The notes under the pieces are model-generated. The model made no database searches, was not told where the DNA came from, and saw only the letters and a program-made list of their open reading frames with translations. A stretch of 39,073 nucleotides of DNA from Caldisphaera sp. (GTDB lineage: Archaea; Thermoproteota; Thermoprotei_A; Sulfolobales; Acidilobaceae), in NCBI RefSeq assembly GCF_023256325.1, contig NZ_JAGDXI010000025.1:1-39073 (forward strand). The letters run 5' to 3'. Made by a program: the position numbers and the translations under genes. Of the stretch, positions 1-39,073 are shown in pieces (the first letter of the stretch is position 1; each line of letters starts with the position of its first letter).

Positions 1-180
1 AAGCTTATAAACTTGAACTAAAATCGTTATGCGTAAATTATTTAATAAATACACTTCAACTTATATATTAACATACAAATTTGCTGGAATATTATAATTT
101 AGAAATAATATTCTTTATAGGTGCTATTCATAACTAATTTAATGCTTTATTTTTAACATTTTAAGAATTAATAGATATAC

Positions 181-300
181 TCAAATATTATCCCAGACAT
201 TCAAAGGTAAATCGTGTTCATGAGATTTCACATTACCTATAGCAAAAGAAATAACAAATCTCAATTTTTCTATAAAAAAGTAAACGTTTGAATTTTTAAT
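181..300 (-). pseudogene. Possible decayed 3' end of an unidentified gene
   Basis: The minus strand reads about 39 codons without interruption, ending in KSHEHDLPLNVWDNI and a TGA at 181-183. The composition looks protein-like (aromatic, charged and proline residues) and unlike random AT-rich DNA. A stop codon closes the frame upstream and there is no start codon or ribosome site. It may be the surviving C-terminus of a transposase or another lost gene; I do not recognise the family. It could also be chance. Confidence 0.25.
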
Positions 301-416
301 AATTTAAAATAATTGTGAAAAATTTAAAGAAATATCCCTAGTATTAAAGAATAGAAAATGTTATACATTGGTAATATAAGAACAAGGACATAATATGATC
401 TTTTATTAGTTTAGGC

Positions 417-427
417 TTTTAATATAT
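417..427 (+). promoter_or_regulatory. Probable box A (TATA) for tRNA-Arg
   Basis: TTTTAATATAT is centred about 33 nt before the first base of the mature tRNA. This is the usual spacing for an archaeal TBP site with a transcript starting a few bases upstream of the tRNA. Position and sequence are the only evidence. Confidence 0.45.
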
Positions 428-454
428 TATTAATTTCAAATATAACAATAGAAT

Positions 455-529
455 GGGCCCGTAGCTCAGCCAGGATAGAGTGTCAGCCTCCGGAGCTGAA
501 GGGCGCGGGTTCAAATCCCGCCGGGCCCG
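455..529 (+). tRNA. tRNA-Arg (CCG anticodon)
   Basis: A complete cloverleaf of 75 nt can be drawn. The acceptor stem GGGCCCG (455-461) pairs with CGGGCCC (522-528), with discriminator G529. The anticodon stem TCAGC/GCTGA (483-487/495-499) encloses the loop CTCCGGA, giving anticodon CCG at 490-492, which reads CGG arginine codons. The T stem GCGGG/CCCGC (505-509/517-521) encloses TTCAAAT. The 3' CCA is not encoded and there is no intron. Stem GC content is far above the surrounding DNA, as expected for a thermophile RNA. Confidence 0.97.
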
Positions 530-581
530 TTAACATCACTTAATATTTAAAATCAAAAACACTATATAACACTATTATAAA

Positions 582-2312
582 CTATTCTATTTTATTATTT
601 TTGTCCAAAAATTCTTTGTAAGTCTTTACAATATCATCAAGTAATAGAATGCCCAAAAACTTCTTGTTTTCCATAACAATGGCATATCTAGAGCTTTTCA
701 TTACATCAAAGGCGTCATATAAGGAAGAATTAGGTCGTACATATGTCGGTGCTGGCAATGAATATTTTATAACTAATTCGTCTTCTTTTGCTTTTATTAT
801 ATCAGTTAACCTAACAATTCCATGTAAATTATTTAGTTCATCAACTATTGGTAACGAGAATAAATTTAAAGAATTCATTAGATCGATTGCTTTTTTTATA
901 TTATCAGTAGGTTTAACAAAAATCTTTGAAATTTTTGCATCAGAAACCTTTATTTTTGTTAATAATGGCATTGAAAACTCAGATGCGTGAGCTGGTGATT
1001 CTTGCCTATTTAAGGGTTGTTCATTAAAAATTCCTCTAGAATTTCTGGCAACAAGGTAAGCTGAAGCCAAAGCAGCCATTTCTGCTGGAAGTAATTGTAA
1101 TCCACCTGTCATCTCAACTACCATCATTGTAACACTTATAGGTACTGAGCCTGCAATACCAAAAGTAGAAAGCATTCCTACTATCATAAAAGGCATTGGT
1201 GTAGTTACAAGACTAGGAAACAATAAATGAAATGCATAACCAACCGCTAAACCAGTATAACCACCAATAACTATTCCTGGAGCAAACACGCCTCCTTTAG
1301 CTCCAGAGCCTATAGTGAATGATGTAGCAATAATCTTTGCTAATGGTAATAAAAACAAAGCTATAATTAGGGGAAACATAGATGGCACTGCATTGAAGTT
1401 TGAAATGTACCAAAGCCATCCATATCCTTCTCCCATAACTTCAGGGAAAAAGATAGCAATTAATCCAGCTATTATCCCACCAACTAAAGCTTTCTCAATT
1501 ATATTTTTAAATCTTAAATCCAAAAATTTTTTTGTTTCAAACATTAAATATGGATATAAAATTGCCATACCTCCTGCTATTAAACCAAGCAGTACATAAA
1601 GAGGTAATCTCTCAGGATTAAATGGTAAGGAATAAGTTCCAAATATAGGAGAAAAACCAGTTATAGAGGAAAATATAACATAACCTATACTCGATGAAAT
1701 TAATGAAGGATATATTACATTAGGTTCTAAATCTCGCTTATAGAGTAGTTCTGCTGCCAGAAGGGAACCAGCAAACGGAGTTTTAAAGATAACTCCAATT
1801 GCAGAACCCATACCTACCGCTGTTGCTATTCTTCTATCTTCTGGAGTACCTCCTAATAAATCTATTATAGTTTGTCCTATGCCAGCTCCCGAGTGGGAAG
1901 CAGGACCTTCTCTACCTGCACTACCACCTAAACCTATAGTCATTGAAGATGAAAGTATCGATGCTGGAATTTCTATAAATCTTATCCTAAGACCTCTATG
2001 AAATGCTCTAATAGCTACATCACTTCCTACCTCTTTTGTTTTCATAAACAAAGCTATTATAACTGATAAAAATGTGGCAACACCTATTACTATAGGCAGG
2101 AATAGTAATTTTTTAAAAGAGGCCCAATAATTCATATAAAATGATTGTCCTGGATGAGGTAAAGAAACTCCAATTATATTTCTTAAAATCATGTGTTCTA
2201 TAACGAAGATATTTAAGTAATATAAAGATAAATCCGCTATACCTATTATTACACCTATTATAATACCATATATAAACCATTTTTCATAATATGGCAAATT
2301 TGATATTTTCAT
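582..2312 (-). CDS. ClC-family chloride channel/transporter with two C-terminal CBS domains
   Basis: This is a 576-residue membrane protein of the ClC family, moving chloride (or another small anion) across the cell membrane, possibly with proton exchange. The family signatures are GREGP at residues 133-137, where E135 is the gating glutamate, and GSGAKGGVFAPG near 335-346. Hydrophobic helices fill residues 10-425. The last 120 residues form two CBS repeats (about 460-515 and 516-570), which in related proteins bind adenine nucleotides and regulate transport. The first selectivity motif (GSGIP in bacterial ClC) reads MTIGLGG here. The ATG at 2312 has no clear ribosome site, so the mRNA may be leaderless. 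Gene neighbours give no functional hint. Confidence 0.93.
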   Translation of the reverse strand: MKISNLPYYEKWFIYGIIIGVIIGIADLSLYYLNIFVIEHMILRNIIGVSLPHPGQSFYMNYWASFKKLLFLPIVIGVATFLSVIIALFMKTKEVGSDVAIRAFHRGLRIRFIEIPASILSSSMTIGLGGSAGREGPASHSGAGIGQTIIDLLGGTPEDRRIATAVGMGSAIGVIFKTPFAGSLLAAELLYKRDLEPNVIYPSLISSSIGYVIFSSITGFSPIFGTYSLPFNPERLPLYVLLGLIAGGMAILYPYLMFETKKFLDLRFKNIIEKALVGGIIAGLIAIFFPEVMGEGYGWLWYISNFNAVPSMFPLIIALFLLPLAKIIATSFTIGSGAKGGVFAPGIVIGGYTGLAVGYAFHLLFPSLVTTPMPFMIVGMLSTFGIAGSVPISVTMMVVEMTGGLQLLPAEMAALASAYLVARNSRGIFNEQPLNRQESPAHASEFSMPLLTKIKVSDAKISKIFVKPTDNIKKAIDLMNSLNLFSLPIVDELNNLHGIVRLTDIIKAKEDELVIKYSLPAPTYVRPNSSLYDAFDVMKSSRYAIVMENKKFLGILLLDDIVKTYKEFLDKNNKIE

Positions 2313-2726
2313 CTTAGATCACGTTAAGCTATTATAAAATAAGAATTTAAATTTGATATAATTTATTTCCCTTCAAAGGTAGTGAAGGCTTGACAAATCT
2401 GTGAACCGTTCTGGGGTAACATCTCATCCTTTTACATTTCAACTCTCCAATCTAGCATACAACAAGATCTTATAAATAATCATCTTCATCCTAAATGACA
2501 AGATTCCCTAAATTATAGTGAAAGTTTTTAAGATCTTAAGGGTTACCTCTTTTATGAGTTCTGCTCTTCTTCCTTCTTTTGTTATTGTAAAAATAATCAA
2601 CTCACCCCCCCGATTTTTAATTGACCAATGGATTTCAAGGTAGCATCTAAATACCTGTTAAAATCAAAAACTTTTACCTACGCATTATAAATGAGAGATT
2701 TGTTGTTCATTTTACCATTTATTTTC
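2313..2726. other. Intergenic region holding a decayed repeat copy
   Basis: This gap lies between the ClC start and the small minus-strand gene at 2727-3065. Its middle (about 2508-2668) is one of three related minus-strand segments described separately. A run of seven C at 2605-2611 is striking in such AT-rich DNA. The stretch AAATTTAAA near 2344-2353 may be a minus-strand TATA element for the ClC gene. No intact gene is seen. Confidence 0.5.
2508..2668 (-). repeat. Decayed gene fragment, copy A of a three-copy intergenic family
   Basis: On the minus strand this reads FDFNRYLDATLKSIGQLKIGG, then, after a frame change at the seven-base homopolymer (2605-2611), a second stretch containing ELIIFTITKEG, AELIKEV and LKILKTFTII, ending in TAG at 2508-2510. 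Copies at 9463-9628 and 31566-31720 share its word order and DNA blocks: TAAGATCTTAA and TTTATGAGT are shared with copy C, and GGTTAC followed by TTCTGCTC with copy B. The pattern loosely recalls the C-terminal part of TusA/SirA-like sulfur-carrier proteins, but no CP active-site motif is seen, so that is weak. It could also be the end of a lost transposase. Confidence 0.45.
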
Positions 2727-3065
2727 TCATGTTAAGCTATCTTTTATCTTTTGTAAAGACTCTCTTATAAAATCATTATTACATCTTTCCATAACTAAAC
2801 TAATATTTTTTTCTATTATTTTATTATTAATGTTTACATAAGAAGACATAAGATTCATTTTTATAGCGCTCTTGCATGATATAAATTTTAAAACGTTTTT
2901 TAAACTAGAACAATTAACAGAATAAAAATCTATTGAATCACAAATGTCGTAATCATTTACGTGACTTAATTTAATTTTTAATAGATAGCTATATATTAAT
3001 TTTGCTTTAAATTCCAAATCATCTTGATTATTTGATTCTGAAACTAGTGGAATTAATTCTCCCAC
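2727..3065 (-). CDS. Small protein of unknown function
   Basis: I do not recognise this 112-residue protein. It begins at a GTG preceded by GGTG about nine bases upstream. It has no signal peptide or transmembrane helix. It contains four cysteines, three of them within about 23 residues in its middle (DICDS, VNCSS, ISCKS), and a charged C-terminus that is probably helical. It is divergent from the conserved gene at 3219-3701. Lacking recognisable relatives, it could be a lineage-specific gene or the remnant of a longer one. Confidence 0.5.
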   Translation of the reverse strand: MGELIPLVSESNNQDDLEFKAKLIYSYLLKIKLSHVNDYDICDSIDFYSVNCSSLKNVLKFISCKSAIKMNLMSSYVNINNKIIEKNISLVMERCNNDFIRESLQKIKDSLT

Positions 3066-3173
3066 ATTTGATACACCTTTACAAATTTATTAAAGTGTAA
3101 CAACTATTTAAATCTTTCTCTATAGCACACCAATACAGCAGTTATAATAATTAGCAATTATTTAATGTAAATA

Positions 3174-3189
3174 TTTTAAAAATATATAA
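3174..3189 (+). promoter_or_regulatory. Probable TATA box of the gene at 3219
   Basis: The stretch TTTTAAAAATATATAA resembles an archaeal box A. With the usual spacing of about 27 nt, transcription would start near 3205-3215. That lies after the in-frame ATG at 3192 and supports a later translation start. Confidence 0.45.
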
Positions 3190-3218
3190 GAATGTATGAT
3201 TACAAATTAATTCAGGTG

Positions 3219-3701
3219 ATGTTGTTGATCAAACTGAAAATGCCCCCAAAAATTAAAATTTTAGAGGCAGCTGGTGCAATTGCTGACGGAAGAATTACTA
3301 TAGAGAAGGCTAATGATGAAACAATTATTGCTAAGGTTATAAGCAGTGAAAGAGACAAAACTTATAAAGTTATCATAAAAAAGGCTAATGATGATTATAT
3401 TGTTTATAGTGACGATAATGGGACAAAATTAAGAGGATACGTTGGCTATCCCATAATATCAGTTATGATGCTAACTGGGTTACTAAGTAGGGACCAAAAC
3501 GTTGAAGATGCTCTTAAAGAAATCGAATGGCGTAAGTTAAATGAAACATATAAAAAATACTACGTTGTTGAAGAAATTGTTTTAAAGAAAGCCGAGCCAA
3601 AACTTCCTAGATCTTATATATTAGATTTTAGAAATAACATATTGAATGAATTAGAAAAGATTAAAATTTTTTATGATGAGAATCTTTCTTCATTAGCATG
3701 A
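3219..3701 (+). CDS. Conserved crenarchaeal protein of unknown function
   Basis: About 160 residues, soluble, no signal peptide. The N-terminal half (ILEAAGAIADGRITI, then YIVYSDDNGTKLRGYVGYP) resembles an uncharacterised family I associate with Sulfolobales. The order is a small beta-rich domain, a hydrophobic helix (IISVMMLTGLL) and a basic C-terminus. In-frame starts exist at 3192, 3216 (GTG), 3219 and 3240. The TATA box at 3174-3189 would place the transcript start after 3192, so I use the ATG at 3219; 3240 (MPPKIK) is also possible. It converges with the aldose epimerase gene, 15 bases away. Function unknown. Confidence 0.75.
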   Translation: MLLIKLKMPPKIKILEAAGAIADGRITIEKANDETIIAKVISSERDKTYKVIIKKANDDYIVYSDDNGTKLRGYVGYPIISVMMLTGLLSRDQNVEDALKEIEWRKLNETYKKYYVVEEIVLKKAEPKLPRSYILDFRNNILNELEKIKIFYDENLSSLA

Positions 3702-3716
3702 TGTCGTAATGCAAAT

Positions 3717-4499
3717 CTATGAGTAGATTGTAAAACCATAATTTTTAATTTCTCCAGACTTAATTAAATCTAATCCGATATAATTGTGATAAGCATCAGG
3801 TGCTCCACTCATAGGCTCTAAAGCTACTGCTCCTTTAATGCCTGTATAAATTTGAAAATAAGGCATTTTAATAGTTTTTATAATAATAGTTGAGTATTTA
3901 GAATCTAATTTAACTTGATTACCTATATAGAAACAATCGTCATATTCTTTATTTCCTTCTATTTCATAATCTATTAGTTCCCCTGTTGGAATTTTGTTTA
4001 TACTAGCACACTTTTTTACTTGAGTCGGATTAATCTTCCAGGAATCTTCTATAATAAAATATGGATGAGCTCCAACAGTTAATGGGGCTTCATTACTACC
4101 AACATTTTTTATAAGAAATTCTACATTAAAACTTTCTCTGTTTATAACATATTTAATATTTATATTTAATTCTGATGGATAACCATTATCTTTAAGATTA
4201 TAGGATAAAGTTATAGAATTGCTGCTTTTATTAATAACCTCAAATCTTTTATTTACTATTAAACCATGTATGGCGTTACCTTCACTGTTCTTATTGAGAA
4301 AATATTTTTTACCATTAAATTCATACTCTCCTCCTTTAATTCTATTAGCAAAAGGAACTAAAATTGCCATACCGCTATGAGTTGGATTATTTATATTACC
4401 GTGCAATAAAATATCTTTACCGTTTATAACTATTTTTTCTACATACGCGCCTACTTCATTAATAATCGCCTCTGACGCAAAATTCCTTATCTCTATCAT
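3717..4499 (-). CDS. Aldose 1-epimerase (mutarotase), GalM family
   Basis: About 260 residues, expected to interconvert alpha and beta anomers of glucose or galactose in the cytoplasm, supplying substrate to galactokinase (25311-26375 here). The GalM fold signatures are present in order: HSGMAILVPFANRI, the IHGL histidine, TVGAHPYF with the second conserved histidine, and the ALEPMSGAPDAY segment carrying the catalytic glutamate. The length is short, as in archaeal and YeaD-like members, so activity on other hexose derivatives is possible. An in-frame GTG lies nine bases upstream at 4508. I use the ATG at 4499, since the TATA-like element near 4511-4526 would give a nearly leaderless transcript there. 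Confidence 0.88.
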   Translation of the reverse strand: MIEIRNFASEAIINEVGAYVEKIVINGKDILLHGNINNPTHSGMAILVPFANRIKGGEYEFNGKKYFLNKNSEGNAIHGLIVNKRFEVINKSSNSITLSYNLKDNGYPSELNINIKYVINRESFNVEFLIKNVGSNEAPLTVGAHPYFIIEDSWKINPTQVKKCASINKIPTGELIDYEIEGNKEYDDCFYIGNQVKLDSKYSTIIIKTIKMPYFQIYTGIKGAVALEPMSGAPDAYHNYIGLDLIKSGEIKNYGFTIYS

Positions 4500-4510
4500 C
4501 CTAATCACAC

Positions 4511-4526
4511 TTTAAAATATATAAAA
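4511..4526. promoter_or_regulatory. Shared TATA-like element between divergent genes
   Basis: TTTAAAATATATAAAA lies in the 68-bp gap between the aldose epimerase (minus) and the START-like gene (plus). It is nearly symmetric, so it can be read as box A on either strand. Spacing of about 25-27 nt puts the plus start near 4546 and the minus start near 4497. Confidence 0.4.
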
Positions 4527-4567
4527 AAGAATTTAAGTAGTTAATCTTCATTATAGGATTGATAAAA

Positions 4568-4966
4568 ATGACGTACTTTAAACTAGAAAAAGAATTTAAA
4601 GGAGACGAAGAAAAGGTTTGGAAAATAATTTCAAACATCTCTGACATACCTAAATACTGGCATGGACATAGAGAGATAAATATAGTGAAAAATGATGAGA
4701 AAAGTATTGAGGCTCTTGTAAAGTTTGTCTTCCCTTCAGTAGCAAAAGTTAGGTATGAAATTAATTATGAGAAAAAAGAAGTAGTAGCCTATTATCTAGA
4801 TGGTCCATTCAAAGGAATTTCAAAATTAAGGATAGATAACAACAAATTAATCAACGAGTGGGATATAAGATTTAGCGGCTTATTTAAATTGATCTCTCAT
4901 TGGGAAACTAATCATTTTAAGAAAGGAAGTGAAGATGCATTAAACAGAATATTAAATAATATTTAA
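4568..4966 (+). CDS. START-like (SRPBCC superfamily) small-molecule-binding protein
   Basis: A 132-residue soluble protein with the outline of a Bet v1/START-like domain: an N-terminal beta strand with E-x-x-W-x-I-I-S, a helix ending in DIPKYWHGHREI, a run of antiparallel strands (residues 40-100), and a long C-terminal helix (GSEDALNRILNNI). Such proteins bind hydrophobic ligands or act as cyclases or coenzyme Q chaperones; the substrate cannot be told. A TTG lies nine bases upstream (4559), but the ATG at 4568 with AGGAT upstream is the better start. Only 132 residues, so no second domain. Confidence 0.72.
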   Translation: MTYFKLEKEFKGDEEKVWKIISNISDIPKYWHGHREINIVKNDEKSIEALVKFVFPSVAKVRYEINYEKKEVVAYYLDGPFKGISKLRIDNNKLINEWDIRFSGLFKLISHWETNHFKKGSEDALNRILNNI

Positions 4967-5062
4967 AATAAATTCCAAATTTTTAATATATGTATCTCAA
5001 CAAAATATAAATAAGAATACCTTATCAAACAAAATATAATGAGCTAAGAAACGGTGCTGTTC

Positions 5063-6496
5063 ATGAACAAAGACAATGTAGCTGATAGTAGCAATTTTGA
5101 ATCTAAAACTGAATACTTAAGACTTAGAAAATCAAGCAGGCTGAAAAAAGGGCTCTCTTTTAAGGATCTACTTTTCTTATCACTAGGTGGACAAGCCCCA
5201 TTTCTATCGTTATTAACTTATGCAACAAGCGTTATATTATATTCATTTCTTTTTTCGCCAATAATTATAGTGTTCGGTATGTTATTAGTTTTAATAAATG
5301 GTATAGTTGTCTCTAAACTATCAAAAAAATATGAAGAAGGTGGAGGATACTATATATATGCAATGTATAGCCTAACTAGAAGGCTAGGCTTGGAAACAGG
5401 TTGGATGTACATTTTTTACTCATCTTTTTATGGAGCTGCGTATATAATTGGATCAAGTTTTGTCCTACACTTTGTTTTTAATTTAAATCCATTATTATCT
5501 GCTTTAATTGTATTTATTCCAGCATCAACTTTTTTAATTATAGGAATTAAGCCATCAGCTAAATATGCTGAACTATCAGGAATAATAGAAATTATAGTTA
5601 TAGCAGCTATTTTCGTTATTAGTATCTATTTATCTAATTTCCACTTTTTCAATCCTATACAAAAGATACCTCCACTAGGCCAAATAGCAATATCTTTGTT
5701 ATTTGCTATAGGTATTCCAACAGGCTATGGATCCATAACTCCCTTATCAGAAGAAAGCATAAATAGTAAAGATATTGGAAGAGTAGTACTTTTGGTCATT
5801 ATTATTGGAGGATTAATAACAAGCCTTGCCATATATGGTATTATAGATATAGGTTTATATAAATCACAATTATCCACTATATTATCAAGCACAGCGCCAC
5901 TTCTTTCGTTATTAAAGACTAACTTTGGTATAGTTGGTTTGCTTATTATGGTTTATGCCGCTATTAGTGATGGTATACTTGCTTCGCTTTCTTTCATGTT
6001 AGGTACATCAAGAACTGTGTATGCAATGTCACAAAGGGATATGCTACCAAGCGTGTTTACATGGTTAAGAAATAATGAACCAATCATGGCATCTATTTTA
6101 ACAGCATTTATATATGGGATTATCTCATTCTTAGGTTTGGCTACAATAAAAAATCCTTTTTACCTCTTCTTAGAACTGGGAGCACTAGCAGGATTAGCAA
6201 ATGTGTTTGTACATTTATCTGCGAATTTTTCTCTTATATTTTCATCAATAAGAGAACTTAAAAGGAGGGCATCTATTATAAGCAATTATGCAATAAGAAA
6301 AATTATTAATTTTATTTTAACCAAAATTGGAGATATAATTATAGGTTTAGTTGCTGCATTATTTTCTCTGATAGTATTAATTTATTCATTAGGTACAGTG
6401 AACAAAATAATTGAAAATTTATTTATGGGATGGATAATAATTGGTTTCCTGTATGCTGAAATCGTGGACAGCATTAAGCAAAACCATAATCATTGA
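5063..6496 (+). CDS. APC-superfamily amino acid permease
   Basis: A 477-residue integral membrane protein with about 12 hydrophobic helices. The first helix carries SLGGQAPFLSLLTYA, typical of archaeal members of the amino acid/polyamine/organocation superfamily, and a later segment has the conserved EE (TPLSEESINSKDIGR) that follows the helix 5-6 region in this family. It probably imports an amino acid or related compound with a cation; the substrate is unknown. A GTG at 5054 is in frame, but GGTG at 5053-5056 sits six bases before the ATG at 5063 and works better as its ribosome site. Its 3' end overlaps the convergent bax1 gene by seven bases. Confidence 0.9.
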   Translation: MNKDNVADSSNFESKTEYLRLRKSSRLKKGLSFKDLLFLSLGGQAPFLSLLTYATSVILYSFLFSPIIIVFGMLLVLINGIVVSKLSKKYEEGGGYYIYAMYSLTRRLGLETGWMYIFYSSFYGAAYIIGSSFVLHFVFNLNPLLSALIVFIPASTFLIIGIKPSAKYAELSGIIEIIVIAAIFVISIYLSNFHFFNPIQKIPPLGQIAISLLFAIGIPTGYGSITPLSEESINSKDIGRVVLLVIIIGGLITSLAIYGIIDIGLYKSQLSTILSSTAPLLSLLKTNFGIVGLLIMVYAAISDGILASLSFMLGTSRTVYAMSQRDMLPSVFTWLRNNEPIMASILTAFIYGIISFLGLATIKNPFYLFLELGALAGLANVFVHLSANFSLIFSSIRELKRRASIISNYAIRKIINFILTKIGDIIIGLVAALFSLIVLIYSLGTVNKIIENLFMGWIIIGFLYAEIVDSIKQNHNH

Positions 6497-7938
6497 ATCT
6501 TTTTTACTATTGCTTCTGTAATATTAACCCATTTAATTTGATAACCCAAATAATCTAAAACTTCTATTATCCATTCGCCGTATCTATCAACTAGTTCAGA
6601 AATCTTCTTGTTATTAAAATCTTCCTTTTTAATTTCTTCTAAAAATTCATTTTTAATTAAATAATTCTTTAACCTCGTATAACCTACTATATTGTAATTA
6701 CCTTCTTTAATGTTTTCCTTAGGTACTTTAAATCTTTTAGATACGTCATTGTAGGAAATTACATTTTCGTTTAAATTAATAGTTTTATTATCTTTACTTT
6801 CAATCTTATTGATTAAATTGTTATATATTTTATTTATTAAATAATATACAGCAGCTATGTTGATCGTTTTTTTAAACTTTATTATATTTTCATTATTAAA
6901 ATCTTCGTACCCTAATGATTCATCAACAACAAGTATTAAAGGTAATTTAATTTCTCTAACTTTTTCTGATTTCCTTCTTAAATATTCTTTTGTCCAAAAA
7001 CCAACTATTTCAACGTATATGTTAATGTTATTTTTTGATAGCATAAAATCTGGAATAAATATTGTATTGTTAACTATTAGAGGTTGAGGTTCCCTTATTA
7101 TTTCCCAATCCTTCGCAATAATTTTCATTTTAGAATAGAAATCTTTTTCTATATTGCTATCAAAAGTTATTTCGCTATATATTTCTTCTAGAGGAAATTC
7201 CGCATCATCATTTTTCGTTTCCAATATGTAAGTCCTATTATATTTTCCCACAAATTCTGCCTTAATCTTCCACACTTTATTTGAGACTATTTGAGGCAAC
7301 AGCATAGATATTGACCTACCATATCTTTCTGTTAGTCTTAACATTGAAGCCGGACCATAAAATTCAACCCTAAGTGGATCATTATATGCATCATACATTA
7401 AACCTAATCTCTTTGCAGTAAACAGCAAATCCTTCCATTTATTGCTAATAAAAACATCAACTCTTAAAGTTTTCATTAGTGCCGTTTGAAGCAATTCAAA
7501 ATTATATTCCCTTAATAGATTTTCAGGGATCAATTCTGGCACTTTTTTTATTATCATTTCTTCCTCTAAATCAGCAAAAATGTATTTTAATGGATCAACA
7601 CCTATTTCTTCTTTAACTTTTTTCAAGATTTTTTCTTTTTCAGAATCATCAATAACAGGCCCGTAGGAATAAATCCTGCTTCTAATAATTCTTGGATCTA
7701 TTGGGGATTTATTTTCTACGATAGATTTTCTAAGTAATAATGTTGATATTCCTTCAACCAATTTTGGATCATAAGCCTTTTTTAAATATTTTATCTCATT
7801 TTTGAATTCTCCTATAGATAAATTTTCTTTTAGCAACGAAGCCATTTCTTCTATTAAATCTTTCTCATTATTTCCTATATATTCAAGATATACTTTATCT
7901 TTTTTGTATTTTACTCTTAATAAATCAGTGCTAAACAC
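6490..7938 (-). CDS. bax1: Bax1-like nuclease, partner of archaeal XPB
   Basis: A 482-residue protein of the DUF790/Bax1 family, whose characterised members bind XPB and cut DNA on the 3' side of bubbles and forks, forming a helicase-nuclease machine for repair. The probable nuclease core is in the middle (IPDFMLSKNNINIYVEIVGFW, then TKEYLRRKSEK), giving the PD...E...K layout of PD-(D/E)xK enzymes. The C-terminus carries a helical region with a helix-turn-helix look. The GTG start at 7938 overlaps the end of the xpb gene by eight bases and is preceded by GGAG in the xpb coding sequence, so the two are translationally coupled. The adjacency is itself strong support for the assignment. Confidence 0.87.
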   Translation of the reverse strand: MFSTDLLRVKYKKDKVYLEYIGNNEKDLIEEMASLLKENLSIGEFKNEIKYLKKAYDPKLVEGISTLLLRKSIVENKSPIDPRIIRSRIYSYGPVIDDSEKEKILKKVKEEIGVDPLKYIFADLEEEMIIKKVPELIPENLLREYNFELLQTALMKTLRVDVFISNKWKDLLFTAKRLGLMYDAYNDPLRVEFYGPASMLRLTERYGRSISMLLPQIVSNKVWKIKAEFVGKYNRTYILETKNDDAEFPLEEIYSEITFDSNIEKDFYSKMKIIAKDWEIIREPQPLIVNNTIFIPDFMLSKNNINIYVEIVGFWTKEYLRRKSEKVREIKLPLILVVDESLGYEDFNNENIIKFKKTINIAAVYYLINKIYNNLINKIESKDNKTINLNENVISYNDVSKRFKVPKENIKEGNYNIVGYTRLKNYLIKNEFLEEIKKEDFNNKKISELVDRYGEWIIEVLDYLGYQIKWVNITEAIVKKIQ

Positions 7939-9259
7939 CTTTTCTTCTCCTCAAACTAAGACTATAATCAGATGTTCCTTTCGTTACTATTTCAATAAGT
8001 TTTGCTCTCTTTCCCTCTTTAACTCTAAGTATTCTACCTAATCTCTGTATGAATTGCCTTCTAGTTCCATAACCTCCCACTATAATAGCAATGGATGCAT
8101 CGGGTATATCAACTCCTTCATCAAAGACATTTGATGCTACAATTACCCTATATTTACTATTTCTAAAATTATCCATAATTTCCTTCCTTTCATCTTTCGG
8201 TGTCTTATATGTTACAACAGGAATCAAAAATTCTTTTGATATCCTATAAGCCATAGTAGTATCTCTTGTAAAAATAATAATTTTATTATCTTTATAAAGA
8301 TTTAATAGTTCTTTTAACTTTTTTATTTTTGAATTTGAATTTATAGCAATATTAGTCGATTCATACCAAAGTTGTAAAGCTTCTCTAGCTTCCTTATTTT
8401 TACCTGCATAATAGAGAAATCGTTTAAAATCATTAATACTTTTTAATTCTATGTTTAATCTATTTAAAATTTCTTTCATTTTCCTTCTCATTTCTTTATA
8501 TCTGATCTCTTCATCTTCTTCTAAGTTAACATAAATTCTTTCAACATCATATTCAGCTAAATACTTTCCAGATAATGTTTCAGGATTTATCTTATATATA
8601 ACAGGTCCTACCAAATCAAGCAAGAATGTATGCCTACCATCTTCTCTTTCCGGAGTTGCAGTTAATCCCATTCTATATGGAGCAGGGCTTAATTGTGCTA
8701 TTTCCATATACCCTTCAGATGGTAAATGATGAACCTCATCAAAAATTAAAAATAAAAATTTGTCCCCTAATTCATCAATTTTAGAGTATGCACTATCATA
8801 AGTAGTTACAGTAATTCCGTGAACTTCATCATACCCTCCACCAATCCTACCTGGTGTAACACTTAATTCTTTAATTACTGCCCTATACCATTGCTCAAGC
8901 AAATCTATTGTAGGGACTATAATTAATGAAGAAGATTTTAAATTGGAGATTGCCTTTAATGCTATATGCGTCTTTCCAGCTCCTGTAGGCAATACAATGA
9001 TTCCCCTCTTAACCTTTAACCATAAGCTTAATGCCTTTTCCTGATAAGTTCTTAACTTTATTCTGTCATTAATAATGGGAAAAGGGAGTGGGTCTAAAAC
9101 AGAATCTTTAACGCTTATACCAGACTCTTTAAAATAGTCAATTATTTCTTTATATTTATAAGCTAATGATATATACTTCTTCATTTTTTCGTCGTACTTC
9201 ATTTGTGGTGTATAAGTATCGGAAACTATCAATCCTTTATAATAGCTTATTCTAACCAT
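7931..9259 (-). CDS. xpb: XPB-type SF2 DNA helicase
   Basis: A 442-residue superfamily 2 helicase of the archaeal XPB/Rad25 type that opens DNA for repair, working with Bax1, encoded immediately downstream. Motif I is LPTGAGKT (residues 90-97), motif II is DEVH (174-177), motif III is GLTATPERED, which includes the RED residues (205-207) special to XPB, and motif VI is QRLGRILR in the second RecA domain. The N-terminal 65 residues form a compact damage-recognition-like domain as in other short archaeal XPBs. The ATG at 9259 has a good ribosome site (AGGAGCAAATATG). Confidence 0.95.
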   Translation of the reverse strand: MVRISYYKGLIVSDTYTPQMKYDEKMKKYISLAYKYKEIIDYFKESGISVKDSVLDPLPFPIINDRIKLRTYQEKALSLWLKVKRGIIVLPTGAGKTHIALKAISNLKSSSLIIVPTIDLLEQWYRAVIKELSVTPGRIGGGYDEVHGITVTTYDSAYSKIDELGDKFLFLIFDEVHHLPSEGYMEIAQLSPAPYRMGLTATPEREDGRHTFLLDLVGPVIYKINPETLSGKYLAEYDVERIYVNLEEDEEIRYKEMRRKMKEILNRLNIELKSINDFKRFLYYAGKNKEAREALQLWYESTNIAINSNSKIKKLKELLNLYKDNKIIIFTRDTTMAYRISKEFLIPVVTYKTPKDERKEIMDNFRNSKYRVIVASNVFDEGVDIPDASIAIIVGGYGTRRQFIQRLGRILRVKEGKRAKLIEIVTKGTSDYSLSLRRRKGV

Positions 9260-9778
9260 ATTTGCTCCTACAATTACTGGATTATATTTTACCTTAATAA
9301 ATTCTAGCTATTTTAAAAAATTAAAATAAACAATATTCTTTAGATAGAAGTAATTTCGATGCGCATATTTTAAAATTATTTTATTTATTCCTTGTCTTTA
9401 AACACATAATTATTCACAATAATTTTTATAATCATTGACTAATATAATCTCTTCTCTTCGCTCTAAAGGATAAAGGATACCTTGAGTATTAGGTTACATC
9501 ACTTAATGGATTCTGCTCCTTTATTCATGTTTTCTTTAGTTTCTTTGCACTGTTGGAATAAAATAACTTCTTCTCTTAAAATTAACAACAAATATTTTTA
9601 CTTTTTAATCCAAACAAATATCGAATGGCATAGGTCTAATTAAAAATGATAACTATAAAAGCTCTAATCTTAACGAAGATAATATATTTGTAAACTGATT
9701 TATAAAAATGTAGCTATCTTATTTTTATAAACATTAATAAATCATAAACATAACTTGTAAAAACGGAAGGGGTTGATT
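9260..9778. other. Intergenic region with decayed repeat copy B and the idi2 promoter
   Basis: This gap separates the divergent xpb and idi2 genes. The centre (about 9463-9628) is a decayed minus-strand segment related to those at 2508-2668 and 31566-31720. Near the right end, TTTTTATAAA around 9722-9730 is a likely TATA element, placing the idi2 transcript start near 9750. No intact gene is visible. Confidence 0.5.
9463..9628 (-). repeat. Decayed gene fragment, copy B of a three-copy intergenic family
   Basis: On the minus strand it reads, with several stops, IRYLFGLKSK, then EEVILFQQCKE, GAESIK and LILKVSFIL, ending in TAG at 9463-9465. This matches the order of copy A (NRYLDATLKS, GELIIFTITKE, RAELIKEV, LKILKTFTII, stop). 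At the DNA level, GGTTAC at 9492 and TTCTGCTCC around 9511 align with 2541 and 2558. Internal stops show that it is not translated. Identity of the ancestral gene is unknown. Confidence 0.4.
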
Positions 9779-10912
9779 TTGAGCACTGAAGAAAGGAAAC
9801 TAGAACATATCGATATAGTAGTTAATGAAAATGTACAGTCAAAAGAAAGCAATCTATTGGATTACGTTAGATTTGTTCACAATCCTTTGCCTGAAAATGA
9901 TTTAGATTCAATAGACTTAAGTAAAGATTTTTGTGGCAGTAGTCTAGACGCACCTCTTGTAATAACAGGTATTACAGGAGGACATCCAGAAGCGGAAAAA
10001 ATAAATGATAGCATCTCAAAAGTAGTAAACAAATTTAATTTAGCAATGGGAGTAGGAAGTCAAAGAGCAGCCATAGAAAATCCTAAATTAATTCATTCAT
10101 TCAGCATAGTTAGAGAAAATGCGCCTCATGCATTTTTGATTGCTAATATAGGAGTTGCCCAATTGAATAAAGGTTATAGTATAAAAGAGTTGGAAAAAGC
10201 AATAGATATGATTAAGGCTAACGCTATTGCAATCCATGTAAATCCTGGACAAGAGGCTTATCAGGATGAGGGGGATACAAATTTTTCAAATTTAATTTCA
10301 AAAATTGAAGAAATAAATGAAAAAATAAGTGTACCTATCATAATAAAAGAAGTTGGTAATGGATTGAACAAAGAACTTATAAAAGTTCTAAGGTCTATTG
10401 ACATAAAATGCTTTGATGTAGCAGGGTTAGGTGGAACAAATTGGATAAAAACAGAAAGCATAAGATCTAGGAAAAAACATGGATATCCTTTAAAAGAACC
10501 AGGCAAGTTGGCTGATTTTTGGGGAAATCCCACAGCTTTAAGTATAATAGAAGCGAGAATGGGCGCTATGGACTCTTACATTATAGGAAGCGGTGGAATT
10601 AGAGATGGCTTAGATGCAGCTAAGGCAATAGCATTAGGCTCTGATATAGCAGGAATGGCTTTTCCTATTTTAAAAATTTTAAAAATAGAGGGTGAAAAGG
10701 GATTGGAAAATTATATAAAGAAAATGATATACCAACTAAAAACTGTTATATTTCTTTCTGGAGGTAAAAATGTTTATTCATTATGGAAATCCAAAATAAC
10801 AATATGGGGGAGGCTAAGGGATGAGCTTTTAATTAGAGGTATTGAACCAAATGAATATTTGAACAAGAGAACACAAGCATTATTATGGAGGATGAAAGAT
10901 CATGTCATATGA
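9779..10912 (+). CDS. fni: Type 2 isopentenyl diphosphate isomerase (FMN enzyme)
   Basis: A 377-residue TIM-barrel flavoprotein that interconverts isopentenyl and dimethylallyl diphosphate, the first step towards archaeal lipid chains. Family signatures: ITGITGGHPEAEKIN, GVGSQRAA (FMN contact), and HVNPGQE around residues 153-159, where the Gln and Glu are the conserved catalytic/Mg-binding pair; AGLGGTNW and a phosphate-binding GSGGIRDGLDAAKAIALGSD follow. It probably starts at the TTG at 9779, with the run GGAAGGGG just upstream; a TTG at 9773 is also in frame. It overlaps the GGPP synthase gene by 11 bases, so the two are coupled and supply sequential steps. Confidence 0.95.
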   Translation: MSTEERKLEHIDIVVNENVQSKESNLLDYVRFVHNPLPENDLDSIDLSKDFCGSSLDAPLVITGITGGHPEAEKINDSISKVVNKFNLAMGVGSQRAAIENPKLIHSFSIVRENAPHAFLIANIGVAQLNKGYSIKELEKAIDMIKANAIAIHVNPGQEAYQDEGDTNFSNLISKIEEINEKISVPIIIKEVGNGLNKELIKVLRSIDIKCFDVAGLGGTNWIKTESIRSRKKHGYPLKEPGKLADFWGNPTALSIIEARMGAMDSYIIGSGGIRDGLDAAKAIALGSDIAGMAFPILKILKIEGEKGLENYIKKMIYQLKTVIFLSGGKNVYSLWKSKITIWGRLRDELLIRGIEPNEYLNKRTQALLWRMKDHVI

Positions 10913-11918
10913 GAATTTAAACAAAGTAGGAGAAAAATATGCGTCGCTTATAGATTCGTATATTTCAGACATATTAAGGGGGGAACCGGAGGATCTTTAT
11001 AAAGCTGCCATGCATTTGATTAAGGCTGGAGGAAAACGATTAAGGCCAATGATAACTCTTGCGTCATCAAAAGCTCTTGGAGGTGCCCCTTCAGAAGCAA
11101 AAGCAGTTTATTATGCAGCCGCGGTAGAAATTCTTCATAATTTCAGCCTAGTGCATGATGATATAATGGATAATGATGATTTTAGAAGAGGTATACCTAC
11201 TGTACATAAAATATACGGAGTTAATTGGGCCATTTTAGCTGGAGATCTGATGTTTTCTTACGCATTTTTAACGCCATATCTAGCTATTAGAGCTGGCGCA
11301 GATTATAAGGAAATTGCAAAAGCCATTGAAGTTATTGGAGACGGGTCAAGGAAGATTGCAGAGGGTCAAGGATACGATATTATGTTTGAAAAAACATGGG
11401 ACGTTGATGAAAAAGATTATCTAAAAATGATTTACTTAAAGACAGGTGCATTAATAGAGACCTCTTCAAAATTAGGAGGTATAGCATCTAATTCCGATGA
11501 CGAAATAACAGAGCTTTTGGGTCAATTTGGAAGGTTTGTAGGGCTTGCATTTCAAATAAGAGATGATATATTAGGAATATTCGGTGATCCAGCAAAGACA
11601 GGAAAGCCTATATATAATGACTTGAGAAGAGGAAAGAAAACTATTTTAGTTTTATATGCATCTAAAAGGAAGAGCGAGTGGAAAGAATTCTTTATTAAAC
11701 TTTTTTCCGGCAATCAATCTGATGAGAACATTAAAGAAGCTGTTGACATTATTAAAGAATCTGGATCGTTAAACTATGCAGAAATGCTAGCCAAAAATTA
11801 TTACAACAACGCTTTAGACAGACTTGATTCTATTGAAAAAATGGGTTTAATAAAGGACGAAGAATCATTTAAGTCTCTTAAAGAACTAGCTGAATTTTCA
11901 ATAAATAGGGACAAATAG
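10902..11918 (+). CDS. Geranylgeranyl diphosphate synthase
   Basis: A 338-residue trans-prenyltransferase that condenses isopentenyl diphosphate into C20 geranylgeranyl diphosphate, precursor of ether lipids. The first aspartate-rich motif is DDIMD (86-90) and the second is DDILGIFGD (221-229), with the GGKRLRP substrate motif at 43-49. The fifth residue before the first motif is Phe81; a bulky residue there is known to limit the product to C20 in the Sulfolobus enzyme. The start lies inside the end of the isomerase gene, and the gltX gene follows nine bases later. Length is normal. Confidence 0.94.
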   Translation: MSYENLNKVGEKYASLIDSYISDILRGEPEDLYKAAMHLIKAGGKRLRPMITLASSKALGGAPSEAKAVYYAAAVEILHNFSLVHDDIMDNDDFRRGIPTVHKIYGVNWAILAGDLMFSYAFLTPYLAIRAGADYKEIAKAIEVIGDGSRKIAEGQGYDIMFEKTWDVDEKDYLKMIYLKTGALIETSSKLGGIASNSDDEITELLGQFGRFVGLAFQIRDDILGIFGDPAKTGKPIYNDLRRGKKTILVLYASKRKSEWKEFFIKLFSGNQSDENIKEAVDIIKESGSLNYAEMLAKNYYNNALDRLDSIEKMGLIKDEESFKSLKELAEFSINRDK

Positions 11919-11927
11919 GGGATAAAG

Positions 11928-13628
11928 TTGAGCGAGGATTTAGAAAGCATAGTTTGGAAATACACTTTGTTAAATGCATTTGAACATGGGGGGAAAGCTC
12001 AAACAAACAGTGTAATGTCTATGATATTAGGAGAGAGAAGTGATCTTAGGCAGAAAGCTAGAGAAATTTCCAAAATAGTCAGTAATTTAGTTGAAAAAGT
12101 TAATGCAATGAGTATTGATGATCAGAAAAAGGAAATAGAAAAGCTTGGAATAAAGATAGAATCTAAAAAAGAAGAAAAAGAAGAAAAAACACTTCCTCCT
12201 TTGCCAAATGCTGAAATTGGTAGAGTTGTAACCAGGTTTGCACCGAATCCTGACTTCGTAATACACATCGGAAATGCAAGACCAGCGATATTAAGCTATG
12301 AGTATTCAAAGATATATAAAGGGAAGATGATTTTAAGATTTGAAGATACTGATCCAAGAACAAAAACTCCAATAAAAGAAGCATATAACCTAATAAGAGA
12401 AGATTTGAAATGGCTTGGAGTCATACCTGATGAAGAATATATACAAAGTTTAAGAATGAACTTATTTTATGATGTTGCAAAAGAAATTATAAAAAACGGG
12501 TGCGCTTACGTTGACAAATCAGGTGATGAAGGCAAAAAGCTTTTATCTAAACAGATGGAACCACCTGATAGAAATACTTCTCCAGAAAAAAACTTAGAAG
12601 AATTTGACAAAATGATAAACAATTATTATAAGGAAGGAGAAGCTATATTAAGAATAAAAACTGATGTTACCCATCCTAATCCAAGCATTAGAGATTGGAT
12701 TGCATTTAGAATTATCGATACATCGTCTTATCCGCATCCGCTTGTAGGAGATAAATATGTAACGTGGCCTACATATAATTTTGCTGTAAGCGTTGATGAT
12801 CACCTATTAGGTATAACGCATGTATTAAGAGGGAAAGAGCATGAACTTAACACAATGAAACAGGAATATATATACAAATGTCTGAAGTGGAAAATGCCTA
12901 TTTATATTCACTTTGGCAGATTGAAATTAGAAGGATTTATAATGAGCAAAAGCTATATTAGGAAAATCATGTCTGAGAATCCAAAAGAGTTCTTAGGTTA
13001 TGATGATCCAAGATTTGGTACAATTTCAGGACTGAGAAGAAGAGGCATTTTACCTGAATCTATAAAAGAGGTTATATTAGAAGTTGGCATAAAAAGCGGA
13101 GACGCTAAGTTAAGTTGGATTAACTTAGCCTCAGTTAATAGAAAGAAATTAGACCCGATAGCAGACAGATTAATGTTTGTGGAAAACCCAGTTAAGGTAA
13201 GTGTAGAACAACCTACATGCTTAAATGCAGAAATACCATTACATCCTGATGCGCCAAACAGGAAAAGGTCTATAAGTATTTGCAATGGCGATGAAGTTTT
13301 TGTAGATGAAAAAGATCTAAACTTAAAAAGATTTAGACTCATGGAATTAGGTAATTATGAATACAAAAATGGATCATTAAAGTTTATTAACAAGGATATT
13401 AGTTATGCTAGAAAAGAGAAACTACAAATAATCCAATGGGTTCCTCATAAAGAATTCAAAGAGATTTTAATTAGGGAACCCTATGGACTTCAATTTAAAG
13501 ATCATAAGGGAGTTGTAGAAAATTACATTAATAATTACAACAAAGGTTCTAGACTCCAATTTTTGAGATTTGGCTTTATAATAATTGACAATATAGATCC
13601 ATTAATAGGATTTTTAACTCACAAATGA
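11928..13628 (+). CDS. gltX: Glutamyl-tRNA synthetase (archaeal type)
   Basis: A 566-residue class I aminoacyl-tRNA synthetase of the archaeal GluRS type, which resembles GlnRS. In many archaea the enzyme also charges tRNA-Gln with glutamate for the GatDE amidotransferase; whether this one does cannot be seen. The class I signatures are HIGN (113-116) and MSKS (339-342). An N-terminal helical extension with a charged linker (KKEEKEEK around 80-87) precedes the catalytic domain, and a beta-barrel anticodon domain fills the C-terminus. The TTG start has GGGGAT six bases upstream. It shares an operon with the isoprenoid genes, an arrangement I associate with crenarchaea. Confidence 0.95.
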   Translation: MSEDLESIVWKYTLLNAFEHGGKAQTNSVMSMILGERSDLRQKAREISKIVSNLVEKVNAMSIDDQKKEIEKLGIKIESKKEEKEEKTLPPLPNAEIGRVVTRFAPNPDFVIHIGNARPAILSYEYSKIYKGKMILRFEDTDPRTKTPIKEAYNLIREDLKWLGVIPDEEYIQSLRMNLFYDVAKEIIKNGCAYVDKSGDEGKKLLSKQMEPPDRNTSPEKNLEEFDKMINNYYKEGEAILRIKTDVTHPNPSIRDWIAFRIIDTSSYPHPLVGDKYVTWPTYNFAVSVDDHLLGITHVLRGKEHELNTMKQEYIYKCLKWKMPIYIHFGRLKLEGFIMSKSYIRKIMSENPKEFLGYDDPRFGTISGLRRRGILPESIKEVILEVGIKSGDAKLSWINLASVNRKKLDPIADRLMFVENPVKVSVEQPTCLNAEIPLHPDAPNRKRSISICNGDEVFVDEKDLNLKRFRLMELGNYEYKNGSLKFINKDISYARKEKLQIIQWVPHKEFKEILIREPYGLQFKDHKGVVENYINNYNKGSRLQFLRFGFIIIDNIDPLIGFLTHK

Positions 13629-13686
13629 TTTTAACAATTAAAGCTTAAAACAACGTATATACTTAATATATTTTAGGAGAAAAAAT

Positions 13687-14367
13687 TTGATAATTGTCTA
13701 TGGAAATCAAGTAATATATCTAAATGTAAATGCTATATTATATATAGTAAGTGGCATTGTTGCCTTATCAGTTAGCCTAGTTTCATTTAAATATAATAAA
13801 ATAATTAAGGAAAATGTATTAAATTATATTAGTTTAGGATTTGCCTTATTAGGTTTAGGACTTATTATACAAGGTTCATTAATGATATTATTATCTTTTA
13901 ATATAGCAAGAATATCAGAAGACTTAAGAGCAACTTATATTTCTTCTCTAATATATTTATTTTTACAATTAATAGCATATACTATAATTACTATAGGATA
14001 TACTAGGGAAGCATATTGGAGCAATGCAGAACCATTGCTCATTACAATAATTTTAACAAAGAAGAGAGAATATTTTTTATTAGGCGCATACGTATTTGAT
14101 GCAGTTCAAATAATATTAATATTTTTATTAGGACTTATAGTATTTTCAGGCTATTTAATTCATATGAAAAATAAAAATACTTTCTCATTGCTCGTTTTAA
14201 TAGCCTTCTCATTAATGCTAATTTCCCATATAGTTTATTTGCTGTCATCTCTATCATTTTCAGTAAATTACTATTTTATAGCAAACATAATACAATTTTT
14301 GGGTTTCCTTTCGTTATTAATATTTTTAATAAGGAGTGGTCATATTGGTAGAACAAAAGAAAAATAG
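13687..14367 (+). CDS. Six-helix membrane protein of unknown function
   Basis: A 226-residue protein with hydrophobic helices at about 12-34, 47-70, 86-104, 129-157, 165-187 and 194-215, and a basic tail (GRTKEK). I do not recognise a family. The TTG start has a strong AGGAGA site six bases before it. The end overlaps the start of a small winged-helix protein by 23 bases, so the pair is probably co-translated. A membrane protein coupled to a DNA-binding protein suggests a sensor or an anchor for the regulator, which is inference. It lies 58 bases after gltX but has TATA-like sequence of its own near 13660-13672. Confidence 0.8.
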   Translation: MIIVYGNQVIYLNVNAILYIVSGIVALSVSLVSFKYNKIIKENVLNYISLGFALLGLGLIIQGSLMILLSFNIARISEDLRATYISSLIYLFLQLIAYTIITIGYTREAYWSNAEPLLITIILTKKREYFLLGAYVFDAVQIILIFLLGLIVFSGYLIHMKNKNTFSLLVLIAFSLMLISHIVYLLSSLSFSVNYYFIANIIQFLGFLSLLIFLIRSGHIGRTKEK

Positions 14368-14629
14368 ATCAAGAGTAAAGATATACTTAGACATATTGGA
14401 AACCATAGAAAAAGAAGATAAAGCGAGATTAACAAGGATTATGTATAACGCGAATATTCCCTATGATAGATTATTAAAATATATAGATGAATTAAAACAA
14501 AAAGAAATAATAAATGAGATAAATGATGGAGACAACAGATATTATATCTTAACAAACAAAGGTAAAGAGTTTGTAAAAGAACTCAAAAAGATTGATTCGT
14601 TTCTAAGGGGATTTGGTCTAAGCTTATAG
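14345..14629 (+). CDS. Small winged-helix DNA-binding regulator
   Basis: A 94-residue protein with the layout of an archaeal winged-helix regulator (HTH_45/PadR-like): helix 1 (RVKIYLDILETIEKE), helices 2-3 with a recognition helix (YDRLLKYIDELKQKEII), and a beta wing with the signature NRYYILTNKGKEFVKEL. I set the start at the TTG at 14345 because AGGAGTGGT at 14332-14340 sits just before it; the GTG at 14336 lies inside that site. Overlap with the membrane protein gene shows coupling. A repeated, partly palindromic sequence starts at its stop codon, directly ahead of the agl3 promoter, so it may control itself or the next operon. Confidence 0.82.
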   Translation: MVEQKKNRSRVKIYLDILETIEKEDKARLTRIMYNANIPYDRLLKYIDELKQKEIINEINDGDNRYYILTNKGKEFVKELKKIDSFLRGFGLSL

Positions 14630-14654
14630 ACAGTTTGTCTATACTGTCTGTACT
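14628..14654. promoter_or_regulatory. Operator-like 9-bp-periodic repeat ahead of the agl3 promoter
   Basis: AGACAGT (14628-14634) and ACTGTCT (14643-14649) form a perfect inverted repeat with an eight-base spacer. GTCTATACT (14637-14645) is followed immediately by GTCTGTACT (14646-14654), a tandem nine-base repeat with one mismatch. The AGAC/GTCT cores recur every nine bases. The element ends seven bases before the TATA box at 14661, a classic place for a regulator to block or aid TBP/TFB. A winged-helix gene ends on its first bases, making its product the first candidate to bind. A role as terminator hairpin is the alternative. Confidence 0.5.
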
Positions 14655-14660
14655 TGCTAG

Positions 14661-14670
14661 TATATATTTA
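14661..14670 (+). promoter_or_regulatory. Probable TATA box of the agl3 operon
   Basis: TATATATTTA is centred about 27 nt before position 14692, giving a short leader that contains the GGGGGAT ribosome site and the ATG at 14702. Confidence 0.5.
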
Positions 14671-14701
14671 TCATAATTTACGTTTCTTTTTGGGGGATAT
14701 A

Positions 14702-15979
14702 ATGAAAGGACCAATTATAATATTTGGCGCCGATGGTTATATAGGTTGGCCATTATCAATACATTTAGGAGTCAAATATGACATACCAATAATAATGGTT
14801 GACAATTTTTCGACAAGAGCATTAGTTAAATCAGTAAAATCTGATTCATTAACACCGATAAAGTCTATGTCAGAAAGACTAATAGCTTATAAAGAAACCT
14901 TTGGAAAAGACAATCTAATATTTGAACCAATTGATGCAAGAGACCCTGAGCAAGTTGATCATTTAATTTCAAAATATAAACCTGAGGCTGTTGTACATCT
15001 CGCACAACAAAGGAGTGCTCCTTTTAGTATGATTGACCAAGAACATGTGCTTTATACAGAAATTAACAATGTTATTTCGAACATAAATATAATGTTTTCA
15101 TTAATAAGGCACTCTCCAGGAGCTCATTTGCTTAAAATGGGCTCTATGGGAGAATATGGAACACCTAATATAGAAATCACGGAAGGAGATATAGAAATAG
15201 AATATAAAAATAGGAAAACAAAAGTTATGTTTCCTAGGTTTGGACAAAGCTACTACCATCTTACAAAAATTTTCGATACGTATAATTTGCTTTTAACAAA
15301 TAAACTTCATGGAATCAAGGCAACTGATGTTATGCAAGGAGTAGTATATGGAACTAAAATTGACGAAATAGTTAATGAATCATTAGAAACAAGATTTGAT
15401 TTTGATTCCAATTGGGGAACCGTTATAAACAAATATGTAGTCCAAGCTGTAATTTTAAATGAACTGTTAATTTATGGAAAAGGGAAACAAACAAGAGGAT
15501 TCTTATCATTATATGATAGTATTAATGCCTTAACTCTATTATTAGAGAATCCACCTAAAGAAGGAGAATATAGAGTTGTTAATCAGCTAGATGAGATCTA
15601 TAATACATTAGAGCTCGCTAACAAAGTATTAGAGATAGCAAACGAATTTGGAATTAAACCAAATGTAAAGCACATAGATAATCCTAGAGTAGAGGCAGAA
15701 GAACATTATTATAGCGTAGAGCATAAAATCCTGCCGTCCCTTGGATTTTCAAGGAAAAAAGATATTAAAGACGTAATTAGAGAAATATTTGAAACAGTAA
15801 TACAATACAAACACAGAGCTATGATTCTAAAAGAACTCATATATCCAACGGTAAAGTGGAGAAACTTAAAACACATGAGATCAGATTTATTCCCGATGCC
15901 AGAAGAATATATGAGAGTATTGAGCAAAAATGAAATTATGAAATACTTTGGTCCAGTTATTGAAGAAAGGATAGGGTGA
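14702..15979 (+). CDS. agl3: UDP-sulfoquinovose synthase (Agl3/SQD1 family)
   Basis: A 425-residue short-chain dehydrogenase/epimerase that combines UDP-glucose with sulfite to give UDP-sulfoquinovose, the sulfosugar donor used in Sulfolobus N-glycans. Visible features: the NAD-binding GADGYIG (9-15), MGSMGEYGTPNI near 146-156, which closely follows the SQD1 active-site segment, catalytic Tyr185 and Lys189 in YHLTK, and downstream the family blocks QGVVYG, GKGKQTRGFLSLYD and NPRVEAEEHYY. The start is the ATG at 14702, 16 codons inside the longest frame, because GGGGGAT lies just before it. It is the first gene of an operon with a glycosyltransferase and two transporters, fitting surface glycan synthesis. 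Confidence 0.95.
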   Translation: MKGPIIIFGADGYIGWPLSIHLGVKYDIPIIMVDNFSTRALVKSVKSDSLTPIKSMSERLIAYKETFGKDNLIFEPIDARDPEQVDHLISKYKPEAVVHLAQQRSAPFSMIDQEHVLYTEINNVISNINIMFSLIRHSPGAHLLKMGSMGEYGTPNIEITEGDIEIEYKNRKTKVMFPRFGQSYYHLTKIFDTYNLLLTNKLHGIKATDVMQGVVYGTKIDEIVNESLETRFDFDSNWGTVINKYVVQAVILNELLIYGKGKQTRGFLSLYDSINALTLLLENPPKEGEYRVVNQLDEIYNTLELANKVLEIANEFGIKPNVKHIDNPRVEAEEHYYSVEHKILPSLGFSRKKDIKDVIREIFETVIQYKHRAMILKELIYPTVKWRNLKHMRSDLFPMPEEYMRVLSKNEIMKYFGPVIEERIG

Positions 15980-15985
15980 AAATTA

Positions 15986-17038
15986 ATGAAAGTTATGTTA
16001 GTTTCTGAGATCGATGGTAAAACAAAAAAATTAAGAAGAGGGTCATATTTAAGATATAAATATCCTCCAAAAGGTGTTCAATATACTATATTTAACGATG
16101 TTATCCCTTTATTTAAGAATTCATCAAATTACGAATTTAATAAAGATAATGTGATATCAACTCTTTCCAGATTAATATTAAAGGGATTATCACAACCAAT
16201 TCCTAAGGATGAAAAAATTATACACTCATTCTTTTGGAATTTTTATCTATATTCAAGACCATGGATACATGAAAATGATGAAAGTCCTAGCCAATTCTTA
16301 GATCAATACTATGGTGGAAAAGGATTTACTTATAATATTGCACTAGATTTTCTAGTTTATTATCTTAACTCTTCTCCTTGCAGAGCAATAATAACATGGT
16401 CTGATTGGGCTAGAAAAGGTTTTATAAAAGACGGTGTTGATTCATCAAAAGTTGTTTTAATTCCTCCTCCAATGCCGATCAAAGCAAGTAACAAAATTGA
16501 GCACAAAGGAATCAATATATTATTTATAGGCAGAGATTTTATTAGAAAAGGAGGAGATATAGTATTAAAAGTTTTTATTAAATTATCAAAAGAGTTTAAT
16601 GATTTGAACTTATTTTATGTTGGCTCAATACCAAATAATATAAAGAAATTAATCAGCAGTTATAAAAATATATATCATTTCAGTAACCCTGATGATAACG
16701 TTCTTTATAAAAAAATAATACCTGCATCAGATATTACATTTTTACCTACTAGATACGATGCTTATGCATTAACGATCCTAGAATCTATGTCCTACGGTGT
16801 TCCAGTAGTTTCGTCAGATATTAATTCTATAAGAGAATCCGTAATTCATGGATACAATGGATTTGTGGGCAAAAATGAATATGATTATGAAAAATATCTG
16901 TCGATATTAATTTCGGACGAGTATGTTAGGAAATCGTTTTCTGAAAACAGCATTTCACTAATTAAAGAAAGGCACGATCCAGAAACAGTTGGTATTGAAC
17001 TTACAAAAGTTTATGAAAATGTTTTATCAGGGTTATAA
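15986..17038 (+). CDS. GT4-family glycosyltransferase
   Basis: A 350-residue GT-B-fold glycosyltransferase. The C-terminal donor-binding domain is clear: NILFIGRDFIRKGGDIVL (177-194), LPTRYDAYALTILESMSYG and VPVVSSDINSIRESV (253-287). The usual E-x7-E signature reads D258-x7-E266, a conservative change at the first position. No membrane helix is present, so it acts at the cytoplasmic face. The start codon lies six bases after the agl3 stop, with GGGTGA as ribosome site. Next to agl3, transfer of sulfoquinovose or a neighbouring sugar to a lipid-linked glycan is a reasonable guess; the acceptor is unknown. Confidence 0.88.
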   Translation: MKVMLVSEIDGKTKKLRRGSYLRYKYPPKGVQYTIFNDVIPLFKNSSNYEFNKDNVISTLSRLILKGLSQPIPKDEKIIHSFFWNFYLYSRPWIHENDESPSQFLDQYYGGKGFTYNIALDFLVYYLNSSPCRAIITWSDWARKGFIKDGVDSSKVVLIPPPMPIKASNKIEHKGINILFIGRDFIRKGGDIVLKVFIKLSKEFNDLNLFYVGSIPNNIKKLISSYKNIYHFSNPDDNVLYKKIIPASDITFLPTRYDAYALTILESMSYGVPVVSSDINSIRESVIHGYNGFVGKNEYDYEKYLSILISDEYVRKSFSENSISLIKERHDPETVGIELTKVYENVLSGL

Positions 17039-17042
17039 TTTT

Positions 17043-18149
17043 ATGAATAGAACCTTAAGTAATAGGGTTCTATTTGTATCTACATCGATAGTTAGGTTTT
17101 CTTCTATTATAGCCCAATCAGTTTTGCCTTTATATGCGTATTCACTTAATATAACTCCTTTTTATATTTCCATAATAATTGCAATTTTATGGGTTTTTAA
17201 TGGTATTGGTTCGCTATTAATTAATGTTTCAAAAAAAGTTAATAACTTCATAGTAATGAGTTTTTTAATTACTCTAATGGGATTTATTTTAATAATTTTT
17301 TCAAAAAACTTCTTTTACTTAATTATTTCAGTAAGTCTTGTAGGATTAGGATTAGGCTCTATATCTATTCTATTGGCGCCTTCAATGCATATCGATAATA
17401 AAGGATTCGAAGGCATAGGCCTATACTCTTTTGCTTTGTCTTTAGGTTTAATACTTGGAACATTATTTTCATCTATTATACTTTCATACCTCTCATTTTT
17501 CTATATATTTATTTTCACAGCTATCTTATTGATTATTCCAATAAGCTTAGCTTTAAAATACAAGTTTAATCGTCATGATTTCAAGTTAATATTAAAATTT
17601 AACATTATTTTTTCAATCATGAGGAATAAAAAATTTTCCAAATATTTTATTTTAAATTTTATCTATTCTTTTACGTTACCATTAATAATATCATATTGGG
17701 GAATTTATGAAGAAAATTCAGTTAAATTAAAATCAAATATTGTTATGCTCTCTCTATTTTTATTATTCTTAACCTCTTCCATAATAAGGTTCAAATCAAT
17801 AAAATCTAGCGAAAAAAATCTTGTGAGACAAGAAACTGTAGCAATTTTAGTTCTTCCAATTTCATTTATTCTTTTGAACATTCATAATATATATATTAAT
17901 ATACTTGCATTACTCCTATTTGCCATTCCGCATTCAATTTTATATCCAACTTTTCTTTATAATGCTTATAAATCGTTAAACAAGAATAACATAATTGCTG
18001 GTAATTTATTATTTTCTGCTTCTTCTGGAATTGCCGAGTTTTTATCCCCTATATTCGCACTAGGTATAATAAATATGTTTACTATAAAAAGTCTGTTTTT
18101 GTTTGCATTACCAATATCCTTTTTAATGTTGATATTTTATTTTAAATGA
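17043..18149 (+). CDS. MFS transporter-like membrane protein
   Basis: A 368-residue protein with about 12 hydrophobic helices arranged as two sets of six, as in the major facilitator superfamily. The loop after helix 2 and the segment ISVSLVGLGLGSISILLAPS resemble MFS helices 2-4, but the sequence is divergent and rich in Ile, Phe and Lys. The first good start is the ATG at 17043, four bases after the glycosyltransferase stop; the longer frame would overlap that gene. Its place in the agl3 operon suggests export or import of a sugar-related compound, which is inference. Substrate unknown. Confidence 0.78.
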   Translation: MNRTLSNRVLFVSTSIVRFSSIIAQSVLPLYAYSLNITPFYISIIIAILWVFNGIGSLLINVSKKVNNFIVMSFLITLMGFILIIFSKNFFYLIISVSLVGLGLGSISILLAPSMHIDNKGFEGIGLYSFALSLGLILGTLFSSIILSYLSFFYIFIFTAILLIIPISLALKYKFNRHDFKLILKFNIIFSIMRNKKFSKYFILNFIYSFTLPLIISYWGIYEENSVKLKSNIVMLSLFLLFLTSSIIRFKSIKSSEKNLVRQETVAILVLPISFILLNIHNIYINILALLLFAIPHSILYPTFLYNAYKSLNKNNIIAGNLLFSASSGIAEFLSPIFALGIINMFTIKSLFLFALPISFLMLIFYFK

Positions 18150-18165
18150 TTGAAGGAGATCCCAA

Positions 18166-19260
18166 TTGAGAAAAAGTAGTATGCTAATCATAGGAATCAT
18201 AGTAATGTCATTCAATTCTATATATCAATATTCATGGAATGCCTTTGCACCCCTATTATCATCAGGATTTAATGCTAGCTTAAGTCAAATATCACTAGCA
18301 TTTTCGCTATTTGCAATATTTTCAACTATTTTTCAAGTAATTGGAGGTTATATAGCAGACATTTATGGCCCAAAAATTATAGGTATTTTATCATCAATAT
18401 TATCATCAATTGGTTTCTTAGGTACCTATACTAGCAAAAATCTACTTTCGTTTTATGCTTTCTGGTCAATAGGAAGCGCTGGTGAAGGAATCCTATATAT
18501 GATTGCATCTAATTTAGCTGTAAAATGGTATTATGAAAAAAGAGGATTTGCTACAGGTCTAGTTTCATTTGGATTTGGTTTAGGAGCAACTATTGCAAAT
18601 CCCTTCATTATTGAATCTAAATCATTTAGAGAACCTTCTTTAATTATAGGAATTATAGAGTTAATATTATTACCAATACTTCTTTACTTTTCAGATTATC
18701 CTAAAAAAGGGATTTCTGGTATAAGACCAACTAAAATTATAGTAACAAGAAAATGGTGGTTAATTTATTTTTCATATGTTTTTTCGGTAGTCCCACTACT
18801 ATCTATGTCTAGCGCCCTTTCATTTGTATCTCATCAATCTGAAATAAAAATATTGGCTATTTTAATAAGCACATTTGCTTTAATGAGTGGCTTAGGTAGA
18901 CCAATAATAGGATTCGTATCAGACAAATTAGGTAGATTTAAAACACTGTTTATTTCAATTTGTTTGGTTATTATTGGAAATATTTTGTTGATAATAAATC
19001 AAATATTCTTATCTGCCATAATTATAGGTTTATTCGGAGGAGCTCTGATACCATTATATTTCTCTTTAGTCGGAGATTTATTCGGAACAAAATATTCAAC
19101 TGCAAATAATGGGATTTTATATACCGGAAAAGCCATAGCAGGTATTCTTGGAGGGGAAGTCTTTTCCATAATTTTAGGAAAGGGAGTATTGTTGAGTGGA
19201 ATATATTTATTAATATCATCAATATTAAGTATAGCATTATTATTAACTAGTTCACATTAG
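18166..19260 (+). CDS. MFS transporter, oxalate/formate antiporter (OFA)-like
   Basis: A 364-residue, 12-helix major facilitator. The N-terminal NSIYQYSWNAF, then GGYIADIYGPK (loop 2-3 motif) and FATGLVSFGFGLGATI, match organic-anion transporters of the OFA group better than sugar permeases. The second half has GRPIIGFVSDKLGR, the repeat of the loop motif. The TTG start follows GGAGAT at five to six bases. It is the last gene of the agl3 operon, 16 bases after the other MFS gene. An organic or sulfonated anion as substrate would fit both family and context, but this is not shown. Confidence 0.88.
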   Translation: MRKSSMLIIGIIVMSFNSIYQYSWNAFAPLLSSGFNASLSQISLAFSLFAIFSTIFQVIGGYIADIYGPKIIGILSSILSSIGFLGTYTSKNLLSFYAFWSIGSAGEGILYMIASNLAVKWYYEKRGFATGLVSFGFGLGATIANPFIIESKSFREPSLIIGIIELILLPILLYFSDYPKKGISGIRPTKIIVTRKWWLIYFSYVFSVVPLLSMSSALSFVSHQSEIKILAILISTFALMSGLGRPIIGFVSDKLGRFKTLFISICLVIIGNILLIINQIFLSAIIIGLFGGALIPLYFSLVGDLFGTKYSTANNGILYTGKAIAGILGGEVFSIILGKGVLLSGIYLLISSILSIALLLTSSH

Positions 19261-19325
19261 TTAAAATCATAAAATATTTATAATATTTATATTTTTCATT
19301 CAAAATTTTATGTAAAGAACTTTCT

Positions 19326-19349
19326 ATTGTTAACCGGGGAGTTAACAAT
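19326..19349. repeat. Perfect hairpin (9-bp arms) with a CGGGGA loop
   Basis: ATTGTTAAC (19326-19334) and GTTAACAAT (19341-19349) are exact inverted copies around CGGGGA. The element lies between the convergent ends of the OFA-like transporter gene and the DsrE-like gene. It is not followed by a T-run on either side, so it is not a typical intrinsic terminator. It could be an operator, a bidirectional transcript end, or a site left by a mobile element. Confidence 0.5.
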
Positions 19350-19392
19350 TATATTAATAGTATCTGAATGCTAATTATAAAAAATAGCTCCA

Positions 19393-19758
19393 TCAAGGTT
19401 TAATGTAAGCAAAACCCTCTTTTTCGAGTTCTGCAATCTTAAATACTCCTGAAGGAGTTGTTTTGCAATACTCTATTAGATCTTCTTTTCTTATGTTCAA
19501 GGCTTTCATAGATCTTTCGCATATATAAATTTTGACACCTCTTTCATTTAATTCTTTTATAAATCTTAATTTATCTTCATTAATACTACTCTTCAAAAAT
19601 AACAAAGGGGCTTTATAATTTGCAACAAGAGCTATTTCATATAAATAATTTTCTAATAAGGACTCATCGATGAAATTTTTTATATTATTTAGGGAAAGCC
19701 TAAGTATTTCATCCTCATCTTTGTCGATATGAAAAACAACTTTTATTTTATGATTCAA
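19393..19758 (-). CDS. DsrE-family protein
   Basis: A 121-residue cytoplasmic protein of the DsrE/DsrF-like fold. The family pattern is visible: an N-terminal strand KVVFHIDKDED, a helix LSLNNIKNF, the strand EIALVANYKAPLLFL, GVKIYICERSMKAL with conserved Cys80, and the C-terminal block PSGVFKIAELEKEGFAYIKP. Members relay persulfide sulfur or act as small regulatory subunits; Cys80 would be the reactive residue. It lies downstream of lysS but has its own TATA element (19803-19817) and the ribosome site GGTGA five bases before the ATG, so it is probably transcribed separately. Confidence 0.87.
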   Translation of the reverse strand: MNHKIKVVFHIDKDEDEILRLSLNNIKNFIDESLLENYLYEIALVANYKAPLLFLKSSINEDKLRFIKELNERGVKIYICERSMKALNIRKEDLIEYCKTTPSGVFKIAELEKEGFAYIKP

Positions 19759-19802
19759 TATTATTCACCAAGATCTAATGTATTGAACGAAAATAAGTTT
19801 TT

Positions 19803-19817
19803 ATTTATATATTAAAA
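19803..19817 (-). promoter_or_regulatory. Probable TATA box of the DsrE-like gene
   Basis: On the minus strand this reads TTTTAATATATAAAT. Spacing of about 27 nt puts the start of transcription near 19783, leaving a 25-base leader with GGTGA before the ATG. It lies in the 63-bp gap after lysS. Confidence 0.45.
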
Positions 19818-19821
19818 TTTT

Positions 19822-21312
19822 TTACTCTTCTTCAACTAATTTATAGCTTATCATTGGATATGGTATTATTTCCTTTATACTATAAACACCTGTCAAAAGC
19901 ATAACAACTCTGTCTATGCCTATACCTACACCTCCTGTAGGGGGCATACCATAGCTTAAAGCCCTAACAAAATCAAAATCATATGGATGCGCTTCCTCAT
20001 CCCCTCTTTTCATCATTTCCATTTCTTTTTTGAATAACTCATCTTGTAAAATTGGATCATTTAACTCCGAATAGGCATTAGCAAGTTCCATACCGGCTGC
20101 GTACAGTTCAAACCTTTCTACTAGGCCTGGTTTATTTCTATGGGGTTTACATAAAGGCGTTGTTTCAATAGGATAATCGAGAATAAATGTTGGTTCTACT
20201 ATATTATCAGCAACAAGCTTATCAAATAATTTCTCTATCATAAAGCCTCTTATATATAGATTACCTCTTGGTTTTTGATTAATTTCATCTAACATTCTTT
20301 TTAATTCATCATCGCTAACCGATTCTATATTTTTGCCAATAGCATTTGATAATGCGTCAAACATCGTTATCTTATTAAATGGTTTTTCTAAATCTATTTC
20401 ATATTCTTTTCCATTAATAACTTTTTTAATTTTAGGTTCTTTTAACGCTTTTTTAGCAACTTCTCTTATTAGGTTTTCTGTCAAATTCATTATGTCTTTA
20501 TAGTCTGCATATGCCCAATAAAGTTCTAACAGCGTATATTCTGGGTTATGAGTTACATCGATATCTTCATTTCTAAATACCTTCCCAACTTCAAAAACTT
20601 TGTTAAATCCACCTACTATGTATCTTTTCAAATATAACTCTAAAGATATCCTTAAGTACCAATCTTCATTTAGCGCATTAACATGAGATTTAAAAGGTTT
20701 TGCTAAGGCTCCGCCATATACAGGTTGCAAAATGGGTGTTTCTACTTCAATAAATCCTTGATTATATAAATATGTCCTTATTTGTTGAATTATGTTAAAT
20801 CTAGTTATCATCAGTTCTCTTGCATTTGCATTGTATAAGAAATCGACATATCTATGTGCATATCTAAACTCAGGTGATAATTTTGACCAATCAGGAGGTT
20901 CGATGAGAGCTTTAGATAATAATGCGTAATCATTAATTCTTAAGGTTAATTCTCCTTTCATAGTATAGAATAAATCTCCTTTAACCCCTATTATATCTCC
21001 TCTTCCAATTATATGAATAAACTCATTATACTTTTCTTCTCCCAACTCGTTTACTCTAGCATATAATTGTAGTCTTTCCCCCTCATCAAATATATCTATA
21101 AAAGCTGCTTTTCCATGCCTCCTAATATTACCTATTCTACCTACGGTTGATACATTATGCATAAAAGGTTCATGACTCTTTTTATTAAGTTTATTTACTT
21201 CATCTCTTATCTGTTTAATAGTATGTGTGAAATCAAATTTTGGAGGATAAGGGTTTATACCTTTGGATCTTAATTCTTCTAGAATCTTTAATCTTTCTTC
21301 GTCCCATTTCAT
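19822..21312 (-). CDS. lysS: Lysyl-tRNA synthetase, class II
   Basis: A 496-residue class II LysRS that charges tRNA-Lys. An N-terminal OB-fold anticodon-binding domain (residues 50-150, with [21 protein letters not shown]) is followed by the catalytic domain: motif 1 around [12 protein letters not shown], motif 2 [20 protein letters not shown], and motif 3 [18 protein letters not shown] near the C-terminus. Length is normal for bacterial-type LysRS; most archaea with class I LysRS lack it, but crenarchaea commonly have class II. The ATG at 21312 has no strong ribosome site. The gene is divergent from the phosphoesterase gene with a 142-bp gap. Confidence 0.96.
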
Positions 21313-21454
21313 TTAATTTACACCTATATAATCCTAGATATTTAATATTTTAAGCTTTAGTTTTCTATTATTGCTATATGTTAATTATATTGCATAAAAG
21401 ATATAGATATGCATTTAATAATTCATAAACCAATTATATAAAATTGATGGCAAA

Positions 21455-22216
21455 ATGAAAATACTGCTGTTAAGTGATATACATGGAAATATCGAGTCTT
21501 TAAAAGAAATTATAAATAAGGAAAACTTTGATTATGCTTATTTTATTGGAGACGCTGTTGATTATGGTCCACGACCTGCTGAAGTTATTGAAAAATTAAA
21601 AGAAATAGGAGCTAACTCTGTATTAGGAAATCATGATAATGCTATATTATATAATGTAGATTGTATGTGTGGCGAACAGACTCATTGGATAAGCGTTTAT
21701 TTTAGAGAAAATTTTACTAAAAAACTTTTAAATAAAACCCATTTAGATTTTCTCAAAGAGTTTAAAAATAAAATCAAAACTGAAATAGAAGGATTCGGAA
21801 AAACATTAATAATTCATGGATCGCCATCTAGTCCTCTTTATGGATATATATATCCTTGGTTAGATGAAGAGAAAACAATAAATATGTTAAACAGAGAGGT
21901 AAGATTAAATGAGGCAAAAAATATCAAATTGGAATATGATTTATATATAGTAGGTCATACGCATTTTCAATTCATGAAGAAAATAGATAATAGCTTATTA
22001 ATAAATCCTGGTAGTGCAGGAGAACCCAGGGATGGAGATAATAGGGCTGCCTATGCAATAATTAATACAGAAAACAAGACAATAGAATTAAGAAGAATTA
22101 AATATAATATAGAAAAAGTTGTTAAGGATTTAGAGGATCTAATGATTCCAGAACCCTATCTGACATATCTAAAATATATGTTTATTAATGGTAGAATTCT
22201 AAGGAGAAACGCTTAA
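21455..22216 (+). CDS. Calcineurin-like metallophosphoesterase
   Basis: A 253-residue cytoplasmic phosphoesterase with the two-metal site intact: D8 and H10 (SDIHGN), D33 (GDAVDYGPRP), N59-H60-D61 (GNHDN), a histidine in IIHGSPS, and the final GHTH near 165. This subgroup, related to MJ0936/YfcE-like enzymes, hydrolyses phosphodiesters or phosphomonoesters; the natural substrate is unknown. LINPGSAGEPRDGDNRAAY is a typical family segment. An unusual DCMCGEQTHW stretch after the NHD motif could bind metal. The MDR oxidoreductase follows 42 bases later but has its own promoter-like palindrome. Confidence 0.9.
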   Translation: MKILLLSDIHGNIESLKEIINKENFDYAYFIGDAVDYGPRPAEVIEKLKEIGANSVLGNHDNAILYNVDCMCGEQTHWISVYFRENFTKKLLNKTHLDFLKEFKNKIKTEIEGFGKTLIIHGSPSSPLYGYIYPWLDEEKTINMLNREVRLNEAKNIKLEYDLYIVGHTHFQFMKKIDNSLLINPGSAGEPRDGDNRAAYAIINTENKTIELRRIKYNIEKVVKDLEDLMIPEPYLTYLKYMFINGRILRRNA

Positions 22217-22226
22217 AATTTTTAAC

Positions 22227-22238
22227 CACTATATAGTG
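22227..22238. promoter_or_regulatory. Perfect palindrome in the oxidoreductase promoter
   Basis: CACTATATAGTG is an exact 12-bp palindrome about 20 bases ahead of the oxidoreductase ATG. TTTTTAA just upstream may be the TATA element, which would put the palindrome between TATA and transcript start, where a repressor would act. Confidence 0.4.
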
Positions 22239-22258
22239 ATAAAAAATAGGAGATAAAA

Positions 22259-23278
22259 ATGAAAGCAATTTATTATAATTCTCATGGGGGGATTGATGTT
22301 TTAAAATATGGTGATGTTGACGAGCCTAAAATTAATAGAGGGGAAGCACTAATAGAAGTAAAATATTCATCAATAAATAGAATAGACTTGCTTATAAGAA
22401 AAGGATATCCAGGCATTAATATACCATTACCTCATATACCTGGAATAGATCTATATGGTAGAGTTATAGATGTCGACAATAATGATGAAATAAATCCTGG
22501 AGATTATGTAGTTGCAAACACAGTATTTGGTTGCGGCCATTGTGAATTTTGTTTATCAGGAAAAGAAAATATGTGCAATCTATGGAAAATGATTGGATTT
22601 CATATAAACGGATCCCATGCAGAGCTTGTTAAGGTTCCATCGAAAACACTAATAAAAGTGAAAGGTAATGGAGAAAAACTAGGAGTGACTCCTCTATCAT
22701 TATCAATATCCTGGAGTGCATTAGTTACTGTTGGTAAAATAAAAAAAGATGATTTTGTTTTAATATATGGTGGTTCAGGAGGCGTAGGTACATTTGCAAT
22801 TCAAGTTTCCAAGTTATTCGGCGCCAAATCTATTGTAACTACTAGAAATGAAGAAAAAGAAAAAATTTTAAAATTGATAGGTGCAAACTATGTGATAAAT
22901 GGCAATGAAGAAAACATAACAGAAAGGGTCATGGAAATAACGGATAAAAAAGGCGTTGATATTGTAATAGACTATATTATAAATCCAACTATGCAAGTTT
23001 CCTTAGATGTTGCAAAAACTAATGGAAAGATTATAGTATTTGGATTTTTAGGAGGTAACGTCTTTCCCATAAACTGGCAAAAATTTTATTTAAAAAGTCT
23101 GAGAATTTACGGTATTCATAATGCATCTAAATTAGAATTAAAAAATGCTATTAAATATGTTGAGAATAATGAGATCGAGCCATATATATCAAGAAAACTT
23201 AGCCTCGAAGAAGTAATAGATGGCCACAAAATAATGGAGAATAATGAAATCATAGGAAAGCTATTAGTAAAAATTTAA
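22259..23278 (+). CDS. Zinc-lobe MDR oxidoreductase (alcohol dehydrogenase/quinone oxidoreductase-like)
   Basis: A 339-residue medium-chain dehydrogenase/reductase. The GroES-like N-terminal domain carries the structural zinc lobe: C92, C95, C98 and C106 in GCGHCEFCLSGKENMC. The usual catalytic-zinc ligands are missing: the Cys position reads N40 in SSINRIDLLIRKG, and the GHE motif reads PGIDLYG, both as in quinone oxidoreductases. The Rossmann domain has YGGSGGVGTFAIQ. It is therefore more likely a zinc-independent NAD(P)H-dependent reductase (quinone, enone or acryloyl-CoA type) than an alcohol dehydrogenase. GGAGAT precedes the ATG. Confidence 0.9.
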   Translation: MKAIYYNSHGGIDVLKYGDVDEPKINRGEALIEVKYSSINRIDLLIRKGYPGINIPLPHIPGIDLYGRVIDVDNNDEINPGDYVVANTVFGCGHCEFCLSGKENMCNLWKMIGFHINGSHAELVKVPSKTLIKVKGNGEKLGVTPLSLSISWSALVTVGKIKKDDFVLIYGGSGGVGTFAIQVSKLFGAKSIVTTRNEEKEKILKLIGANYVINGNEENITERVMEITDKKGVDIVIDYIINPTMQVSLDVAKTNGKIIVFGFLGGNVFPINWQKFYLKSLRIYGIHNASKLELKNAIKYVENNEIEPYISRKLSLEEVIDGHKIMENNEIIGKLLVKI

Positions 23279-23396
23279 TTTATTCTCAATAATCATTTCC
23301 AAAAATTTTATTAATAATTTTAAATATTTCTCTTAAATAAAATTTTATTATGCAATTATAAAAACTATTGATTTATGAAATATACTTTATAAAGTA

Positions 23397-24239
23397 TCAG
23401 TTACTTATTTTTTCTTGGATAAAATTCGATAAATTCTTATTTCCTTCTATCTTAGGATCATAAGGTATATATATTAAATCTTTATTTAAAATACGCTTGT
23501 TTAGTGACATTATAAATCCTCTTTTTCTTGGTTTAATTTCTTTCACATCCGAATAAAAAATTATTGTTTTATTGTATGATGGCCTTTTATAAATTTCTAA
23601 ATGATCATCATAAAAATTTATATATTCATTAGCACTGGCTGCCCTAGCTATAATAGGAACCAATAATAAGAATAAAGATATAATATATGCCAGCAAAACT
23701 GAAAAAGATGATATAAAAACTATAGAAATAAGTAATAAAACAAAAATTAATAATGATATTTTTATGTAAGATGAACTAATTCTTAGTGATACAAGCGGCT
23801 TATTTAAACCTTCTCCTGATCTATATGCATTAATTGTTTTATTCATAACTCCAAAAAGATAAGACATATAAATTATTCCAAAAATAGCATAGTCAGCATC
23901 GAAATCCCCTATCAATTTTCCATTATCAAACTTTAACTTTCCAATAATCATATTATTACTATCAATAAAATTAATTTCTTTGCCATTTATTAAGTTTAAT
24001 GAAACCTGTTCTTTACTAACATTAGGTTTCACTGAATTACCTTTATATATAACATTAAATCCTTTGCCTCTACCAACTTCAATATTATCCTGAATTATCC
24101 TATAGCCATTATAACCGAGCTTTATAATAACATTATATGGAAATTTTCCTTCAACTTTTATTTCTTTTTTACTTAATTTGATATCACAACATACATTTTC
24201 GTTAATCTTTATTTTAGACCCATCAAGTTCAATCCTCAA
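23397..24239 (-). CDS. Membrane protein of unknown function with a PH-like tail
   Basis: A 280-residue protein without a family I can name. The first 115 residues are beta-rich and polar. Two tightly spaced hydrophobic helices (about 159-179 and 181-198) follow, forming a hairpin in the membrane. The C-terminal 80 residues (INFYDDHLEIYKRP, then IIFYSDVKEIKPRKRGF) resemble bacterial PH-like domains that follow a membrane hairpin. The start is a TTG with GGGAT upstream. It is divergent from galT across a symmetric promoter region. Two adjacent cysteines (C17-C18) lie near the N-terminus. Function unknown. Confidence 0.72.
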   Translation of the reverse strand: MRIELDGSKIKINENVCCDIKLSKKEIKVEGKFPYNVIIKLGYNGYRIIQDNIEVGRGKGFNVIYKGNSVKPNVSKEQVSLNLINGKEINFIDSNNMIIGKLKFDNGKLIGDFDADYAIFGIIYMSYLFGVMNKTINAYRSGEGLNKPLVSLRISSSYIKISLLIFVLLLISIVFISSFSVLLAYIISLFLLLVPIIARAASANEYINFYDDHLEIYKRPSYNKTIIFYSDVKEIKPRKRGFIMSLNKRILNKDLIYIPYDPKIEGNKNLSNFIQEKISN

Positions 24240-24248
24240 ATATATCCC

Positions 24249-24280
24249 TATATATTAATGATTTTTAAAATTAATATATA
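24249..24280. promoter_or_regulatory. Perfect inverted repeat in the divergent galT promoter
   Basis: TATATATTAAT (24249-24259) and ATTAATATATA (24270-24280) are exact inverted copies ten bases apart. Each arm can serve as a TATA box. The left arm would start galT near 24281 and the right arm would start the minus-strand gene near 24248, so the two promoters overlap. The symmetry could also serve a regulator. Confidence 0.45.
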
Positions 24281-24317
24281 ATTGGTTAATAAGATAAAAC
24301 AATAATGGCGGTCTTAG

Positions 24318-25301
24318 ATGAGAGAGTTACGCTATAATCCATTAACAGGCCAGTGGATAATGGTTTCTTCGATAAGAAAAGAAAGAAGATGGAGACCTCA
24401 AAATTTTTGCCCATTTTGCCCAGGAAGTGAAGAAACGGGATATAATTGGGATACATTAGTATTACCAAACAAATATGCTGTACTAAGCTTTGATTCTGAA
24501 AATGTAAAAAGTGAAGGATTTTATAGAAAAGCAAAATCTATGGGAGAATGCGGAGTTATAATAGAGACTCCTATTCACGACGTAAAGGATTTAGATGAAT
24601 TACCTATAGATCAATTAGTTAAGGTCATTAAGCAATGGATAAACGTGACTAACAAGTACATAAATGATAAGAGAATAGCATACTTAATGATCTTCAGAAA
24701 TAAAGGAGAGGAAATAGGAGTTAGCTTAACTCATCCACATGGACAATATTATGCCATGCCTTTTATCCCTTTAAAAATAAGAAACATGATACAAAATTCA
24801 AGAAACTACTTTAAAAGATACAATGAATGTATTTTTTGTAGAATTATTAAAGAAGAAATAAAAAGCAAAGATAGAGTTATATATGAAAATCAAAACTTCA
24901 TAGTATTTCTTCCATATTATTCGAATTGGCCATTTGAAATACATATATATCCAAAGAATCATTTACAATACATAACACAATTCAATAAAGATCAAATTTT
25001 AGATTTTGCTGATGCAATAAAGCTTAGTCTTAATTCTCTAAATAATTTATTCGATAGAGAGATGCCATATTCTTTTGCCCTAATTCAAGCTCCATTAAAA
25101 GGTAATTTTTCAAATATATTCCATATTCATCTTGAAATTTATCCGATATTAAGGGATAAAGATAAAATTAAGTACGCAGCTGGGATAGAAATGAGCACAT
25201 GGGATTTTACTTATGATGGTATTCCAGAGGAGAATGCAAAAAAGTTAAAAGATGTTTGCAAAAAAGTTAATAAATCCTATAGAGGGATTTGCATAGAATG
25301 A
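24318..25301 (+). CDS. galT: Galactose-1-phosphate uridylyltransferase
   Basis: A 327-residue enzyme of the Leloir pathway that swaps UMP between UDP-glucose and galactose 1-phosphate. The family start (ELRYNPLTGQWIMVSSIRKER) is followed by the zinc pair CPFC (C31, C34), the active-site HPHG (139-142) whose second histidine carries the UMP, a second CxxC (C171, C174), and a C-terminal HIHLEIYP metal/substrate segment. Length is normal for a short archaeal GalT. galK follows after nine bases with a ribosome site overlapping the galT stop, so they form an operon. Confidence 0.95.
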   Translation: MRELRYNPLTGQWIMVSSIRKERRWRPQNFCPFCPGSEETGYNWDTLVLPNKYAVLSFDSENVKSEGFYRKAKSMGECGVIIETPIHDVKDLDELPIDQLVKVIKQWINVTNKYINDKRIAYLMIFRNKGEEIGVSLTHPHGQYYAMPFIPLKIRNMIQNSRNYFKRYNECIFCRIIKEEIKSKDRVIYENQNFIVFLPYYSNWPFEIHIYPKNHLQYITQFNKDQILDFADAIKLSLNSLNNLFDREMPYSFALIQAPLKGNFSNIFHIHLEIYPILRDKDKIKYAAGIEMSTWDFTYDGIPEENAKKLKDVCKKVNKSYRGICIE

Positions 25302-25310
25302 GGTGATAGA

Positions 25311-26375
25311 ATGCCAAAAATCTTTTCTCCTGGAAGAATAAACATAATAGGTGAACACACTGATTATTCTTATGGATATGTAATGCCTATGGCCATAAAT
25401 TTAGGAAATTATTTGGAATACGTACCTTATGATAAAATTAGCTTACGTTCAGACGCTTATAATGAAGAAATAGAACTTGATTTAAGTATGATTAATAAAA
25501 AACAAAACAAGTGGATTGATTATATTTTAGGTGTTTATAATGCTTTGTTTGAATTAAATTTAAAACCTGGAGGAATTAAAGGTAGGATTTATGGGAACCT
25601 ACCAATAAGTTCTGGTCTTAGCTCTAGCGCAAGCTTAGAACTCGCTATATTAGTTGCGTTAAATAATTCCTATAATTTAAAATTAAACAAATTACAGCTA
25701 GCATTAATAGGGAAAAAAGCAGAAAATGATTTTGTAGGTGTTCCTTCAGGAATATTAGACCAATTTGCTGTTACTTTTGGGAAAAAAGGTTTTGCTATTT
25801 TTCTAGATACAGAGACTCTATCATATGAATACATACCTTTTCCGAAAGATATTTCTGTTATAGTATACAATACAGGCGTAAAAAGAGAACTAGCTAAAAC
25901 TGGATATGCTGATAGGAAAAAAATTGTTGAAGATAGCTTAAGAATACTTAATAAGAATTCCTCGAAAGAAATTATAGAAAAAGACTTGGAAAAACTAGAT
26001 CCATTATATAGAAAAAGAATGGGATACATAATTAGAGAAAACAACAGAGTTATTAATGCCAAAGAAGCGCTAAAGAAAAATAATTTAGAACTTTTGGGAA
26101 AACTTCTAATAGAATCTCATAACGATATTGCTAAAAACTATGAAGTTAGCAGTAAAGAATTAGATTTCATAGTAGAAACTTCGATGAAATACGGCGCTTT
26201 GGGAGCAAGATTAACAGGAGCTGGATTTGGAGGATCTGCTATAATACTTGCTTTAAAAGATAAAGCAGAAAAAATTGCAGAATCCGTACATAAAGAATAT
26301 ATTAAAGTATTTGAATATAAGTCATTCTATAATATAGTTGAAAGCAATGATGGCGCAAATATTATTGAAAATTAA
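25311..26375 (+). CDS. galK: Galactokinase (GHMP kinase)
   Basis: A 354-residue kinase that makes galactose 1-phosphate for GalT. The three GHMP motifs are clear: GRINIIGEHTDY (8-19, the galactokinase signature), the ATP loop LPISSGLSSSAS (97-108), and GARLTGAGFGGSAII near 297-311. Asp150 in GILDQF is the likely catalytic base. The start is fixed by the excellent site GAGGTGAT just before the ATG. With galT upstream and an aldose 1-epimerase at 3717-4499, most of a Leloir route is encoded; GalE is not in the window. Confidence 0.95.
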   Translation: MPKIFSPGRINIIGEHTDYSYGYVMPMAINLGNYLEYVPYDKISLRSDAYNEEIELDLSMINKKQNKWIDYILGVYNALFELNLKPGGIKGRIYGNLPISSGLSSSASLELAILVALNNSYNLKLNKLQLALIGKKAENDFVGVPSGILDQFAVTFGKKGFAIFLDTETLSYEYIPFPKDISVIVYNTGVKRELAKTGYADRKKIVEDSLRILNKNSSKEIIEKDLEKLDPLYRKRMGYIIRENNRVINAKEALKKNNLELLGKLLIESHNDIAKNYEVSSKELDFIVETSMKYGALGARLTGAGFGGSAIILALKDKAEKIAESVHKEYIKVFEYKSFYNIVESNDGANIIEN

Positions 26376-26396
26376 TTTTTAATATTTAATAAATTA
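26374..26396. repeat. 23-bp direct repeat, first copy
   Basis: This AT-only 23-mer, starting AATTTTTAAT and ending AATAAATTA, covers the galK stop region and recurs exactly at 26412-26434, 38 bases later. Chance is less unlikely in AT-rich DNA, but 23 exact bases is long. Confidence 0.5.
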
Positions 26397-26411
26397 GAAA
26401 AACTATATTAA

Positions 26412-26434
26412 AATTTTTAATATTTAATAAATTA
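26412..26434. repeat. 23-bp direct repeat, second copy
   Basis: Exact copy of 26374-26396. The pair lies between galK and glcV and could be a tandem binding site for a regulator of sugar genes, or a small duplication. Confidence 0.5.
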
Positions 26435-26438
26435 CTTT

Positions 26439-26461
26439 AATTATTAAAAAATAATTTTTTT
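26439..26461 (+). terminator. Possible terminator after galT-galK
   Basis: AATTATT and AATAATT form a seven-base stem with an AAAA loop, followed directly by a run of T. The stem is AT-only and weak, but the T-run alone is the usual archaeal termination signal. Confidence 0.35.
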
Positions 26462-26519
26462 ATTAAAGTCTTTAAACCTGAATTGATATTAAAAAAATGA
26501 CAAAAAAGAGGTAACCATT

Positions 26520-27605
26520 ATGGCAAAAGTAGTACTCAAAGAATTAACAAAAGTATTTAAAAAAGGAAAAAACCTAATTTATGCTTCTAACAAAATAAAC
26601 TTAGAGGTTAACGATGGAAGATCGTTTGGCATATTAGGCCCAAGTGGCGGAGGTAAAACTACTCTTTTAAGACTTATTGCAGGTTTAGAATTGCCCACTG
26701 ATGGATATATATATTTTGATGACAAAATGGTTTCAGCTCCAAACAGGATAATTGTTGATCCTGCAGATAGAGGGATTGCAATGGTCTTCCAAAACTGGGC
26801 TCTCTATCCAAATATGACCATATATGATAACATAGCATTCCCCCTTAGAAACATGAAAGTTCCTAAATCAGATATAGATAAGAAAGTTAAAGAAGTTGCA
26901 GAAATATTAAATATAAAACATATACTTGATCATTATCCTAGAGAGGTTTCAGGAGGGCAAATGCAAAGAACTGCTTTAGCTAGAGCATTAGTAAAAAATC
27001 CTAAAATCCTTCTTTTAGATGAACCATTTAGCAATTTAGATGCTCAAATTAGAGATAGCGCAAGAGCATTAGTTAGAAAGATTCAGAGAGAATTAAAGCT
27101 TACAACAATTGTAGTATCTCATGATCCTGCAGACATATTTGCCATAACAGAAGAGGCAGGGGTAATTGTTAATGGGATGCTCGTACAAAAAGGTAATGCA
27201 TCAGAAATTTATGATAATCCAATAAATGAAACAGTTTCCAAACTATTAGGAGATATTAATATAGTAAAAGCACAAATAAAGGATAATTATATTAAGTTTG
27301 GTAATATCTTGATACCTATAAATAGAAAATTAGACAAAGAAGAGGTTAACATAGGTATAAGACCCGAAGATATCAAAATATCAGAGACTAATGAGATTTC
27401 TGGTTTTGTTAATGTAGGAAAAGTAAAAATAAAAGTTTCAAGTTACGTTGCAGGTACATTCAAAGTAGTTGTTAGCCCAATAGATGATGAATCTATAGAG
27501 CTTAATGTTAATACAGAAAGGCATATAGAAGCAGGAACTGATATGAATCTTTTTGTTAAGCCAGATAAAATAAAAATATTTGATGAAAAAGGAAATAGAA
27601 TATAA
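26520..27605 (+). CDS. glcV: Sugar ABC transporter ATP-binding protein, GlcV-like
   Basis: A 361-residue ATPase of the CUT1 sugar-import family. Walker A is GPSGGGKT (40-47), the Q-loop is MVFQNWALYPN (Q91), the signature is SGGQMQ (144-149), Walker B is ILLLDEP, and the H-loop is His201 in VVSHDPAD. The C-terminal 120 residues form the regulatory OB-like domain (GIRPEDIKI). It closely follows the Sulfolobus solfataricus glucose/galactose ATPase GlcV in motif detail and length. The permeases and binding protein are not nearby, so the protein must work with subunits encoded elsewhere and may be shared by several importers. GAGGTAA precedes the ATG. Confidence 0.9.
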   Translation: MAKVVLKELTKVFKKGKNLIYASNKINLEVNDGRSFGILGPSGGGKTTLLRLIAGLELPTDGYIYFDDKMVSAPNRIIVDPADRGIAMVFQNWALYPNMTIYDNIAFPLRNMKVPKSDIDKKVKEVAEILNIKHILDHYPREVSGGQMQRTALARALVKNPKILLLDEPFSNLDAQIRDSARALVRKIQRELKLTTIVVSHDPADIFAITEEAGVIVNGMLVQKGNASEIYDNPINETVSKLLGDINIVKAQIKDNYIKFGNILIPINRKLDKEEVNIGIRPEDIKISETNEISGFVNVGKVKIKVSSYVAGTFKVVVSPIDDESIELNVNTERHIEAGTDMNLFVKPDKIKIFDEKGNRI

Positions 27606-27609
27606 ATTC

Positions 27610-28914
27610 TTATATTTTAAAGAATTTGTCTTTACCTTCCTTCATTCTTATTAACGCGTTCATAGGTATTGTATGATAACCTGTCTTTGCAATAATTTCA
27701 TATACTGTTTCATATGTAGCTCTTTCTAATAACCAAAATGATAATGATATATCTAGTTGATCCATATTCTCCCTTATTGGCTCTGAAATTGTCTTTATAT
27801 ATTCGTTTAAAATCTGTATTGACGAATTATATTCCCACTCAAGAATATCATTATTTAACAAGTCCAAAGAATCTTTTACGCTAGAGCCATATATTAGTTG
27901 CAATGCCATTATTGCAGTATAATCTATACTTCTTATGAGCGCAGCCAAATCCCTTTCTGGCATTTCTTTTTCCAGTTTATTTCCTGGAAACTTGTATGGC
28001 TCTCCTTCAAAATCTGTAAAATAAATGTTCTTATCTGAAACTAAAATTTGATATAAATGCAGATCTCCGTGAATTCTCATCAAATTTTTTCCTATCAAAT
28101 TTTTTAAATTTGGTCTTATAATATTTAACATCTCATCTATAGAATCTAAAGCCTCTATAGCCATATTTCTATCTTCCTGATATTGTAAATTATCTAGGTT
28201 ATTCTTTATCCATTTTTCTCTGTATTGAATTCTATTCATCCAACTTTCCAGCACTTTTTCACTTACAACTTCGGTATAACAAAAATCTTCTCTGCATTCC
28301 TTCAATATATTATGTAAATTAGCCAAGCTGATGCCAATATTATTTCCAATAGATTCATAATTTCCCAACTTCTTGATAAATCTAACAGCTGAATTTATGT
28401 AATATGTTGCTGCCGGTTCTCCTTCTATGATTTCTGTAATTAATCCATAATAATAATCTTTATATCTTATTGAACAATAATACTTAGGTATATTTCTATA
28501 TCCTGCGTTAGTTAAGTATTTTATAACTTTATCTTCTATGTTGTCAATCTCTAATCTTTTCATTACCTTTAATAAATATTTATTATTGTATTCATTAAAA
28601 ATTTCATATATTACAGATCTGCTTCCATAAGTAATTGGTTTAATATTAACTATTTTTCCTATATCAGTTTTACAATCAGAATTAAACGATTTTACCTTAT
28701 TGTAAATTAAATTGTTGATAAACTCTATATTTTCTTCAGCTAAGATCAGACTATCTCTTTTATATAATAATGGAGCAAATAATATTTCATTGCATCCTTC
28801 TTCTTTGATATAAATTAAGTCTCCATTGCTAATACAATCGCTATCAAAAGAACTACAATTAAGTCTCCATTGCTGGTTGTCTATATATTTAATTAACTCT
28901 GAAAAGCATTTCAC
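27610..28914 (-). CDS. Maltokinase-like sugar kinase (APH/Mak family)
   Basis: A 434-residue kinase of the aminoglycoside-phosphotransferase fold, closest in motif pattern to maltokinase and the C-terminal domain of trehalose synthase fusions. An N-lobe lysine lies at 116 (LLKVMK), the catalytic loop is RIHGDLHLYQIL (280-291), and the metal-binding DFEGEP (301-306) and ERDLAALIRSIDY are typical of Mak rather than of antibiotic kinases. Actinobacterial Mak makes maltose 1-phosphate from maltose and ATP; that substrate is inferred here. The gene lies 47 bases after a membrane-anchored protein gene and near a glucoamylase, all on the minus strand, and converges with glcV with four bases between. 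The start is GTG. Confidence 0.84.
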   Translation of the reverse strand: MKCFSELIKYIDNQQWRLNCSSFDSDCISNGDLIYIKEEGCNEILFAPLLYKRDSLILAEENIEFINNLIYNKVKSFNSDCKTDIGKIVNIKPITYGSRSVIYEIFNEYNNKYLLKVMKRLEIDNIEDKVIKYLTNAGYRNIPKYYCSIRYKDYYYGLITEIIEGEPAATYYINSAVRFIKKLGNYESIGNNIGISLANLHNILKECREDFCYTEVVSEKVLESWMNRIQYREKWIKNNLDNLQYQEDRNMAIEALDSIDEMLNIIRPNLKNLIGKNLMRIHGDLHLYQILVSDKNIYFTDFEGEPYKFPGNKLEKEMPERDLAALIRSIDYTAIMALQLIYGSSVKDSLDLLNNDILEWEYNSSIQILNEYIKTISEPIRENMDQLDISLSFWLLERATYETVYEIIAKTGYHTIPMNALIRMKEGKDKFFKI

Positions 28915-28960
28915 AAATGACTACACCACATCTATTAATAAAAAATAGTTTTTATAAAGT

Positions 28961-29569
28961 TTATTTAAATGTCTTTGTTGTTTCATTCAACAGGATTAAC
29001 ATTTTATTCCCATAATTTTGCGTAGATGCTAATAAAATTAAATAGTTTTTATAAATTGCTATAATTGAGTTACCAGCTTGAACATAACTGATGTTACCCA
29101 TACTATTAATTGAATAACCATATAGACTTGCTATAGATTGAATATCTTGGTTTAATAAAGGTTCTCCACTAACATTTGCTTCTACTACTTCTATTGCTAG
29201 CATATTGCTTGAATTAGATTTTTGATAATATTCTGTAACACTTTCTAATATCGTATAATTATAGAAACTATTACTATAAATATTAGGATAATTAGATGCT
29301 GGATTCTCAACTGTTGTACCATTTACAAAACTAATCTTTATAGTATTATTGTTATGATTGATAGAAATATAGCCTGAGACATTACTTATAATGATCCATG
29401 TGCCGCCAAATATATTGTTTATTTTATCTGTGGAAACATATCCAGGATATAGTGAAGGACTTAAAGAAGTTGTTTTTTGTTTATTCATAACTCCGTAATA
29501 ATAAACGCCTAACGATGCAACTACCGCTATTATTACGATCGCAACAATCACTGATATCTTCATTTCCAA
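28961..29569 (-). CDS. Membrane-anchored extracellular protein, sequon-rich
   Basis: A 202-residue protein with one N-terminal hydrophobic helix (residues 4-27, VIVAIVIIAVVASLGVYYYG) acting as signal anchor, followed by an extracellular domain. That domain has about eight N-x-S/T sequons (for example NVSGY, NNTIK, NGTTV, NYTIL, NSSN, NISY, NETT) and so is probably heavily glycosylated, as is usual for acidophile surface proteins. No lipobox or known domain is seen. The TTG at 29569 has GGTG six bases upstream; the ATG six bases later is an alternative. It lies between the glucoamylase and maltokinase-like genes on the same strand. Function unknown. Confidence 0.72.
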   Translation of the reverse strand: MEMKISVIVAIVIIAVVASLGVYYYGVMNKQKTTSLSPSLYPGYVSTDKINNIFGGTWIIISNVSGYISINHNNNTIKISFVNGTTVENPASNYPNIYSNSFYNYTILESVTEYYQKSNSSNMLAIEVVEANVSGEPLLNQDIQSIASLYGYSINSMGNISYVQAGNSIIAIYKNYLILLASTQNYGNKMLILLNETTKTFK

Positions 29570-29700
29570 ATTTTACACCAAAAATATTTAGTCATGCTGA
29601 GATTATAAACTAATATAAACAATAAATGATAAAATTTTTGCAAAATATTGGAATCTTACCTTTTATATGAATTTAAAATATATTTAATATTTATTTTTAA

Positions 29701-31542
29701 TTAAATATCTTTATTTTTAGAACTTAAATAGATATAAGTTTTAAGAAACTCTGCATGACTCCATAACAATGGCGTAACAGACAAGGGGGAGCCATCGAAG
29801 GGATTAATTTGCTCTGGTATTAAACCAGTAGGAGTAGAAATACCTTCAACCCATTTAATTAGTTTAGCAGCCTCTTCTAAGTTATTGGATTTAATATAGT
29901 GTTGTGCTAACCACATTGTTGTTATAATCCATGGATTACCCGGTATACCGTTATAATCTTCTTGTACTCTTTGATAATAATCATTTTCATATCTAGCTAA
30001 TCCTCCTGTAGTTTTTACCCAGAGTTTTTCTTTTATTTTTTCAATACTAGACATCAAAGTTTCATCGTTTGCATCCAATACATCAAATAAGGATAAACCC
30101 AATATGCTAGATTCTACAGACTTATCATAATCAATAATTTTACCATTATCGATTACAATGCTTTTATAGTATGTTTTTCTTTCCTTATCAAACATGTATT
30201 CCTTTAATGATTTAGTCATATCCTTTGCAATCCTCCCCCATTTTTCTTCATTATTCCAATCTCCTAAAAACCTAGCAAGCGATGATGCTGATCTAAGACC
30301 TGCTATTACAGATGAAACTGTATAAGTATGAACTCCTAGTTTCTCTTCCCATAAATCATATGACATCAAAGGCAATTTTAATTTTTCATCTGTAAAATTT
30401 ACTAAAAAATCTGCAGCTTTTTCAATAGTATCATAGTAGTCTCTAAGAGAGCTATAATCTTTAGTTATTATAAAATGATTATAATAAGAAAATAGCGATG
30501 TAGCAGTTTCATCCTCTTGTATATTAAGAGATTGCTTTGTTTTTACGGTCCAAGGATGCCAAGTGCTACCATAAGTACCATCCGAATTATATTTTTGATA
30601 TAAATATCCTTCATCGTTGAATAATCTATTAAATAGAAAATCATAATACTTATTAGTAAAAGAATAATAGCCTGCAATATCTAGAGATAGCGCCGTTAGA
30701 GATGCATCTCTAGGCCAAACATATGCATATGTGTCTAAGTTAAACTTTAATATACTTGTATCTAAAGATGCTGGTATTTCTCCATTTTTACCTATATGCC
30801 CTATTATTATAGCCACGCTTTGTTTCGCTAACTTATTACCAAAAGGATCTATTATATCTTTCCAATATCTTGTATCTCTTTCCATTTGCACACTACCTTT
30901 ACTTTTTATTATATTGAGTTTTTTAACTATATCATTATAACTATTACCTGCTATGATATAAACGAAGAACTCCATAGATGCTATTGAAAATGCAGAATCC
31001 ACTGAACCCTGAGAGATTGGATTCTTTGATAATATTCCATCGTTACAATCATTTATAACTGTCCCTTGATCTCTTCTCCCTGTTGTATATTCATATAACT
31101 GCTGTGAAGACGATATGATAAACCAAGTATTTTGCTTATAATGAATTAGAGAGTCTGTTATTGGATCATATAGAGCTGTATCACCTACTTCATTACCATT
31201 TAATCTGAAGTCATTATAAAATATTATTCTATATAATCCTTTACCATTTATTTTAACCTTTCTTATTATGGCTGGATGAGACATTGATATAACATCTTTG
31301 AATTCTATTGATGTATCTTCTTTATTGGCTTTCATGGTTATGCTTAGCCCATTCATGCTTATAGTTTTATCCCATGATTCCAGCCATTCAAAATATCCAT
31401 CCTTCCAGACTCCTACTTTAAACATTCCATTCAAAGATTGGTTATATTGCTGACCTAAATAAGGATAATATATTGATTTTATGTAAAAATTAGAGTCATA
31501 TAAAGCTGCCATTTCTCCATTACTAAGAAAACCTGTTCTCAT
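29701..31542 (-). CDS. Glucoamylase, glycoside hydrolase family 15
   Basis: A 613-residue glucoamylase that releases glucose from alpha-glucans or short maltodextrins. The N-terminal super-beta-sandwich (FLSNGEMAALYDSNFYIKSIYYPYLGQ onward) precedes the alpha/alpha barrel, with YVWPRDASL (276-279 WPRD), the catalytic-acid segment DLWEEK (396-401), NPWIITTMWLAQ, and the C-terminal PEQ (576-578), which carries the catalytic base, followed by LLWSHAEF. There is no signal peptide, so it is probably intracellular, as in Sulfolobus. I start at the ATG at 31542, which gives the standard N-terminus; the in-frame TTG at 31557 is alternative. Decayed repeat copy C lies directly upstream. Confidence 0.93.
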   Translation of the reverse strand: MRTGFLSNGEMAALYDSNFYIKSIYYPYLGQQYNQSLNGMFKVGVWKDGYFEWLESWDKTISMNGLSITMKANKEDTSIEFKDVISMSHPAIIRKVKINGKGLYRIIFYNDFRLNGNEVGDTALYDPITDSLIHYKQNTWFIISSSQQLYEYTTGRRDQGTVINDCNDGILSKNPISQGSVDSAFSIASMEFFVYIIAGNSYNDIVKKLNIIKSKGSVQMERDTRYWKDIIDPFGNKLAKQSVAIIIGHIGKNGEIPASLDTSILKFNLDTYAYVWPRDASLTALSLDIAGYYSFTNKYYDFLFNRLFNDEGYLYQKYNSDGTYGSTWHPWTVKTKQSLNIQEDETATSLFSYYNHFIITKDYSSLRDYYDTIEKAADFLVNFTDEKLKLPLMSYDLWEEKLGVHTYTVSSVIAGLRSASSLARFLGDWNNEEKWGRIAKDMTKSLKEYMFDKERKTYYKSIVIDNGKIIDYDKSVESSILGLSLFDVLDANDETLMSSIEKIKEKLWVKTTGGLARYENDYYQRVQEDYNGIPGNPWIITTMWLAQHYIKSNNLEEAAKLIKWVEGISTPTGLIPEQINPFDGSPLSVTPLLWSHAEFLKTYIYLSSKNKDI

Positions 31543-31858
31543 CTTATCTAACCCCAAATAGATAGAGATCTCCTAAGATCTTAAAGATTATACCCTTTTA
31601 TGAGTGTCACTATGTTGTTGTTAAATACCATATAAGATATTGGCGACTTTAATTTCTTACTATAATTTTTGCAGCTTCTTCATTGAATCTAACGTTATTT
31701 TTAATATCTTATTAAATCCGATTACAATTTATAGTTCAATTAATAATTCATAACACCTTCTTTCATGGTCTATCAAGTTAAATAAAACTGTTTTATCCAA
31801 AATAAAAGACGGGGCCTGAAATTTAATTTATCATAACTCATTTTACAAATATATAAAT
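31543..31858. other. Intergenic region with decayed repeat copy C
   Basis: This gap separates the glucoamylase start from the mptA stop. About half is occupied by repeat copy C (31566-31720). The remainder is AT-rich, with a short GC patch (GACGGGGCC) near 31809. I see no intact gene. The glucoamylase promoter must lie in or beside the repeat. Confidence 0.45.
31566..31720 (-). repeat. Decayed gene fragment, copy C of a three-copy intergenic family
   Basis: On the minus strand the left part reads GFNKILKITLDSMKKLQKL and then meets stops; further on VTLIKGYNL precedes the shared TAAGATCTTA block (31574-31584). Copy A has FDFNRYLDATLKSIGQLK, AELIKEVTLKIL and the same DNA block at 2529-2539. 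TTTATGAGT is also shared (31597-31605 and 2551-2559). The segment is clearly no longer coding. It ends about 20 bases before the glucoamylase start, so it may now contribute promoter sequence. Confidence 0.4.
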
Positions 31859-32719
31859 TTATTTACAAAGATCTTCACAATTGTAAGCTGGGAAAGATTT
31901 TATATTTCCTTCAGTATAAGCATAAACATTATGTGGGTGTATGCTTTCTAAGCTTATTGCTTCAGCTCTTATTACTGTACTTTCAGGTAAAGATATAGAT
32001 AAACATCTTAGACCTCTTATAGCATCTCTTACCACATCTTCTACAAATTTGGGGTTTTTATGGGCGCTAATAACTAAATTAGCTTCCTGCATTCTTTTTA
32101 GCAAGGTAAATGATGGAGCCGAAAAAGCATTAGATAAACACCTAGCAATATCTTCTATCCTAACTATATGGTTTTCTTCTGTTTCTATAGTTCCATATAA
32201 CAAAACTTTTTGGCTATGACTTGGAGATAAATTATCAGAACTTATTATATTAGATATTGTCTTCTGCGCACTAGGACAAACTGTCATACCATAAACTCCA
32301 ACTGTTATTGACCACCTTTTTCTTTCTGAATTTCCATCAATGCTAACTAGAACTTCTACAGGTTCTAATTCTTTTAATCCATTAAATTGTATTTCAACAC
32401 CATATTTAGTTTTTGCTTCAACTCTAGCACTCTTTGCATATGTATGTAGCTTTAATAATGATTTATGAACTTTTTCAAGATAATATTCAATACTATTTGC
32501 TTCCATTGGAAATTCTATATCTTCAGGTAATGCTTCAACATTTCTTGATAAGTGAGCCCCTTTCTTATATTCAGGAATTTCTACATATGCATTAATTTCT
32601 AAATCTAAAGGTACAACGCCTAAAGGCGAGTCTATTAAAACTCTTCTCCATAATCCCTTAAAACCAACCCTATTTATTGGTATTGTATAATCGGGCTTAG
32701 TATCCTGAATTTCCAACAT
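31859..32719 (-). CDS. mptA: GTP cyclohydrolase MptA (FolE2 type)
   Basis: A 286-residue type IB GTP cyclohydrolase. The archaeal enzyme is Fe(II)-dependent and makes 7,8-dihydroneopterin 2',3'-cyclic phosphate for pterins or archaeosine. The family order is visible: PINRVGFKGLWRRVLI at the N-terminus, VEIPEYKKGAHLSRN, the metal-binding cysteine segment GMTVCPSAQK, and the C-terminal ESIHPHNVYA histidines. It follows pheT with a spacing of two bases and the ribosome site GGTGA contains the pheT stop. I use the ATG at 32719; a GTG two codons earlier and a TTG one codon later are in frame. Archaeosine would link it to the tRNA theme of the operon. Confidence 0.92.
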   Translation of the reverse strand: MLEIQDTKPDYTIPINRVGFKGLWRRVLIDSPLGVVPLDLEINAYVEIPEYKKGAHLSRNVEALPEDIEFPMEANSIEYYLEKVHKSLLKLHTYAKSARVEAKTKYGVEIQFNGLKELEPVEVLVSIDGNSERKRWSITVGVYGMTVCPSAQKTISNIISSDNLSPSHSQKVLLYGTIETEENHIVRIEDIARCLSNAFSAPSFTLLKRMQEANLVISAHKNPKFVEDVVRDAIRGLRCLSISLPESTVIRAEAISLESIHPHNVYAYTEGNIKSFPAYNCEDLCK

Positions 32720-32721
32720 AC

Positions 32722-34332
32722 TCACCCTAAATCTAGCTCTCCATATACTATAGGATATTCCAAACTAAACTTCTCTAGTATGTAGGGGCTAACCTCACCA
32801 AAATAACCAATTATCTTATTGTTTACAATTAAATCAGCTGATCTTCCTTTAATTAAAAATTTATTTGAAGAACTTAATACCTTAAATTCTATGTTTAACA
32901 TTTTAAGCAAAGAATATACAACGGACTGAATATCTTCATAAGAAAGGCTCTCATCCATTATAGCAATAGAAATTCTTTCCTTATCGACAGGTTTTCCTAA
33001 TACTTTTTCAACAATTTTCCCTATTTCAAAGAGTTTTACTGGTTTGCTTGCCATAATATTATTTTTCATGGCCATTATCATAGAAACAAAAAGATTTGGC
33101 CTTAATGAATCGAAATCGTTAGTTATAGGATTTAAAACTTCTATATAATTTTGTTCGTCTAAATCTTTTAAGATTCTAGAACTGACCAAAGTTAATGATT
33201 GTATTTCCGTAAAACCTAATCCAATCATTATATCCCTTATTTTTCTTTTAAGTATAGTAATGTTTGTTAAAGAACCTCTTAGCATAACTTTGGGCTTATT
33301 TGGCACTATATTATTATATCCTATTGACATAACTATATCCTCTACTAAATCTATATTGCTTATAATGTCAGCCCTAAATGGAGGAATCACTACTCTTATT
33401 TCATTATCGTTAAGTAAAACATTATGTCTCATTCTCATCAAATGAAAAGCTATTTCATCATTACTTAATTTTTCTCCCAGAATCTCATTAACATAACTAG
33501 AATCAATGACTTCCTCGCTTTTTTCCATAAGTGGAGTGTATTTTCTACTATTATTTTCAATAATTTCTACTTTGCCTATTTTAGTATTTTTCCTTTCTGC
33601 CAAATTAGAAACAATTATATCTAACGTTTTGTTTACATAATAACTATCTGTACCTGTAACATCAATCAATAAGTCTCTTGTATTTTCATCTAACCTAGTT
33701 ATGTTTGAATTGATAACTGGAGGGAGAGATATTATTTCATCACCTGATATAAATGCAGGATGCAAATCGTTAATAAGACTAATATTTCCATATTTTATTC
33801 CCTGATCAGTATTTTTAAGTATTTCCCTTATGGAAACATAGTTATTAGATCCTAGAGGCATCATCTTATCATCAATGCTTACATTCTTATATTTTAGCTC
33901 ATTTGATGGAACCTTATTTAAATCGTGAATCCCTATAGCTACTTTTCTTCTTTTTCTTCCTATTCCTTCATGTAGTTTTTCTTGGAACTGTATAAGTTCT
34001 ACTAAAAAATCATTATCTAAATTAACATTATAAATCACTGCTGCTGAAATTATTGGTCTAATGTAAGGAATCTCGTTTATCAACTTAAATTTAGAATTTT
34101 CATAATCATATTCTTTGAATCCTAATTCATTATTTGTTATACCTCTTATTGCTCTAGCTATCCCTTCTCCTATATACATATCAGGCCTATCGGGATTAAT
34201 TTCAACTTCTAGTTGATTTTCATTATTTATAGATGCTTCGCACTTTAAAGAGAACAATGCATCTTCTAGTGTATTAATTCCTAAACCTGTTAAGTTTAAT
34301 ATTCTTTCAGGTTTAAATTTCAAAACTGGCAT
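32722..34332 (-). CDS. pheT: Phenylalanyl-tRNA synthetase beta subunit
   Basis: A 536-residue archaeal-type PheRS beta subunit, which lacks the bacterial N-terminal extensions. It contains the B3/B4-like editing region (about 100-220, IGRKRRKVAIGIHDL) and the B5 domain (VIPPFRADIISNIDLVEDIVMSIGYN), then a catalytic-like domain (MIGLGFTEIQSLTLV, VLNPITNDFDSLRPNL). The beta subunit is not catalytic in aminoacylation but edits and holds the tetramer. The ATG at 34332 has GAGGTGA five bases upstream, and this site includes the pheS stop codon, so the subunits are made in step. The longer GTG start is inside that ribosome site and is unlikely. Confidence 0.95.
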   Translation of the reverse strand: MPVLKFKPERILNLTGLGINTLEDALFSLKCEASINNENQLEVEINPDRPDMYIGEGIARAIRGITNNELGFKEYDYENSKFKLINEIPYIRPIISAAVIYNVNLDNDFLVELIQFQEKLHEGIGRKRRKVAIGIHDLNKVPSNELKYKNVSIDDKMMPLGSNNYVSIREILKNTDQGIKYGNISLINDLHPAFISGDEIISLPPVINSNITRLDENTRDLLIDVTGTDSYYVNKTLDIIVSNLAERKNTKIGKVEIIENNSRKYTPLMEKSEEVIDSSYVNEILGEKLSNDEIAFHLMRMRHNVLLNDNEIRVVIPPFRADIISNIDLVEDIVMSIGYNNIVPNKPKVMLRGSLTNITILKRKIRDIMIGLGFTEIQSLTLVSSRILKDLDEQNYIEVLNPITNDFDSLRPNLFVSMIMAMKNNIMASKPVKLFEIGKIVEKVLGKPVDKERISIAIMDESLSYEDIQSVVYSLLKMLNIEFKVLSSSNKFLIKGRSADLIVNNKIIGYFGEVSPYILEKFSLEYPIVYGELDLG

Positions 34333-34337
34333 TTGCT

Positions 34338-35774
34338 TCACCTCAATTTAAAAGATCTCAAAAAATCGTAGTTAGTTTCATATAATTGTCTTATATCATT
34401 AAGGCCAAGCCTTGCCATAATTAGTCTTTCTACACCCATACCCCAGGCTCCTACTCTATAATCAATGCCTGCCATTTCTAAGACTTCTGGCCTAAACAAA
34501 CCTGCCCCAAATAATTCTATCCATTTATTATTAATCTTAGCATATCCCTCAACGCTTGGTTCTGTGAACGGGAAATATCCAGGTTTGAACTTAATTTCAA
34601 TACCTAGTCTTTCTCCAAATTCTTTTAAAATACCTAGGAGGTCCTTAAAAGTATAGTTATGATCTCCCATTATGCCATCTAGCTGGTGAAATTCGGGTAA
34701 ATGAGATGCATCAATAACATCGCTTCTATAAACTTTACCTATAGTAAAGTATCTTATTGGAGGATTAAATTTGTTTAATAATAGTCTTGCTGATACTGAT
34801 GTTGTTTGGCTTCTCAAAACATATCTTGATGATATTTCTTGATTAAATTTATACCTCCATCCTCTTTCATGTACTCTCGAGACCCTGTCAATTAAATCTT
34901 TCATTTCATTTATATCATAGTTCCTTGGATCCTTAATCCAAAGCGTATCATGAATTTCTCTTGCTGGATGATCTTGTGGTTGAAACAACATATCAAAATT
35001 AAAAAGCTCTATCTCTACTAAAGGTCCATCTGTTTCTTTAAATCCAAGTTCCTTCATTATGTCCTTAAGTTCTTCAATAAATTCTATAAAATAATGTTTT
35101 CTTGCAGGATAAACAGTTGGGGGTTCTGAGGCTATATCGTACTCTCTTAATTTCAAATTTTTCCATAATCTTTTTGCCAATATCTCATGAGTTAATCTAG
35201 ATGCCAATATCTCAACTTTACTAATTGCATTTTCTTCTACAATAACTGTTGTTTCAGTTACATAATCGTATTTTATTAAACCTCTAGATAGCATATCCTT
35301 TTCTGTATTTGAATCAAAATTCAAATTTATGAGCATGTTTTTAATTTTATTTAGCAAGTTTTTTGCATCATTATAATTCATGATTAAAAGTACTTTACCT
35401 TCTTTTAGATCTATAATTTTTAATTTTTTAGCTTGCCCAATAGCTATGTTAGCATCTTCACCTAATAATTCTTTAACCTCTTTTATATTAATTATTTCCT
35501 TGCCATTTAATATATCAATTAATTTTTCTTCTGGTAACCCTTCTTCAAGCACCTTTCTACCTTTATCAGTGAGTTTTATAACTTTAATTCTTTTTTCATT
35601 AATTTTTATTAAATTTTTTGATTCCAATAGCTTTAGAAGACTAGCCAGTTTACTTTTTTCAATTCCAATTAATTTTTCTCCTTCTTCCAATTTGAATTTT
35701 TTTATTCCTTTGTCATTTAATGCTTTTAAAATGTAATATTCGCTCTCGCTTACAGCTATTTTTTCTTCTCCCAA
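34338..35774 (-). CDS. pheS: Phenylalanyl-tRNA synthetase alpha subunit
   Basis: A 478-residue catalytic subunit of PheRS, class II. An N-terminal winged-helix region (residues 5-80, repeated helix-turn-helix units LKLLESKNLIKI and KVLEEGLPEEKLI) is typical of the archaeal/eukaryotic form. The catalytic core has YVLRSQTTSVSARLL, motif 2 FTIGKVYRSDVIDASHLPEFHQ, and motif 3 GAWGMGVERLIMARLG close to the end. The TTG start follows GGGGTT by five to six bases. It is the first gene of pheS-pheT-mptA. Confidence 0.96.
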   Translation of the reverse strand: MGEEKIAVSESEYYILKALNDKGIKKFKLEEGEKLIGIEKSKLASLLKLLESKNLIKINEKRIKVIKLTDKGRKVLEEGLPEEKLIDILNGKEIINIKEVKELLGEDANIAIGQAKKLKIIDLKEGKVLLIMNYNDAKNLLNKIKNMLINLNFDSNTEKDMLSRGLIKYDYVTETTVIVEENAISKVEILASRLTHEILAKRLWKNLKLREYDIASEPPTVYPARKHYFIEFIEELKDIMKELGFKETDGPLVEIELFNFDMLFQPQDHPAREIHDTLWIKDPRNYDINEMKDLIDRVSRVHERGWRYKFNQEISSRYVLRSQTTSVSARLLLNKFNPPIRYFTIGKVYRSDVIDASHLPEFHQLDGIMGDHNYTFKDLLGILKEFGERLGIEIKFKPGYFPFTEPSVEGYAKINNKWIELFGAGLFRPEVLEMAGIDYRVGAWGMGVERLIMARLGLNDIRQLYETNYDFLRSFKLR

Positions 35775-35854
35775 CTTTTTAACCCCTTAATACAAATATT
35801 ACCTTTAAAATCGTCCTATTAAATTGTTTTTCTTACATAAATGGTATTTCAAAT

Positions 35855-36751
35855 TTAATCATTTAAATTTTCTCTTATAACCCTATATGCATTTTTCCAC
35901 AAAACTTTTTCCGCATTCTCATTTAACACTTCTTTTATTTTATTTATCTCAGATATTTTTTCGAATCCCTTAATGGTTTCTTCTATACCTAGAAAATCTG
36001 TGCCTATACCTATATAATCCCAGCCATAAGAATCTCCTAACTCTTTAATTACATTTAAGTAACCATCTAATGTTGGTTCGGGTAATACTTTATGCCATGC
36101 CATTATACCTATAACGCCTTTGTTTTTTATTACTGCTTCTATTTCTTCATCATCAACATTTCTTGGATGATCCTTTAATTTTTTATATGCTGTATGAGAT
36201 ATTATAACAGGTTTCTTTGAAATCTGAGAAACATCTAATACAGTCTGTTTAGAAGCATGAGCTAAATCAATAATTATACCAAGATCATTAGCAAGCTTAA
36301 CTAATTCTTCTCCTTGACCAGTTAATCCATAATCTTTTTTGGACATACAAGAAGACGCAAATTTTGTATCATAATTCCACGTTAAACCTATAGCCTTAAA
36401 ATTAAGTTCTTTCAATAAATAAATATCTGAAGGATCAGTTAAAACATCAGTTCCTTCTAAACTTATGAGAAACTTAATTCCTTGTTTGTCAAGGTCTTCT
36501 TTTTTTCTAACTAAACTAACTATTTTTTCATTATCCAGCTTATAATAAATCTTAACTTGATTTATAAGAGATTGAAAATACATATTTGAATATCCTGACA
36601 AAGTTTCTTGAGCAGGAAAAACAACAGAAAATATTGTTACATCGCCTATCGATTTTAATTGATTTAAATCTGATTGATAACTCCCATTAATAAGATCTTT
36701 GCCCATAGATGCTGAATATCCGAAATCCTCATGCATATCTATTAGTCTCAT
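35855..36751 (-). CDS. Membrane dipeptidase family (peptidase M19)
   Basis: A 298-residue amidohydrolase of the renal dipeptidase type, a two-zinc TIM barrel that cleaves dipeptides, including ones with a D residue. Visible: the N-terminal metal motif DMHEDFG (H7, D9), LISLEGTDVL with the bridging acidic residue, IIDLAHASKQ, VIISHTAYKKLKDHPRN, and the C-terminal DYIGIGTDFLG aspartate. No signal peptide, so probably cytoplasmic despite the family name. The first motif usually reads H-x-D as here, with an unusual Glu between. TATA-like sequence lies about 30 nt upstream (near 36780) and GGGAT sits before the ATG. Confidence 0.9.
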   Translation of the reverse strand: MRLIDMHEDFGYSASMGKDLINGSYQSDLNQLKSIGDVTIFSVVFPAQETLSGYSNMYFQSLINQVKIYYKLDNEKIVSLVRKKEDLDKQGIKFLISLEGTDVLTDPSDIYLLKELNFKAIGLTWNYDTKFASSCMSKKDYGLTGQGEELVKLANDLGIIIDLAHASKQTVLDVSQISKKPVIISHTAYKKLKDHPRNVDDEEIEAVIKNKGVIGIMAWHKVLPEPTLDGYLNVIKELGDSYGWDYIGIGTDFLGIEETIKGFEKISEINKIKEVLNENAEKVLWKNAYRVIRENLND

Positions 36752-36856
36752 AATTATCCCATTAATAATATATGGCTAAAATTTATAAACATTTAAATCA
36801 ATTATTATATACATGACTTAAAAACAACGTGACATGCTCCATCATTTATGAAGGGT

Positions 36857-38251
36857 TCATATGTTACATATATTTAAATCATCTGCATATAATATAGACT
36901 TGCTCTTAGGAAGCAGGCTAAATCTAATCTTGATTGGCTTAATTATTAATCCTTTATTTTTGTAACTTCTTACATATACTATGTTATCATACATAAAATA
37001 TAATGGAAACTTGAACAAATCTTTATACAACCCATTAATCAAATATATGCCTGTGATATTATTAGAACTTCTTCTATTAATCAAATTGAGCTGAAGATAA
37101 CTGAAAATCTCTTTATCTGAAATCAAACTATATGCAGAGTCAAGAGTTAGATCTATTATTATGGAGGGTTTTATTTTTTCTTCTTGCTCATTTATTTCAT
37201 CAAAATAATCCACCATGGATAATTTAGTTATATTAACGGGCATTATAAATATATTGCTTAATATAATTTCAATCATATTTTTTTCAAATTGTAAATTGGA
37301 AAAGCATTTTTCTATATTTTGCTTAAAATCGTCAACTAAATGATTTTGAATTCTTATTATAGTTTTTCCTGATCCGGTTCTTAAATAAGGAGTTCCTACT
37401 ATAGCACCTAACATGCCAACAATTGTTAAAGCATCTTTACATATACTTGGATTAACTAAAATTAAATTTTGAGATCCTTTATAAAATTCATATTTAAGTT
37501 TACCCAAATTAACAATTATTAATTCTTTTGATGTTCTTTGGCCATAATTTATAATTCGTGGCATTGAAATCAATTCTATTGGCTTAATCCTAAATGGGAT
37601 ATCCATTAAAGGCAAATCACTACCTCTAAATTTTTTAATTTCCGCTAATCTTACTATCCTACCTTTTATATTAAATGCTTTGAGATAAATAATTACATCA
37701 ACGATAAACTCCTCTACACCAAAACCAAAATTTTGGGTTCCGTATGGGACTTCTTCAGTTATTACAAGTTTTCTTTTACTTAATTTTGACAACCTGTAAA
37801 ATAAATTATGTATCAGCTCTCTGACTTCAATTTTATTACTAAATGCTTGAAATATTGGGGAAATACTATCTATAACTACTATACTCGCATTATATTTTTC
37901 AGCATATGATATGATTTGATCTAATAAATCATTAATATATTCTTTCTTAGTTAATGTTATGACTTCTAAATAATAAAACTTTCTTTCATTTTCAAACTTT
38001 TCAAAATCTATACCTAAATTTTTCAAATTTTTTAAGAATTCGTTTTTACTTTCAGTAAGGCTAACATATAAAGCAATGCCATTATTGTTAGTGATTTCTT
38101 CATAAATAAATTTTGAAGCCATTATTGTTTTTCCAGTTCCTGGATTACCGGTTATTAGTATTAAACCTCCTCTTTCTACCTGATTAAATATGTCTTTGAA
38201 GCCATTATTATATGTTAAAATTTGATTGATTTTTTGCATCAACTTTCCCAT
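36857..38251 (-). CDS. KaiC/RadA-like RecA-superfamily ATPase
   Basis: A 464-residue protein with one KaiC-like RecA domain (about 15-240): Walker A GNPGTGKT (35-42), the acidic SLTESKNEF strand with Glu67 in the catalytic position, and Walker B IVVIDS with D128. The second half (250-464) is not a second KaiC domain and I do not recognise it. Archaeal KaiC-like ATPases of this kind are thought to serve in signalling or archaellum-related control rather than clock function. The reverse direction of neighbours gives no partner; a gap of 46 bases separates it from the nitroreductase upstream. The ATG has no strong ribosome site. Confidence 0.82.
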   Translation of the reverse strand: MGKLMQKINQILTYNNGFKDIFNQVERGGLILITGNPGTGKTIMASKFIYEEITNNNGIALYVSLTESKNEFLKNLKNLGIDFEKFENERKFYYLEVITLTKKEYINDLLDQIISYAEKYNASIVVIDSISPIFQAFSNKIEVRELIHNLFYRLSKLSKRKLVITEEVPYGTQNFGFGVEEFIVDVIIYLKAFNIKGRIVRLAEIKKFRGSDLPLMDIPFRIKPIELISMPRIINYGQRTSKELIIVNLGKLKYEFYKGSQNLILVNPSICKDALTIVGMLGAIVGTPYLRTGSGKTIIRIQNHLVDDFKQNIEKCFSNLQFEKNMIEIILSNIFIMPVNITKLSMVDYFDEINEQEEKIKPSIIIDLTLDSAYSLISDKEIFSYLQLNLINRRSSNNITGIYLINGLYKDLFKFPLYFMYDNIVYVRSYKNKGLIIKPIKIRFSLLPKSKSILYADDLNICNI

Positions 38252-38297
38252 TTTCTATTATCCTATATATTAAGGTTTATATTTTTTAATATACGTT

Positions 38298-39038
38298 TTA
38301 TTTAGAATTTATTTTTAGGTTTAAACCCAAATTTTTTATAATATCCATGAACTCGTTGTTTCTTAAACTAAACTTACCATTATTGCTCATATATTTCATT
38401 AGAAGTCCTTCAAATCCTCCTTTACCTATGTCTTTCATATAACTTAATAAATAATCGATTTCGTCATTTGTATAATTATGATATTCATTTTCATGAATTA
38501 AATAATTTATTGGAATTCTTTTTCTTATCTGAGGATCTTCATCCGGTATTCCTATTACTAGCCCAAAAAGCGGATAAGTTCTTTCCGGTAAATTAAACAA
38601 TTCTATTATTTTCTTTGACGCATCTTGAACACCGCCTATAAAGCATATCCCGTAACCCATGGATTCTGCCGCCACTGCCATTCTATCTGCGGCTAAAGCA
38701 GCATCTATAGTAGAAAATATTAAAGGAACAAAATCATCCTTTGCTCTATCGATTTTAATGTACTCCATAATTTTTGAGTTTCTATATAAATCTGCTAGAA
38801 ATATAAAAAACTCCTGAGCATCTTCAACATGTTTCTGTTTTATAAGACTTGCTATTTCTTTTCTCTTATTTTTGTCAGTCACTCTAATCGCTGACCATAA
38901 ATGTAATGATGCATCTGTAGGTGCTCTTCTAGCGGATTCCATAATTAATCTTAAATCTTCCTCTGGTATATTTACTCCAGATTTAAACTTTCTTATTGAT
39001 CTATGATTTAATATTGTCTTAACAGTTTCGTTGCTCAT
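38298..39038 (-). CDS. Nitroreductase-family FMN oxidoreductase
   Basis: A 246-residue flavoprotein of the nitroreductase fold. The FMN-binding start HRSIRKFKS and ESARRAPTDASLHLWSAIRV is clear, followed by DAALAADRMAVAAESMGYGICFIGGV (dimer and FMN contacts) and PLFGLVIGIPDEDP. The C-terminal extension of about 60 residues matches the NfsA/Frp type of NAD(P)H-dependent enzymes rather than short nitroreductases. The physiological substrate is unknown (quinone, flavin or sulfur compounds are possible). GGTAAG lies before the ATG. It overlaps the 3' end of a gene continuing beyond the window. Confidence 0.9.
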   Translation of the reverse strand: MSNETVKTILNHRSIRKFKSGVNIPEEDLRLIMESARRAPTDASLHLWSAIRVTDKNKRKEIASLIKQKHVEDAQEFFIFLADLYRNSKIMEYIKIDRAKDDFVPLIFSTIDAALAADRMAVAAESMGYGICFIGGVQDASKKIIELFNLPERTYPLFGLVIGIPDEDPQIRKRIPINYLIHENEYHNYTNDEIDYLLSYMKDIGKGGFEGLLMKYMSNNGKFSLRNNEFMDIIKNLGLNLKINSK

Positions 39039-39073
39039 ATCTACTTACCAAAAATTCTTCTAATTTATCAGTT
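39019..39073 (-). CDS. 3' end of a gene cut by the window edge
   Basis: An open minus-strand frame runs from the window end to TAA at 39019-39021, ending TDKLEEFLVSRYEQRNC. It overlaps the nitroreductase start by 20 bases, a common operon arrangement here. Only 17 codons are visible, so the product cannot be named. Confidence 0.35.
   Translation of the reverse strand, partial: TDKLEEFLVSRYEQRNC

Follow-up and report, generated by a model that had tools for sequence, protein, structure and literature searches.

Sso10a proteins have been discussed mostly as chromatin proteins, and archaeal regulators whose DNA site and membrane input are both known are, to our knowledge, few. The Sso10a proteins that have been studied are reported to bend, bridge or coat DNA and to form antiparallel coiled-coil dimers (PMC4941522). 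Transmembrane transcription regulators (TTRs), archaeal ones included, are one-component systems and by definition a single polypeptide (PMC10269533). Acquisition of a UDP-sulfoquinovose synthase was noted in a study of soil Thaumarchaeota, the accessible portion of which does not mention a regulator (PMC10640624).

Here we analyzed a stretch of 39,073 nucleotides (the window) from a Caldisphaera genome of 1.5 Mb, in which a membrane protein gene and an Sso10a-like winged-helix gene precede an operon headed by an SQD1-like synthase gene (Table 1). The palindrome between the gene pair and the operon is, as judged from sequence comparison, probably bound by a so far undescribed gene switch with a link to the membrane, and our search of the open-access literature found no description of the two-gene arrangement or of the operator.

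Table 1. Features of the gene pair, the operator candidate and the target operon in the window
Feature	Coordinates	Strand	Description	Evidence
Six-helix membrane protein gene	13687..14367	+	226 aa, TTG start; proposed sensor or tether	AlphaFold2 model
Sso10a-like winged-helix gene	14336..14629	+	97 aa, GTG start; proposed regulator	Pfam HTH_45, E 9e-20
Extended element	14625..14653	+	TATAGAC-N5-GTCTATA, ACT-N3-TGTAC	Five-genome pattern spans 14626-14653
Core operator candidate	14627..14641	.	15-bp palindrome TAGACAGTTTGTCTA, TAGAC-N5-GTCTA	Conservation in five genus genomes
Third half-site	14650-14653	+	GTAC	GTNC at equal offset in Nitrososphaeria
TATA-like box of synthase promoter	14661..14668	+	TATATATT	Position 35 counted from palindrome start
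SQD1-like UDP-sulfoquinovose synthase gene	14702..15979	+	425 aa, ATG at 14702; target gene	PDB 1qrr SQD1, E 1e-91
GT4-type glycosyltransferase gene	15986..17038	+	Probable operon member	Pfam Glycos_transf_1, E 8e-23
MFS transporter-like gene	16989..18149	+	Probable operon member	Pfam MFS_1, E 3e-11

Results

A conserved palindrome upstream of the synthase gene

The original prediction had proposed a nine-base periodic operator at this position, and its reading of the letters was accurate. AGACAGT (14628-14634) and ACTGTCT (14643-14649) are exact reverse complements, GTCTATACT (14637-14645) and GTCTGTACT (14646-14654) form a tandem 9-mer repeat with one mismatch, and the element opens with TAG (14627-14629), which is both the stop codon of the winged-helix ORF and the first triplet of the 15-bp palindrome. 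The bare inverted repeat is unremarkable, with 145 perfect 7-bp-arm repeats (spacers 0-15) in the window compared with 114-132 in shuffled sequence. Because repeats of this size are frequent by chance in an AT-rich window, the observation alone is no ground for a claim, and conservation is what raises the site above chance. The AGACAGT...ACTGTCT form occurs a single time in the genome. We rejected this 7-bp palindrome as the functional unit, given that its outer arm ACTGTCT is lost in relatives and that such repeats are common by chance.

Across the genus, the pattern ATAGACN5GTCTATACTN3TGTAC was matched once per genome and with no mismatch in 5/5 genomes, always before the synthase TATA box. 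The form TATAGAC-N5-GTCTATA is perfect in three of these genomes (G000, G011 and G014) and has one end mismatch in the other two (G012 and G013), and the palindrome is followed 3' by ATAC, GTAC and the TATA box, in that order. A conserved operator-like site is therefore present as proposed, but its register differs, with a 15-bp palindrome and a third half-site in place of a nine-base array; the nine-base periodicity holds within the genus (TATACTNNNTGTAC, with 9-bp TRTAC spacing) but fails in Nitrososphaeria. Chance repeats in AT-rich DNA might be invoked, as the window is rich in perfect 7-bp-arm repeats and loose versions are found at control level, but the exact conservation of a single copy in each of five genomes, together with its reappearance in other archaeal groups, leaves this explanation hardly credible. 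When we searched for a regulon in the window's own genome with the loose palindrome, two-mismatch matches were at control level, and a second perfect TAGACN5GTCTA on another contig (C40) was discarded as a further site, lying inside a small ORF.

One genus genome separates the components of the locus. In G012, the winged-helix gene and the synthase are separated by a pirin-like gene, and the element remains at the synthase, about 1.4 kb away from the winged-helix gene. The pirin-like gene of this complete genome is on the opposite strand (L046, 3417-4331).

In the sister genus, the equivalent position is occupied by TGTACTCSGAGTACA in G001 and G004 and by a version with one mismatch in G003, which fits the core TRNAC-N5-GTNYA, and the TATA box is about 13 bp nearer to the palindrome, at position 21. 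At the G004 locus (L053; G004:C1:650000-658000), the synthase is reduced to fragments or a short in-frame remnant and the palindrome and gene pair are kept. A 40%-identical synthase homolog is found elsewhere in two sister-genus genomes, including G004. In G002, the synthase is missing at the equivalent place, a palindrome of this kind is absent 3' of the winged-helix gene, and the gene pair is again kept. Further palindrome matches in sister-genus genomes were set aside, as those inspected fall mostly within coding frames. A second exact TGTACTCSGAGTACA in G003 (L103, 1501-1515; G003:C3:3334-3348) lies just after one ORF and 50-odd bases 5' of a secreted-looking ORF, which is a possible second target.

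The gene pair and the target operon

The membrane protein was modeled with six helices at a pLDDT of 80.7 (AlphaFold2 with 21 homologs); it matched nothing in Pfam or NCBIfam, and a fold search of the PDB with the model returned no significant match. Its neighbor belongs to the NCBIfam Sso10a family (70 bits against a cut-off of 60), with Sso10a-1 and Sso10a-2 (4hw0/1r7j) as best PDB matches and a C-terminal helical segment that is plausible in alignment. The two genes overlap, as originally predicted, and the overlap measures 32 bases. Homologs of the membrane protein almost always have a winged-helix gene as partner, and the membrane-then-winged-helix order, overlapping or abutting, was seen at nearly every sampled locus of Thermoproteota and Thermoplasmatota. 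This is a widespread archaeal gene pair that is not specific to sulfoquinovose synthesis, one branch of which sits at the present operon.

In other genera of the window's taxonomic family, a divergent winged-helix homolog lies 3' of a multi-helix membrane ORF in 20/21 loci, although the region upstream of the membrane ORF at these loci held no clear site (p 0.07). The membrane ORFs concerned (L025-L045) have 4-7 helices and about 180-220 aa, precede nearly every Sso10a-like gene, and are mostly too diverged for the membrane profile.

The overlapping membrane gene, whose order is retained across Thermoproteota and Thermoplasmatota, suggests that holding or activation of the regulator takes place at the membrane. 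Alternatively, the winged-helix protein might bind the operator with the membrane protein uninvolved, the overlap being operon packing; the regulator has a conserved FxxGFGL-like tail at its C-terminus that may serve in docking and is present in more divergent homologs too, which would suit this explanation. We consider it quite unlikely, given the constancy of the gene order at nearly every sampled Thermoproteota and Thermoplasmatota locus and the multi-helix membrane ORF that precedes 20/21 divergent homologs in the family's other genera.

The SQD1 match spans residues 5-389 of the synthase, and its translation contains GxxGxxG, YxxxK and GSMGEYG motifs, consistent with the SQD1 fold and the SDR motif set. 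Against the NCBIfam UDPsulfquin_syn equivalog, it scored 509 bits, below the cut-off of 575. The earlier description of a sulfosugar gene is corrected in that the enzyme is of the SQD1-like type and falls short of what NCBIfam requires of a UDP-sulfoquinovose synthase; the product here should be UDP-sulfoquinovose. Most pair-bearing loci have a GT4 gene after the synthase and MFS homologs in the equivalent position. In the window, the true start of the MFS transporter-like gene is probably 3' of 17038. Beyond the operon, at 18166-19260, there is another MFS gene, which is of the oxalate/formate-antiporter subfamily type and so differs in type from the one at 16989-18149.

Synthase loci in other archaea

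Our search of public genomes for the synthase returned Nitrososphaeria, Thermoplasmata and bacterial relatives. Synthase promoters adjacent to the pair carry TRNACGNNNCGTNYATAC-N5-GTNC followed by a TATA box, mostly at position 32-36; across the genus and Nitrososphaeria, a simple TATA matrix placed the box 32-36 from the palindrome start in 15/17 synthase loci. The promoter dyad is thus conserved at a near-fixed distance from TATA, which argues for direct action on the basal promoter. Among eight Nitrososphaeria-type genomes, seven have one pattern match at the synthase, and the sole extra match was rejected as a second site because it is inside a coding frame.

The original prediction had called for comparing conservation of the repeat with the presence of the regulator, and the outcome agreed with it. 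A strong match within 200 bases upstream of the synthase was found at 16/16 loci with an adjacent pair and at 0/38 without one, a contrast that is partly circular, as 13 of the 16 positives had been used in training, near-copies occur among the loci and many of the 38 are bacterial. Two changes of the pair label are required on the synthase tree and can be read as one gain and one loss; the loss falls on the Thermoplasmata branch, whose synthases have neither an adjacent pair nor the element. Co-variation was observed between the arms of the palindrome (p 0.003, without correction for phylogeny).

At four loci (L120, L132, L133 and L126), pair and synthase are divergently transcribed, with the element in between. 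These divergent loci bear on the idea that the inverted repeat is an RNA element or the transcription terminator of the winged-helix gene, to which the start of the repeat at the stop codon and the potential for a small hairpin lend themselves; arm co-variation alone would be equally consistent with an RNA stem. They contradict the terminator reading, which we rejected, as the element there stands between two gene starts and 3' of no gene. With the G012 element remaining beside the synthase, some 1.4 kb from the winged-helix gene, and the TATA distance nearly fixed, the RNA or terminator explanation is very improbable. One of the divergent loci, L126, is on a contig titled 'bacterium' and has an archaeal-type synthase, the palindrome, a TATA box and a partial membrane gene; it is probably archaeal and mislabelled.

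The site at distant gene pairs without a synthase

Using the membrane-protein profile, we identified distant homologs in many Thermoproteota families, nearly all of them in membrane-then-winged-helix pairs with no synthase in the locus. We scanned these loci with a matrix for which synthase promoters were the sole training data. In the first set of distant pairs, sites were enriched upstream of the membrane gene (Fisher 2e-8 for an 18-mer and 8e-11 for a symmetric 15-mer), and the signal persisted after removal of near-duplicates (Fisher 8e-8), with 0/300 scrambled palindromic matrices performing as well (statistic 108.7 versus a maximum of 64.8). A looser form, TRNACGNNNCGTNYA, is common to the Nitrososphaeria synthase loci and the distant pair loci. 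Thermoplasmatota pairs gave a Fisher value of 2e-4, including an unlinked pair with TGTACGAATCGTACG upstream (L262-L264, of which L263 and L264 are near-copies).

The signal has clear bounds. About half of the distant pairs have no recognisable site, with 16/37 loci reaching p < 0.1 in neither flank-specific sense, and the deeper families f30 and f21 have the pair and no recognisable site. An out-of-sample class search covering 14 new pairs did not find the upstream signal (p 0.87). Regions downstream of the distant pairs were at chance level overall, and a good downstream palindrome was present at a few loci (L213, L236 and L240), in L213 just before a secreted-protein gene. A matrix built from the Caldisphaera sites alone gave p 0.01 on the distant loci; it was weak on single Nitrososphaeria loci because half-site letters drift between clades, and its best match was nevertheless the right site in 12/14 of them.

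Many genes flanking the distant pairs look secreted, and most have no Pfam family: of ten flanking genes searched, two contained CarboxypepD_reg and NPCBM_assoc, and the other eight gave nothing above the Pfam cut-off. A secreted-looking family of about 230-247 aa, which has no Pfam match, is transcribed away from several distant pairs (L198, L199 and L209).

Overall, the site was found with the regulator pair and not without it, although the synthase contrast is partly circular and about half of the distant pairs have none. Because the palindrome is often found at pairs without a synthase, the site follows the regulator pair more closely than it follows the synthase. The earlier proposal that a membrane protein and a DNA-binding protein together act on a sulfoquinovose operator is borne out to the extent that the site follows the pair, in the synthase contrast (16/16 versus 0/38) and at distant pairs, but the system is not sulfoquinovose-specific. 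The palindrome could instead serve as operator for some other, unlinked factor in control of synthase transcription, leaving the neighboring pair a syntenic passenger: these genomes hold wHTH homologs and many other regulators, and in G012, where pair and synthase are separated, the site is in the synthase promoter and not beside the regulator gene. We regard this as unlikely, since distant membrane/winged-helix pairs without a synthase also have the palindrome, the Thermoplasmata synthase loci lost it together with the linked pair, and a near-single-copy site speaks against a global regulator.

Discussion

We consider it likely that the winged-helix protein encoded next to the element uses it as an operator and so controls the synthase/GT4/MFS operon, with the membrane protein as its partner. 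A dimer of the Sso10a-like protein would occupy the 15-bp palindrome, which lies about three helical turns 5' of TATA, and the third half-site would adjoin the promoter, whereby transcription of the SQD1-like synthase, GT4 and MFS genes would be controlled. The six-helix membrane protein would hold or release the regulator on a signal at the membrane or envelope. A 15-bp palindrome with co-varying arms would fit a dimeric winged-helix protein. Regulator binding, engagement of both arms by a dimer, a physical connection with the membrane protein, the signal, and whether control is positive or negative are all inferred; on the last point we lean slightly toward repression, because in the sister genus the palindrome directly adjoins the TATA region, as it does by eye at several distant loci.

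A broader proposal, on which we are evenly divided, is that a widespread two-gene signalling system, comprising a six-helix sensor and an Sso10a-type regulator with the shared operator TRNACGNNNCGTNYA, controls envelope genes, and that one branch of it has passed from one archaeal group to another as a cassette that included its operator and target operon. An envelope-sensing role would be the simplest reading. If true, the envelope targets of the two-gene system would be sulfosugar synthesis here and secreted proteins elsewhere. Sequence comparison by itself has in this case yielded a specific candidate operator, a candidate regulator and a candidate membrane sensor, which recur from acidophilic hot-spring Thermoproteota to Nitrososphaeria (soil) and Thermoplasmata. 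They offer a testable entry into the ways in which archaea tune their surface glycans and envelope proteins, and the motif can be used to seek other targets.

Among described systems, the enzyme resembles SQD1 of Arabidopsis and Agl3 of Sulfolobus acidocaldarius, being SQD1-like over its full length with SDR motifs as in PMC4388408, although the S. acidocaldarius agl3 neighborhood (agl1, agl2 and agl4; PMC4388408) has a different gene set from this operon. The winged-helix protein also shows distant sequence similarity (E about 1e-4 to 1e-6) to AspA (PDB 4rs8 and 5k1y), which is a winged-helix partition regulator by its structure title only, whereas here we found a biosynthetic operon and saw no partition genes.

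The proposed system would, like the TTRs, couple a membrane signal directly to a DNA-binding domain. Here and at other loci, however, the two parts are encoded by separate overlapping ORFs, and the membrane part has six helices. The pair therefore falls outside the one-polypeptide definition of a TTR, and a like function is possible without such membership. The closest match in sequence is Sso10a of Sulfolobus (PDB 1r7j and 4hw0; NF053610; HTH_45), which shares a size of about 10 kDa and a winged helix followed by a C-terminal helix. An operator and a membrane partner gene are absent from the available part of its description (PMC4941522), whereas the present locus has a palindromic site and an overlapping membrane gene, and the conserved single-copy site suggests that this regulator may act sequence-specifically, unlike the Sso10a proteins studied so far.
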